NCBI RefSeq assembly: GCF_000020585.3 | Contig: NC_011138.3 | Coordinates: 4,258,207-4,310,147, forward strand | From: Alteromonas mediterranea DE | Lineage (GTDB): Bacteria; Pseudomonadota; Gammaproteobacteria; Enterobacterales; Alteromonadaceae | Direction of reading: 5' to 3' | Length of the DNA: 51,941 bases | Part shown: positions 1 to 51,941 of the stretch, piece by piece | How positions within the stretch are numbered: the stretch's first letter is position 1 | Layout of the letters: the number at the start of each line of letters is the position of its first letter | Position numbers and translations under genes: made by a program | The notes under the pieces: generated by a model | The model's database searches: none | What the model was told of the DNA's origin: nothing | The model's input: only the letters and a program-made list of their open reading frames with translations

Positions 1-932
1 AGCCGTAACCCCGCAGTTAACGCATTATCAGGTAAGCCTGCTTGCTTTAAACTTTCTTCAATAAGCAGTGGGTCAGCGTGAAGGTCGAGTAATAACTTGA
101 TATTTTCAATCGTTTTATGCAGGTTGCGTAAATCTGGCATATCAATATGCAACTCAAAGCCATGGCGAGCTTCATTATGCACCGCGTTGAAATAGCCAAT
201 ACTTTCACCACAAGAAAAATAGCGCCCGTAGCTGTTATCACTAACGACTTCCATACCTGAAATAGCGCGTGCGGCTAAAAACTCTCTGACGTAAGGCCAG
301 TTGTAAGGCGGCCGATAAGAAAGAAACAATGTAATCACCTTTTGGGTAGCGGGCTCTTTTTTCCTTAGCTTAGAGGGCGTGGTAGCACAGAACTGCTCTA
401 CCGCACGCTGCAATTGTCGAAGTGACTGATAACCTGCTGTCGTAGCGATATCTGTCATAGACAAATGGGTTTGTTGAATAAGCTGTTTAGCAAATAGCGT
501 ACGCTGCATATTGTGAAACTTTTTTGGCCCCATACCTACCGCATTCACCACCAGCTTATTGAGATACCGCTCGCTTATACCAAGGCGCGTCGCAATATCA
601 CCCACGCGCTCTGTAGGAAGGGAAGAAAGAAGCGACAACGCCCGCCCTACGGTTGCTCCTACGCCTTTCCACGCGGCAGAGCTTGGCGCGCTGTCAGGCC
701 TACACCGAAAACAAGGGCGATAACCATCTGCCATCGCTTGCGCTGCAAGCTGGTAATAAGTGACATTGTCTTCTTTAGGGAGCCTTGCCGGGCAAATAGG
801 CCTGCAAAATATTCCGGTCGTTTTTACGCCCACAAAGAAACGCCCGTCGAATCGGGGATCTCGGCTAAGCCTTGCCTTTGAAAAGACCGATTCGGTTAAT
901 GCCTCGTTTTGGGAAGCCTTGCTGTCAGACAT
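1..932 (-). CDS. Ada/AraC/AlkA-type DNA alkylation repair protein (3' end outside window)
   Basis: The minus frame is open from an ATG at 932 to the window edge, giving about 310 residues without a stop. Residues 1-80 match the Ada zinc/methyl-acceptor domain: FCRPICPAR holds C43 and C47, and CFRCRPD holds C74 and C77. An AraC-type helix-turn-helix follows at about 105-200 (VGDIATRLGISERYLNKL). From about 208 the motif LSYRPPYNWPYVREFLAARA marks the AlkA N-terminal domain. In this family the missing C-terminus is a 3-methyladenine DNA glycosylase (HhH-GPD) fold, so the whole protein probably senses alkylation, regulates transcription and excises alkylated bases in the cytoplasm. Domain order is seen; the glycosylase half is inferred. 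Confidence 0.9.
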   Translation of the reverse strand, partial: MSDSKASQNEALTESVFSKARLSRDPRFDGRFFVGVKTTGIFCRPICPARLPKEDNVTYYQLAAQAMADGYRPCFRCRPDSAPSSAAWKGVGATVGRALSLLSSLPTERVGDIATRLGISERYLNKLVVNAVGMGPKKFHNMQRTLFAKQLIQQTHLSMTDIATTAGYQSLRQLQRAVEQFCATTPSKLRKKEPATQKVITLFLSYRPPYNWPYVREFLAARAISGMEVVSDNSYGRYFSCGESIGYFNAVHNEARHGFELHIDMPDLRNLHKTIENIKLLLDLHADPLLIEESLKQAGLPDNALTAGLR

Positions 933-1153
933 ATACTCGCCACGCCCTGCCGCGTTGGATTATCTAAACATAGTGTATCGTGCATTAAGCAAACACGTGC
1001 GACAAAATCGGAACTCAATAAAAACAAAAAACGAAAAAGTGACCACAATTAGCGACATTTGATCATTAGGGCCGCTAAACGCATAATAATGCGATAATAA
1101 TAAAGAACGCCTTGTGGTTGAGTTGGTTTTCCGCAGGCATAACGAGTGACTGT

Positions 1154-2302
1154 ATGCTGAACTCTTTGCGCACCTTGAAGTTGTGCCTGTCTCAATGCTG
1201 GCTAGTAGTAATGCTATTCGTAGTTTCACAAAGCGCCGCCGCTGATTGGCTAGACGATTACGCAAGCCACGTAAAAAAAGAAGCGTCTAAGTATAACGTG
1301 CCTGGCTATGCCTTTGTTTTTTACGAACAAGGCAAAGCGCCAAGAGTTTATGTGTATGGCAGAACACAAAAAAAAGGCGGTGAAAGCGTTACGCAAGATA
1401 CTGTGTTCCGTTTAGCCTCTGTCTCGAAAACCTTTACCGCGTTGCTTTCAGCCAAACTCGTAGAGAAAAAGCAGTTAAGCTGGGAAACCCCAATATCTAC
1501 GTTATTACCCGACATTCCATTTAACGGAAAAGGGATGGGAGCGCTACAGTTACAGCATATAGTGGGCCAATCCAGTGGCTTTATGCCAAACGCTTACGAC
1601 AATCTTATCGAGGCAGACTACTCATTAGAACGGGTACTTAAATCACTTGGCGAACTTGAGCCTCTGTGTGTACCCGGCGAGTGTTATACCTATCAAAATG
1701 CTCTTTTCGGTGCCCTAGAATATTACTTCAGCAACAACAATACGTCGTACTCACGACAAATGCAGGCTAATTTATTCACGCCGTTAGGAATGAATACAGC
1801 AAGCGTAGGCAAAGGTGGCCTGTTAGCGTCAGACAGCTGGGCACACCCTCATATTGCTATTGCCAGAAACAAGTGGCGTGAAGGTAAAGTTGAAAGTAAC
1901 TATTACCGTTTTTCTCCCGCTGCTGGCGTAAACGCTAGCATTTCAGACATGACCATTTACTTGCAGGCATTGCTTGGTGAATTTCCTACCGTTATGTCGA
2001 AAGAAATGGTGGACTTTGTTACCACTGAGCGAGTTAGAACTAAGCGCGAAACCTATCGTCGAGGCTGGCGCGGCATGATTGACGACGCTCACTATGGACT
2101 AGGCTGGCGTATTTACGATATAAACGGTATGAAACTGAATTACCACGGTGGCTGGGTGAAAGGCTATCGCGCTGATGTTGCGTTTTCACCAGAGCGCAAG
2201 GTAGGCTACGTTATGCTGATGAACGCTGAGTCAAATATGATTAATTCCGCCACGGCTGAACTATGGAAGCGCTACTTGAAAAAAGCCGACGCAGCTAATT
2301 AA
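1154..2302 (+). CDS. exported serine hydrolase, beta-lactamase (class C/PBP-like) family
   Basis: The 382-residue protein has an N-terminal hydrophobic signal peptide ending near AAADW, so it should act in the periplasm. It carries the three class C/DD-peptidase-like motifs: SxxK as S89-V-S-K92, YxN as Y180-Q-N182, and HGG near H331 in place of the usual KTG box. The frame is open from a TTG at 1112, but the ATG at 1154 puts the signal peptide at the N-terminus and is preferred. Such proteins hydrolyse esters, amides or D-amino peptides; having the motifs does not make it a resistance enzyme. The substrate is unknown. It is divergent from the alkylation-repair gene and convergent with speA. 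Confidence 0.85.
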   Translation: MLNSLRTLKLCLSQCWLVVMLFVVSQSAAADWLDDYASHVKKEASKYNVPGYAFVFYEQGKAPRVYVYGRTQKKGGESVTQDTVFRLASVSKTFTALLSAKLVEKKQLSWETPISTLLPDIPFNGKGMGALQLQHIVGQSSGFMPNAYDNLIEADYSLERVLKSLGELEPLCVPGECYTYQNALFGALEYYFSNNNTSYSRQMQANLFTPLGMNTASVGKGGLLASDSWAHPHIAIARNKWREGKVESNYYRFSPAAGVNASISDMTIYLQALLGEFPTVMSKEMVDFVTTERVRTKRETYRRGWRGMIDDAHYGLGWRIYDINGMKLNYHGGWVKGYRADVAFSPERKVGYVMLMNAESNMINSATAELWKRYLKKADAAN

Positions 2303-2319
2303 TAACTGCATCGGCTTTT
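2281..2319. terminator. bidirectional rho-independent terminator between the serine hydrolase gene and speA
   Basis: Arms AAAAGCCGACGCAG and CTGCATCGGCTTTT pair over 14 positions with one mismatch and overlap the hydrolase stop codon. T runs lie on both outer sides (TTTT on plus, TTTTTT on minus), so the hairpin can end transcription of both convergent genes. Confidence 0.75.
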
Positions 2320-2342
2320 ATTGGTTAAACCGGCTATTGCGA

Positions 2343-4262
2343 TTACTGTTTTAAGTAGGTGTAACCGGCTAAACAGTTTTCATAGAAATCGGTCCAGCGA
2401 ACACCTTCACGAGGGTTCAACTTTCCGTCCCATACTTGTCTATCAATCATGCGTTTTACATCTGATGCCATCGCACGAGGGTTATATTGCATAACATTAA
2501 GCACATCTTCTACCGAAGAGCCTTTCACTACCTCTTCAATATAGAAGTCTTCAGGGTCGTCATCGTAGCTGTAAATGTGCACTTCGTTTAGGCGACCAAA
2601 CAAGTTGTGCATATCGCCCATCACGTCTTGGTATGCCCCTGTTAAGAATAGCCCAATATAGTAAGGCTCGTCTTTCTTAAGCGGGTGCATGGGCAATACG
2701 TCGGTGATCTCGCGCCCAATAGTGAACTGGTCAATTTTACCGTCGCTGTCGCACGTAATATCAACCAACGAACAGTTCACCGTGGGCTCTTCGTTCATAC
2801 GAATAAGCGGCACTACCGGCAGAAGCTGGTCGATTGCCCACGTATCGGCAGCCGACTGGAAAACAGAGAAGTTACAAAGGTATTGTGATGACAAACTGTA
2901 ATCCAATTCTTGTAACTCTTCCGGTACGTATTCTTCGTTGCGATACCACTTCTGTAAGCGGCCCATAATATCCCAATAAAGGGTTTCTATTTTGCCCAAC
3001 TCTTCTAAGGGTAAAACGCGCAGTTTAAAGGCATCTAATGCCTGCTCTTTGTATTGAGACGCATCGTTATACACTTCGTGCATATTGGTTTGTTCGTCAA
3101 AGGTGTCGGCAAGCTCACGCATATTTTTCAAAAAGAAATGTTCACCCTCTGTTGCTGAGGTATCCATCTGTGCCGCGTTGGTTTTAATCTCTCCAACAAT
3201 TTCGGTAATAACACAGCTATGGTGGGCGGTAATAGCGCGTCCACTCTCACTTACAAGGTGAGGGTGCGGCACACCTTCTAAATCGCACATTTCTTTCATG
3301 CCATATACAACATCAGCAACGTATTCTTGCATGCTGTAATTACGCGACGACTCATTCGTTGAGTTACTGCCATCGTAATCGATACCTAAGCCACCGCCCA
3401 CGTCAACATAGTCTAGGGCAAAGCCCATCTTATGAAGGTCGGCGTAGATTCGCGCGCCCTCTGTAACGGCTTCTTTTACCGCTCGTATATCGGTTAGCTG
3501 ACTGCCAATATGGAAATGCAATAGTTTCAAGCAGTGGGCCATGCCCTGCTCTTCTAAATAGCGCGCCGCGTTAATAATTTCAGTGATCGTTAAACCAAAT
3601 TTCGCACGTTCGCCGCCAGAACTTTCCCACTTACCACGACCTTTTACGGTCATTTTTGAGCGAACGCCAATGATAGGCTCAATGCCTAATTCTTTAGCGG
3701 TTTTTACAAGCAATAGAAGCTCGGTAAATTTCTCAACAACAACGACAACCCGTCGACCGAGCTTTCTACCAAGAAGCGCTAAACGCATAACTTCGTCGTC
3801 TTTGTAACCGTTTAAAATGGTCAGCGATTCTTCGTTTGTATTCATAGCCAGAACAGTAAGCAGTTCTGCCTTAGACCCTGCTTCTAAGCCATAATTATAG
3901 GGTTTGCCTGCATCAACAATTTCTTCAACCACTTCACGCATTTGGTTAACTTTAACCGGGTAAACACCTTGGTACTGACCTTGATACTCGGCTTCTTCTA
4001 TGGCGTGTCGAAATGCTTTGTTTAAGCCTGCAACTTGCGAGCGAAGAATATCGTGAAAACGCACAACAACAGGAAACTGCACGCCTTCTTTGCGAATATC
4101 TTCTATTACCGAATTAAAGTCGATTCGAATGCTAGGATCTTCAGGCACAGGGGTAATATGCACGTTGCCATTTTCACCAATTTGAAAATAGCCGCCACCC
4201 CATTGAGATACGCCATAGACGCGCTCCGCTTCTTCGATGCTCCAATCTGACAATTTATTCAC
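2343..4262 (-). CDS. speA: biosynthetic arginine decarboxylase
   Basis: At 639 residues it is close to the roughly 658 of E. coli SpeA. It decarboxylates L-arginine to agmatine, the first step of the agmatine route to putrescine, using pyridoxal phosphate in a fold type III barrel. The PLP lysine is K104 in YPVKVNQ. Other family motifs are FHIGSQ, VDVGGGLGIDYDG and SESGRAIT. No agmatinase gene is adjacent, so the next step must be encoded elsewhere. It stands alone, convergent with the serine hydrolase gene and ending at a shared terminator. Confidence 0.97.
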   Translation of the reverse strand: MNKLSDWSIEEAERVYGVSQWGGGYFQIGENGNVHITPVPEDPSIRIDFNSVIEDIRKEGVQFPVVVRFHDILRSQVAGLNKAFRHAIEEAEYQGQYQGVYPVKVNQMREVVEEIVDAGKPYNYGLEAGSKAELLTVLAMNTNEESLTILNGYKDDEVMRLALLGRKLGRRVVVVVEKFTELLLLVKTAKELGIEPIIGVRSKMTVKGRGKWESSGGERAKFGLTITEIINAARYLEEQGMAHCLKLLHFHIGSQLTDIRAVKEAVTEGARIYADLHKMGFALDYVDVGGGLGIDYDGSNSTNESSRNYSMQEYVADVVYGMKEMCDLEGVPHPHLVSESGRAITAHHSCVITEIVGEIKTNAAQMDTSATEGEHFFLKNMRELADTFDEQTNMHEVYNDASQYKEQALDAFKLRVLPLEELGKIETLYWDIMGRLQKWYRNEEYVPEELQELDYSLSSQYLCNFSVFQSAADTWAIDQLLPVVPLIRMNEEPTVNCSLVDITCDSDGKIDQFTIGREITDVLPMHPLKKDEPYYIGLFLTGAYQDVMGDMHNLFGRLNEVHIYSYDDDPEDFYIEEVVKGSSVEDVLNVMQYNPRAMASDVKRMIDRQVWDGKLNPREGVRWTDFYENCLAGYTYLKQ

Positions 4263-4411
4263 CTATGTGTAAGTGGGCTAGGCCGATACCTAGCATAGTA
4301 AGTGCGAAAACAAGCCGCGTATTATAGTCAACGAAGGACTGAACGCGATAGTTGTTGCGATGTAAAATATCGATTGTCGCGACTAATTTTGTTTATCGAA
4401 CGTTCAAACGA

Positions 4412-4840
4412 TTAGTTGTAGTCTAGCGCGGTTTGAATGTATTGGACTACCGCTTCATCTGCGCAGTTTTTACCGTGTGTCATAAATACTGTGACATCAT
4501 GAGTACGTTGAAGTTTAAAGCTAAGTTTATTCGACGATAAGGTAAAGAACTTTTCTGCGATATGATCGGCATCTGTCGTCTCGTCTTCAAGCCACATTTC
4601 GCTTAGTTGGTTTCGTCTATCCAACTTCAATGGCGCTTTTATTTGATTGAAGGTATCAGACTTGGGGATCTGCCACGAGCGCATGTCCACAAATAGGTGA
4701 AATGGTCTGCCCTTTCGCGTTTTTAGTATTTCAGACAGCGTGGCTAAGTACTGAATATTGGTCGTCATATTCCACTTTCCGCGCAGCGTAACGACTATAC
4801 AATTTCTAAACTGTTCAATGCGAAAAGGTGCTGTAGACAT
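4412..4840 (-). CDS. uncharacterised small protein, possibly STAS-like
   Basis: I do not recognise this 142-residue protein with certainty. It has no signal peptide or membrane segment and should be cytoplasmic. The beginning (FRIEQFRNCIVVTLRGKWN), a central FHLFVDMRSW strand and the alternating strand/helix pattern recall STAS-like regulatory domains, but this is a fold guess. It lies upstream of speA in the same direction with a 149-bp gap, so cotranscription is possible but not shown. Confidence 0.6.
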   Translation of the reverse strand: MSTAPFRIEQFRNCIVVTLRGKWNMTTNIQYLATLSEILKTRKGRPFHLFVDMRSWQIPKSDTFNQIKAPLKLDRRNQLSEMWLEDETTDADHIAEKFFTLSSNKLSFKLQRTHDVTVFMTHGKNCADEAVVQYIQTALDYN

Positions 4841-4966
4841 TTATCGAACTTCTCTATGCGATGAAATGAACAAAATATTTAAGGGCTATAGCAAACACAT
4901 ATTAGTAGCGATAAAAAATAACTACAACTAAAGTTTAATATTCAGGCGATGCGCTTTCTTAATAAA

Positions 4967-4995
4967 GAAAAAGGCCAGCATTAGGTACTGGCCTT
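4967..4995 (-). terminator. rho-independent terminator of the pnt operon
   Basis: Read on the minus strand, AAGGCCAG and CTGGCCTT flank a 13-nt loop and are followed by a T-rich run. It lies about 45 bp after the pntB stop. Confidence 0.8.
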
Positions 4996-5039
4996 AAAAG
5001 ACGGAGGTTTACATTATGGAGCCAAGCAAATATGCCCCC

Positions 5040-6428
5040 TTAATCATCTCCAAATTCCCGGATAATACTGTTGATCGTGTCTTTTGCATCACCTAATACC
5101 ATGCGCGTGTTGTCTTTGAAAAACAGCGGGTTATCTACACCAGCAAATCCGGCATTCGCAGAGCGTTTTAATACAAAAACGGTCTTAGCACGGTATGCCT
5201 CAATCACCGGCATTCCATAAATGGGGCTGCCTTTCATTTCCTTCGCGGCAGGGTTAACAACGTCGTTAGCGCCAATAACAATGACCACATCGTAGTTTTC
5301 CATGCGCGGGTTAACATCGTCCATTTCGTATAGCTGATCGTAAGGAACGTCGGCTTCGGCAAGCAACACGTTCATGTGCCCAGGCATACGCCCTGCTACC
5401 GCGTGAATAGCGTAATCAACCGTACAGCCGTTTTCTTCTAGCAACGATTGAAGTTCGCGCACAGCATGCTGCGCTTGCGCAACGGCCATACCGTAACCCG
5501 GTACAACCAGCACCGCTTGCGCTGCTTCCAATACGTAGAAGGCATCTTGTGCAGCCAGTACCTTAATTTCACCTTCAATCTTTTCACCCGCCTCCACTGG
5601 CTTAGCAAAACCAGATAGCAGGACGTTCATCAAGGAGCGGTTCATCGCTTTACACATAATGTTGGTAAGAATAAGCCCTGAAGCCCCTACCAATAAGCCG
5701 GTAACGATAAGTATGGTATTGCCTGTAGCAAGGCCTGCAGCACACGCCGCTACACCCGAATAGCTATTTAGTAACGCAATAACCACCGGCATGTCTGCCC
5801 CGCCAATGGAGATAGTAGCCCACAAGCCGAAGCTTAAAGACAACGCAATCGCACAGTAAATCCATACCGGGTTACTTGGGTCGGTGGTAAAGAAGTAGCC
5901 AATAACCACCATGCCAATTAAGTGCAAAATGCTAAGTTCACGAAGTCCGGTGAAAATCACCGCTTTCGAGCTCATTTTGCCCGACAGTTTACCCCACGCC
6001 ACAACCGAGCCAGAGAAGGTAACGCCCCCCACTAAAATAGTGAAAAACAAGGTAATAAAGGTAAACGCGCTTTCGGTTTTAAGGGTGATCAGACTCATGC
6101 CTGCTAACGTCGCCCAACCCAGAAGTAATGACGCTGCACCACCAAAGCCGTTAAATAGCGAGACCATTTCGGGCATCGCCGTCATTTCAACGGTCTTGGC
6201 TTTCCACGCACCAAATGCACCACCAATAACAAAGCCTAAAAGGATAAAGTGATAACTTATGATTTGCTGGTGGAGCAGGGTGACAACCACGGCTACCAGC
6301 ATACCAATAGCCGATATAAAGTTACCTTTTTTCGCCGTATCAGGATGGCTAAGTAATTTAAGGCCCAGTATGAATAGTGCCGCTGCCATGACATACGCAA
6401 GATTTATTACGGTTACGATATCATTCAC
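5040..6428 (-). CDS. pntB: NAD(P) transhydrogenase subunit beta
   Basis: At 462 residues it equals the E. coli PntB length. The N-terminal half holds many hydrophobic helices forming most of the proton channel. The C-terminal third, from about residue 285, is the soluble NADP(H)-binding domain III with VVPGYGMAVAQAQ and VVIVIGANDVVNPAA. With the alpha subunits it couples proton re-entry across the inner membrane to hydride transfer from NADH to NADP+, supplying NADPH. It is the last gene of the operon, 11 bp after the alpha-2 gene. Confidence 0.97.
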   Translation of the reverse strand: MNDIVTVINLAYVMAAALFILGLKLLSHPDTAKKGNFISAIGMLVAVVVTLLHQQIISYHFILLGFVIGGAFGAWKAKTVEMTAMPEMVSLFNGFGGAASLLLGWATLAGMSLITLKTESAFTFITLFFTILVGGVTFSGSVVAWGKLSGKMSSKAVIFTGLRELSILHLIGMVVIGYFFTTDPSNPVWIYCAIALSLSFGLWATISIGGADMPVVIALLNSYSGVAACAAGLATGNTILIVTGLLVGASGLILTNIMCKAMNRSLMNVLLSGFAKPVEAGEKIEGEIKVLAAQDAFYVLEAAQAVLVVPGYGMAVAQAQHAVRELQSLLEENGCTVDYAIHAVAGRMPGHMNVLLAEADVPYDQLYEMDDVNPRMENYDVVIVIGANDVVNPAAKEMKGSPIYGMPVIEAYRAKTVFVLKRSANAGFAGVDNPLFFKDNTRMVLGDAKDTINSIIREFGDD

Positions 6429-6439
6429 TTGCGCACTCC

Positions 6440-6721
6440 TTATTTTTGTTTTTTCTTAAACATGCCAAGCATGCGGTCGGTCACAAGATAGCCACCCACC
6501 ACGTTTATACTCGCCAGCGCCACAGCTGCCGTGCCCAATATGGTAGTGAGCAAGTTATTATCGCTACCCGACGCGGCTAATGCGCCAACCAGCGTGATAC
6601 CAGAAATAGCATTAGAGCCTGACATCAAGGGCGTATGCAGCGTTGCAGGCACTTTTCGAATTAACTCAAAACCCAAAAACGCTGCCAAAAGCACAATGAA
6701 AAGTAGGTAAATGATTTCCAT
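6440..6721 (-). CDS. pntAB: NAD(P) transhydrogenase subunit alpha-2 (membrane part)
   Basis: The 93-residue protein has three hydrophobic helices (from IIYLLFIVLLAAFLGFELI to VALASINVVGGYLV). It corresponds to the membrane-spanning C-terminus of E. coli PntA, here a separate gene as in Rhodospirillum-type transhydrogenases. It contributes to the proton-translocating domain II together with PntB. It begins 2 bp after the alpha-1 stop, implying translational coupling. The longer gap to pntB is 11 bp. Confidence 0.95.
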   Translation of the reverse strand: MEIIYLLFIVLLAAFLGFELIRKVPATLHTPLMSGSNAISGITLVGALAASGSDNNLLTTILGTAAVALASINVVGGYLVTDRMLGMFKKKQK

Positions 6722-6723
6722 GA

Positions 6724-7881
6724 TTAGGCTCCTTTGTATGCATTGTTGAGCATATCGTTGGTAATATTGCCGTCGTGAGCTATCACACAGCCTGCAAGAA
6801 TGTCGTCTTCTAAATTTAAACCAAAGGTTTTGGTTTCATCGTCAAAGAATTCGTCAATCAGGTTATAAATATTGTTGGCATACATATCGGTTGCGGCTTT
6901 CGCTACGTACTGACTCCAGTAACCATTGCCAATGACCGTTACACCATTAATCTCAACAGTGTCGCCTGCCACAGAACCTTCTACGTTTCCACCTGACGTC
7001 GCCGCCATATCAACCACCACACTGCCTGGTTTCATTAAGGCTAACGTTTCTTTGGCGATGAGAACGGGCGGCTTGCGGCCAAAGAGTTGGGCAGTTGTAA
7101 TAACAATGTCTGAATCGGCAATAGCGTCACGCTGAGCTTCCTGCTGCTTCGCCTTTTGTTCGTCGGTCAGTTCTTTCGCGTAACCGTCTTTGGTTTGGCC
7201 GGTTTCGCCAATATCGATGTTCAAGAACTTGCCGCCCAACGACTCAACTTGCTCTGCCACGACCGCGCGGGTGTCGTAAGCAAGTACATTTGCACCCAGA
7301 CGCTTGGCGGTTGCAATCGCCTGAAGGCCTGCCACACCAGCGCCAATAATAAATACTTTCGCCGGCTTTATTGTTCCTGACGGTGTCATCATCATGGGTA
7401 ATATCGACGGCAATTTATTTGCCGCCTGCATAACCATCACGTAGCCAGCAAGGCTTGCTTGAGAACTTAATGCATCCATTTTTTGAGCACGTGAAGAACG
7501 GGGGATCATCTCTACAGAAATAGCGGTTAATCCCTTCTCTGCAATAGACTCTATCAGCGGTTGCTGAAAGAAAGGGTCAAGATGGCCTACCACAATGGCC
7601 CCTTTTTTCATCAACGCTAACTGCGTATCAGAGGGTTTATTCACAGCGACCAGCATATCTACGGTTGATAACGCCACATTCACATCATCAATAATAGTTA
7701 CACCAACCTCTTCATATTCTTTATCTGAATAACCTGAGTGCAACCCCGCTCCTGCTTCAAGCAGTAGTGTTGCTCCCTTTTTCACCAGGCGTTGTGCGCT
7801 GCTTGGTGTAGCTGCGCATCGCTTCTCCACATTATTTAGCGGATCTGGCGCTTTTGACTCATTTAAAATTATGATTTTCAT
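6724..7881 (-). CDS. pntAA: NAD(P) transhydrogenase subunit alpha-1 (NAD-binding part)
   Basis: This 385-residue soluble protein is the NAD(H)-binding domain I. It belongs to the alanine dehydrogenase/PNT family: VEKRCAATPSSAQRLVKKG near the N-terminus, and a Rossmann motif VFIIGAGVAGLQAIATAKRL at about 180. It lacks the membrane helices that end E. coli PntA (510 residues), which are encoded by the next gene. A strong ribosome-binding site (GAGGAG) precedes the ATG. It is the first gene of the operon pntAA-pntAB-pntB. Confidence 0.96.
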   Translation of the reverse strand: MKIIILNESKAPDPLNNVEKRCAATPSSAQRLVKKGATLLLEAGAGLHSGYSDKEYEEVGVTIIDDVNVALSTVDMLVAVNKPSDTQLALMKKGAIVVGHLDPFFQQPLIESIAEKGLTAISVEMIPRSSRAQKMDALSSQASLAGYVMVMQAANKLPSILPMMMTPSGTIKPAKVFIIGAGVAGLQAIATAKRLGANVLAYDTRAVVAEQVESLGGKFLNIDIGETGQTKDGYAKELTDEQKAKQQEAQRDAIADSDIVITTAQLFGRKPPVLIAKETLALMKPGSVVVDMAATSGGNVEGSVAGDTVEINGVTVIGNGYWSQYVAKAATDMYANNIYNLIDEFFDDETKTFGLNLEDDILAGCVIAHDGNITNDMLNNAYKGA

Positions 7882-8423
7882 ACGCTTCTCCTCACATTCC
7901 GGCTATCTGAGAATGACACCCTTTAAACACGACTAAGCCATTTTATTCACTTATGCCTAGCATTCCCTAGCGAAATTAAAAGCAGTTCAGTCAGTGTCTG
8001 CTTTTATTTCACCTTAAATAGCACCGCTTGTTTCGCTTATTTTTCAAGCTAGAGCAACGCAAAGCTACGCTATAAGGGCATACACCACTAGTATCTTTTA
8101 CTTACGAGTCATAACTAATATTTATATAAAAATGGCATACAGAAGATAAATGAGGCTAACAATCATACATTCACCTTATGAATATTATTTTATTTGTGCA
8201 TAATTTAAGCAACCGTAAAGGTAAGAAGTGTCTGTCTCCGGTTAAAAAACAACGCCACGTGAGTACCTTTAATTTATTAATTTAAAAAAATGTTAAATAA
8301 ATTTGGGGGGATTTTACATATTGCGTCGTCTTGATGAATTAACAGCGACATGCTGCGAAATAAAGCCTTGTGGGGTGCACACCACAAAGCACACTAAAAT
8401 TAACCATTAGGACACACACCATC
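7882..8423. other. long intergenic region between divergent pntAA and the first TonB receptor
   Basis: This 540-bp AT-rich stretch has no convincing gene. It must hold the promoters of both divergent units. The receptor side includes a G6 run at about 8305-8310 followed by ATTTTACAT. I see no clear operator palindrome. Confidence 0.6.
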
Positions 8424-11330
8424 ATGTATAGGAAAACCAAGCTTGCATGCTCAATGGCAGCAGTTTTAGCGTCTGCTATTTCTGCTAATAGTGCATTTGC
8501 CCAAAACGCGCAACCCAATAACGACGTAGAAGTGATTGAGGTAAGTGGTATCCGTTCATCGGTTGCAAAATCAATGGATGTTAAACGCAGCTCTGCCGGC
8601 GTAGTTGATGCCATAAGTGCCGAAGATATCGGTGACTTCCCTGATACCAACTTAGCTGAATCACTACAGCGTATTACCGGCGTCTCTATCGACCGTTCAG
8701 GCGGTGAAGGTCAGCTAATTACCGTGCGTGGCTTTGGCCCCCAATTTAATACGGTATTGGTGAATGGCCGTCAAATGGCGTCAGAAAACGACTCTCGCGC
8801 TTTTAGCTTCGACACGATTGCTTCTGAGTTAGTAAGTAGCCTTGATGTGCATAAAACGTCAACGGCCACAATGCAGTCTGGTGGTGTAGGCTCTACTATA
8901 AATATTAATACCGCACGCCCATTTGCGTTAAACGGTTTTAAAATGGCGGGTTCTGTAAAAGGCGTGTACGACGAAAATAGCGAAGAAACCACGCCTCAAT
9001 TCTCTGGCCTTATCAGCAATACTTTTAACGATGATACCTTCGGTGTATTGCTTGCCGTCTCACACCAAGAACGTGAAACTCGCTTAAATCAGGCACAAAT
9101 GGACGGCTGGTTAGAAAACGTCGGCGTACCAAACCCCGTTACACAGTCAGGCGAAGCTTGGACAGGCAATGTATTTTCACCGCGCAACTACGATCACAAA
9201 GTCACCTTTGAAGAGCGCACCCGTACTAACGCCAACTTAGTATTCCAATACGCCCCTAACGATAAGCTTGTGGTTACAGCAGATGCCCTGTATTCCGATT
9301 TTGACGTAGAGTCAGAAGCGACGTCATACGGCCATTGGTTTACCGCACCTAACATTCAAGGGGTGGGTGATGACGGTAGCTTATTTGACGAAAACGGCAA
9401 TCGCCGCAGTCCGACAGTTGATGCAAACGGCACCATTATCGACTTGTATCAAGAGGTGGGTTTGGCGACAGATATGCACGCCAAAACGTTCGATCGTTTA
9501 ACTGATACTTATGCCATCGGTCTGAACTTTGATTATCAGTACTCAGATAACTTAAACCTATCGTTCGATTTAAGTCATTCAGAAGCCGAACGCGAAGCCA
9601 ATAACGGTGGCGGCGATCAGCTATCACTTATTGGCTATGCCAACCGCGTACGCTTCCAAGTCGACGACAATATCCTGCCTGTTGCTAGCATGTTTGCCTC
9701 GCCAGATGCCAATATTTATAGCGGTCAACAGGAGTTAGATGGCGCTATTGTTACAGGTCCTGACGGCTTCCCTGCCTACAACGGTGCACTAACCCCCGAT
9801 GGCGTAAGCAATCACCTTGATGAAGCTAACAGCCGTGCCCACGTAATGCTGCGCCGCGGATGGGCAGTAGAAGACGAAGTGAGCCAACTGCGATTTGACG
9901 GTGAGTACGTAACCGACGGCAGCGGCTTAACCGAAATTCGCTTTGGTGCACAATACAGCACCGAAACCAAATCACTTACGCGTTGGGACAATGAAGGTGT
10001 AGGCATACACTGTACTTACTGTGGTTATCCAGATTTACCGGAAATACCAGCAGGTAGCCAATACGTTTTTGACGCGGGTAGCGACTTCCTTTCTGACGTA
10101 AGCGGAAGCGGCCGTATGCCAACCTCTTGGCTTGCCCATGATGGCGAAGCCAACTTTGCGTTTTTAGAATCTTACTACCAAAGCGTAAACGGCGAAGCTA
10201 TTAGTTTTGATGCGGTACGCCGTAATAATAGCTTTGAAGTAGAAGAAGATATTATCTCAACGTACCTTGAGTTCGATTTCGAAGGTGAAGTAGCCGACAT
10301 GTTCTTAAGCGCAACTGCAGGCGTGCGCTATGAATCAACCGACGTCACGGTTAACGGAACGCAAGCCCCAATAACAGGCTTAACTATTCTAGATCAAACC
10401 GAAATGCTCGCGGGCTTTGGTGATGCCCAAAGCATTGCCACTGAGTCTGATTACGATGTTTTGTTGCCAAACTTCAGCGTACGTTTAGAAATTACCGACG
10501 ATTTAATTGCGCGCTTTGCGGCAAGTTCAACCATTACCCGCCCCACGCTAAACAGCATGTCGCCGGTAACGGTAATTACGACTACCCGTCAAGGTGGCGA
10601 CTTAACCTCAACCAGTGGTAATCCTGCGCTAGAGCCGTTTAAGTCAGATAACTTAGACTTGTCGCTTGAGTATTACTACGACGAAGCAAGCTATGCGTCA
10701 ATTGGTTACTTCAGAAAGCTCGTATCAAACTTTATTGTTAATAGCCAAGAAGACAAAACCTTCGAGCTTGCTGACGGCAGTCTGCTAACAGACCCGTCTA
10801 CAGGAGCGAACGCAAGCGCACCAGATGCGGGTGACGACGTGGCGGTGTTTACCAATACGCTACCCAATAACGGTGAAGACGCCACGGTAGATGGCTTCGA
10901 ACTTGCGCTTCAACACACCTTTGATAACGGCTTTGGTGTACTGGCTAACGGTACCATTGTTGACAGTGACGCCGAGCTAGACCCGTTCGATATTAACCAA
11001 GTATTTGCGCTAACCGGTTTAAGTGATTCTTACAACTTGGTGGCATTTTATGAAACTGACGACTATCAAATTCGTCTTGCCTATAACTGGCGTGACAAGT
11101 TTGTTCAGTCGTTGACACAAGGGCAGGGTGACGGCCCAACCATTGTTGAGTCTTATCAACAGCTTGACATTAGCGGTAGCTACAGCGTGACAGACAATGT
11201 AGAAATTTTCTTTGAAGGTATTAACCTTACAGAAGAATTTGTGCATAAACGCGGTCGCTTCTCTAATCACTTGCTGTTGGTTGAAGACAGCGGCAGACGT
11301 TGGGCCTTCGGTGTGCGCGGAAACTTTTAG
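8424..11330 (+). CDS. TonB-dependent outer-membrane receptor (no STN domain)
   Basis: The 968-residue protein starts with a signal peptide ending at NSAFAQ. A TonB-box-like VEVIEVSG follows, then a plug (LAESLQRITGVSIDRSGGEG, RGFGPQFNTVLVNGR) and a long beta-barrel ending in the aromatic F typical of barrels. It should import a substrate across the outer membrane using TonB energy. The ATG at 8424, preceded by AGGA, is preferred over an upstream GTG at 8370. The barrel carries an HCTYCGYPD motif (C530, C533) shared with the second receptor at 14653-17877. The substrate is unknown; neighbouring genes suggest a carbohydrate or aromatic compound rather than classical iron uptake, which is inference. 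Confidence 0.95.
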   Translation: MYRKTKLACSMAAVLASAISANSAFAQNAQPNNDVEVIEVSGIRSSVAKSMDVKRSSAGVVDAISAEDIGDFPDTNLAESLQRITGVSIDRSGGEGQLITVRGFGPQFNTVLVNGRQMASENDSRAFSFDTIASELVSSLDVHKTSTATMQSGGVGSTININTARPFALNGFKMAGSVKGVYDENSEETTPQFSGLISNTFNDDTFGVLLAVSHQERETRLNQAQMDGWLENVGVPNPVTQSGEAWTGNVFSPRNYDHKVTFEERTRTNANLVFQYAPNDKLVVTADALYSDFDVESEATSYGHWFTAPNIQGVGDDGSLFDENGNRRSPTVDANGTIIDLYQEVGLATDMHAKTFDRLTDTYAIGLNFDYQYSDNLNLSFDLSHSEAEREANNGGGDQLSLIGYANRVRFQVDDNILPVASMFASPDANIYSGQQELDGAIVTGPDGFPAYNGALTPDGVSNHLDEANSRAHVMLRRGWAVEDEVSQLRFDGEYVTDGSGLTEIRFGAQYSTETKSLTRWDNEGVGIHCTYCGYPDLPEIPAGSQYVFDAGSDFLSDVSGSGRMPTSWLAHDGEANFAFLESYYQSVNGEAISFDAVRRNNSFEVEEDIISTYLEFDFEGEVADMFLSATAGVRYESTDVTVNGTQAPITGLTILDQTEMLAGFGDAQSIATESDYDVLLPNFSVRLEITDDLIARFAASSTITRPTLNSMSPVTVITTTRQGGDLTSTSGNPALEPFKSDNLDLSLEYYYDEASYASIGYFRKLVSNFIVNSQEDKTFELADGSLLTDPSTGANASAPDAGDDVAVFTNTLPNNGEDATVDGFELALQHTFDNGFGVLANGTIVDSDAELDPFDINQVFALTGLSDSYNLVAFYETDDYQIRLAYNWRDKFVQSLTQGQGDGPTIVESYQQLDISGSYSVTDNVEIFFEGINLTEEFVHKRGRFSNHLLLVEDSGRRWAFGVRGNF

Positions 11331-11341
11331 TTTCGCGTAAT

Positions 11342-11365
11342 TGGGGCCGGCATTTGTTGGCCCCA
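11342..11365 (+). other. GC-rich hairpin after the receptor stop
   Basis: TGGGGCC and GGCCCCA form a perfect 7-bp stem with a 10-nt loop, 11 bp after the receptor stop and just before a stronger terminator hairpin. It may protect the receptor mRNA 3' end or aid termination. Confidence 0.5.
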
Positions 11366-11370
11366 CATTC

Positions 11371-11399
11371 GTGGCTACCCTTTGGTAGCCACAGTTTTT
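11371..11399 (+). terminator. rho-independent terminator/attenuator between receptor and halogenase gene
   Basis: GTGGCTACC and GGTAGCCAC form a perfect 9-bp stem with a CTTT loop, followed by AGTTTTT. It sits 16 bp before the halogenase start codon and should uncouple receptor levels from the downstream genes, with read-through or an internal promoter feeding them. Confidence 0.8.
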
Positions 11400-11414
11400 A
11401 TTCAGGAACACAGT

Positions 11415-12983
11415 ATGACAACAGCAACTCCCATAACGCACATTGTAGTAGTCGGTGGCGGCAGCGCAGGGTGGCTTACGGCTGGTCGTATTGCAGCGCA
11501 GCATCAGTGCGCTACCCGCAAAGACATTAAAGTAACCTTAGTAGAAAGCCCCAATGTGCCTATTATTGGCGTGGGTGAAGGCACTTGGCCTACCATGCGC
11601 TCAACACTAATTGCATTGGGTATTAGCGAAACTACATTCATCAAAGAGTGTGACGCCACATTCAAGCAAGGCGCAAAGTTCGCTAAATGGACTACCGGTG
11701 AAGAGAGCGATTTTTACTACCACCCTCTTATGCTGCCCCAAGGGTTTTCGCAAACTAATTTAGGCCCTTACTGGCAGACGGTAGCACCAGAATTAAACGA
11801 ATCTTTTTCCCATGCAGTGTGTGTACAAGAAGCTATATGTGAAGCAGGCTGCGCACCTAAAAGCATACGCCACGCAGAGTTTGCAGGCACCGCAAACTAT
11901 GCTTATCACTTAGATGCAGGAAAGTTTACCGCCTTTTTAACCAAACACTGCACTGAAAAACTAGGTGTACACCATGTGCTGGCCGATGTTAACCACGTCG
12001 AAAGCTTTGATAACGGCGATATTAAAGCCCTTCATACCGAGCAAGGGGTAATAGTAGAGGGCGACCTTTATGTTGACTGTACCGGCTTCAAATCTATGCT
12101 GCTTGGCGAACACTACAAGGTGCCGTTTATTCCCTGCGACGATGTACTTTTTATCGACCGCGCGTTGGCAGTACACGTACCTTACGACACGCCACAAAGT
12201 CCTATTGCCTCACACACTATTTCCACCGCACAAGACGCCGGTTGGATTTGGGATATTGGTTTGCAGTCGCGCCGTGGCGTAGGTCACGTTTATTCCAGCA
12301 GGCACCAAAATAAAGATGAAGCCTATGCTCGCCTAGACACTTACGTTCGCCAAACCAGTTCTTTAAATGGTATAGACGATATAAACGTAAAAGATATCAC
12401 CATTCAAAGTGGACACAGACAGCGCTTTTGGCAGAACAACTGCGTAGCCGTTGGCCTAGCGGCGGGTTTTTTAGAGCCTTTAGAAGCCTCTGCCTTAGTA
12501 CTGGTTGAACTGTCTGCCTCAATGATTGCCGAACAATTGCCTGCAAATCGCGCTGTGATGGCTATTGTGGCGAAGCGATTCAACGATACTTTTTCGTACC
12601 GTTGGCAGCGAATTATCGACTTTTTAAAACTGCACTACATGTTAAGCAAGCGAGAAGACAGTGCATTTTGGCGAGACAATCGCGATAGTCACACCATTCC
12701 GGACTCATTAAAAGAATTACTGGCGTTGTGGCAATACCACCCGCCCAGTGACAAAGACTTCACCAGCAATAATGAGGTATTTCCCGCGGCAAGCTATCAG
12801 TATGTGCTGTACGGTATGGGCTTTACCTCTCAACTAGGTACGCATCAGCAATGGGTGAACGCCGACTTTGCCAAGCAACAGTTGATGCAGAACAGGAAAG
12901 CACGCAGCATGGCGGTGGAGAAACTGCCTAAGCATCGCGAGCTTATCAATAAAATTCACCAATTCGGCCTGCAGGCCGTTTAA
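11415..12983 (+). CDS. flavin-dependent tryptophan-halogenase family protein
   Basis: The 522-residue protein has an N-terminal FAD-binding motif (VVVGGGSAGW, residues 11-20). The IGVGEGTWPT motif is at 51-60 and a lysine pair K84/K88 lies in ATFKQGAKFAKW, where family members keep the catalytic lysine. GFLEPLEAS at 351-359 is the site of the family's catalytic glutamate. The signature usually written WxWxIP reads WIWDIG at 277-282, lacking the proline. Known enzymes form HOX from reduced FAD, oxygen and halide; the substrate here is unknown, and a partner flavin reductase is not in this cluster. The ATG at 11415 has AGGA upstream; an in-frame upstream start would lie inside the terminator. 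It leads a three-gene set with sapC and the DUF6445 gene. Confidence 0.9.
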   Translation: MTTATPITHIVVVGGGSAGWLTAGRIAAQHQCATRKDIKVTLVESPNVPIIGVGEGTWPTMRSTLIALGISETTFIKECDATFKQGAKFAKWTTGEESDFYYHPLMLPQGFSQTNLGPYWQTVAPELNESFSHAVCVQEAICEAGCAPKSIRHAEFAGTANYAYHLDAGKFTAFLTKHCTEKLGVHHVLADVNHVESFDNGDIKALHTEQGVIVEGDLYVDCTGFKSMLLGEHYKVPFIPCDDVLFIDRALAVHVPYDTPQSPIASHTISTAQDAGWIWDIGLQSRRGVGHVYSSRHQNKDEAYARLDTYVRQTSSLNGIDDINVKDITIQSGHRQRFWQNNCVAVGLAAGFLEPLEASALVLVELSASMIAEQLPANRAVMAIVAKRFNDTFSYRWQRIIDFLKLHYMLSKREDSAFWRDNRDSHTIPDSLKELLALWQYHPPSDKDFTSNNEVFPAASYQYVLYGMGFTSQLGTHQQWVNADFAKQQLMQNRKARSMAVEKLPKHRELINKIHQFGLQAV

Positions 12984-13010
12984 CAGTAAAACAATAAAAA
13001 GGACTGGCGT

Positions 13011-13754
13011 ATGACAAACATGGTTGCCATTAACAACAAGCTGCATGCAGGCCTTAAAGTGACCGACGACGCATTATCCCTAGGGGCCAATCAGCACCTT
13101 GTGCCGGTAGTGGTGTCAGAGCTTAGCAAACTTATCGTGCACTACCCCGTAGTCATTACCAAATTCGATGATTCTGGACAATTTGGCTTATCTGCCTTGC
13201 TAGGGTTTGAAGAAAAGGAAAACCTATTTTGGCAGCAAGGTGAATGGGATGCAGTTTATATTCCCGCGCAGTTTGAACGCTTGCCTTTTTATGCAGGAAC
13301 AGAAGCACAAGGCGCTGACAGCAGTGACCGGGTGCTGTGCATTGATATGGATAATGCCTCAGTAAGCGAAGAAAAAGGAACGCCGCTCTTTGATAACACA
13401 GGAGAGCCTAGCAGCTACCTGTTAGAGAAGCAGCAGATCCTTGCTCAGCTTCTTGACGGTGAAACGCAAAATCAGCGTTTTATTGCCGCGCTGCAACAGC
13501 ATAACCTTATTACACCATTCACTCTAGATATTACCTTTGAAAACGAAAGCAAAACGTCTATAACAGGGTTATATACCATTGACGAAGACAAGCTAGCCGC
13601 GCTTAGCGCTGACGCGATTGCCGATTTACATGCACGAAACATGTTGCAAAGCATTTACACGATGGTAGCGTCAAACGCACAAATCTATGCCCTTATCGAC
13701 AAAAAGAACAAGGCGAATAAAAACGCAGACGCATGGTTTCAAACTACGAATTAA
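13011..13754 (+). CDS. SapC family protein
   Basis: This 247-residue protein resembles the SapC family (PF07277), named after a Campylobacter S-layer locus, through LVPVVVSELSKLIVHYPVVI and GFEEKENLFWQQGEWDAVYIP. No signal peptide is visible, so it is probably cytoplasmic. The molecular function is not known. SapC-like genes recur beside TonB receptors and tryptophan-halogenase-like genes in Alteromonadales, Xanthomonas and Caulobacter relatives. It starts 27 bp after the halogenase stop behind AGGA and overlaps the next gene by 22 bp, so the three genes look like one operon. Confidence 0.85.
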   Translation: MTNMVAINNKLHAGLKVTDDALSLGANQHLVPVVVSELSKLIVHYPVVITKFDDSGQFGLSALLGFEEKENLFWQQGEWDAVYIPAQFERLPFYAGTEAQGADSSDRVLCIDMDNASVSEEKGTPLFDNTGEPSSYLLEKQQILAQLLDGETQNQRFIAALQQHNLITPFTLDITFENESKTSITGLYTIDEDKLAALSADAIADLHARNMLQSIYTMVASNAQIYALIDKKNKANKNADAWFQTTN

Positions 13755-14434
13755 TAAGGGTTGGCGAGAGCGCCACCCCCGTTGTTGTAATTGATGATTT
13801 TATCCCAGACCCGCATGGCTTGGTTGAGACCATAGCCAGTCATCATCAATTCATAAAACGAGAAGGCGATTTTTACCCTGGCGTGAGAAGTCACGCACCT
13901 GTGGGGTATGAAGCACACCTAAACACCTCGTTACCCGCACTTTTCAGCCAGCTTGTTTCGCATAATGATATGCAGGATGTTGGGGTAGAAAAGCCGCCAC
14001 AGATAGCGTTAGTACAACTCTCTATTGCTAATCAAGACCCAAAAACTCTATCGCCCATTCAATGTATTCCGCACATTGATACGCAAAAGGATAACGAGTG
14101 GGCATTGGTGCACTATCTTTTCAACGACCCCTTGGGCGGCACCGCATTTTACCGGCATATTGAAACCGGCTTAGAACGCGTTGATGCAGCCCAGTACGAA
14201 GGTTATTTCAAAACCTTAAAACGCCAGGCCACCACCGTCGGGCTGCCGCCTAAAGCCTATATCAATGGTGATTCCGCCATGTTTACTCAAATTGGCCGCA
14301 TTGCGCCTAAATACAATCGCGCCGTATTGTACCCCGCCAACCTGCTACATAGTGGGTGTTTACCCAACGATATTTCGGGCTCTATTGATGTAAAAAAAAG
14401 CAGATTAACCGCAAATGCCAGTGTTATTTTTTAA
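13733..14434 (+). CDS. DUF6445-like protein with 2-oxoglutarate/Fe(II) oxygenase-like residues
   Basis: The 233-residue protein looks like the DUF6445 family that accompanies halogenase/SapC genes. It has no signal peptide. IPHIDTQKD gives H114-x-D116, LLHSGC gives H206, and RLTANASVIF gives R224 near the C-terminus. This HxD...H...R order is that of 2-oxoglutarate/Fe(II) dioxygenases, so an oxygenase role is plausible but unproven. Translation is probably coupled to sapC, because the start lies 22 bp inside it and has no clear ribosome-binding site. The family name is from memory, not a search. Confidence 0.8.
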   Translation: MVSNYELIRVGESATPVVVIDDFIPDPHGLVETIASHHQFIKREGDFYPGVRSHAPVGYEAHLNTSLPALFSQLVSHNDMQDVGVEKPPQIALVQLSIANQDPKTLSPIQCIPHIDTQKDNEWALVHYLFNDPLGGTAFYRHIETGLERVDAAQYEGYFKTLKRQATTVGLPPKAYINGDSAMFTQIGRIAPKYNRAVLYPANLLHSGCLPNDISGSIDVKKSRLTANASVIF

Positions 14435-14463
14435 CCCTTACCGTCACTTATTTAAGGCCAAAG

Positions 14464-14492
14464 GCTGCTACTGAAGCCTTATTAGTAGCAGC
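14464..14492. other. hairpin downstream of the halogenase operon
   Basis: GCTGCTACT and AGTAGCAGC form a perfect 9-bp stem with an 11-nt loop, 30 bp after the DUF6445 stop. There is no T run, so termination is uncertain. A possible remnant of a lost gene overlaps it: an open stretch at 14475-14615 without a start codon, ending in KKGDRKQLWKEIEALEKA. Confidence 0.5.
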
Positions 14493-14652
14493 ATTCGCAT
14501 CAACCTTTGTCTGTTTGAACCTGTTAAACATGAAAGTTTGTTCACGAAAAAAGGTGATCGAAAGCAACTGTGGAAAGAAATAGAAGCGTTAGAAAAGGCT
14601 TCACTGAAAAGCTAAGACGCCAAGCACTGTTAGCGTCGCATGCAAGATACAC

Positions 14653-17600
14653 TCAGTAAGTAATGTTAACGCCTAACGCATAGCGGGCTCCAGCATCTTG
14701 CACTAGTAAAAGGTGGTTACTGAATCTGCCACGTTTATGCACGGTTTCGTTGGTAATATTTATGCCTTCAAAAAATACCGCGACCTTCGGGCTGAACTGG
14801 TATGAAAGGCTCATATCCCATTGCTCGTAAGGACTCACAAAGGTGGGCTCGGTGCTCTGCGTTTGATTAAGCGACTGTAAAAATCCCTCTCGCTGGTTCC
14901 AAGCCACACGCCACTGCAGCGCGTCCTTCTCGTAAAACAGCACCATATTTTTCGCGCCAGATAGCCCGGTAAGCGCAAAGGTTGAACGAATGTTGGCGGT
15001 GTCTAATTCAGCGTTGCTGTCTACAAAGCTCGCATTGGCCTGAATTCCCCACCCTGAGTCGCCAAACAAATGCTGCACTGCTATCTCGACCCCTTCGACC
15101 GTTGCTGACTCGCCATTGCTTGGAGATATTACGGAAAACTGCGCTAACGCATCGGCATCGTCAGCCGCGTTTGGATTTGTTCCGGTACTAGGGTCGGTCA
15201 CGTTATTAAAGGTTTGCGTACTGCTTTCATTAACAATGAAATTGTCTACCGTTTTTCTAAAGTAACCTGCCGATATATAGCTATTTTCTTGGTAGTAATG
15301 CTCCACAGCCACATCAATATTTTTTGCCTCAAATGGCAATAGCTGTGCGTTTCCGATACGCGCCCGCAAATCGCCACCTTGTCGCGTTGTGGTATAGGTT
15401 ACACCCGGCGCCATCTGCTCTAAGGTTGGACGGGTAATACTGTGATTGTAAGCCGCGCGAAATACCCAGCTATCTAACCAGCTGGCTTTAAAACTTACGC
15501 TAGGTAAAACATTGGTGTAGTTTGACGATTCATCAATACTTACCGAGGCGCCGAATTCTTGCCCCAGTTCGGTTTGGTCTAAAATAACTAACGCCGACAA
15601 CTGTTCGTCGACACCACTTACTTTTACGTCAGTATACTCAGCCCGTAGCCCTGCATGCACATCAATAAACCAAGGCGCAAAATCCTTTTCAATAGCGGCT
15701 TGAACATATCCCGCATACACGGTTTCCTTAACCGCGAAAGAACTCCCCCGGGTTTCAGCGGCTAAACTGACATCACCAGCGTTCTCCAAGTAACGAAATA
15801 ATGTATCGCCGTCGTGACGCAGCCACTGATGAGGTATGTTCTCATGCCCACTAATTGACCCAAGAAAATCGTCGCCTGCGTCAAATATGGTTTGAAAGCT
15901 ATCGGGAATATCTGGTGCATCAAAATAGCCACAAAAACTACAGTGTCTTGCGTCGGCTTCGTTGTCTCTTCTTTCGTTGGCTTTTTCTCGCTGAGTTAAT
16001 GCTCCGCCAACGTCAATTTTGCTAAACCAGTTATCGTCGCCAAGCACGCTTACATTGATTTTTGCTTGCCCTATATCGTCGTCAACACTCCATCCTCTGC
16101 GCAGCATCACATGAGAACGGCCGTTAGCTGGGTCTAAGTAATGGGATACCCCCACTGGCTCACCCAAAGCGTTAACTTGACGAGGGTTGGCTTGTTCAAA
16201 GCCCGATATAGCCGGCAATATATTTGACTGAGTATGGTCGAATGAAGAACGATTTAAGTAGCCGATAAGAGAGAGTGAATTGCCCTCTCCGTTGTTGTCA
16301 TCGACATTAGCCATTGAATAAGACAGATCAGCATCAACAATTACGCTATCGCTCGCGATATAGTTTGCTGCAAAACCGAAGCTTTTCAAGGTCGATGAAC
16401 GGTTAAATGTGCGCGCGTGAAAGTCGGTGGCGTGCCCACTGTTTTGTGAAAAAGCCACCGCCGTGCCGTTTTTATCAACCGTAACATCTTCAAGATTACT
16501 CGATGTAAACCAATGCCCCATTGAGGTTGCCGAGGTCTCCACATCGAATGTCGACCCCAGATAGTCGGCAGTAAGCTCTAGCTTGTTGTTAGGTCTATAC
16601 TGTAAAACGAGTGCAGACCCCGTACGGGTCCTATCGTCAAAACGCACTCTTTGATCGTAATTTCTGGGAACGTATAGCGTAGGAACGTCTTCAGAAAGCT
16701 CACTTTCAGGTACGTTAGTATTCACCAACCATCCATCGATTTGCGCTTCTTCTAACCGCGCTTGGCGCTTGTGCTGAGTAAAAGAGGCTAGAATACCAAA
16801 CGAGTTATTTAAGTAGGTGTTGCTGAACATGGCAGACGTTGAAGGCGCGTATTGTTGTGAGTTGGTATCGTACTGCATTTTGACGCTGCCAGCCGCCCGC
16901 ATTCCCTTGAAGGATAAAGGTTTAGCAGTTTGAACATCGATCGTAGCGCCAATGCCACCCGACTGCATGGTCGCCTGACTTTGTTTGTGTACGGTTACAC
17001 TGCTGACAATCTCAGAAGCCAGTGTATCAAAACTGAATTCGCGCCCGAGCTTATCGGTTGCCATAGGCCTGCCGTTTAATAAAACCCGATTAAATTCCGG
17101 CCCAAAGCCCCTCACCGTAACAAGTTGCCCTTCCCCTTCTGCGCGGTCGATAGATACGCCAGACACACGCTGCAGCGCTTCTGCGAGGTTCTGATCGGGG
17201 AACTTCCCCATATCCACCGACTGGATAGTATCAATGATGACATTCGCGTTGCGTTTAATCCCCACCGATTGAGCAACACGCGCTCGCAAGCCCCTTACTT
17301 CAATGTATTCAATGTCGTAACTACCTTGCTCATCCGGTACGGTCACCAAGCTATCGTCTTGTGCGGTAATGGCGTTAAACAGGCGACCTAGCAAGTGATT
17401 GTTTTCATCGCCATCGCTAGCAGGCACTATTTTTATGCGTGTGTTATCAACAATGTGAGCACTCAGACCCGTACCAGCTAAAAGCTTTTTAATTGCCTCC
17501 TGCGGCGTATAGTTACCACTTACTTCGTTGGCAAAGACGTGTCTGACTTTATTGAAGGGAAAGACAACGGTCAGCTCGGCTTGATTGGCAAACGCGATGA

Positions 17601-17877
17601 TTGCCTCGTCTGCACTTTGTGCAGGAATAGAGAAATCAATTGCGGAGAGCGGCGATGTATTCTGTGTAATCACTTCAGCTTGTTGGTGAGGCAGCACTGG
17701 CTGTGCAATAACAGTGTGACTTGCGCCGAACGACACCATACACAGCGCAACCGTTAAAGCCTTGGGCTTAAAAGGTAGCATGATTAATGAGTTGTTTGGG
17801 TTATTAGCCACAGGCATATTTGTTCTTACGCTATTGTTATTATGATTTTGGGGGAGTTTTTGACGCGCCTGCGTCAT
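14653..17877 (-). CDS. TonB-dependent receptor with N-terminal STN signalling domain
   Basis: The 1074-residue frame carries an STN (secretin/TonB short N-terminal) domain at about 80-150 (FSIPAQSADEAIIAFANQA), a TonB-box-like IEYIEVRG near 189, a plug and a barrel ending in Y. The STN domain marks a transducer that signals ligand occupancy to a FecR-type anti-sigma factor, and fecR and an ECF sigma gene lie divergently upstream. A signal peptide begins near M33 (MLPFKPKALTVALCMVSF) and ends at VIAQ, so the true start may be 17781; the ATG at 17877 has GAGAG upstream. It is a clear paralogue of the receptor at 8424-11330, sharing HCSFCGY (C646, C649), ITRPTL, TTTRQGGDL and GYFRK. Confidence 0.94.
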   Translation of the reverse strand: MTQARQKLPQNHNNNSVRTNMPVANNPNNSLIMLPFKPKALTVALCMVSFGASHTVIAQPVLPHQQAEVITQNTSPLSAIDFSIPAQSADEAIIAFANQAELTVVFPFNKVRHVFANEVSGNYTPQEAIKKLLAGTGLSAHIVDNTRIKIVPASDGDENNHLLGRLFNAITAQDDSLVTVPDEQGSYDIEYIEVRGLRARVAQSVGIKRNANVIIDTIQSVDMGKFPDQNLAEALQRVSGVSIDRAEGEGQLVTVRGFGPEFNRVLLNGRPMATDKLGREFSFDTLASEIVSSVTVHKQSQATMQSGGIGATIDVQTAKPLSFKGMRAAGSVKMQYDTNSQQYAPSTSAMFSNTYLNNSFGILASFTQHKRQARLEEAQIDGWLVNTNVPESELSEDVPTLYVPRNYDQRVRFDDRTRTGSALVLQYRPNNKLELTADYLGSTFDVETSATSMGHWFTSSNLEDVTVDKNGTAVAFSQNSGHATDFHARTFNRSSTLKSFGFAANYIASDSVIVDADLSYSMANVDDNNGEGNSLSLIGYLNRSSFDHTQSNILPAISGFEQANPRQVNALGEPVGVSHYLDPANGRSHVMLRRGWSVDDDIGQAKINVSVLGDDNWFSKIDVGGALTQREKANERRDNEADARHCSFCGYFDAPDIPDSFQTIFDAGDDFLGSISGHENIPHQWLRHDGDTLFRYLENAGDVSLAAETRGSSFAVKETVYAGYVQAAIEKDFAPWFIDVHAGLRAEYTDVKVSGVDEQLSALVILDQTELGQEFGASVSIDESSNYTNVLPSVSFKASWLDSWVFRAAYNHSITRPTLEQMAPGVTYTTTRQGGDLRARIGNAQLLPFEAKNIDVAVEHYYQENSYISAGYFRKTVDNFIVNESSTQTFNNVTDPSTGTNPNAADDADALAQFSVISPSNGESATVEGVEIAVQHLFGDSGWGIQANASFVDSNAELDTANIRSTFALTGLSGAKNMVLFYEKDALQWRVAWNQREGFLQSLNQTQSTEPTFVSPYEQWDMSLSYQFSPKVAVFFEGINITNETVHKRGRFSNHLLLVQDAGARYALGVNITY

Positions 17878-18029
17878 TCTACTCTCTGTTGAATGCTGTT
17901 GTTGTAAACCAGCGACGCATTATATACAACCTATTAACAAATTTAATTTTTTAGCGATAATGTCGAAAATACTGGGGGATAATAGTGTGGCTGTCGTCTT
18001 ATTAAGTAACAACGATAAAAAATAACAAT

Positions 18030-18620
18030 ATGCCCATAGAAACAGCCATACATAATGCCTATATGTCGGCGCGCGGCTCGATGGCCAAAATGCTATCGCG
18101 TCTTGTGCCGCCTAAAGAAGTCGACGACATACTGCAGGATACGTATGTTCGCTTGTGTCAGGCGAAATCTACTGAGCATATTAAAGAGCCCAAGTCGTTT
18201 TTGTTTAAAACCGCAAAAAACTTGGCCTACGATTATTTAAAGCGAGCTGACACGCGCATGGTCGACGACAGCGTAGAGGTTGCGGCAGCGTTGGAAAATG
18301 CAATTAGCGGTGTTGAAGATGAGACGTTTCACAACAACGCTACCCAGCAAGAGTTTAAGCTGTTTTGTGACGCAGTGCGCGCCCTACCCAAACAATGCAG
18401 GCGCGCATTTGTATTGAAAAAAGTGTATGGCTACTCTCTTAAAGAGATTGCCCAGGAATTAGAGATAAGCGAAAAAACCGTGGAAAAGCATATTGCTGAA
18501 GGGATAAAAAGATGCACCTTATTTATGCGACGACAAACAACGTCGTATACACGGCCGAACGCTTATCAAAATGGTGGGCAACACAGCTCGGCGGATGTAA
18601 AGAGAGACGCCCATGAATAG
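18030..18620 (+). CDS. ECF RNA polymerase sigma factor, FecI-like
   Basis: The 196-residue protein has a sigma region 2 (VDDILQDTYVRLCQA, FLFKTAKNLAYDYLKR) and region 4 (VRALPKQCRRAFVLKKVYGY, then LKEIAQELEISEKTVEKHI). It lacks regions 1 and 3, as ECF sigma factors do. It overlaps the following fecR-like gene by 8 bp, and a receptor with an STN domain is divergent 152 bp away. The likely role is to direct transcription of receptor and operon genes when the receptor binds its ligand. No strong ribosome-binding site is seen before the ATG. Confidence 0.93.
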   Translation: MPIETAIHNAYMSARGSMAKMLSRLVPPKEVDDILQDTYVRLCQAKSTEHIKEPKSFLFKTAKNLAYDYLKRADTRMVDDSVEVAAALENAISGVEDETFHNNATQQEFKLFCDAVRALPKQCRRAFVLKKVYGYSLKEIAQELEISEKTVEKHIAEGIKRCTLFMRRQTTSYTRPNAYQNGGQHSSADVKRDAHE

Positions 18621-19719
18621 TTCTAAAAACGAAACTAAAACCGACAAATCAGACACCCAAAGCAACGTTGTTCAATTTAACAGCGATGAACGTGTGCTTG
18701 ATGTTGCTAGCGAATGGCTTGTGAAGCTAGACGAGGGACTTGATAACGAGGAAATGCAAGCGCTAAAAACATGGCTTGCAACGCCATTGCATCGAGACAC
18801 TTTCCTAGAGATGGTAGCGTTATGGGACAAAATGTCTGTGCTTAGCGAATTGGCTGATATCGTACCTCATACTCCTGAGCCTAACGCCAAACACAAAACA
18901 AACAGCACCGTGGCTTGGAAGCGCCCGCTGGCCATTGCTGCCTCGATTTTAATGGTCGGGCTGTTAAGTTATCAGGGGCTAAATTTATTCTCGCCGTCTA
19001 ACCAAACCGAACCTGTTGCACAAATGGCAAGCTACTCGTTACAAGCTTCGACCAAACCGGGCGAGCACAAGAGTATTAGCTTAGAAGACGGCAGTACACT
19101 TTGGCTAAATACCAATTCACAAGTGAATATTGCCTTTACCGATACCTCGCGGATTATTCAGCTTGTTAAAGGTGAGCTTCATATCAACGTAGCAAAAGAC
19201 AAGTCTCGCCCGCTCAATGTACTTGCGGCAGGTAAAGCCATTCAAGCCGTTGGAACCGCATTTAACGTGCAGTATCATCGCGGCGACCTTGAGCTTGTAG
19301 TAACCGAAGGGGTAGTTGAAGTCGCCAGCTACACACTGAACAAAGCCAATGGCGAAAGCATTGTTAACCCTATTATTAAGCCGCAGGCACGTCCATTGAC
19401 GTTAGTTCAAGGTGAAAAATCGCTTTTATCTTTGCCTAACAGCACCGTTGAGACCGTGTCAGATAAAGATATCGCGAATGATTTAAGCTGGCGTGAAGGC
19501 AAGATTGTATTTCGCGGCGAGCCATTAATTGACGTGATTGAAGAAGTAAGCCGATATACGGATAAAACGGTTGTTTTAGGTGATGCTGCGCTTGCTAACA
19601 TGCAAGTAGCAGGGCTATTCAACACCAATGATGTAGACGCGCTTATTGCCGCCCTTGCCGACAATTTACAGATATCTACAGACTACTCTAGCGACACTAT
19701 TGTTCTTCGCCCCCGTTAA
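18613..19719 (+). CDS. FecR-family anti-sigma factor
   Basis: The 368-residue protein has an N-terminal cytoplasmic sigma-binding region of DUF4880 type (ASEWLVKLDEGLDNEE, about 33-75), one membrane helix at about 100-118 (LAIAASILMVGLLSYQG), and the periplasmic FecR domain (TKPGEHKSISLEDGSTLWLN and onward). It ends in an STN-like segment from about 290 (LSWREGKIVFRGEPL). It should hold the ECF sigma factor at the inner membrane and receive the signal from the STN domain of the divergent receptor. The 8-bp overlap with the sigma gene implies coupled translation. Confidence 0.93.
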   Translation: MNSSKNETKTDKSDTQSNVVQFNSDERVLDVASEWLVKLDEGLDNEEMQALKTWLATPLHRDTFLEMVALWDKMSVLSELADIVPHTPEPNAKHKTNSTVAWKRPLAIAASILMVGLLSYQGLNLFSPSNQTEPVAQMASYSLQASTKPGEHKSISLEDGSTLWLNTNSQVNIAFTDTSRIIQLVKGELHINVAKDKSRPLNVLAAGKAIQAVGTAFNVQYHRGDLELVVTEGVVEVASYTLNKANGESIVNPIIKPQARPLTLVQGEKSLLSLPNSTVETVSDKDIANDLSWREGKIVFRGEPLIDVIEEVSRYTDKTVVLGDAALANMQVAGLFNTNDVDALIAALADNLQISTDYSSDTIVLRPR

Positions 19720-19775
19720 CGGTGGGTTTGGCTCATAAGTTCTTACTTGGCATTATTGAGCTACAAACTAAACAC

Positions 19776-19808
19776 AAAGCGCGTTCTAAAGCTTAACTCG
19801 CGCTTTTA
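19776..19808 (+). terminator. possible terminator after fecR
   Basis: AAAGCGCG and CGCGCTTT form an 8-bp stem around a 15-nt loop about 57 bp after the fecR stop. The T run is short (TTTTA), so strength is uncertain. Confidence 0.45.
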
Positions 19809-19895
19809 CCCACTCCCCCTTACAATGACGCCTTATATCAGTCTGCATGCATTGGTATGATAGATAAATGCATCAAACAATAAGGCGTCTTTGAT

Positions 19896-20642
19896 ATGCA
19901 AATAGGCAGTACTTTAACGGCAATTAAGCAGCTCACTTCCAGGCTACTATTTCTGGCAACCTGCGTGGTGCTATCTAATACAGCTTTCGCCATTGAAGCT
20001 GGCCAATATTATTATTTCATTTCTGACAAGTGCGTGGCTAAAGGCCCTCAAACGCCCGAAGAGCGAGGCGCCGTAACCCCAGATGTTATGCTATTTGAAG
20101 TGGTACCTGCGGGGATCAGCGACTATTACGTAAACATGAATACGAGCGCACTGATTCACTATACAGAGGAAGGGCAAGCGCACCTTTCTTCAATGGAAGC
20201 AGAGCAGGCCTATACTGCTGGTAAAGCACCTTCGAAAGACAGCCCTAGAAAAGATGGCAATGCCATCCAGCACGACTTCATGCTGCAGCGCGAAGCAATA
20301 GATTTAAAAACCCTGATAAACACGTTAAATGGTTTTTCCCAGCTGCAGTCTGATAAAGGCTACTTTTTTAAGAAAATCGTAGGCCTTTCTAACCCCGACG
20401 CTAAATTTAAAGCCATTACCCGGGTTCGCTTAAGCGATATGGGTTACGACAATCGCATGATGCTAACAAGCTACTCCAGCGACTACTTTATGCTGGATGA
20501 ACAAGGTAAGGCCTCTGACACAGCTTTTATTACGGTAGATCACGGCGCAGCGCTACGCAATTCACTGCACGACACCAACAGCCCGTACGCCATATTTACC
20601 AAAAATTCAGTATGCGGTGAAAAGTGGGAGCCGGGCAATTAA
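19896..20642 (+). CDS. exported protein of unknown function
   Basis: I do not recognise this 248-residue protein. A signal peptide runs to about residue 32 (LLFLATCVVLSNTAFA), so the mature part should be periplasmic or secreted. Two mature cysteines, one near each end (SDKCVAKG and NSVCGEKW), could form a disulphide. No catalytic motif is evident. The ATG follows TAAGGCG at a good distance. The first 17 bp of the gene recur inverted at the 5' end of ppiC. It follows fecR but with a 176-bp gap and a possible terminator, so it is probably not part of that unit. Confidence 0.75.
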   Translation: MQIGSTLTAIKQLTSRLLFLATCVVLSNTAFAIEAGQYYYFISDKCVAKGPQTPEERGAVTPDVMLFEVVPAGISDYYVNMNTSALIHYTEEGQAHLSSMEAEQAYTAGKAPSKDSPRKDGNAIQHDFMLQREAIDLKTLINTLNGFSQLQSDKGYFFKKIVGLSNPDAKFKAITRVRLSDMGYDNRMMLTSYSSDYFMLDEQGKASDTAFITVDHGAALRNSLHDTNSPYAIFTKNSVCGEKWEPGN

Positions 20643-20708
20643 CAAAGTAATTAGCAAAGACATACATTAAACGCTTGTTGAATGGATCGGGCTTACTTCG
20701 GCTCTAGC

Positions 20709-20756
20709 GGCTTTGGTTTTAAAAGGCTCTGGTTTTAAAAGGCTCTGGTTTTAATT
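20709..20756. repeat. three tandem copies of a 16-bp unit at the ppiC 3' end
   Basis: The unit GGCTCTGGTTTTAAAA occurs three times in a row. The first copy has TTT for TCT and the last ends in AATT. The array runs into the ppiC stop codon and may have arisen by slippage. Confidence 0.85.
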
Positions 20757-21032
20757 ACTACGATAAAGCGTTTTAATAAGGTGGTAGCCGAAACGGGTCT
20801 TCACCGGCCCGTGTACTTTGAGCACATCTTTTTTGAACACCACATCGTCGAAGGCTTTTACCATTTGGCCTCTACGGAATTCACCAAGATCGCCGCCACG
20901 CTTGCCCGACGGGCATTTAGAATGACGCTTTGCTAACGTCGCAAAATCCTTACCCTTTTTAAGCTGCTCTAAAATAGAAAGCGCTTCTTTCTCTGTTTTA
21001 ACCAAAATGTGAAGTGCGGATGCCGTTGCCAT
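20751..21032 (-). CDS. ppiC: peptidyl-prolyl cis-trans isomerase, parvulin type
   Basis: The 93-residue protein matches the size and sequence pattern of E. coli PpiC (parvulin): [19 protein letters not shown], then [21 protein letters not shown] and [13 protein letters not shown]. It speeds cis-trans isomerisation of prolyl bonds in the cytoplasm. The frame could begin 18 bp earlier (MQIGST...), but family members start at the MATASALH methionine, so 21032 is chosen. It is convergent with the exported-protein gene. Confidence 0.95.
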
Positions 21033-21115
21033 GGTGCTGCCTATTTGCATGTAATGAATAGCTGGAAATTATAAACGAGAGCATCGCTATCCGTAAGCGT
21101 AAAGCGCTTATAAAA

Positions 21116-22012
21116 CTACAAAGCTACCGCAAATAAACTATCAACTGTGGTGTGATAGTCCAGTGACATAGCGATGGATAACAGCGTTATATTTACAATG
21201 GAGAAACCAAAAACACGTTTTGCCCAGCCTTCTACGTTGATGTCGGGTCTGTATCCGCGCAGCGCCATCAACAGCCACCAAAGGCTTGTTGCGAAAGCTA
21301 CTGTTAAAAAGCCAATACCTGTATAACCGTTAAGTGGAAGCAGCATTACTACTAAAGCAAATAACGCAATATGAAGGACGATATGGCGTTTTGCTTTCGC
21401 AATACCTTGCGATACAGGCAATACTGGAATTCCAGCCGCCTTATAGTCGTTATATCTAAAGATAGCGATGGCATAAGAATGGGGCATTTGCCAAATGCTG
21501 AACATACCCAGCAAAATAGCCGCAGCCATATCAAACTGACCGCTCGCGGCGCAATAACCGACTACGGGCGGAACGGCCCCCGACAAACTGCCAACGAAGG
21601 TGCCATACACCGAGTTTCGCTTCATATACAGGCTGTAAACACCCACATAAATAACGTAGCCAAAAACAGCAAAAAATACGGCAGTAAGGTTGGTGTAAAG
21701 CGCTAACAAGCCAAACCCTGCAATACCCAGCACAGCACCATGCAACATCGCAGTAAGCAATGGCAACTCGCCTGTTACCGTAACCCGGTTGGCCGTGCGC
21801 TGCATTTTGCCGTCGATATCTCGGTCAATGCAGTTATTAATGACACAACCTGAAGCCACCACCAGCGATAAACCGATGAGCGTTACGAGCAGCAGCCAGT
21901 AATCTATATCGCCACGGGACGCTAATAAGAAACCGCCCGTTACCGAAATAGCATTGCCCATAATAATGCCGGGTTTGGTGACCGACAGGTAACGTTTATA
22001 AGTAAAGGTCAT
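21116..22012 (-). CDS. cyoE: protoheme IX farnesyltransferase (heme O synthase)
   Basis: The 298-residue integral membrane UbiA-family prenyltransferase has the aspartate-rich motif [14 protein letters not shown] and about nine hydrophobic segments. It adds a farnesyl group to heme b, making heme O for the cytochrome bo3 oxidase encoded just upstream. It is separated from cyoD by about 200 bp containing a terminator, so it is probably expressed by read-through or from its own promoter. Confidence 0.97.
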
Positions 22013-22160
22013 GGGTAAAATCCAAATTTAGAACGCGCCCATTTAGACGCGTATCAAGGTGTACTGAGAAGCCCCAATGTTGCCCTCAAAATAGGTTGCA
22101 CCAATAGAAGGACGAAACATGAGGGCTTAACGTACTGACCGCGATGAATTAATCACATTG

Positions 22161-22185
22161 AAAAGCCTGACATGATCGTCAGGCT
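22161..22185 (-). terminator. terminator after cyoD
   Basis: AGCCTGAC and GTCAGGCT pair perfectly over 8 bp with a 6-nt loop, followed on the minus strand by TTTT. It separates cyoABCD from cyoE. Confidence 0.75.
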
Positions 22186-22209
22186 AGACCACGCATATAC
22201 AGAGATTTG

Positions 22210-22581
22210 CTAATACATCATCATGGCGTTTGATTCGTAGATGATCCAAACGGATAACCCAACCACCATGAAAATAATAAGCGCACTGAACAAGAATGAA
22301 AACGTATTGGCTCTGCCTTCTTCAGTAACAAAGTTAAGGTGCAAAAAGTATTTAAGGTGCACCCAAATTTGAACCAAGCCCAAAGTTACCACGCTCCAAA
22401 TCGTGGTAACTTTAGATAGGTCGCCATTCATCACTAGAGTGAACGGAATAGCGGTAAGTACTACAGATAGAATGAAGCCAATAATATAAGACTTCACATC
22501 GCCATGTGCGTCATCACTATTGTGGGTCGATGAAGCGTGACCGTCAGTATTTGAAGCTAATTTTGCATCGTGTAACGCCAT
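22210..22581 (-). CDS. cyoD: cytochrome o ubiquinol oxidase subunit IV
   Basis: The 123-residue protein has three membrane helices (YIIGFILSVVLTAIPFTLVM, then TTIWSVVTLGLVQIWVHLKY and SFLFSALIIFMVVGLSVWII). The frame is open further upstream inside cyoC, but [14 protein letters not shown] is the natural start. Its ATG overlaps the cyoC TAA by one base (TAATG), indicating coupled translation. The His-rich N-terminal tail is slightly longer than in E. coli CyoD (109 residues). Confidence 0.93.
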   Translation of the reverse strand: MALHDAKLASNTDGHASSTHNSDDAHGDVKSYIIGFILSVVLTAIPFTLVMNGDLSKVTTIWSVVTLGLVQIWVHLKYFLHLNFVTEEGRANTFSFLFSALIIFMVVGLSVWIIYESNAMMMY

Positions 22582-23198
22582 TACATTGCCCCCATTAAAT
22601 ACACTACGGTAAATACACATATCCATACGATATCGAGGAAGTGCCAAAACAAGCTTAAGCAGCTAAGTCGGGTAACGGTTTGCTCACCAAGGCCTCGGCG
22701 GGTCACTTCAATAAACATAATTGTCATCCAAATAAGGCCTGCTGTAACGTGCAACCCGTGCAGCCCTACTAGCGAGAAAAACGCCGTTAGAAACGCACTT
22801 TGCTGCGGTCCGTTGCCATGCTCGATAAGGTGATGGAATTCATATACTTCCATACCGATAAAACACGCTCCCAGTGCCCATGTTACCGCCAGCCAAGCAA
22901 GGGCGCCTGACTTGTTTTGTCGGTGAGCACATATCATGGCAAAGCCAAAGGTAATACTGCTTAAAAGCAGAGCGGCGGTTTCAACTGCAACAAAGTTGAG
23001 CTCGAAAATATCTTTGCCAGACACACCGCCCGCCGTATTCATAAACAGCACGGCATAGGTGGCAAAGAAAGAAGCAAACAACAAACAGTCGGTCATTAAA
23101 TACAACCAGAAACCAAACACGGTGTTGTTTTCATGATGTTCTTCGTGTGCGTGTTCATGCGGCATTGATGCGGCGCTTGATGTTGCAATAGTACTCAT
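22581..23198 (-). CDS. cyoC: cytochrome o ubiquinol oxidase subunit III
   Basis: At 205 residues with five hydrophobic helices it matches the E. coli CyoC size. [20 protein letters not shown] is a typical subunit III segment. The N-terminus is histidine-rich ([10 protein letters not shown]), which is common here but could bind metal. It overlaps cyoB by 4 bp (ATGA) and cyoD by 1 bp. Confidence 0.95.
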
Positions 23199-25183
23199 GA
23201 GCGACCTCCCACTGTATTGGCACTTAAGTGCGTAGCTTCAACTCGTTCAACTTCATCTACCTGCACGTAGTAATCAACATCCGAGGTATAGCAACGCTTA
23301 ATAAATACTCCTATTCCTGCCACTAAACCGACAACAGCAAGCCACCAAATATGCCAGATAAGCGCAAAGCCCATTAGGGTAAAGCTCATGCTCATGAAAA
23401 CTCCGGCTGAAGTATTTTTTGGCATATGAATAGGTGTGTATTTTTCAGGGCGTTGATACGACTCGCCGCGCTCCTTCATATCCGTCCATGCATCAATGTC
23501 TTTGATGTGAGGAATCTTGGCAAAATTGTAAAATTGAGGCGGTGACGCCGTTGACCACTCTAGCGTGTGACCATTCCACGGATCGCCCGTTGTATCGTTA
23601 AGCTTCTCTTTGTTTTTGAAGCTTACAAACAGCTGAAGTAGCTGGAAGAAAATACCAATTGCTATAACAAACGCACCAAATGCAGCAATGTATAACCAGA
23701 TATTCCAGTCAGGATTGTCAGTGTGATTTAAGCGGCGTGTCATACCCAAAAAGCCAAGCACATATAGGGGCATGAACGCCAAAAGGAAACCAATTTGCCA
23801 GCACCAAAAGGCTGCTTTTCCGGTTTTTTCGTCAAGCTTAAAGCCCATGGCTTTCGGGAACCAAAAAGCAAAGCCAGCCAGATAGCCAAATACCGCACCA
23901 CCAATAATGGTGTTGTGAAAGTGCGCAATGAGAAACAGGCTATTATGAAGTACGTAGTCAGCACCTGGAATGGCAAGTAACACCCCTGTCATGCCGCCGA
24001 TGGTGAAGGTCACCATAAAGCCTAACGTCCACAGTACAGGCACACTCAAAATTAAGCGACCGCGATACATGGTGAATAGCCAGTTAAACAGTTTCACGCC
24101 CGTGGGTACGGCAATAACCATGGTCATAATGCCGAAGAAGGCATTCACATTGGCGCTCGACCCCATGGTAAAGAAGTGGTGCAGCCAAACAATAAAACCA
24201 AGAATGGCAATGGCGCCCGATGCATACACCATCGACTTGTAGCCAAACAAACGCTTAGCGGTAAACGTTGAAATAACTTCTGAGAAAATACCAAATGCAG
24301 GCAGTACCAGAATATAAACTTCAGGGTGTCCCCATGCCCAAAACAGGTTGATATACATCATAGAGTTACCACCGGCTTCGTTAGTGAAGAAGTGAAAATC
24401 CATATAGCGGTCTAGCGTTAGCATGGCCAACACAGCGGTAAGAATAGGGAACGACGCGGCGATAAGAATATTCGCCCAGGTACAGGTCCAGGTGAAAATA
24501 GGCATTTGCATGAGTTTCATGCCAGGCGCACGCATTTTAAACACGGTAACTAAGAAGTTTACGGCGGTTAGCAGCGTACCGAGCCCGGATATCTGCAGGG
24601 CCCATATGTAATAGTCGACGCCAACCCCGGGACTAAACTCCAACCCGGCTAGCGGCGGATAAGCAACCCACCCTGTTTTTGCGAATTCACCTAACCCTAA
24701 AGACACATTCACTAGAATTGCGCCACCTGCGGTTAGCCAAAAACTCAAATTATTTAAAAAAGGAAACGCCACATCACGGGCACCAATTTGCAGCGGCAGA
24801 ATGATGTTCATTAAGCCAATCATAAACGGCATCGCCATGAAGATGATCATGATAACGCCATGGGCGGTGAAGATTTGGTCGTAGTGCTCGGGAGGTAGAT
24901 AGCCGGGCGCACCATTGGTTGCCATTGCAAGCTGAGTACGCATCATAATAGCGTCGGCAAAGCCGCGCAGCAGCATGATCATAGCCAGCACAATGTACAT
25001 AATACCAAGACGCTTGTGGTCGACAGACGTGATCCAGTCAAACCACAGGGTTCCCCACTGTTTGTGTTTGGTGATAAGCATGGCTATAACCACACCAAGC
25101 AGTGCCACTACGGCAAGTGTCACCATTATAATAGGCTCGTGATAGGGCACGGCCTCTATAGATAATTTACCTAAAAAAGACAT
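23195..25183 (-). CDS. cyoB: cytochrome o ubiquinol oxidase subunit I
   Basis: The 662-residue heme-copper oxidase subunit matches E. coli CyoB in length. [14 protein letters not shown] holds the CuB histidine and the cross-linked tyrosine, HHFFTMG gives the paired CuB histidines, and [11 protein letters not shown] holds the heme ligands. It oxidises ubiquinol, reduces oxygen to water and pumps protons at the inner membrane. It begins 2 bp after cyoA and overlaps cyoC by 4 bp. Confidence 0.98.
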
Positions 25184-25185
25184 GA

Positions 25186-26127
25186 TTATTGTGCATCCTC
25201 TTGATGATGACGGTGTTGCATTTGAGGCATTGTGTGGTGTTCGCCGGTAGCGGCATTTTCTGGCTTGCTATAAAAGTCCATAGAGCCGTGATCTTTCATG
25301 TACTTCATCACGATGTCGTGAAAAAGGCCTTCACTAACGTTGCTGTAGTAAGTCACCGGGTTGTTTTCACTTTGCTTGGCAAGCTGCTCATAAGAAGCGG
25401 GCGTTAACGCTGTTTGTGCCTGCTTAACGCTTGCAACCCAATCGTTAAAGTCGCCCTCGGTAGGCGTGGCGATAGCGTTGAATTTCATTCCCGTAAAGCC
25501 TGCGCCACTGTAGTTTGACGAAATGCCCTTATAAGTACCTGGCTTGTTAGCAATAAGGTGAAGCTTAGTTTCCATTCCCGCCATAGAATAAATCTGACTT
25601 CCTAACTGAGGAATGAAAAACGAATTCATAGTGCTTTCGGAAGTGATTTTAAACGCCACAGGCTTATTAGCCGGAAACACCAGTTCATTGACGGTAGCAA
25701 TGCCTTGCTCAGGGTAAATAAACAGCCACTTCCAATTGAGCGACACTACTTCAACAGTAAGGTGTTCTCCTTTGCCTTCTAGTGGTGAATAAGGGTCGAG
25801 TGCGTGAGTAGAACGCCATGTGATCACGCTCAACGAAATAACAATTAAGATAGGAATTGACCATACAACAGCTTCTATCTTTGTAGAGTGTGCCCACTTC
25901 GGGGTGTAAATTTCAAAGTCGCGACTAGCGCGATACTTCCATGCGAAATAAAGCGTTAGAACAATAACGGGAACAACAACAATCAGCATCAGGATGGTAC
26001 AAAGAATAATAAGGTTCTTCTCATCCATGCCCACTTGCCCTTTGGGGTCAAGCACGCCACCGCTGCAACCGGCTAACGTAAGCCCAGCACCAGCAACAAT
26101 CAAAGTAAAAAGGTTACGAATAGACAA
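25186..26127 (-). CDS. cyoA: cytochrome o ubiquinol oxidase subunit II, lipoprotein
   Basis: The 313-residue protein starts with a lipoprotein signal (LTLAGC). Two membrane helices follow, then the periplasmic cupredoxin-like domain ([40 protein letters not shown]). The CuA ligands of cytochrome c oxidases are absent, as expected for a quinol oxidase. A histidine-rich tail ends the protein (HRHHQEDAQ). It is the first gene of cyoABCD. Confidence 0.97.
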
Positions 26128-26276
26128 AACAAGTTCCTATAACCCACAAGTTAAACGGCGATGACTGAGCAGTTCCGAAAGGAACTACGGGTTTACAGCA
26201 TCGGAAAACGCACCAGAAGTGGCGTTATTACGCTTTAAGCGCAGCACTCATGGTGTTTGAAAAAAATCGGAGACGT

Positions 26277-26684
26277 TTAACTGAAAAGAGGGGGCGCTCG
26301 GCTGCCAACCGTTTGAACGAAAGGCTGAGGAAATGTAGGGCAAAGGTAAGGAATAGGTCGGCGCTGTTTTGTTATTTGCGCCTTTGCTATAGCCGTGGCT
26401 TTAACCAATAAACCGACTAATACCAACGCGATAGTGGGAACGATAAATTGTGAGAGCGTGTGATCAGCAAGTGCAATGAAAAAAGGCTCGAAAACCAAGC
26501 TTTCATTAAATGCACTAACAAACTCTGTAGCGTCGGCCATGGTACCACTAATCACTAGTGCAACATTCAACAACAGCACCATATTAGCTAACCACAGCAT
26601 AGCGCCTACACCACTGGTGTAGTTTATTGCGGGTCTAATCGAAGAATTCAGTTCGTCTAAAAAAACGAAAGAACGTGGCGCCAT
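26277..26684 (-). CDS. small two-helix membrane protein of unknown function
   Basis: The 135-residue protein has two strongly hydrophobic stretches (AMLWLANMVLLLNVALVISG at about 28-47 and FIVPTIALVLVGLLVKATAI at about 81-100) and a basic, proline-rich tail. I do not recognise the family. It lies 150 bp upstream of cyoA on the same strand and may be coexpressed with the oxidase genes. This is position-based inference only. Confidence 0.55.
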   Translation of the reverse strand: MAPRSFVFLDELNSSIRPAINYTSGVGAMLWLANMVLLLNVALVISGTMADATEFVSAFNESLVFEPFFIALADHTLSQFIVPTIALVLVGLLVKATAIAKAQITKQRRPIPYLCPTFPQPFVQTVGSRAPPLFS

Positions 26685-27108
26685 AGTGGGTAGTATGCCT
26701 TATAAAAAATGCACTAGTTACCTACTTCAAAGATGAAGCAGGTGGGGCAGGTTAAAGGCAATTGTTATTGAGTACAAGTCGCTCGTTGATTACTCTCAAG
26801 CTATTCTCTTTGCATTTAAATGAAAATTTTCCATTTATTTAACATGTGAGGATTACTCTTCCAAATTATGCAGTCTGCTTTACTTACGCTGTACCTTTTG
26901 TTTTTAGGCATTTCATGATCGTTGAACGTGAAACTTGCTTCTTCTTGAAAGAAAGTAATGTAAATTTTTCGTTTATATAAACTAAGCAAAACATAGAACG
27001 CTGGAAAGTTTATGATGCGTTAAGCTTCCGATAAATACGATGAAACACAAGGTTTTTCTAGTTGGCTATAGGCATTTTCTCAATACGCCAAAGCACGTAT
27101 AACATCGC
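26685..27108. other. AT-rich non-coding stretch before vapBC
   Basis: About 420 bp without a convincing reading frame. Base composition is more AT-rich than the flanking core genes. It marks the left edge of the accessory patch. I see no tRNA or insertion-sequence end. Confidence 0.5.
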
Positions 27109-27164
27109 TTGGTATATGCCTTTGCCATATACCAACTTTGTGTATGTAGAATGCTATATACCAA
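27109..27164 (+). promoter_or_regulatory. probable VapBC operator
   Basis: TTGGTATATG and CATATACCAA form a perfect 10-bp inverted repeat with a 7-bp spacer (27109-27135). A third half-site TATATACCAA follows at 27155-27164. It lies 15-70 bp upstream of vapB, where antitoxin complexes of this type bind and autorepress. Function is inferred from position and symmetry. Confidence 0.7.
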
Positions 27165-27179
27165 TTAGGGGGTGTAAAA

Positions 27180-27419
27180 ATGACGACAGCTAGAATTTTT
27201 ATGAACAACCGCTCTCAAGCAGTTAGGATGCCCGCAGAAGCACGGTTTGAAGAATCTGTTAAAGTAGTTAACGTTCGAGTTGTAGGTAAGGATAGAGTAT
27301 TAAGCCCTATAGAAAATACTTGGGATAGCTTTTTTGATTCAAGCAATTCAGTAACAGATGATTTTATGAACGAAAGGGCGAGCCAAGAACAAACTACTCG
27401 AGAAAGTTTTGATGATTAA
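27180..27419 (+). CDS. vapB: VapB-type antitoxin (AbrB-like)
   Basis: The 79-residue protein begins TARIFMNNRSQAVRMPAEAR, the typical VapB/AbrB swapped-hairpin DNA-binding N-terminus. The acidic tail would wrap and inhibit the toxin. A strong ribosome-binding site (AGGGGG) precedes the ATG, and an operator lies just upstream. It overlaps vapC by 8 bp, ensuring coupled synthesis. Confidence 0.9.
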   Translation: MTTARIFMNNRSQAVRMPAEARFEESVKVVNVRVVGKDRVLSPIENTWDSFFDSSNSVTDDFMNERASQEQTTRESFDD

Positions 27420-27813
27420 GTACCTACTGGACACCAAAATTTGTATTTATGTAATCAAGAATCGTCCTTTGGAAGTTTTATCGAAATTCAATGATTCAGC
27501 GGGCAGAATGGCTATCTCGTCAATTACATTAGCTGAACTATTGCATGGATGTGAGAAAAGCCAAAAAGTTGAACATAATACCAGGCAGGTAGAAGATTTT
27601 TGTTCCAGGCTTGAAGTTCTTGAGTATGGCAACAATGCGGCACAACATTATGGTTCAATTAGAGCTAATTTGGAAAAGTCCGGCCAGATGATTGGTGTAA
27701 ATGACCTACATATCGCGGGGCATGCGCGTAGCTTAGGGTTGACCGTTGTTACTGACAACGAACGAGAGCTTCATCGGATTGAAGGACTACGTGTAGAAAA
27801 TTGGATATCTTAG
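27412..27813 (+). CDS. vapC: VapC-type PIN-domain toxin ribonuclease
   Basis: The 133-residue PIN-domain protein starts MIKYLLDTKICIYVIKNRP. The acidic metal-binding set is complete: D7, E42 (LAELLHG), D98 (NDLHIAGHA) and D115 (VTDNERE). In relatives, VapC cleaves initiator tRNA or other RNA when VapB is lost. The usual asparagine in LLDTN is lysine here (K9). An ATG at 27412 inside vapB is chosen over the preceding TTG. Its stop is followed almost at once by an integrase remnant. Confidence 0.92.
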   Translation: MIKYLLDTKICIYVIKNRPLEVLSKFNDSAGRMAISSITLAELLHGCEKSQKVEHNTRQVEDFCSRLEVLEYGNNAAQHYGSIRANLEKSGQMIGVNDLHIAGHARSLGLTVVTDNERELHRIEGLRVENWIS

Positions 27814-27814
27814 T

Positions 27815-28183
27815 TTGAGCAACTGTCTAGTAAAGTCTGGTCGATTCAATCTGCCTTTACCTGATGCAATAGGAGAAAGGCTGTTAGCCCATATCGAGAA
27901 CAAGGAAGATGACGACTTTGTTATTGGCATTGGAAGTAAGACAGCTAGCCGAACGTTCTTAAACTTTAAGGTAAAGCATGTGACTGACAACAAGCTTAAA
28001 GGCTTTCACTCTTTCAAGCATATGTACATAACAGCAATGGAGCGAGCAGGTATCGAGGAGAATATCACTGCTCAAATAGTTGGTCACGAGCGAGGAAAAA
28101 CGATGTCTTATGGTTACTACTCGAAAGGACATGAGTTGAGGAGATTAAAGGAGGCTGTAGACAAAGGTACAGCGCTAATGTGA
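27815..28183 (+). pseudogene. C-terminal remnant of a tyrosine recombinase (integrase) 1
   Basis: The open frame starts only with a TTG and encodes 122 residues resembling the end of a phage-type integrase: GFHSFKHMYITAMERAGI, then VGHERGKTMSYGYYSKG. The second catalytic Arg position is lysine (HSFK), the GH motif and nucleophile tyrosine remain, and the first catalytic Arg region is missing. It abuts the vapC stop, so the front of the gene was lost, perhaps when the toxin-antitoxin pair arrived. It is unlikely to be active. Confidence 0.75.
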
Positions 28184-28188
28184 ACTAG

Positions 28189-28350
28189 GGCATTACTGAA
28201 GACATCGCTACGGAACTAGCAGGCCACAAGCAGTTGTCCTTGACGTATAACTTGTACAGTAAGTATAAGAACAAGAACGAACTGTGGCAGTATGTCGAGA
28301 GGATTCACGAGGCTGACTGCTTGATTGCCCCGTCAAGAGAAGTAACATGA
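28189..28350 (+). pseudogene. C-terminal remnant of a tyrosine recombinase (integrase) 2
   Basis: A 53-codon open stretch without its own start encodes TELAGHKQLSLTYNLYSK, which matches the GH...Y tail of tyrosine recombinases, then a charged helix (ELWQYVERIHEAD). It differs from the remnant immediately upstream, so two different integrase ends lie in tandem. It is interpreted as a scar of successive insertions at one site. Confidence 0.6.
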
Positions 28351-28432
28351 TTGTTGAAGGGTAAGTGCTACAAATTAATCATTAAAACTAATGTATTGGG
28401 GCTGCTCAGGTTTCTCGTGACGTCAAAAACCG

Positions 28433-29242
28433 CTATTCCTTAACATATCCAGTTAAGTCACTTCTTTGTATTTTTCCATGTGTAGTGTAGCGGCTAACCA
28501 ATTCTTCAATTTTTGCTACGTCTTCGCCTGTGCAAGTCGGGCCGATAGTGACTTCTACATGGTTTAAAGCGTCACCCAAGGGTGAGTCGAAATATGTTAT
28601 AGGGCTATTTTTCTTTTTTTGCAAGTGCTCGTAAGTGTGTTGATAAATGGGAAAGGGATTACCAGTGCGCTTCCATGCGTCCAAGACATTCGGATTGGAT
28701 GGAACAATGAAGTAAATGTACCTAAACTCCTCCTGATGCTTCCATGTACTACTCTTGTTTACTGCAAGGTCATAGTAATTAAAAAGTATTCCTCCCTTCT
28801 CGTCCTGCATCACAGGGCGAATATGCTCATCTGGCTTCTTGTAATACTTCACTGCCTGTCCGAATAAGTCTTTATGGTAAGGAGTGTTTATGATAATCCA
28901 CTTCTCATTATATATTTGCTCAATAGGTAACGGGCTTATAATTTCGCCTTTTACAAAATGATTGAGTTCTCGCCGCGATTCTAGTGTGAACTCAGCGAAA
29001 GGGTGTTTTGGTAATCCAATTCGGACTCCATTGTAACCAGCATATGACTGCCACATTGCTTGAGATTCATCGGTCAGCGTGCTCCAACTGCTAACAAATA
29101 GGTACTGTGACCAATGCTTTCGAGATACCAGTTCCACCTCTTGTGCATCGTCTAGTTTGTCCAGCCTGGTAAACCGTAAAGTTCGGTTTTTCAAAATACA
29201 TGCTAAGGATTGAATGTCTGTGTAGTGGTGAATTAATTCCAT
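28433..29242 (-). CDS. DUF2971 domain protein
   Basis: The 269-residue soluble protein shows the DUF2971 pattern: MELIHHYTDIQSLACILKN, LRFTRLDKLDDAQEVE, then WSTLTDESQAMWQSYAG with YNGVRIGLP. Function is unknown. The start resembles DarT-like (HYT...IL) folds, so an ADP-ribosyltransferase-type fold is a guess. It lies in an accessory patch beside toxin-antitoxin genes and integrase remnants and is transcribed against them. No partner gene is adjacent on its strand. Confidence 0.75.
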   Translation of the reverse strand: MELIHHYTDIQSLACILKNRTLRFTRLDKLDDAQEVELVSRKHWSQYLFVSSWSTLTDESQAMWQSYAGYNGVRIGLPKHPFAEFTLESRRELNHFVKGEIISPLPIEQIYNEKWIIINTPYHKDLFGQAVKYYKKPDEHIRPVMQDEKGGILFNYYDLAVNKSSTWKHQEEFRYIYFIVPSNPNVLDAWKRTGNPFPIYQHTYEHLQKKKNSPITYFDSPLGDALNHVEVTIGPTCTGEDVAKIEELVSRYTTHGKIQRSDLTGYVKE

Positions 29243-29644
29243 TTCGACCTTTGACGTTGTCAGCTTTACTCAAAGGTTATCATACAAGAGCTTTTTGACT
29301 GCAAAAACTTGAGAGGCTAAATCAAAAGTGAGAAATCCCCAATCCCCCCATTACGGGGTGTCTCCACTCGCCGCTGCACCATAAGGCTTATCTTTAAGTA
29401 AACCTTTCAGCAGGAACACGCGTTACCCATGCGTCCACCAAAGTAAGAGGTTCTGACAGTAACGAAATCTACCGTCAACAACTTTCATTTAGAAGTTTGT
29501 GACAGTGTCAGATCGAATATGTTAGATAGTGACAGGTAGATAATTATTCTTTAAATGTAAAACCACATAACATACGTTTTGCAGTATCTGATTAAAGGAT
29601 GCTAGTCTAATTTAGATTGAAAAACACACTACAAGGATGTAACC
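29243..29644. other. non-coding stretch upstream of the lipoprotein gene
   Basis: About 400 bp with no supported gene. It holds an 11-bp palindrome TGACAGTGTCA at 29500-29510 and two further TGACAG copies nearby (29456 and about 29531), a possible operator for the lipoprotein gene. The C-rich segment near 29336-29347 may be decayed coding sequence, but I cannot assign it. Confidence 0.45.
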
Positions 29645-30373
29645 ATGCGTTTAGTATTACTCTTATCGGTTTTGTTTATTCAGGCTTGTGTCGTCAAAGT
29701 TGGTGACCACACTCCACGAGTTAACACTTCTGTTAGTAGCCTAGCCTCAGAAGATTCTTCTACTTTCAAAAGTTTCATCTTAATACCAAGTTCCAATAGT
29801 GTTTCAATTAACGACCTTCAGTTCAAAGAGTATTCAAGCTACGTCAAAAAGTTACTCCAGAAGAATGGTTATAAGAATTCTCAAGAGAAAGAGAATCCAG
29901 ACTTAATTATCTTTGTGGGGTATGGAATAGGTGAGCCAGAACAGAGCCAGTATACTTACAGTATGCCCATCTTTGGTACAACCCCAACTGGTGTATACAC
30001 TATTAATGCAACTTCAACTCATAACGGTGGGACTACACAATTAAATGGGACTTTGACTCAACAAAGAGCCTTGGCTGTCACTGGTTATTCTACACATACT
30101 AACACCAGAACTAACTACACTCGTCACCTTGAACTATATGCGGTAAACCTTTCTGAATATCAACTAACTGGCGAAGTATTACCCGTTTGGCAGTCTACTG
30201 TTGTTAGTCGAGGAAGCAATGGAGATCTTAGATACGTGTTCCCTTACCTTGTAGCTGCTCTGGATGGTTTCGTTGGAATCGATAGTGGCACTTCTGTCGA
30301 CGTAACTGTTAGACAGGACAGTTTGGTTAAACGCTATGTTCAAGGTTTAGAGTCAATAATGCCTTCTGACTAA
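29645..30373 (+). CDS. probable lipoprotein, DUF4136-like
   Basis: The 242-residue protein has a short signal with a lipobox-like FIQAC (C15). The body contains NPDLIIFVGYGIGEPEQ after an alpha/beta start, recalling DUF4136-type lipoproteins. A Thr/Asn-rich central part follows (INATSTHNGGTTQLNGTLTQ). Function is unknown. AAGGATG precedes the ATG. Codon usage and AT content look more like the accessory patch than the core genes. The family assignment is tentative. Confidence 0.65.
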   Translation: MRLVLLLSVLFIQACVVKVGDHTPRVNTSVSSLASEDSSTFKSFILIPSSNSVSINDLQFKEYSSYVKKLLQKNGYKNSQEKENPDLIIFVGYGIGEPEQSQYTYSMPIFGTTPTGVYTINATSTHNGGTTQLNGTLTQQRALAVTGYSTHTNTRTNYTRHLELYAVNLSEYQLTGEVLPVWQSTVVSRGSNGDLRYVFPYLVAALDGFVGIDSGTSVDVTVRQDSLVKRYVQGLESIMPSD

Positions 30374-30753
30374 GGTTGAGTTGCGGTGAAAAAGTGAGCA
30401 AAAAGTAAACTACGTTTTTTTTGAGAATCACGGAACGCCGCAATCGCATAAGAAGGGTATTACCTCGCCCCCTCCCCCCTGTACCCCACGAGAGATCCTG
30501 AGAAGCTCGATGAGAAGACTTTGAGAGTCACTGAGCCATAGGCATACCCGACCCATTACGAGATCGTAGAGACGCTTACAGAGCTTATTTTATAGAGTGA
30601 AATTTAAGGGTAGCTAATGAGGAGCTGATGGAATATTGTAAAAGGAGATTAAGGAAATGGTGTGAAACTAACCGTGATACAAAACGTACCACAGTTAGTC
30701 TCAGAAGGCTTGTAAGCCCTTGATTTATAAGGGCCTAAAAAGCGGGGCGATTC
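30374..30753. other. non-coding stretch between the lipoprotein gene and groEL
   Basis: 380 bp without a supported gene. A short open stretch ending at about 30722 (MEYCKRRLRKWCETNRD and onward, 32 codons from an ATG) may be a decayed fragment. The groEL-proximal part holds a long hairpin (30667-30699) and a smaller one (GGCCCTT with AAGGGC near 30715-30734). Confidence 0.45.
30667..30699 (-). other. 14-bp RNA-like hairpin downstream of groEL
   Basis: On the minus strand, ACTAACTGTGGTAC and GTATCACGGTTAGT form a 14-bp stem with a 5-nt loop. The two non-Watson-Crick positions are G-U wobbles on this strand only, so a minus-strand RNA structure is favoured. No U tract follows. Confidence 0.55.
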
Positions 30754-32406
<1,653 letters not shown>

Positions 32407-32434
32407 CTAAAATTCGTTTTAACGTTAGTTGTAA

Positions 32435-32725
32435 TTACTCAACAATCGCTAGAATGTCGCTTTCGCTTAGGATAAGTACTTCTTCACCATCCAGCTTTTC
32501 TGTTTTAACGCCGTAACCGTCGTTGAAAATAACGGTGTCGCCAACTTTAACGTCTAGCGCTTTAACTTCGCCGTTCTCAAGAATGCGACCGTTACCTACT
32601 GCGATTACTTCGCCGCGTGTAGATTTTTCTGCTGCAGAACCAGTCAGAACGATACCGCCTGCAGATTTGCTTTCTTGCTCTGCGCGCTTAAGGATTACGC
32701 GGTCGTGTAAAGGACGAATTGCCAT
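32435..32725 (-). CDS. groES: 10-kDa co-chaperonin GroES
   Basis: The 96-residue protein begins [14 protein letters not shown] and contains the mobile loop [20 protein letters not shown] and the DILAIVE end. The frame could start 24 bp earlier, but the family start with GGAGACTTGAAA upstream is chosen. It caps GroEL rings. Confidence 0.98.
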
Positions 32726-32843
32726 TTTCAAGTCTCCTGAAAATTCCACTATTCAAAGTTGTGTGATTACCAACACTCAGACTGCCTGAATGTTGTGTGC
32801 CTGGGTTGCTCATTGCTGAGCAGTTAAAATCGTTTCTGCACGG

Positions 32844-32876
32844 ATAGATGGGGTAGTACCCTGATAACTTCAAGGG
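32844..32876 (-). promoter_or_regulatory. sigma-32 heat-shock promoter of groES-groEL
   Basis: Read on the minus strand, CCCTTGAAG and CCCCATCTAT are separated by 14 nt. This is nearly the E. coli sigma-32 consensus (CTTGAA and CCCCATNT, 13-15 bp apart) and lies about 120 bp upstream of groES. Confidence 0.88.
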
Positions 32877-33015
32877 TTTTTAAACAAAAAAATGTAAAAA
32901 AATTGATTTTTTCACTAAATACTTATTTTTCTTAAACAAGTAAACGCCGTTTATCGTGGTAAACGACGCTAATAACGTGAGTAAAAAAGGGAAGTTGAGA
33001 AAAGCGGTGGACGCG

Positions 33016-33552
33016 TTATTTTAAACGCTTATCTCGGTCGTTAGTGGTATTGTCTGTGTACTCCCCCTCAATGACATCATCACCTTGTTGGTGCGATTGA
33101 GGGCCGTTGCCGAATGGACTCTGTCCAAAAGGGGATTCCCCCTGATTGAAGCCTGCGCCATTAGGGCCCATACCCGGCCCCATGCCCGGAGCCACGACGC
33201 GCATCTTCATATGCTTACTCACTTGTGCGGCGAAGAAGTGGCGAGACCCCGGCATAGCTAATAAGAAACCGAAAATGTCGGTAATAAAGCCCGGCGTAAC
33301 CAAAAGAACCCCAGCCACAACCAACATTAAACCTTCTACTAACTCTTTTCCTGGCACTTCATTTCGCTGCATTTTTTCTTGCGCGGTTTGCAGCGTACTC
33401 ACGCCTTCGCGTTTAACAAAATAAGCACCAATAAACGCCGATAGAATAACTAAACCCACCGTATTCCAGCCACCAATAATGCTACCTACATTGATCAATA
33501 GCGCTATTTCTAAAATAGGCAGTATGGCAAACAGTAAAAATAAAACCCGCAA
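33016..33552 (-). CDS. fxsA: FxsA-family membrane protein
   Basis: The 178-residue inner-membrane protein has about three to four hydrophobic segments (VLFLLFAILPILEIALLINV, then VGLVILSAFIGAYFVKREG and LMLVVAGVLLVTPGFITDIF). A Gly/Pro/Gln-rich cytoplasmic-looking tail follows (GMGPGMGPNGAGF). In E. coli, overexpressed FxsA relieves F-plasmid exclusion of phage T7; its normal role is unclear. Its place next to groES matches E. coli. Confidence 0.92.
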   Translation of the reverse strand: MRVLFLLFAILPILEIALLINVGSIIGGWNTVGLVILSAFIGAYFVKREGVSTLQTAQEKMQRNEVPGKELVEGLMLVVAGVLLVTPGFITDIFGFLLAMPGSRHFFAAQVSKHMKMRVVAPGMGPGMGPNGAGFNQGESPFGQSPFGNGPQSHQQGDDVIEGEYTDNTTNDRDKRLK

Positions 33553-33765
33553 AACGCTTCCTCTTTCATGTATTCATAACCTGTTATAGGGTCTTTGTAC
33601 GTAATAACAAGAAAAGGTGCCCACCCTTTCGCTTAATTAGCCACTTAAAGCGACCGATAACGAGCGTGGTATACTGAGTCGTGAAAGAATAAGGCCCGTA
33701 TTAAGGTCTAATAAATCGCCGTATACGCCATACCGAGGCTTGCGGAAAATCGCTAGGATTAGCCA

Positions 33766-34080
33766 ATGACAATTAAACTTGTGTTGTGTACCACACCCGA
33801 TGAAAAGTCAGCGCAAGACATTGCTACTGCACTTGTAAAGAGTAAGCTTGCGGCATGTGTGAACATAATTAAAGGCATTCAGTCTGTTTACGAATGGCAG
33901 GGCAAGGTAGAAGTTGATGCGGAATGCCAGCTGTTAATTAAAACCAATACCCAAAACGTATTGCAGGCATTTGAAAAAGTGAGTGAAATACACCCTTATG
34001 ACGTGCCTGAATGGTTGGAGCTAAATGCAGAAGCAAGCAGCGCATATGGCCAATGGTTGCAAACGACACTACAACAATAA
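33766..34080 (+). CDS. cutA: CutA, divalent-ion tolerance protein
   Basis: The 104-residue protein matches CutA1: TTPDEKSAQDIATALVKSKL, CVNIIKGIQSVYEWQGKVE and HPYDVPEWLEL. CutA forms trimers in the cytoplasm and has been linked to copper and other metal tolerance, though its exact role is debated. It precedes dsbD by 23 bp, the same pairing as in E. coli. Confidence 0.95.
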   Translation: MTIKLVLCTTPDEKSAQDIATALVKSKLAACVNIIKGIQSVYEWQGKVEVDAECQLLIKTNTQNVLQAFEKVSEIHPYDVPEWLELNAEASSAYGQWLQTTLQQ

Positions 34081-34103
34081 TGCTTGAATAAAACACGATA
34101 AAA

Positions 34104-35999
34104 ATGAGCTGTAACTTTATGACTACCCTTACTCAATTTTCAAGTAAATCGGCACCACTTTGGCGCCGGTTTATTGCACTGATAGTGTCGGTGTTGTGTT
34201 TATCACAACTGCTTAGTGCACCTGCCTTCGCTCAGATGCCTAGCGCCTTTGACGACCCTTTTGTAGATGAACCACAATTTTTAGACGTCGATCAGGCCTT
34301 TGTTTTCGATTTTAATCAGCAAAGAGACACACTTACCCTCACTTTTGATATCGCCGACGGTTATTACCTATACCTTAAGCAGTTTAAGTTCGTTTCAAAA
34401 CAAGCAGAGATAGGCGACCCGACTTTTCCTCGCGGCGTCATGATTGAAGATGAATTTTTTGGCGAGTCTGAAGTATTTTACGACAGGGTATCTATCACTT
34501 TGCCTATCAGCTATGCCAATAGTGATGGCGTAGTAAAAGTTCGCTATCAGGGCTGCGCCGATGCGGGCCTTTGTTATCCGCCCACCATTAAAGTGGTGTA
34601 CTTAAACGAGATGGGAAGTAACGCAGCAACAACGCAACCGGCAGGTGACGAGAACAACGCCGCTTCATCCCTACAAAGTGAACAGTTTAATTTAGCGCAA
34701 AAGCTTATCGATAAAGATAACCTGCCCCTTACCCTCGCCCTCTTTTTTGCCTTAGGCGTGGGCTTGGCGTTTACTCCTTGCGTGTTCCCTATGTATCCCA
34801 TTGTGTCGGGCATTGTGATTGGTCAGGGTAAACCAAAAACCGCGTCCCATTCATTTTGGCTAACCTTTGTTTATGTGCAGGGTATGGCAATAACGTATTC
34901 GCTGTTGGGGTTGGTGGTCGCCGTAGCAGGCGCGCAGTTTCAGGCCGCACTGCAACATCCCGCAATATTGGGTGTGTTTATAGTGCTCTTCGTGGCCCTC
35001 GCCATCGCCTTATTTGGTGGTTTCGACATTCAGCTTCCTGCGAAGTATCAAGAAAAACTCACTCACATGAGTAACAGCCAAACGCCTGGCAGTTTCGCAG
35101 GCGTGTTTGTTATGGGTGTGCTGTCGGGCCTTATTGCTTCGCCCTGCACTACCGCCCCGCTTACCGGCATATTGTTATTCATTGCGCAAACTGGCGATAT
35201 GACGCTGGGCTTCATTTCCCTTTACTTACTGAGTATTGGCATGGGCGTACCGCTTATTTTGTTTGGCATGACAGGGGGTAAGCTTTTACCAAAAGCCGGT
35301 AATTGGATGAATGTAGTTAAGGTCACATTCGGCTTTATGATGCTTGCTGTGGCTATTGTGTTTATTGAGCGCTTATACACCAGCCCATACACGGCATTTT
35401 TGTGGGCGCTACTTGGCTTTGGTTTATTCGGCTATTACTGGGTTATTAATCGCGCTTCGCCAAACTCGTTAATAAAACTTGCCCGCGCGGTTATTGTGGC
35501 CATGGGTATTATGGGCAGCGCCGGGCTTACCTATCAGGCGGGTATCAATACTGGTCTTTGGGGCGAGCACGCTGAGATAGTCCACTCGAGCCACCCAGAG
35601 TTTGTTGTGGCAAGAGATTTGACTGATTTACGCCATAAAATAGCGGCAGCCAACGGGGAAGGAAAAACCGTGATGGTCGACTTGTACGCCGACTGGTGTG
35701 TGGCGTGTAAAGAGTTTGAGAAATACACCTTCCCAGACGAAAAAGTGGTTACAGCGCTTAGCAATACGGTATGGATGCAAATGGATCTTACCGACAACAC
35801 CCCTGAGCGGCAGGAGATTTTTGATACTTTTAACGTGCTCGGCCTTCCCACTATTTTATTTTTCGACGCAAACGGCGATGAACTGACTAAAGCCCGGGTG
35901 ACAGGTTTTATGAAAGCAGATGCTTTTGCCCGTCACGTAAACGAATGGCTTAACGATGCCCCCGTAACTCGTGACAGCAAGCATGAGCCCGGTAACTAG
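34104..35999 (+). CDS. dsbD: thiol:disulfide interchange protein DsbD
   Basis: The 631-residue inner-membrane reductase moves electrons from cytoplasmic thioredoxin to periplasmic DsbC/DsbG-type partners. All six redox cysteines are seen: C151 and C157 (GCADAGLCYPP) in the N-terminal domain, C226 (FTPCVFPMYP) and C348 (ASPCTTAPL) in the membrane domain, and CVAC (C532, C535) in the C-terminal thioredoxin domain. A signal peptide ends near AFAQ. The ATG at 34119 is an alternative start. It is longer than E. coli DsbD (565 residues). It overlaps the M23 peptidase gene by 17 bp. Confidence 0.96.
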   Translation: MSCNFMTTLTQFSSKSAPLWRRFIALIVSVLCLSQLLSAPAFAQMPSAFDDPFVDEPQFLDVDQAFVFDFNQQRDTLTLTFDIADGYYLYLKQFKFVSKQAEIGDPTFPRGVMIEDEFFGESEVFYDRVSITLPISYANSDGVVKVRYQGCADAGLCYPPTIKVVYLNEMGSNAATTQPAGDENNAASSLQSEQFNLAQKLIDKDNLPLTLALFFALGVGLAFTPCVFPMYPIVSGIVIGQGKPKTASHSFWLTFVYVQGMAITYSLLGLVVAVAGAQFQAALQHPAILGVFIVLFVALAIALFGGFDIQLPAKYQEKLTHMSNSQTPGSFAGVFVMGVLSGLIASPCTTAPLTGILLFIAQTGDMTLGFISLYLLSIGMGVPLILFGMTGGKLLPKAGNWMNVVKVTFGFMMLAVAIVFIERLYTSPYTAFLWALLGFGLFGYYWVINRASPNSLIKLARAVIVAMGIMGSAGLTYQAGINTGLWGEHAEIVHSSHPEFVVARDLTDLRHKIAAANGEGKTVMVDLYADWCVACKEFEKYTFPDEKVVTALSNTVWMQMDLTDNTPERQEIFDTFNVLGLPTILFFDANGDELTKARVTGFMKADAFARHVNEWLNDAPVTRDSKHEPGN

Positions 36000-36882
36000 G
36001 TTGTCATCACACAGTGCTTGCCATCCGGCCTTTATTGTTAGCGATAAGGGCCGCCTTAAAGCGAGCTTCTTATTTTTAGCCTTTTTGTGTGTTTCACTTT
36101 TACTGCCTTCGCCCACTTTCGCTGAAACAGAGGTGAAAACGTCGGGGTGCTTTGATAAGGCTCGGTTCTGCTTTGAACTTACCCCTTCGTCCGGTTCACT
36201 TTATTTAGTCTCAGTAAAACGAAAAATTGCGATGCCCGTCGCGCTTACTTTGTATTCAGATAAGCTGTTTCAAATTCCATCTAGCTTAGAAGCCCTTAAG
36301 CCCAAGGCTCACGTAAATGCATTTTTAAATACGGATGATGCGGTGCCTTTAGGTGTGGTAAAAAAAGCGAACGCTTTCTGGCACACTATGCGCGTTAAGT
36401 GGACGGCAGGGCAAATTGATGCCCAGCATGACCGCGATTATGCTTATTACTCCCCTTTACAGCCAGCGAGCGCATACCGCATTGTTCAAGGCTTTAACGG
36501 CAGCTTCAGTCATTCGGGAGCATCGCGGTATGCATTAGATTTTGCCGCGCCCGTGGGTACGCCTATTTTGGCCGCGCGAGCCGGAGTGGTAATAGATACC
36601 AAAGACGATGGCACGAAGGGTGGGCCGCACAGTCGATTAGCTAAACACGCCAACTATGTCGCCATTTTGCATAGCGATGGCACTACGGGTGAGTATTACC
36701 ACCTCAAGCACGAAGGCGTCGTGGTAGAACGAGGGCAAACCGTACAGCAAGGCCAGTTGATTGGCTATACGGGAAATACGGGCTTCTCTTCTTTGCCTCA
36801 CCTTCACTTTGGTATTTATGTAGCCAAATTCCACGGTAAATACGTCAGTGTTCCCTTTTCACTCACCGACATCTCTCAATAA
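35983..36882 (+). CDS. exported M23-family (LytM-type) peptidase
   Basis: The 299-residue protein has a signal/anchor segment at about 28-47 (ASFLFLAFLCVSLLLPSPTF) and a C-terminal M23 domain with intact zinc ligands: H177 and D186 (HSGASRYALD), and H273/H275 (HLHFG). YYHLKHEGVVVERGQTVQQG is a typical segment. It probably cuts peptidoglycan cross-links in the periplasm. Several mature cysteines are present. The ATG at 35983 is chosen over a GTG at 35971. It overlaps the dsbD end by 17 bp, so coexpression is likely. Confidence 0.88.
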   Translation: MSPVTRLSSHSACHPAFIVSDKGRLKASFLFLAFLCVSLLLPSPTFAETEVKTSGCFDKARFCFELTPSSGSLYLVSVKRKIAMPVALTLYSDKLFQIPSSLEALKPKAHVNAFLNTDDAVPLGVVKKANAFWHTMRVKWTAGQIDAQHDRDYAYYSPLQPASAYRIVQGFNGSFSHSGASRYALDFAAPVGTPILAARAGVVIDTKDDGTKGGPHSRLAKHANYVAILHSDGTTGEYYHLKHEGVVVERGQTVQQGQLIGYTGNTGFSSLPHLHFGIYVAKFHGKYVSVPFSLTDISQ

Positions 36883-37100
36883 GGCAGCATGCTGCGCTTT
36901 CAGGCCAAATCCGCACACAAACTTTGCGGCGAAAACACCTGATTAGACCAGTATTTTGCTGCGAAATCTTTATCTATCACTATAATCAGCAGTTAATCTA
37001 ATAAACGAGCAAATAAATTGGCTTTTTTTCGTGCAACTGTCATAAAAGTTTGTTGAAATGGCAATAACAATGACATTTTCCCGAAGATAGCAGCAAACTA

Positions 37101-37541
37101 ATGAATATTTTGTTATTAAACGGCCCTAACCTAAACATGTTAGGCCAAAGAGAACCCGACAAATACGGCACACAGACCCTGCAAGACATCGTGGATGATT
37201 TGCAGGCGCAAGCTGAGTCGAGCAACGTGACGTTAACGCATTTTCAGTCTAACGCGGAACACGCGCTGATCGAACGTGTGCACGCCGCTATGGGTTCTGT
37301 CGACGCCATTATCATTAATCCTGCTGCCTTCACGCACACCAGTGTCGCCCTTCGCGACGCGTTGTTAAGTGTCAATATCCCGTTTATTGAAGTGCATTTG
37401 TCGAACGTTCACGCCCGTGAGCCGTTTCGTCACCATTCCTATTTTTCTGATGTTGCAGCCGGCGTCATTGTTGGCCTTGGTGCCATGGGTTACTCGCTCG
37501 CGCTAACTGCAGCAATCAATTTAACGAAATCGCAAAAATAA
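37101..37541 (+). CDS. aroQ: type II 3-dehydroquinate dehydratase
   Basis: The 146-residue enzyme begins with the diagnostic [19 protein letters not shown], in which Y22 is the catalytic tyrosine. It also has [16 protein letters not shown] and [20 protein letters not shown]. It dehydrates 3-dehydroquinate to 3-dehydroshikimate in the shikimate pathway. It stands 14 bp before accB, a common gammaproteobacterial arrangement. Confidence 0.97.
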
Positions 37542-37555
37542 CGCAGAGACAGAAC

Positions 37556-38017
37556 ATGGATATTAGAAAGATTAAAAAACTCATCGAGCTAGTTGAAGAA
37601 TCTGGCATTGCCGAGCTAGAGATCACAGAAGGCGAAGAGTCTGTACGCATCCACCGTGGTCCTACTGGTGTTCAGGCACCTATGAATTACAGCTTTGCTG
37701 CCCCTGCTGCACCACAAATGGCGCCAGCTGCGGCTGCAACTACCGCGTCAGAAGCGCCCGCTGCCGAGCCTGCTCAGCCAGATGGTCACGTAGTTAAGTC
37801 TCCAATGGTAGGTACATTCTACCGTGCGTCTTCTCCTACGGCTAAACCGTTCGCAGAAGTAGGCCAGCAAGTAAAAGTTGGCGATACGCTGTGTATCGTT
37901 GAAGCAATGAAGATGATGAACCAAATTGAAGCAGATAAAGCAGGTGTGGTTAAGGCAATCTTGGTTGAAAACCAAGACCCTGTAGAATTCGACCAACCTA
38001 TGTTCATCATTGAATAA
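37556..38017 (+). CDS. accB: biotin carboxyl carrier protein of acetyl-CoA carboxylase
   Basis: The 153-residue protein has the N-terminal [17 protein letters not shown], an Ala/Pro-rich linker and a biotinyl domain with EAMKMMN, in which K119 is biotinylated. It carries CO2 between AccC and the carboxyltransferase, the first step of fatty acid synthesis. Between aroQ and accC, spaced 14 bp on each side. Confidence 0.98.
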
Positions 38018-38031
38018 GCGAGTGCTTAACT

Positions 38032-39375
38032 ATGCTAGATAAAGTACTTATAGCTAACCGTGGCGAGATTGCCCTACGTATTTTGAGAGCCTGTAAAGAA
38101 CTAGGCATCAAAACCGTAGCCGTGCACTCTACGGCGGATAAAAACTTGAAGCACGTGTTGCTAGCTGATGAATCAATTTGTATTGGTAAAGCATCGGCAA
38201 CCGAAAGCTACCTTAATATTCCTCGCATTATTGCGGCGGCCGAGGTCACAAATTCAATCGCTATTCACCCTGGTTACGGTTTCCTAGCGGAAAACGCAGA
38301 CTTCGCTGAAGCGGTGGAAAAGAGCGGCTTTATTTTCATTGGCCCTAAAGCTGAAACTATTAACCTTATGGGCGACAAGGTTTCTGCTATCAACGCCATG
38401 AAAAAAGCTGGCGTACCTTGTGTACCTGGCTCAGACGGCCCGCTAACAGACGACGCCGAGCGCAACAGAGCCATTGCAAAGCGCATTGGTTACCCAATCA
38501 TCGTTAAAGCCGCTGGCGGCGGCGGTGGTCGTGGTATGCGCGTAGTTCGCAGCGAAAGTGAACTTGTAAAGGCCATTGAGACCACGCAAGCGGAAGCTGG
38601 CGCAGCCTTTGGTAACGCAACGGTTTACATGGAAAAGTTCCTTGAAAACCCGCGTCACGTAGAAATTCAGGTACTAGCCGATGGACAAGGTAACGCCATT
38701 CACCTAGGTGAGCGTGACTGTTCAATGCAGCGTCGTCACCAGAAAGTGGTTGAAGAAGCACCGGCACCGGGTATTTCTGAGCAAATGCGTGCAAAAATAG
38801 GCGATCGCTGCCGTCGAGCCTGTATCGAAATTGGTTATCGCGGCGCAGGTACTTTCGAGTTCCTATACGAAAACGGCGAGTTTTATTTCATTGAAATGAA
38901 TACCCGTATTCAGGTAGAACACCCAGTATCTGAAATGATCACTGGCGTTGACCTTATTAAAGAGCAGCTTCGCATTGCCGCAGGTCAGCCACTGTCAATT
39001 GATCAGTCGCAAATTCAAATTCGTGGCCACGCTATTGAATGTCGAATTAACGCAGAAGACCCACAAACCTTTATTCCTAGCCCTGGTCCTATCGATATGT
39101 TCCATGCGCCGGGTGGTTTAGGTATTCGCTGGGAGTCGCATATTTACGCGGGCTATCACGTACCGCCTTACTACGATTCAATGATTGGTAAGCTTATCAC
39201 TTATGGTGAAAGCCGCGACGAAGCGATTGCTCGTATGCGCCACGCCCTTGAAGAGATTGTGGTTGAAGGTATTAAAACGAATATCCCGCTTCAGCGCGCC
39301 ATTATGGCCGATGAAAACTTCTTCGCAGGTGGAACCAACATCCACTACCTAGAGAAGAAGTTAGGCTTAGCCTAA
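38032..39375 (+). CDS. accC: biotin carboxylase subunit of acetyl-CoA carboxylase
   Basis: At 447 residues it matches E. coli AccC (449). The ATP-grasp glycine-rich loop is [13 protein letters not shown], and [19 protein letters not shown] carries the metal- and bicarbonate-binding residues. It carboxylates the biotin on AccB using ATP. It ends the aroQ-accB-accC unit with a terminator 10 bp downstream. Confidence 0.98.
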
Positions 39376-39384
39376 TCCCCCTTT

Positions 39385-39418
39385 GGGCTACACGGTGTTT
39401 TTTGTGTAGCCCAATTTT
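39385..39418 (+). terminator. rho-independent terminator of aroQ-accBC
   Basis: GGGCTACAC and GTGTAGCCC form a perfect 9-bp stem with a 10-nt T-rich loop, followed by AATTTT. Confidence 0.8.
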
Positions 39419-39433
39419 CTCCCTTTCATACCC

Positions 39434-39649
39434 CTATTCGCTATTCGCTATTCGCTATTCGCTATTCGCTATTCGCTATTCGCTATTCGCTATTCGCTAT
39501 TCGCTATTCGCTATTCGCTATTCGCTATTCGCTATTCGCTATTCGCTATTCGCTATTCGCTATTCGCTATTCGCTATTCGCTATTCGCTATTCGCTATTC
39601 GCTATTCGCTATTCGCTATTCGCTATTCGCTATTCGCTATTCGCTATTC
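39434..39649. repeat. array of about 31 perfect copies of a 7-bp unit
   Basis: CTATTCG repeats without a visible mismatch for 216 bp (30.9 units). On the plus strand the unit contains no stop in any frame and would read as a seven-residue repeat YSLFAIR; on the minus strand each 21 bp holds a TAG. The long plus-strand reading frame across it (39402-39689) is therefore a by-product, not a supported gene. Such arrays change copy number by slippage. It lies between the accC terminator and a candidate small RNA. Confidence 0.97.
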
Positions 39650-39693
39650 AGCGTGTTCTATTTTTCCGATTAGCACAATCAAATTTTAACGAT

Positions 39694-39721
39694 TTTACTA
39701 TTTAATATACCGCTTTATACT
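39694..39721 (+). promoter_or_regulatory. candidate sigma-70 promoter after the repeat array
   Basis: TTTACT and TATACT are 16 bp apart (39694-39699 and 39716-39721). No gene start lies within the next 190 bp; a strong terminator does. Confidence 0.45.
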
Positions 39722-39727
39722 GCATAC

Positions 39728-39824
39728 AAGTTTTAAGACATCTCCCTAAGTTCAATCTTTTTGTGTGTTTACCCTTATTGGAGTCCCACTCCACTTGTGC
39801 CGGCATCCCTGCCGGCTTTTTTTT
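39728..39824 (+). ncRNA. candidate small RNA, about 97 nt
   Basis: An orphan promoter is followed about 100 bp later by a strong rho-independent terminator with no reading frame between. The 3' half has two hairpins, GGAGT-CCC-ACTCC (39780-39792) and GCCGGCA-TCCC-TGCCGGC, then a run of eight Ts. This is the layout of Hfq-type small RNAs. The transcript is inferred; the terminator could also stop read-through from accC. Confidence 0.4.
39799..39824 (+). terminator. strong rho-independent terminator
   Basis: GCCGGCA and TGCCGGC form a 7-bp stem with a TCCC loop, followed by TTTTTTTT. Confidence 0.9.
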
Positions 39825-39914
39825 GCAATTTTTGCGTTAAACGACGTTGCGTATGCACTAATTAATTAGATTTAATGTATAAACCAATTAATTACGTTGT
39901 TTAGGGCTAGGCAG

Positions 39915-40853
39915 ATGCGACCCCCTTTCTTATTTGTTTTACTGCTCATCACTATTACTGGTACCAAAGCGTTTGGAGAACAAATAGCGCCCACCTTCTC
40001 ACAGAAACTCGATATTCAGGTACGCTACGACAATCGCTCCAACCGCCCTAGCCGCGAACAATATCGACTGCGCTATTACCCGTCTATTGCGCTAAACGCT
40101 TCATGGTCTATCAATAGCTTTATCGTTACAGGTGAAGATTTTTCTTCTAGCCACAATACTTTTGGCAAAGAAAGTACGGGTTACTTTTACGCAAGGCGCC
40201 TTTACTTAAGGCACGAAACCCATTCTGGAAAAACCGAGCTAGGTGTTATTCCTACTTACAAAGGCAGGGTTTCTTCTACCGGCCTATCAAAAGACGGCTG
40301 GATAACTGGAGTTCGCCATGTAAAGCAGTTGAAAAACGACTCGGCCATAGAAGTGGTGTTGGGCCAATTAGCTAATGCACAAGCCAATGAGGCATTAAGT
40401 GTAGGCGGGGAAGATCAATACTTTGAAGTGGAATACTCGGCGAATATGGGGCAGCGCCATAGCTATGAAGCCAGTTTCGAACGCATGCTAGACGGCACGT
40501 TTGTTAGAGGAGAGTATCGCTTTCGTATCAACCAACAAGACACTGCATTTATAGAGTGGGTACAGCGCACCGATAAAGGTGCTGCAAAAATTGTGGTAGG
40601 CAAAAGTGGCGTGTTTAGCACGAACGTTCTCGATACAGCCTACCCCATTGAATACTTCGCCTATTACTCGTATATCAATAGAAATTTCGGGGCCCGAGCG
40701 GAACTTATCGAAGACTTTCTTGGTACCGGCCATGGCGGCTCACTTGAATTCAGCGGCTTAATTTTACAAAAGCATGAAGTAGAGTGGTTTGTAAGGGCCG
40801 ATGTCGTAGATAGCATAAGCCGCTTACTTGCGGGCGTTAAAGTGGCGTTTTAA
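39915..40853 (+). CDS. outer-membrane beta-barrel protein, unknown function
   Basis: The 312-residue protein has a signal peptide (PPFLFVLLLITITGTKAFGE). The rest consists of alternating amphipathic strands such as LDIQVRYDNRSNRPSREQYR and HSYEASFERMLDGTFVRGEY, and it ends in the barrel signature AF. It probably forms a small outer-membrane barrel or porin-like channel. The substrate is unknown. The ATG at 39915 follows TAGGGCTAGGCAG; an in-frame TTG lies 18 bp upstream. Confidence 0.75.
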   Translation: MRPPFLFVLLLITITGTKAFGEQIAPTFSQKLDIQVRYDNRSNRPSREQYRLRYYPSIALNASWSINSFIVTGEDFSSSHNTFGKESTGYFYARRLYLRHETHSGKTELGVIPTYKGRVSSTGLSKDGWITGVRHVKQLKNDSAIEVVLGQLANAQANEALSVGGEDQYFEVEYSANMGQRHSYEASFERMLDGTFVRGEYRFRINQQDTAFIEWVQRTDKGAAKIVVGKSGVFSTNVLDTAYPIEYFAYYSYINRNFGARAELIEDFLGTGHGGSLEFSGLILQKHEVEWFVRADVVDSISRLLAGVKVAF

Positions 40854-40877
40854 GCGCAATTTTCAACAAATAAAAAA

Positions 40878-40897
40878 GGCCCATCAAACGATGGGCC
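40878..40897. other. hairpin after the barrel gene
   Basis: GGCCCATC and GATGGGCC form a perfect 8-bp stem with an AAAC loop, 25 bp after the stop. The T run is on the minus strand only (six Ts), so as a terminator it would work better for antisense transcripts than for the gene it follows. Confidence 0.55.
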
Positions 40898-41091
40898 AAA
40901 CAGCAAGAACGCGTACACACTTTAACAGTGCATAATAGATTACGGGTGGTCACTTCAAGGGGTTCAAACGTAGTGGATTACGTATTTTTAATGTCCCTGG
41001 CTTTATTCGCCATGCGGCTTTTATTACAATCAAAGTGTAGGGCTGATATTTTCAGCGCGTAGATAGTGATTTACCCAAAAAAGGTGTTTTT

Positions 41092-41532
41092 ATGCCTAGC
41101 CGATACGCCCAATTTAAAGAAAAGCTTCCCATTTCCCTTCTTTCAGATGAAACTCTGCTCGCTTTTAGGGTGCTCTTAGATGAGCCTTTGGATATTGTTG
41201 ACTTTGCCCAAGATATTGCAGATCTAGCCCAATATCCCGAACGATTGAAAGACAGCTATCGAAAAGAGTGGGAAGCCTACGTCATTAAAGCATTGGCTTT
41301 CGAGATAAGGCAGCACGACGATCTTTCACCGGCCGAGTTTATCGATTTGATGATGGAGAAAGTCGAAGACGTTCAGCAAAATAACGACACCTACCACAAT
41401 TTATTGCGTCAGGTTCATCATGCTAAAGGTATTTTGCAGTCAGAAAATACCATCGTATTTCCGACGCCACTGCGCCAACAGCTTACTGCCTTTCTGCTGC
41501 CAATCACCACAATCCCGACGCCTAAAAAGTAA
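41092..41532 (+). CDS. uncharacterised helical cytoplasmic protein
   Basis: The 146-residue protein has no signal peptide or membrane segment and is rich in acidic helices (LDEPLDIVDFAQDIADLAQY, DLSPAEFIDLMMEKVEDVQQ). I do not recognise a family or active site. It stands alone between the barrel gene and oppositely oriented genes. Confidence 0.6.
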   Translation: MPSRYAQFKEKLPISLLSDETLLAFRVLLDEPLDIVDFAQDIADLAQYPERLKDSYRKEWEAYVIKALAFEIRQHDDLSPAEFIDLMMEKVEDVQQNNDTYHNLLRQVHHAKGILQSENTIVFPTPLRQQLTAFLLPITTIPTPKK

Positions 41533-41602
41533 TTTTAATAAAGGCATGCCCGAATATTACGCTGCGAAAATAAGTAAGCATTGCGGCGGCGCTATTTGCG
41601 CG

Positions 41603-41887
41603 CTACTTATTTGCACTTTTATATTTATACTGTGAAGGGCAATAACCTCTGTCTACGCCTTCAGGACGCAAGCTTGCGTGTTTGGTTTTTCTGCCAGATA
41701 CACGCTCTCGCCAATTCTTAAACGTTTTTTGCTTAAGATTTTTGCGCATGAGCTTGATCACCTCTTTTTCGGGTAGCCCGAACAGGCGCTCGATTGCTTC
41801 AAACGGCGTGCGATCTTCCCACGCCATTTCAATAATGCGTGATTCTTGTTCTTCTGATAATGCCATCTCTAACGTCTCAACATACAT
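41603..41887 (-). CDS. TIGR03643/DUF2805 family small protein
   Basis: The 94-residue protein has the family core IIEMAWEDRTPFEAIERLFG, LPEKEVIKLMRKNLK and WRERVSGRKTKH. The first part resembles a helix-turn-helix and the second half is strongly basic, so nucleic acid binding is plausible. Function is unknown. The ATG at 41887 follows GGGG at a suitable distance; 41866 is an alternative start. It follows the VRR-NUC/exonuclease gene on the same strand, 74 bp downstream. Confidence 0.8.
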   Translation of the reverse strand: MYVETLEMALSEEQESRIIEMAWEDRTPFEAIERLFGLPEKEVIKLMRKNLKQKTFKNWRERVSGRKTKHASLRPEGVDRGYCPSQYKYKSANK

Positions 41888-41961
41888 GCTTAACCCCAAT
41901 AAATACTATATTAAAGGTCATTTCGTTCAGTTATGGCCCGTGAAAAGCGCCTGCGATAAAG

Positions 41962-44109
41962 CTAAACATTATCACCAACACTGAAGCCTTCATCATCTTT
42001 CTCAAATGCTAGCTTAAGAAGCTCTGCAGCCGCTTTAGCGTCGCTTAGCGCGCGGTGATGTTGCTCCATGTCGATATGAAAATGCTTAGTCAGGTTTGCC
42101 AATGAATAAGAAGATAACCCCGGGTGGGTGCGGCGCATCTCCCGCACAGTACACATTTTAGGCCGCCTGAACGACTGCTCTAATCTCGCAAATTCCTGTT
42201 TAATAAACCCATAGTCAAAATTTACGTTATGCGCGACAAACACAGCATCTTCGGTAAAGCTGGCGATATGATCGGCTACTTCTGCGAAAAGCGGTGCATC
42301 GGCAACCATATCGTCAGAGATACCCGTAAGACGCGTGATACTACTTGGTATTCGTCGCTGTGGGTTGAGTAAGGTTTGAAACCTATCTACCTCTTTTCCC
42401 CCAACTAGCTTAACCATGCCTATTTCAGTAATACGGTTATAGCTGTTATTCCCGCCCGTAGTTTCAATGTCTACCACAACATAGGGCTGCGCTGGGTCGC
42501 GAACCCAATTTACCGTGGTAACAGCCACGTCGAATCCGGCTTGCTGTAGACGCTGAATAGAAACCAATTGGTTCCGGCGCAGTTGATCGCCCGGCGCCTT
42601 TATTTCTTCAAAGCGAAGCGAATCATCCAATACCATAATATCGGGAAAACCGTCTCGCAGGCTTTCAAAGTCTTTGCTCATCATGCGAAGTAATGCGTAT
42701 ATCGCACTCAGCGAACCGTGCTCTATAAGCGCCTCAATAGGAGTCAGCAAATGGCTCGACCACATAAATAAGCTGTTTACTTTACCGTAGTGTTGGGTCG
42801 CCATTTTATGTATGTGAAAGCGCAGCTTTTCTTTGCTATCAAGCGCATCGAGTAAAGTCTCGATGCTATCTTCAAACTTTGCATAAAAATTATTTTGCTT
42901 CAGCGACAGCGGCCTTCTATCAAATTCCGTGACCAGAGTATCTTCTTCATAAAGCTGCTTCCAAAAAGTGAGGCCAAACAAACTGCGCCATAAACGGTTC
43001 TCTGTTCGCCACCCTTGAACTCCCTGTCTGGCATAATGCGCCAGCACTCCCCGCTCTACCTGCTGATTTTGACTAACATCTATGGCTAAGGTTCTACTTG
43101 CGTTTCTCAGCATGTCGGTAACGGTGCTGGTGCGCTTTTTATGATATTTGCGGGCATAAAAGTCTTCCGCAAAAGCCAGCAAGGTATCTGACTGGGGATT
43201 ATCTATGATGTGCTCTAAAGCGCGTCGAACTTCACCGTCGTTACCGTCTTTATAGCTTTCTCTTAGCCACTTTTCTTTTGCTTTATCGCTTTGCGCTAAT
43301 GCCAGTATGTTAAGCCCCTTATCGCGGTTAACCTCAAGTACTTTAAGCCCTAGTGCGTAAAGTAGCTGGTCGCGATAAAAACTGGCTGACACCCCTTCTG
43401 TTTCTGGGAATTCGCTATCTGCAAGCGATAACAATGTCTCATGGTTATAGAAGGCAAGCTGGCTTGAATGATTGGCATAAAACCACGCGGCCAGTGCATC
43501 GTCTTTACTTTCAAAGCGCGCGGTGTCGGTAACAGAATCAGAGCGTGTTCTCATTACCCCAAGGTCGCGCATAGAAAACTGATTTAAACGGCTTTTTGTG
43601 TTACCAAAATAAATAAACAATAAGAAGCGCAGGGCACTATCGAATAAACACACTAAGTAGCTTTCAAGTGAAAAACTTTCTGGCCATCCTCGGGCAGTAA
43701 TTTGCTCACTCAGTAAGTTGACGAGTTTAGGTTTTCTCTGAGAAGCAAGACCTTGAATGCTGCCGTATTCTGACAAAAGCGCGAGCAGGGCATCTTTTGT
43801 CAAAACCCCAGCAATGTCATTAAGCGTAGCGTGAGTTAAATCGCCAAACCAGCCGTCCTTAATTAAACAGTCAATTTGATGTTGAGGGGCAACAATTTCA
43901 CCATAATTGAACTGCATTCTATCTATCACTGCATATTTGCGATTAGCCGCGCGAACCACAATACACTGCTTGTCCTCATCAAGGGCTTTGAAACGCTGGA
44001 TAAAGCGCACAGCTTCACTGCTTAATAACGACTGGCTCGCCCCTTCAAAGAACGCGAGAAATTCATGAAAATGTGTCAGGTAATAACGGGGCGGTAAATC
44101 TTTTCGCAT
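41962..44109 (-). CDS. FAN1-like VRR-NUC nuclease fused to a DEDDh 3'-5' exonuclease
   Basis: The 715-residue protein has a mostly helical N-terminal region (with an SAP-like segment near LLALLSEYGSIQGLASQRKP). A VRR-NUC domain follows at about 430-535 with the PD-(D/E)xK site D490 (GFPDIMVLD), E502-x-K504 (FEEIKAPGD) and Q514. From 542 to the end lies a DnaQ-like exonuclease with D547-x-E549 (VVVDIETTG), D632 (AHNVNFD), H685 and D690 (HHRALSDA). Both sites look complete. FAN1 proteins cut branched or cross-linked DNA; the exonuclease could trim the products. The frame extends 17 codons upstream, but MRKDLPPRYYLTHF is the likely start. Confidence 0.88.
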   Translation of the reverse strand: MRKDLPPRYYLTHFHEFLAFFEGASQSLLSSEAVRFIQRFKALDEDKQCIVVRAANRKYAVIDRMQFNYGEIVAPQHQIDCLIKDGWFGDLTHATLNDIAGVLTKDALLALLSEYGSIQGLASQRKPKLVNLLSEQITARGWPESFSLESYLVCLFDSALRFLLFIYFGNTKSRLNQFSMRDLGVMRTRSDSVTDTARFESKDDALAAWFYANHSSQLAFYNHETLLSLADSEFPETEGVSASFYRDQLLYALGLKVLEVNRDKGLNILALAQSDKAKEKWLRESYKDGNDGEVRRALEHIIDNPQSDTLLAFAEDFYARKYHKKRTSTVTDMLRNASRTLAIDVSQNQQVERGVLAHYARQGVQGWRTENRLWRSLFGLTFWKQLYEEDTLVTEFDRRPLSLKQNNFYAKFEDSIETLLDALDSKEKLRFHIHKMATQHYGKVNSLFMWSSHLLTPIEALIEHGSLSAIYALLRMMSKDFESLRDGFPDIMVLDDSLRFEEIKAPGDQLRRNQLVSIQRLQQAGFDVAVTTVNWVRDPAQPYVVVDIETTGGNNSYNRITEIGMVKLVGGKEVDRFQTLLNPQRRIPSSITRLTGISDDMVADAPLFAEVADHIASFTEDAVFVAHNVNFDYGFIKQEFARLEQSFRRPKMCTVREMRRTHPGLSSYSLANLTKHFHIDMEQHHRALSDAKAAAELLKLAFEKDDEGFSVGDNV

Positions 44110-44203
44110 GGTGCATCTTTGGCTATGAAATCGGCAATAGTGTATATTTATACAGCCCAATTAATCAAATTAAATACGCCTATTTTAGTTATTGATTCCC
44201 TGT

Positions 44204-44491
44204 TTAAACTCGCACTCGCTGTTTCGATACCCATTGAAAAAAAGCCGCAAGCTGCGAATCGTCTAATAGATGCTGTAAACTATTGTAGTGTTTGGCCAGC
44301 GCCATTTCATCGTAGAATCGGTGGACACCGCTATGACATTGCCGGCAAATATATATGCCGGATTGAAGCTCTGCTTTAGTGTAATGCTTTTTGAAATAGT
44401 TACGCCGATGCATTTTTTTGGGGATGAGGTGATGAAACGTTAAACGGGTCTGTCTTTTACAGCACGGGCATACGCCTATCTTATTCACCAC
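44204..44491 (-). CDS. small HNH-type zinc-binding protein (possible endonuclease)
   Basis: The 95-residue protein has CPCC (C8, C11), an HH pair (H20, H21) in LTFHHLIPKKMH, and CRQCHSGVH (C49, C52, H53, H57). This is the layout of small HNH nucleases of the bba-metal type. It begins with GTG behind AAGGTG. It lies 94 bp upstream of the VRR-NUC/exonuclease gene on the same strand, so a shared role in DNA processing is possible but not shown. Confidence 0.8.
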   Translation of the reverse strand: MVNKIGVCPCCKRQTRLTFHHLIPKKMHRRNYFKKHYTKAELQSGIYICRQCHSGVHRFYDEMALAKHYNSLQHLLDDSQLAAFFQWVSKQRVRV

Positions 44492-44657
44492 AATTCACCT
44501 TTAATAAAATCTACTTCCGTCTGCATCTAGCTTGCGTATGCCTAATCTCGCTCTCGTTTAGGCGCGCCTATCGCTTACACTTCTATGCCAGTGAGTAAAT
44601 CCAGTCTTCTTTGCATTACGTAATAACACCAAATAATGATTACGAAGGCGAACTATT

Positions 44658-44849
44658 ATGAGCTTAACCCGTTCTATGGGCTTCTCTTGCCCCTACTGTA
44701 TGGCACCAAACGATGTGGAAATAGATGAAGTTAACGACGTAGGTCAAGTACAGGTTCTTGATTGTCAGGTATGCTGCCAACCCATAGAGTTAACCGCATA
44801 CCAAGACGCCGACGATATACACATTGAGGCAGAACGAGAGAATGACTAA
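44658..44849 (+). CDS. CPXCG-motif cysteine-rich protein
   Basis: The 63-residue protein has FSCPYC (C11, C14) and LDCQVCCQP (C36, C39, C40), the pattern of the Cys-rich CPXCG family, so it probably binds zinc. The remainder is strongly acidic (DADDIHIEAEREND). Function is unknown. It overlaps the flavin reductase gene by 8 bp, which implies translational coupling. Confidence 0.88.
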   Translation: MSLTRSMGFSCPYCMAPNDVEIDEVNDVGQVQVLDCQVCCQPIELTAYQDADDIHIEAEREND

Positions 44850-45471
44850 GCAGTTTACTCGCAGTGATATAGATGCACTAGCGCAGCGCTATCGGGCCAA
44901 CCTAATTAACAGCCTATCAGGCTTTAAGTCAGCTACCTTAGTTGGGACGAGTGACGGACAAACCAATAACCTGGCTATTGTCAGCTCTGTTGTTCACGTA
45001 GGCGCAAACCCTCCTCTTCTTGGCATGATCATGCGACCTCACACAGTAACGCGCGATACACTTAGCAATATTAAGCAACAAGGTTTCTACACACTCAATC
45101 ATGTCTCAACTGATTGGGTAGACAAAGCGCACCAAACCTCTGCACGCTACGCGCCAGAAGACAGTGAATTTGATGCCGTAGGCTTAACGCCTGTGTTTAG
45201 CGAAACGTTCAGCGCCCCTTATGTCAAAGAGAGTGAGATAAAAATGGGGCTTAAGGTAGCGCAACACTTTACCTTACTAAATGAAACCGAAATGGTCATT
45301 GGTGAGATTCAAGAACTTTTTTTACCTGAAGCAATTATTGATACCGAAGGTTACGCCGATATCGAACAAGCGAAAACAGCGTGCATCTCCGGGCTAGACA
45401 GCTATCACGGTACCTCGCGTATCGCACAGTTTGCCTACGCTAAGCCGGGTGTAGATTTATCGCAAAAATGA
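44842..45471 (+). CDS. flavin reductase-like FMN-binding split-barrel protein
   Basis: The 209-residue protein matches the DIM6/NTAB-like flavin reductase fold: FKSATLVGTSDGQTNNLAIV, NPPLLGMIMRPHTVTRDTLS and GFYTLNHV. It probably binds FMN and reduces flavin or acts as a flavoprotein oxygenase. The ATG at 44842 inside the preceding CPXCG gene is chosen over a TTG at 44824. It could in principle supply reduced flavin to the halogenase at 11.4 kb, but it is over 30 kb away and nothing links them. Confidence 0.85.
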   Translation: MTKQFTRSDIDALAQRYRANLINSLSGFKSATLVGTSDGQTNNLAIVSSVVHVGANPPLLGMIMRPHTVTRDTLSNIKQQGFYTLNHVSTDWVDKAHQTSARYAPEDSEFDAVGLTPVFSETFSAPYVKESEIKMGLKVAQHFTLLNETEMVIGEIQELFLPEAIIDTEGYADIEQAKTACISGLDSYHGTSRIAQFAYAKPGVDLSQK

Positions 45472-45544
45472 ACCTTTTAGCGCAACTTCGGTCTTATTTG
45501 CATCAATAAGAGTTGCTACTGCCATATCGAACTCTGAAGTTTAT

Positions 45545-45558
45545 TTAATCTAGATCAA
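45545..45558. promoter_or_regulatory. possible FNR/Anr-type site
   Basis: TTAATCTAGATCAA matches the palindromic consensus TTGAT-N4-ATCAA at nine of ten positions. It lies 160 bp upstream of the HiPIP gene, but a terminator intervenes, so its target is unclear. Confidence 0.3.
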
Positions 45559-45621
45559 AGGAAAATACGACTTTTCGTTCGATCTTTTTTCAAAAAGAGA
45601 TAGTATTTAGATATGTAATAA

Positions 45622-45646
45622 AACCTGCCTCTTTGGGCAGGTTTTT
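45622..45646 (+). terminator. rho-independent terminator upstream of the HiPIP gene
   Basis: AACCTGCC and GGCAGGTT form an 8-bp stem followed by TTTTT. It probably ends the CPXCG/flavin reductase transcript, 150 bp after its stop. Confidence 0.85.
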
Positions 45647-45706
45647 GCGTTTAAAGCGCCGAATAAAAAAGAATCATTATCGTTTCTATCTCTTAAGGAG
45701 AATGTT

Positions 45707-46000
45707 ATGAAATCTGTAAACCGCCGAGATTTCTTGAAGTTATCAGGCTCTACAGTTATAGGTCTGACGCTAGGTGGTGTAGCGTTGCGCGCACAAGCTC
45801 AAGAACAGCTAAGTGCCGACGACCCAACAGCGAAAGCATTAAACTACACACCGTCGTCTACCGTTGAAGGTTCAAAGTGCGCTAACTGCATGTACGTGCA
45901 GGGAGCTGATGGTGAACAATACCGTCCTTGTAACATTTTCCCTAATAAGCTGGTAAATGCGGATGGCTGGTGTAGTGCTTGGGTTAAAAAGCCGGGCTAA
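45707..46000 (+). CDS. high-potential iron-sulfur protein (HiPIP)
   Basis: The 97-residue precursor has a twin-arginine signal (NRRDFLKLSG) ending near RAQA, so it is exported folded to the periplasm. Four cysteines (C58, C61, C75, C89) in KCANCMYV, YRPCNIFP and GWCSAW bind a [4Fe-4S] cluster in the HiPIP pattern. It should carry electrons in the periplasm; the partner is unknown. AAGGAG precedes the start, and terminators on both sides make it a single-gene unit. Confidence 0.93.
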   Translation: MKSVNRRDFLKLSGSTVIGLTLGGVALRAQAQEQLSADDPTAKALNYTPSSTVEGSKCANCMYVQGADGEQYRPCNIFPNKLVNADGWCSAWVKKPG

Positions 46001-46030
46001 GATAGCGGCCACGCTGATAGACGATTGAAA

Positions 46031-46058
46031 GCCCTCGATATTATCGAGGGCTTTTTTA
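46031..46058 (+). terminator. rho-independent terminator of the HiPIP gene
   Basis: GCCCTCGA and TCGAGGGC form an 8-bp stem with a 5-nt loop, followed by TTTTTT. Confidence 0.9.
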
Positions 46059-46096
46059 TTGCTTGAAGGATGTATTCACTCCCTTGCGGCAAATGC

Positions 46097-47731
46097 TTAA
46101 CGAGGGTCGCTAAGGCCTGCTTCTATACCTTTTAAACGCGGGTTATCAAAGCGCGTGGGTAATAAACCGGGCTTGATAAAAAAGCCGTGTTTTGCTTCAA
46201 AAATGCTGCCTATTTCTAGCACTTTCTTATCTTGCCATTTGCCGCCTATGAAACTAATGCCTACCGGAAGATCTTTTACTTGCCCAGCAGGCACAGTTAA
46301 ATGCGGATAACCGGCAATAGCGGCCAAATACCCAATCCCGATGAAGCCCACTGGTGAGTGGTCGCCATACACGCCATCAATTAAAAATGAAGGGCTATTC
46401 GATGGCGCAACCAATACGTCAACATTGTGCTTCGACAATAAGGCGTCTATACCGTTTTCCCCAGCGGTATCTCGGATAAGGCGCAGTGCATGTTTGTATT
46501 CGTCACTGTCGATAGCAGAAGAGGCTAAGGACTTCTCAAAGATATCTTGGTCAAATAACGCTAACTCTCTGGGTGTAGCCTGGTTGAACTCGATGAGCTC
46601 AGACAGGTTTTTAGCGGGAAGCGATGCAGGAGAGTTCGACAGGTACTCGTTAATGCTGTGATGGAACTCGCTTAGCAACACATTGTATGAATCTGCCCAA
46701 AAGGAATCCGGCTGAGAAAAATCACTGATATCTACGAGGGTTGCACCAGATGCTTCCAACTGCTTTAACGCTTTTTCATAAACAGCCAATACGTGAGGGT
46801 TATCACCTTGTCGGTAGCGCACCACACCAATACGCTTACCTTTTAAGTCTGTGGCAAGCAGCGACGAAGAGGGGATTTCAAGAAGGTAGTCGTCAGCGTT
46901 TTTAGTTGCGCTATCGTTTTTATCGGCGCCAGCCATAACTGAGGCCATTAACCACGCGTCTTGTACACTCGATGTCATTGGCCCTGCGGTGTCCTGGCTA
47001 AGTGAGATAGGTACAATATGGGTTCTAGAAAGTAAGCCTACGGTTGGTTTGAAACCTACCACTCCGTTAATAGAAGCTGGGCAGATAATAGAGCCATTGG
47101 TTTCCGTACCCACGGCGAGGGACGCCAAGCGCAGCGACATAGCCGCTCCCGAGCCCGACGAGGAACCACAGGCACTTCTCGATAGCATGTGCGGGTTACG
47201 AGTAAGCCCGCCTACCGCGCTCCAACCACTTATTGATGATTCAGAGCGAAAATTTGCCCACTCCGATAAATTAGTTTTACCCAGAACAATGGCACCGGCT
47301 GCTTTCAGTTTTGCCACAATGGGTGCATTTCGCCCAGTGTTATTGTTAAGTAGCGCCATCGAGCCCGCCGTTGTAGGCAGTTCATCGCTTTCGATATTAT
47401 CTTTCAGCAAAACAGGTATACCTGCTAACGGGCCCAGCGTCTTGCCGTTCGCCAGTTGCTTATCAATAGCATTCGCTTCTTCTAGCGCATTGGGGTTCAC
47501 TGACAACACACTATTTACCTTGCCATCTAGCTGTTCAATACGCGCTAAATAACCTTTTACCAAGGCCGCAGACGTAATCTCGCCACTGGCAATAGCCTGT
47601 GCTTGCTGATGTGCGGGTTTACCCAAATAGTATTGCGTTTCGTTCGCTTGGTTTGAGTTAGAGGGGGTTGAGTGAGAAACACACGCCGTACAAATTACGG
47701 CAGCGACCAGTAAATACCACTGCTTCAACAT
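46097..47731 (-). CDS. exported lipoprotein amidase (amidase signature family)
   Basis: The 544-residue protein has a lipoprotein-type signal (MLKQWYLLVAAVICTAC, C17). The amidase signature triad is present: K110 (LLKDN), the cis-serine in ACGSSSGSGAA at about 188-198, and the nucleophile S214 (GTETNGSIICPAS). It should hydrolyse an amide in the periplasm; the substrate is unknown. The frame runs 22 codons further upstream, but the start at 47731 fits the signal peptide. Confidence 0.9.
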   Translation of the reverse strand: MLKQWYLLVAAVICTACVSHSTPSNSNQANETQYYLGKPAHQQAQAIASGEITSAALVKGYLARIEQLDGKVNSVLSVNPNALEEANAIDKQLANGKTLGPLAGIPVLLKDNIESDELPTTAGSMALLNNNTGRNAPIVAKLKAAGAIVLGKTNLSEWANFRSESSISGWSAVGGLTRNPHMLSRSACGSSSGSGAAMSLRLASLAVGTETNGSIICPASINGVVGFKPTVGLLSRTHIVPISLSQDTAGPMTSSVQDAWLMASVMAGADKNDSATKNADDYLLEIPSSSLLATDLKGKRIGVVRYRQGDNPHVLAVYEKALKQLEASGATLVDISDFSQPDSFWADSYNVLLSEFHHSINEYLSNSPASLPAKNLSELIEFNQATPRELALFDQDIFEKSLASSAIDSDEYKHALRLIRDTAGENGIDALLSKHNVDVLVAPSNSPSFLIDGVYGDHSPVGFIGIGYLAAIAGYPHLTVPAGQVKDLPVGISFIGGKWQDKKVLEIGSIFEAKHGFFIKPGLLPTRFDNPRLKGIEAGLSDPR

Positions 47732-47871
47732 AAATCTTTCCTTAACGCATAATCCCACTGCCTGTTTTTTTACTGTTAAACAAAAACAGCAAGTCACAGA
47801 CGTTAGAGTAATGATAGTTTGTTATACGTTGTATCAGAAATAGTTCACTGGCTACACAATAAAATGTGTAT

Positions 47872-48627
47872 TTACTGAGTTACTGGGGTTGGCAGCTTAT
47901 AAAGAAGATTATCCAGTTTATATTTATCTAGCAGCTTCTGATAACGCCCATCATCAATAAAAGCGTGAAGCGTGGCGTTAAATGTTGCTCTTAATTCTGG
48001 GTCAGGAATGGCGGCACTATAACTAGAGATAGGAAACAGTTCGTGAAAAACAATGTCGTCATCGGCATAGGCACGACTTTCAGACTTAAAGAAATTAAAG
48101 ATATTTCTATCGAGAATAGCCACATCTACACTGCCTAGCATCAACATGTCTACTTGCCTATCTTGTCTTGCCATCTCTATATAGGTGGGCTGCGCTGAAA
48201 CAATCTCACCAAAAGCTTCTCCAAGAAGTGACTGAGCGGTTTGAAAAGCAATAACACTTTTGCCACGCAAATCTTCAATACTATTTATTTCAAGCTTTCT
48301 ATCAGCCCGAGTCACCGCGACGTTTTGATAAATAATATAGGGGTCTGTCAAGATAGCTTCATCTACGCTATGCGCTGAATTTAGCGTTAGGCCAATATCT
48401 ACCGTGTTATCTTTAAGCAACCTACTCGTTCGCCCAAAGGGAACATAAATAGGAGACAGGCTATGGCCCATATCGGCCAAAATAGCGCGAATTAAATCGA
48501 CTTCAAACCCCGAGTGCTCTTGTGAAATAACGTAAGGAGGCTTATTCCATCCAACCACCATGTCGACGTCCCTTGCGCTAGAAGGTATGACGGTAAACAC
48601 TAAACACAGTAAAAAAAGTATACGCAT
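47872..48627 (-). CDS. periplasmic solute-binding protein, family 3
   Basis: The 251-residue protein has a signal peptide (ILFLLCLVFTVIPSSARD) and the family 3 pattern: GWNKPPYVISQEHSGFEVDL, then LRGKSVIAFQTAQSLLG and LGSVDVAILD. Family 3 proteins bind amino acids or other small polar ligands. No ABC permease or ATPase gene is adjacent, so it may be an orphan receptor or work with distant genes. Confidence 0.87.
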   Translation of the reverse strand: MRILFLLCLVFTVIPSSARDVDMVVGWNKPPYVISQEHSGFEVDLIRAILADMGHSLSPIYVPFGRTSRLLKDNTVDIGLTLNSAHSVDEAILTDPYIIYQNVAVTRADRKLEINSIEDLRGKSVIAFQTAQSLLGEAFGEIVSAQPTYIEMARQDRQVDMLMLGSVDVAILDRNIFNFFKSESRAYADDDIVFHELFPISSYSAAIPDPELRATFNATLHAFIDDGRYQKLLDKYKLDNLLYKLPTPVTQ

Positions 48628-48846
48628 ACGGTTCCTATTGGGTTGAAAACCACACAGCCCGCTTCACTATAGGCGTTTTTTAACATCGCACAACTCGACA
48701 AAAGATTAACATTTTAATTATTTTTATTTATTAAGAATATGGCCTTGCCTCTTCCCTTACCTAACTTGTATCTTTTGGCTTACTTGCATTTTGTTTCATG
48801 CAATCCAAAGGTACAATAGCCTCAAAGGTCTCAACGAACGATAAAT

Positions 48847-49725
48847 ATGGCTTGGCTACAACTTAGAATAAACACCTCATCTGAATATGCAGAATCAGTT
48901 GGCGATATGCTTAGCGCCAATGGTTCTCAAGCTGTCACCTATGTCGATGCGAAAGACACCCCCATGTACGAACCCAAGCCGGGTGAAATAATGTTGTGGC
49001 CGGATACTCAGGTGGTAGGGTTATTTGAAGCGGATGCGGATATGAAAAGCATTCTGCAGCGCTTAGGGAAAGCGAAAGTGCTTGGGCCTGATTTCAAATA
49101 CAAGCTAGAACCACTTGAAGACAAAGACTGGGAGCGGGAGTGGATGGACAACTTTCATCCAATGCAGTTTGGCGAGCGTTTATGGATTTGTCCAAGTTGG
49201 CGTGATGTACCCGACCCCGATGCCGTAAACGTTATGTTAGATCCAGGCCTTGCCTTTGGTACAGGTACACACCCTACCACGGCCCTTTGCTTACGTTGGT
49301 TAGACGGCATAGATATGGCCGGTAAAACAGTAGTCGACTTTGGCTGCGGCTCAGGTATTTTAGCCCTAGCAGCATTAAAGTTAGGTGCCGAGCGTGTAGT
49401 TGGAGTCGATATCGACCCTCAAGCGTTACAAGCAACGAAAGAAAATGCCCGCCGCAATGGTGTCGAAGACAGGCTCGATGTTTACCTTCCACAAGACCAG
49501 CCCGAGCTTGAAGCCGATGTGGTTATGGCTAATATATTGTCGGGCCCGCTTTTAGAGCTTCAAAGCGTGATTACCAACTACTGTAAATCTAAAGGGTTGC
49601 TTGTGCTCTCTGGCATACTTGCTGAACAAGTATCAAAGATAGAAGACGCTTACTCACAAGATATTGTTCTAGAACCAAGCGCGATTGATGGCGAATGGGC
49701 CAGAGTCTCGGGTTCGAAACGCTAA
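48847..49725 (+). CDS. prmA: ribosomal protein L11 methyltransferase
   Basis: At 292 residues it matches E. coli PrmA (293). The SAM-binding motif is [19 protein letters not shown], followed by [20 protein letters not shown] and the active-site region [11 protein letters not shown]. It trimethylates ribosomal protein L11. It starts the conserved prmA-dusB-fis-purH neighbourhood. Confidence 0.98.
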
Positions 49726-50055
49726 ACCCTCTCGTTAATTCGGCAAATTTTTACACTACCGCCTTTTGCGAAAGGCGGCTTGTATTGAAAAAAACATTCA
49801 GAAAAAACAAACCCGCCCTGAATAATTGTTAATTTTTTTCACATTACAGCCCTTTTAGCACGTGGGCTGTAAGACCTTCGTACAATAATTAAACTAAAAA
49901 ATGCCGTTAGCTTACTAATGTGGCAGTTTTTTTTCACTGTCAAGACCACCAAGTGAAATTTTGTGTGATTTTTAGCAACACGTACACTTAGCGCCCCGTT
50001 TTAGCCGGGTGTATAATTTCTGTGCAGTTTTAGATGGCGAGCTATACAACTAACA
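49726..50055. other. intergenic region with hairpins, upstream of dusB-fis
   Basis: 330 bp without a gene. CCGCCTTT and AAAGGCGG (49759-49778) form an 8-bp stem that probably ends prmA transcription, though the T run is poor. TTACAGCCC and GGGCTGTAA (49844-49872) form a perfect 9-bp stem. The rest is AT-rich and must contain the dusB-fis promoter. Confidence 0.6.
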
Positions 50056-51054
50056 ATGCGAATTGGACCTTACGAGTTAGAAAACAATTTGATGTTGGCC
50101 CCCATGGCTGGCGTGACTGATAGACCGTTTCGTCAACTATGCAAACGCTTGGGTGCAGGGCTTGTTGTTTCCGAAATGCTTTCGAGTAATCCGAAGGTTT
50201 GGAACACTGCCAAGTCACAAGCGCGCATGAACCATGAGGGCGAAGAAGGCATTCGCTCTGTACAGATAGCTGGGGCAGACCCTGAGCTTATGGCTCAAGC
50301 AGCACAATTTAATGTAGATAACGGTGCGCAAATCATCGATATCAACATGGGTTGTCCTGCGAAAAAGGTCAACAAGAAGCTGGCAGGCTCTGCTTTGCTT
50401 CAGTACCCAGATACGGTGGAGGCAATCGTCAAAGCAGTCGTTAATGCTGTTGATGTACCCGTAACACTGAAAATTCGTACCGGCTGGAATCCAGAAAATC
50501 GCAATGGGGTAGAAATTGCCCGCATTGCAGAGCAAAACGGCATACAGTCGCTTGCTGTTCACGGCAGAACGCGAGCTTGTATGTATAAAGGAGAGGCTGA
50601 ATACAGCACCATACGTCGAATAAAGGCGGCAATTTCAATTCCTGTTATTGCAAATGGTGATATTACCTCTCCACAGAAAGCACAAGAGGTGCTGAATTAC
50701 ACTGGTGCAGATGGCGTAATGATAGGTCGCGGCGCGCAAGGTAAGCCTTGGATATTCAACCAAATCCAACATTATCTTGAAACGGGCGAGAACCTAGCAC
50801 CACCGCCGCTGTCAGAGCAATATGAGATTTTGCACGAGCACGTAGCCAATGTGCAGGATTTTTATGGCGACATAGCCGGTGTAAGAATTGCCCGTAAGCA
50901 CGTGGGCTGGTATCTCTCGGAGCACGATACGGATCGTCAGTTTCGTAAAACGTTTAACGCTATCGATGATGCAAATGAGCAACTCGATGCACTAAATGCA
51001 TATTTTCAAGCGCTGCAGACTCGAGAAACCCGACAGATTTCTCCCGCAGCATAG
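50056..51054 (+). CDS. dusB: tRNA-dihydrouridine synthase B
   Basis: The 332-residue flavoenzyme has LAPMAGVTDRPFR and the catalytic cysteine C100 in DINMGCPAKKVNKKLAGSAL, the same residue number as in E. coli DusB. It reduces specific uridines in tRNA D-loops. It lies 30 bp before fis, forming the conserved dusB-fis operon. Confidence 0.98.
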   Translation: MRIGPYELENNLMLAPMAGVTDRPFRQLCKRLGAGLVVSEMLSSNPKVWNTAKSQARMNHEGEEGIRSVQIAGADPELMAQAAQFNVDNGAQIIDINMGCPAKKVNKKLAGSALLQYPDTVEAIVKAVVNAVDVPVTLKIRTGWNPENRNGVEIARIAEQNGIQSLAVHGRTRACMYKGEAEYSTIRRIKAAISIPVIANGDITSPQKAQEVLNYTGADGVMIGRGAQGKPWIFNQIQHYLETGENLAPPPLSEQYEILHEHVANVQDFYGDIAGVRIARKHVGWYLSEHDTDRQFRKTFNAIDDANEQLDALNAYFQALQTRETRQISPAA

Positions 51055-51084
51055 TGATGACTAACTTAAGAGCAACACAGTATT

Positions 51085-51378
51085 ATGTTCGATCAAAACG
51101 TGACTTCACCTTTTACTACGACAGTAACTACGCCTTCACAAACGCAAGCGCAAAAGCCATTGCGTGACTCTGTAAAGCAAGCGGTTAACAAGTACCTAAA
51201 GCAATTAGATAACGCAAACATCGACAACCTGTACGAAATGGTACTGGCTGAAGTAGAAGCGCCGCTTCTAGAAGAAGTCATGACTTACACTCGCGGCAAC
51301 CAAACACGCGCCGCTATCATGATGGGCATCAACCGTGGCACACTTCGCAAGAAGCTTAAGCAATACGGCATGAACTAA
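51085..51378 (+). CDS. fis: DNA-binding protein Fis
   Basis: The 97-residue nucleoid protein ends in the Fis helix-turn-helix [20 protein letters not shown], then KKLKQYGMN. The N-terminal arm is present. It bends DNA and adjusts rRNA, growth-phase and recombination events. It is second in the dusB-fis operon and ends with a terminator. Confidence 0.98.
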
Positions 51379-51400
51379 GATTCCAAGGGCTTCGCCCACC

Positions 51401-51427
51401 AAAGAGCACCAATCGGTGCTCTTTTTG
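51401..51427 (+). terminator. rho-independent terminator of dusB-fis
   Basis: AAAGAGCACC and GGTGCTCTTT form a 10-bp stem with an AATC loop, running into TTTTTG. Confidence 0.92.
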
Positions 51428-51460
51428 TTTCAACACTACAACATTAGAAACTTAAAATTT

Positions 51461-51941
51461 ATGCAAACACCAAAACCAATTAAACGTGCTCTTCTTAGTG
51501 TCTCTGATAAAACCGGTATCCTCGATTTCGCGACAGCGCTGCATAACGCTGGCGTTGAGCTTCTGTCGACGGGCGGTACCGCAAAACTCCTTGCTGAAGC
51601 TGGTTTACCTGTAAAAGAGGTGTCTGATCATACAGGTCACCCAGAGATTATGGCTGGTCGTGTTAAAACGCTTCACCCGAAAATTCATGGCGGTATTCTT
51701 GCTCGTCGCGGTGTTGACGAAGCGGTGATGGAAGAAAACAACATTGCGCCTATCGACCTTGTGGTGGTTAACCTTTACCCGTTTGCTGCTACCGTGGCAA
51801 ACGAAGACTGTACGCTAGAAGATGCGATTGAAAATATTGATATCGGTGGGCCAACGATGGTTCGCGCGGCAGCGAAAAACCATAAAGATGTCACTATTGT
51901 TGTTAATGCGGCGGACTACTCTCGCGTTTTAGCTGAAATGA
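51461..51941 (+). CDS. purH: bifunctional AICAR transformylase/IMP cyclohydrolase (5' part)
   Basis: The frame opens at ATG 51461 and runs to the window end, giving 160 codons. It begins [20 protein letters not shown] and holds the IMP cyclohydrolase N-terminal motifs [29 protein letters not shown] and [16 protein letters not shown]. The transformylase domain lies outside the window. The full enzyme does the last two steps of IMP synthesis. It follows fis, a known gammaproteobacterial order. Confidence 0.97.

What the first reader, a model, noticed from the sequence alone, without database searches (positions are those of the whole stretch)
8424..19719. Paired paralogous TonB receptors around a halogenase/SapC/DUF6445 operon and a FecI-FecR switch
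Seen: receptor without STN, then halogenase-like, SapC and DUF6445 genes, facing a second receptor that is clearly homologous over plug and barrel but carries an STN signalling domain next to an ECF sigma and FecR pair. Known: STN receptors signal through FecR to FecI. Inferred: one receptor imports and the other senses the same ligand, switching on the receptor and the intracellular enzymes. Halogenase-like genes next to TonB receptors recur in several proteobacteria, yet their role is unsettled, so this could be an uptake-and-modification system for an undefined ligand.
Basis: partly seen in the sequence, partly recalled or inferred. Interest (0 to 1): 0.75.

Follow-up and report, generated by a model that had tools for sequence, protein, structure and literature searches.

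The report
Split sensor-transporter sugar uptake switch
A marine Alteromonas carries a nutrient-uptake switch in which the jobs of sensing and importing, apparently done by one outer-membrane receptor in related bacteria, seem to be divided between two receptors, with one regulator switching on the importer and three linked genes, two of them probable oxygen-using enzymes.

Summary
In detail: R1 (TonB receptor, no STN), halogenase (HAL), SapC and DUF6445 face R2 (homologous receptor with STN) and a FecI/FecR pair. Comparison supports one regulon. In relatives its matrix hits R1 in 16 of 16 two-receptor loci and R2 in 0 of 20. In other genera a single R1-like receptor with STN sits on HAL-SapC-DUF6445 beside FecI/FecR; the tree suggests R1 lost its STN while R2, a separate branch, kept it. 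In the genus R1 was found only with R2 (14 of 14), but R2 without R1 in 2 of 16; there the motif precedes SapC-DUF6445. A sugar porter recurs (24 of 57 loci, though only 4 of 16 two-receptor ones), with glucokinase, cellulase or amylase in a few, so a sugar ligand is likely. DUF6445 resembles 2-oxoglutarate/Fe(II) hydroxylases. What HAL, SapC and DUF6445 do stays open. Verdict: a split-transducer variant of known cell-surface signalling; wiring supported by sequence only, ligand and enzyme roles inferred.

The parts
8306..8332 (+). ECF-type promoter motif (GGGGGAT-N12-GTCGTCTT), 118 bp from the motif's first base to the R1 start
8424..11330 (+). R1: TonB-dependent receptor without STN, signal peptide-like N terminus; proposed transporter
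11415..12983 (+). HAL: flavin-dependent 'tryptophan halogenase' family protein (PF04820)
13011..13754 (+). SapC family protein (PF07277), no signal peptide-like N terminus by a simple hydrophobicity look
13733..14434 (+). DUF6445 (PF20043): probable 2OG-Fe(II) oxygenase; H114, D116, H206 and R224 invariant in 10 of 10 aligned
14616..14637 (-). terminator-like hairpin after the R2 gene (1 found in the region scanned, 0.3 expected in shuffles)
14653..17877 (-). R2: TonB-dependent receptor with STN signalling domain; likely start codon at 17817
17974..18000 (+). ECF-type promoter motif (GGGGGAT-N12-GTCGTCTT), 56 bp from the motif's first base to the sigma-factor start
18030..18620 (+). FecI-like ECF sigma factor (Sigma70_r2, Sigma70_r4_2)
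18613..19719 (+). FecR-like anti-sigma factor/regulator (PF04773), hydrophobic segment near residue 105

Best explanation
This is a cell-surface signalling (FecI-FecR type) regulon in which sensor and transporter are separate proteins. R2, apparently outside the ECF regulon, binds an extracellular ligand, most likely a sugar or oligosaccharide. Through its STN domain it acts on FecR, which frees or activates the ECF sigma factor (standard CSS mechanism, inferred). The sigma factor transcribes its own sigma-fecR operon and R1-HAL-SapC-DUF6445 (inferred from shared, conserved promoter motifs). R1 then does the bulk of import. The ancestral form, still seen in other genera, is one receptor doing both jobs. 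Shown by sequence: gene content, motif sites, absence of STN in R1 although its nearest relatives have it, one-way dependence of R1 on R2. Inferred: ligand binding, signalling, import, and the sugar identity. Not explained: the reactions of HAL, SapC and DUF6445.
For: Motif: only 2 zero-mismatch sites in the complete 4.48-Mb genome, before R1 and the sigma gene; the 4 further hits at 2 mismatches are at noise level (6 hits in all against 19 for the reversed-pattern control). Genus scan with an exact pattern: 24 of 37 hits lie at this locus; 14 of 16 genomes with the system have a hit against 10 of 43 without. A matrix trained only on sigma-gene sites and tested on other genes: R1 16 of 16, R2 0 of 20, HAL 0 of 65, DUF6445 0 of 46, SapC 0 of 59 outside L031/L032. 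Where R1-HAL are missing (L031, L032) the motif stands before SapC-DUF6445 (scores 22.5 and 18.8; threshold 20.8). Tree of 91 receptors: the 17 R1 rows, none with STN, are sister to 18 rows all with STN (Rheinheimera, Colwellia, Thalassotalea, Pseudoalteromonas and others; support 99), with 4 STN rows of the Cellvibrio group next. Sugar: an MFS sugar porter (PF00083) in 24 of 57 loci clustered, directly after fecR on the same strand in 19 and after DUF6445 in 3; in L028 it has its own ECF motif. Also glucokinase (L118), GH5 cellulase (L090, L091, L121), amylase (L112), SSF symporter (L083). R2 keeps R1-group residues better than outgroup receptors do in the barrel (0.82 against 0.62) but not in the plug (0.77 against 0.82).
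Against: No expression or binding data. R2 lacks R1 in 2 of 16 genomes of the genus and in L122; in Glaciecola L087 R2 adjoins only a remote receptor (34%) without the motif. A first, stricter matrix from Alteromonas sites alone, tested on 41 other loci, passed its 99% threshold at only 10 of 35 sigma genes and 3 of 39 R1-like receptors (1 of the 3 two-receptor loci among them; 0 of 5 R2). With the second matrix, sigma genes are the training class (35 of 42 above threshold; L031, L032, L089 and L102 clearly below, L029, L030 and L120 just below), and single STN receptors pass in 13 of 33 (6 more within 0.5 below; 14 not). The threshold was set on random windows of the same loci, which include real sites. 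The porter is in only 4 of 16 two-receptor relatives; the window's genome has none at the locus and only a 33% homologue elsewhere. R2 could also transport, and R1 could have another ligand.
Confidence: 0.75

Rival explanations
1. R2 is a full FecA-like sensor-transporter and R1 a second transporter of the same regulon (redundant or different affinity); there is no division of labour.
For: R2 has a complete plug and barrel with many invariant columns; in L031/L032 and L122 R2 stands without R1, so it may still import.
Against: R2 has no ECF site in any of 20 loci, unlike the single STN receptors of other genera, which carry it in at least 13 of 33; R1 changes far less than R2 (dN 0.011-0.121 against 0.070-0.364 over four relatives), as if R1 carried the main transport load.
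Confidence: 0.25
2. It is an iron or siderophore system, as most FecI-FecR-receptor sets are.
For: FecI/FecR/STN architecture is best known from iron uptake (PMC11637429 and PMC1790865, passages seen); in 4 relatives an iron-type cassette sits between DUF6445 and R2; the R2-sigma gap has a 14 of 19 Fur-consensus match, equal to the 99% point of the window background.
Against: Best Fur-box matches are 13 of 19 (R1) and 14 of 19 (R2-sigma gap), against 17 of 19 in the inserted cassette of the 4 relatives. Neighbours in relatives are a sugar porter, glucokinase and glycosidases.
Confidence: 0.08
3. The receptors import an aromatic or peptide ligand that HAL and DUF6445 halogenate and hydroxylate (uptake and modification).
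For: HAL is of family PF04820; the studied relatives BrvH and Xcc4156 act on indoles but not free tryptophan, and a peptide substrate has been suggested (PMC7336383, passages seen; structure compared with MibH in PMC5945002, passages seen); DUF6445 resembles 2OG-Fe(II) hydroxylases.
Against: The recurrent transporter and the telling catabolic neighbours found are for sugars; SapC-DUF6445 persist without HAL in L031/L032.
Confidence: 0.12
4. Two unrelated systems are merely neighbours: R1-HAL-SapC-DUF6445, and R2-FecI-FecR.
For: R1 and R2 lie in different, well separated branches of the tree; R2-FecI-FecR occurs without R1 in 2 of 16 genomes.
Against: Same promoter motif and spacing (12, or 13 in L029/L030) before R1 in 16 of 16 relatives and before most sigma genes (35 of 42, the training class); R1 was found only with R2 in 14 of 14 genomes.
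Confidence: 0.04

Closest known systems
E. coli FecA-FecR-FecI and Pseudomonas FoxA-FoxR-FoxI type cell-surface signalling
   Same: STN receptor, FecR-type regulator, ECF sigma factor, ECF promoter on the uptake operon
   Different: There the transducer is itself the transporter and its gene is among the targets (PMC11637429, passages seen); here the regulon's transporter (R1) has no STN and the STN receptor (R2) shows no ECF site. No clear Fur box.
PrhA-PrhR-PrhI of Ralstonia (as cited in PMC1790865, passage seen)
   Same: A transducer that apparently senses without needing transport
   Different: PrhA senses plant contact and controls hrp genes; the passage mentions no paired STN-less transporter
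Carbohydrate utilization (CUT) loci with TonB receptors in Xanthomonas and aquatic bacteria (PMC1790865, passages seen)
   Same: Large TonB receptors with carbohydrate genes beside them in several relatives here
   Different: ECF/FecR control; no glycosidase or sugar gene at the window locus
TonB receptor + halogenase-like + SapC clusters of other marine bacteria (seen here in L034-L036 and, without an STN receptor, in most of L136-L150)
   Same: Same enzyme types behind a receptor
   Different: No ECF motif before the receptor: 0 of 18 other STN-less receptors, none by pattern in L034-L036

Membership tests
Cell-surface signalling (FecI/FecR/transducer) system | outer-membrane TonB receptor with N-terminal STN signalling domain | tested here: met
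   R2: PF07660, 37.4 bits over cut-off 28.4
Cell-surface signalling (FecI/FecR/transducer) system | ECF sigma factor and FecR-type regulator encoded together | tested here: met
   overlapping genes
Cell-surface signalling (FecI/FecR/transducer) system | common ECF promoter on the target uptake operon | tested here: met
   sequence evidence only:
Cell-surface signalling (FecI/FecR/transducer) system | the transducer gene itself is in the ECF regulon | tested here: not met
   no motif before R2 in the window or in 20 relatives; sequence evidence only
Cell-surface signalling (FecI/FecR/transducer) system | signal passes from receptor through FecR to sigma | not testable with these tools
   needs mutants and reporters
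Fur-controlled iron uptake system | Fur box before sigma/regulator or receptor gene | tested here: inconclusive
   best 13 of 19 (R1) and 14 of 19 (R2-sigma gap, at the background's 99% point) against 17 of 19 in a control cassette
Flavin-dependent halogenase | PF04820 family and similarity to solved halogenases | tested here: met
   407 bits; 2pyx 571 bits, Thal 265 bits, 6frl 231 bits
Flavin-dependent halogenase | halogenating activity | not testable with these tools
   enzyme assay needed
2OG-Fe(II) oxygenase superfamily (DUF6445) | double-stranded beta-helix fold | tested here: met
2OG-Fe(II) oxygenase superfamily (DUF6445) | HxD...H iron triad and distal Arg | tested here: met
   H114, D116, H206, R224 invariant in 10 of 10 sequences; the motif itself is recalled, and its place in the model was not checked
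Carbohydrate utilization locus | glycan or sugar genes beside the TonB receptor | tested here: inconclusive
   porter in 24 relatives' loci, absent from the window locus

The most novel reading that the evidence does not exclude
HAL and DUF6445 are not metabolic enzymes for the ligand but modify a protein, possibly the receptor R1 or another envelope protein, by halogenation and hydroxylation, so that this common marine gene set is a receptor-maturation kit under ligand control. What the evidence does not exclude: DUF6445's best fold matches include protein hydroxylases (PHD2, OGFOD1), related halogenases do not accept free tryptophan (PMC7336383, passages), HAL is missing together with R1 in L031 and L032 while SapC-DUF6445 stay with R2, HAL accompanies R1-type receptors in 16 of 16 two-receptor and 30 of 34 single-receptor loci, and R1 is unusually constrained.
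Probability: 0.1. Interest if true: 0.85.

Novelty: new variant of a known kind. Interest (0 to 1): 0.52.

Why it matters
In cell-surface signalling as described in the paper I saw passages of (PMC11637429), one receptor both imports and signals. Here the two jobs appear to be divided, the importer having lost its signalling domain, and a comparable pairing (an STN-less R1-like receptor near an unrelated STN receptor) is seen in three other loci (L109, L140, L146). It also puts the poorly understood halogenase-SapC-DUF6445 set under a candidate inducible promoter, so that its role can be tested by simple induction and deletion experiments in a marine bacterium, and it ties the set to likely sugar uptake.

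Tried and rejected

Rows dropped or uneven: for the tree, loci that duplicate L019-L033 genomes or are fragments were left out (L078-L082, L084, L085, L088, L104, L110, L111, L114, L144), as were L034-L037 and second receptors of L087 and L139. In one search L087 is counted as two-receptor only because of a 34% receptor; I do not count it so. In one search L033 lacks the porter label because its coordinates were missing from my list; one search corrects this; one search tested 23 porters, L033 not among them. The genus searches scored only the best 7 or 14 candidates per genome. On the filing check I lowered the main confidence from 0.78 to 0.75 because the report had left out the weaker result, and raised the iron rival from 0.07 to 0.08 because 14 of 19 lies at the background's 99% point.
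Full report
What is there. The window is part of a complete 4.48-Mb single-contig genome. By R2 identity it is an Alteromonas or close to it: the best named matches include Alteromonas abrolhosensis (98%) and A. marina (96%). R1 has a signal peptide-like start and a plug and barrel but no STN; R2 has STN, plug and barrel. HAL, SapC and DUF6445 have no signal peptide-like N terminus by a simple hydrophobicity look, so they are probably cytoplasmic (inference).

Distribution in the genus. In 59 genomes of the genus, R2 orthologues (50-100% identity, FecR beside them) occur in 16 and R1 orthologues (80-100%) in 14, all within those 16. The regions of the 15 other genomes were fetched and read: 13 have R1-HAL-SapC-DUF6445 facing R2-sigma-FecR like the window, and G009 and G031 have R2, sigma, FecR, SapC and DUF6445 but neither R1 nor HAL. 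HAL-family genes as a whole are common: 59 of 59 genomes have matches at E 1e-60, 2 to 19 each, so co-occurrence of the family alone means little; it is the orthologue and its place that count.

Promoter. GGGGGAT-N12-GTCGTCTT stands at 8306-8332 before R1 and 17974-18000 before the sigma gene, with identical spacing. The own genome has no other zero-mismatch copy. In the window with up to 3 mismatches 6 matches were found against 1.17 expected, none of 100 shuffles reaching 6. Across the genus an exact pattern gave 37 hits, 24 of them at this locus; 14 of 16 genomes with the system and 10 of 43 without had a hit (Fisher p 1e-5; reversed-pattern control 5 hits in all). A matrix from Alteromonas sites alone, tried on 41 other loci, passed its 99% threshold at 10 of 35 sigma genes, 3 of 39 R1-like receptors, 0 of 5 R2, 0 of 22 porters, 0 of 41 HAL and 0 of 33 SapC; many of the sigma genes below threshold still showed a G-rich box and a TCGTC-like box at spacing 12. 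A second matrix made only from sigma-gene sites, chosen from those outputs, then applied to 350 bp before (and 100 bp into) other genes in 70 loci, gave R1 of two-receptor loci 16 of 16, R2 0 of 20, single STN receptors 13 of 33 (6 more just below threshold), HAL 0 of 65, DUF6445 0 of 46, SapC 0 of 59 plus L031 above and L032 below threshold, porters 1 of 23, sigma genes over 40% identity 35 of 42 (training class), distant sigma genes 0 of 8. So the site marks the first gene of the uptake unit, and stands before SapC-DUF6445 where R1-HAL are absent; in those two genomes the site before the sigma gene itself is weak (11.4 and 14.0).

Origin. A scan of named genomes with an R2 alignment gave 73 loci. 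In Rheinheimera, Colwellia, Thalassotalea, Pseudoalteromonas, Cellvibrio, Microbulbifer, Catenovulum and others there is one receptor with STN whose plug and barrel are nearest to R1 (58-73%; 42-46% to R2), mostly followed by HAL-SapC-DUF6445, with sigma-FecR beside it in most. In the tree of 91 receptors the 17 R1 rows, none with STN, are sister to 18 STN rows with support 99, inside a branch of 53 rows of which 32 have STN; the 21 R2 rows, all with STN, form their own branch with support 100. The root is a midpoint, the R1 rows' own branch has support 93, and starred branches force at least five changes of the STN label over the whole tree. The simplest reading is that R1 lost STN once R2 could signal. 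In L109, L140 and L146 an STN-less R1-like receptor stands near a different receptor with a weak STN match (E 1e-5 to 1e-4, below Pfam's cut-off) and distant FecI/FecR genes, which looks like another, independent split.

Ligand. The most recurrent extra neighbour is an MFS sugar porter, in 24 of 57 loci clustered; by class 16 of 34 single-receptor loci, 4 of 16 two-receptor loci, L122, and L109, L140 and L146. It follows fecR on the same strand in 19, follows DUF6445 in 3, is divergent in 1, and in L028 carries its own ECF motif. NCBIfam scores the L028 copy highest with XylE (below that model's cut-off) and over the cut-off of the sugar porter subfamily. Some loci have glucokinase (L118), GH5 cellulase with cellulose-binding modules (L090, L091, L121), alpha-amylase and aldo/keto reductase (L112), a sodium:solute symporter in the porter's place (L083), and GFO/IDH/MocA oxidoreductases (L099, L100, L113; by clustering also L095, L140). 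Most other neighbours scanned showed no plain link to sugars. A glucose-containing sugar is my guess; a sugar of some kind is moderately supported. In the barrel R2 keeps 82% of the residues conserved in R1 and single receptors, outgroup receptors 62%; in the plug 77% and 82%. At 30 columns that separate the R1 group from the outgroup, R2 sides with the R1 group at 15, the outgroup at 2, neither at 13. This fits a shared ligand but does not prove it.

Evolutionary rates. Against four relatives R1 has dN 0.011, 0.015, 0.049 and 0.121; R2 has 0.070, 0.147, 0.219 and 0.364; dS is saturated in several pairs. R1 is more conserved than pntA next door in the three comparisons made.

Iron. The R1 upstream region has a best Fur match of 13 of 19 and the R2-sigma gap 14 of 19 (the background's 99% point), while a cassette inserted in 4 relatives (ApbE-DUF2271, EF-hand, DUF4198, haem-type receptor, as scanned in L019) has a 17 of 19 match in each, which serves as a positive control. 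Iron control is unlikely but not excluded.

Judgement. As an observation it is real. As a mechanism it works like FecIRA signalling. As a member of that class it meets the tested parts except that the transducer shows no site of the regulon, so I call it a variant with a split transducer and transporter.

Noticed in passing
L019:7936-14007, L021, L025, L026 (between DUF6445 and R2): Inserted cassette of ApbE-DUF2271, EF-hand, DUF4198 and a haem-type TonB receptor with a Fur-like box (17 of 19), in 4 relatives but not in the window. Domains were scanned in L019 only.
   Followed up: partly
L031:7786-9898 and L032:3611-5753: Where R1 and HAL are missing, a Wzy_C (O-antigen ligase-like) gene and a 250-aa gene of no known family lie upstream of SapC-DUF6445.
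   Followed up: partly
L109:17427-20255, L140:3508-6327, L146:4824-7607: Different STN-type receptors near STN-less R1-like receptors and distant FecI/FecR genes: possible second, independent split of sensor and transporter.
   Followed up: partly
L038:6334-11170 (own genome C1:1336333-1341169): A second sigma-FecR-receptor set in the same genome. Hits of about 35-40% to the window's FecR in most genomes of the genus may be its counterparts; not checked.
   Followed up: no
L037:5897-18250 (own genome C1:2148897-2161250): The only other PF04820 match of the genome lies between two further TonB receptors, followed by a 1472-aa protein.
   Followed up: no
window 19896-20642: Secreted-looking 248-aa protein without Pfam match, found behind fecR in 9 of 15 fetched relatives.
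   Followed up: no
L079: A 5.6-kb contig labelled Thalassotalea MAG carries R2, sigma and FecR pieces 83-95% identical to the window's: probably a binning error or recent transfer.
   Followed up: no
L047, L057, L058, L072 and G040:C28: One 27-base motif instance is shared by five genomes without the system; in the two looked at (L047, L058) it lies 142 bp before a putA-like gene (by eye).
   Followed up: no
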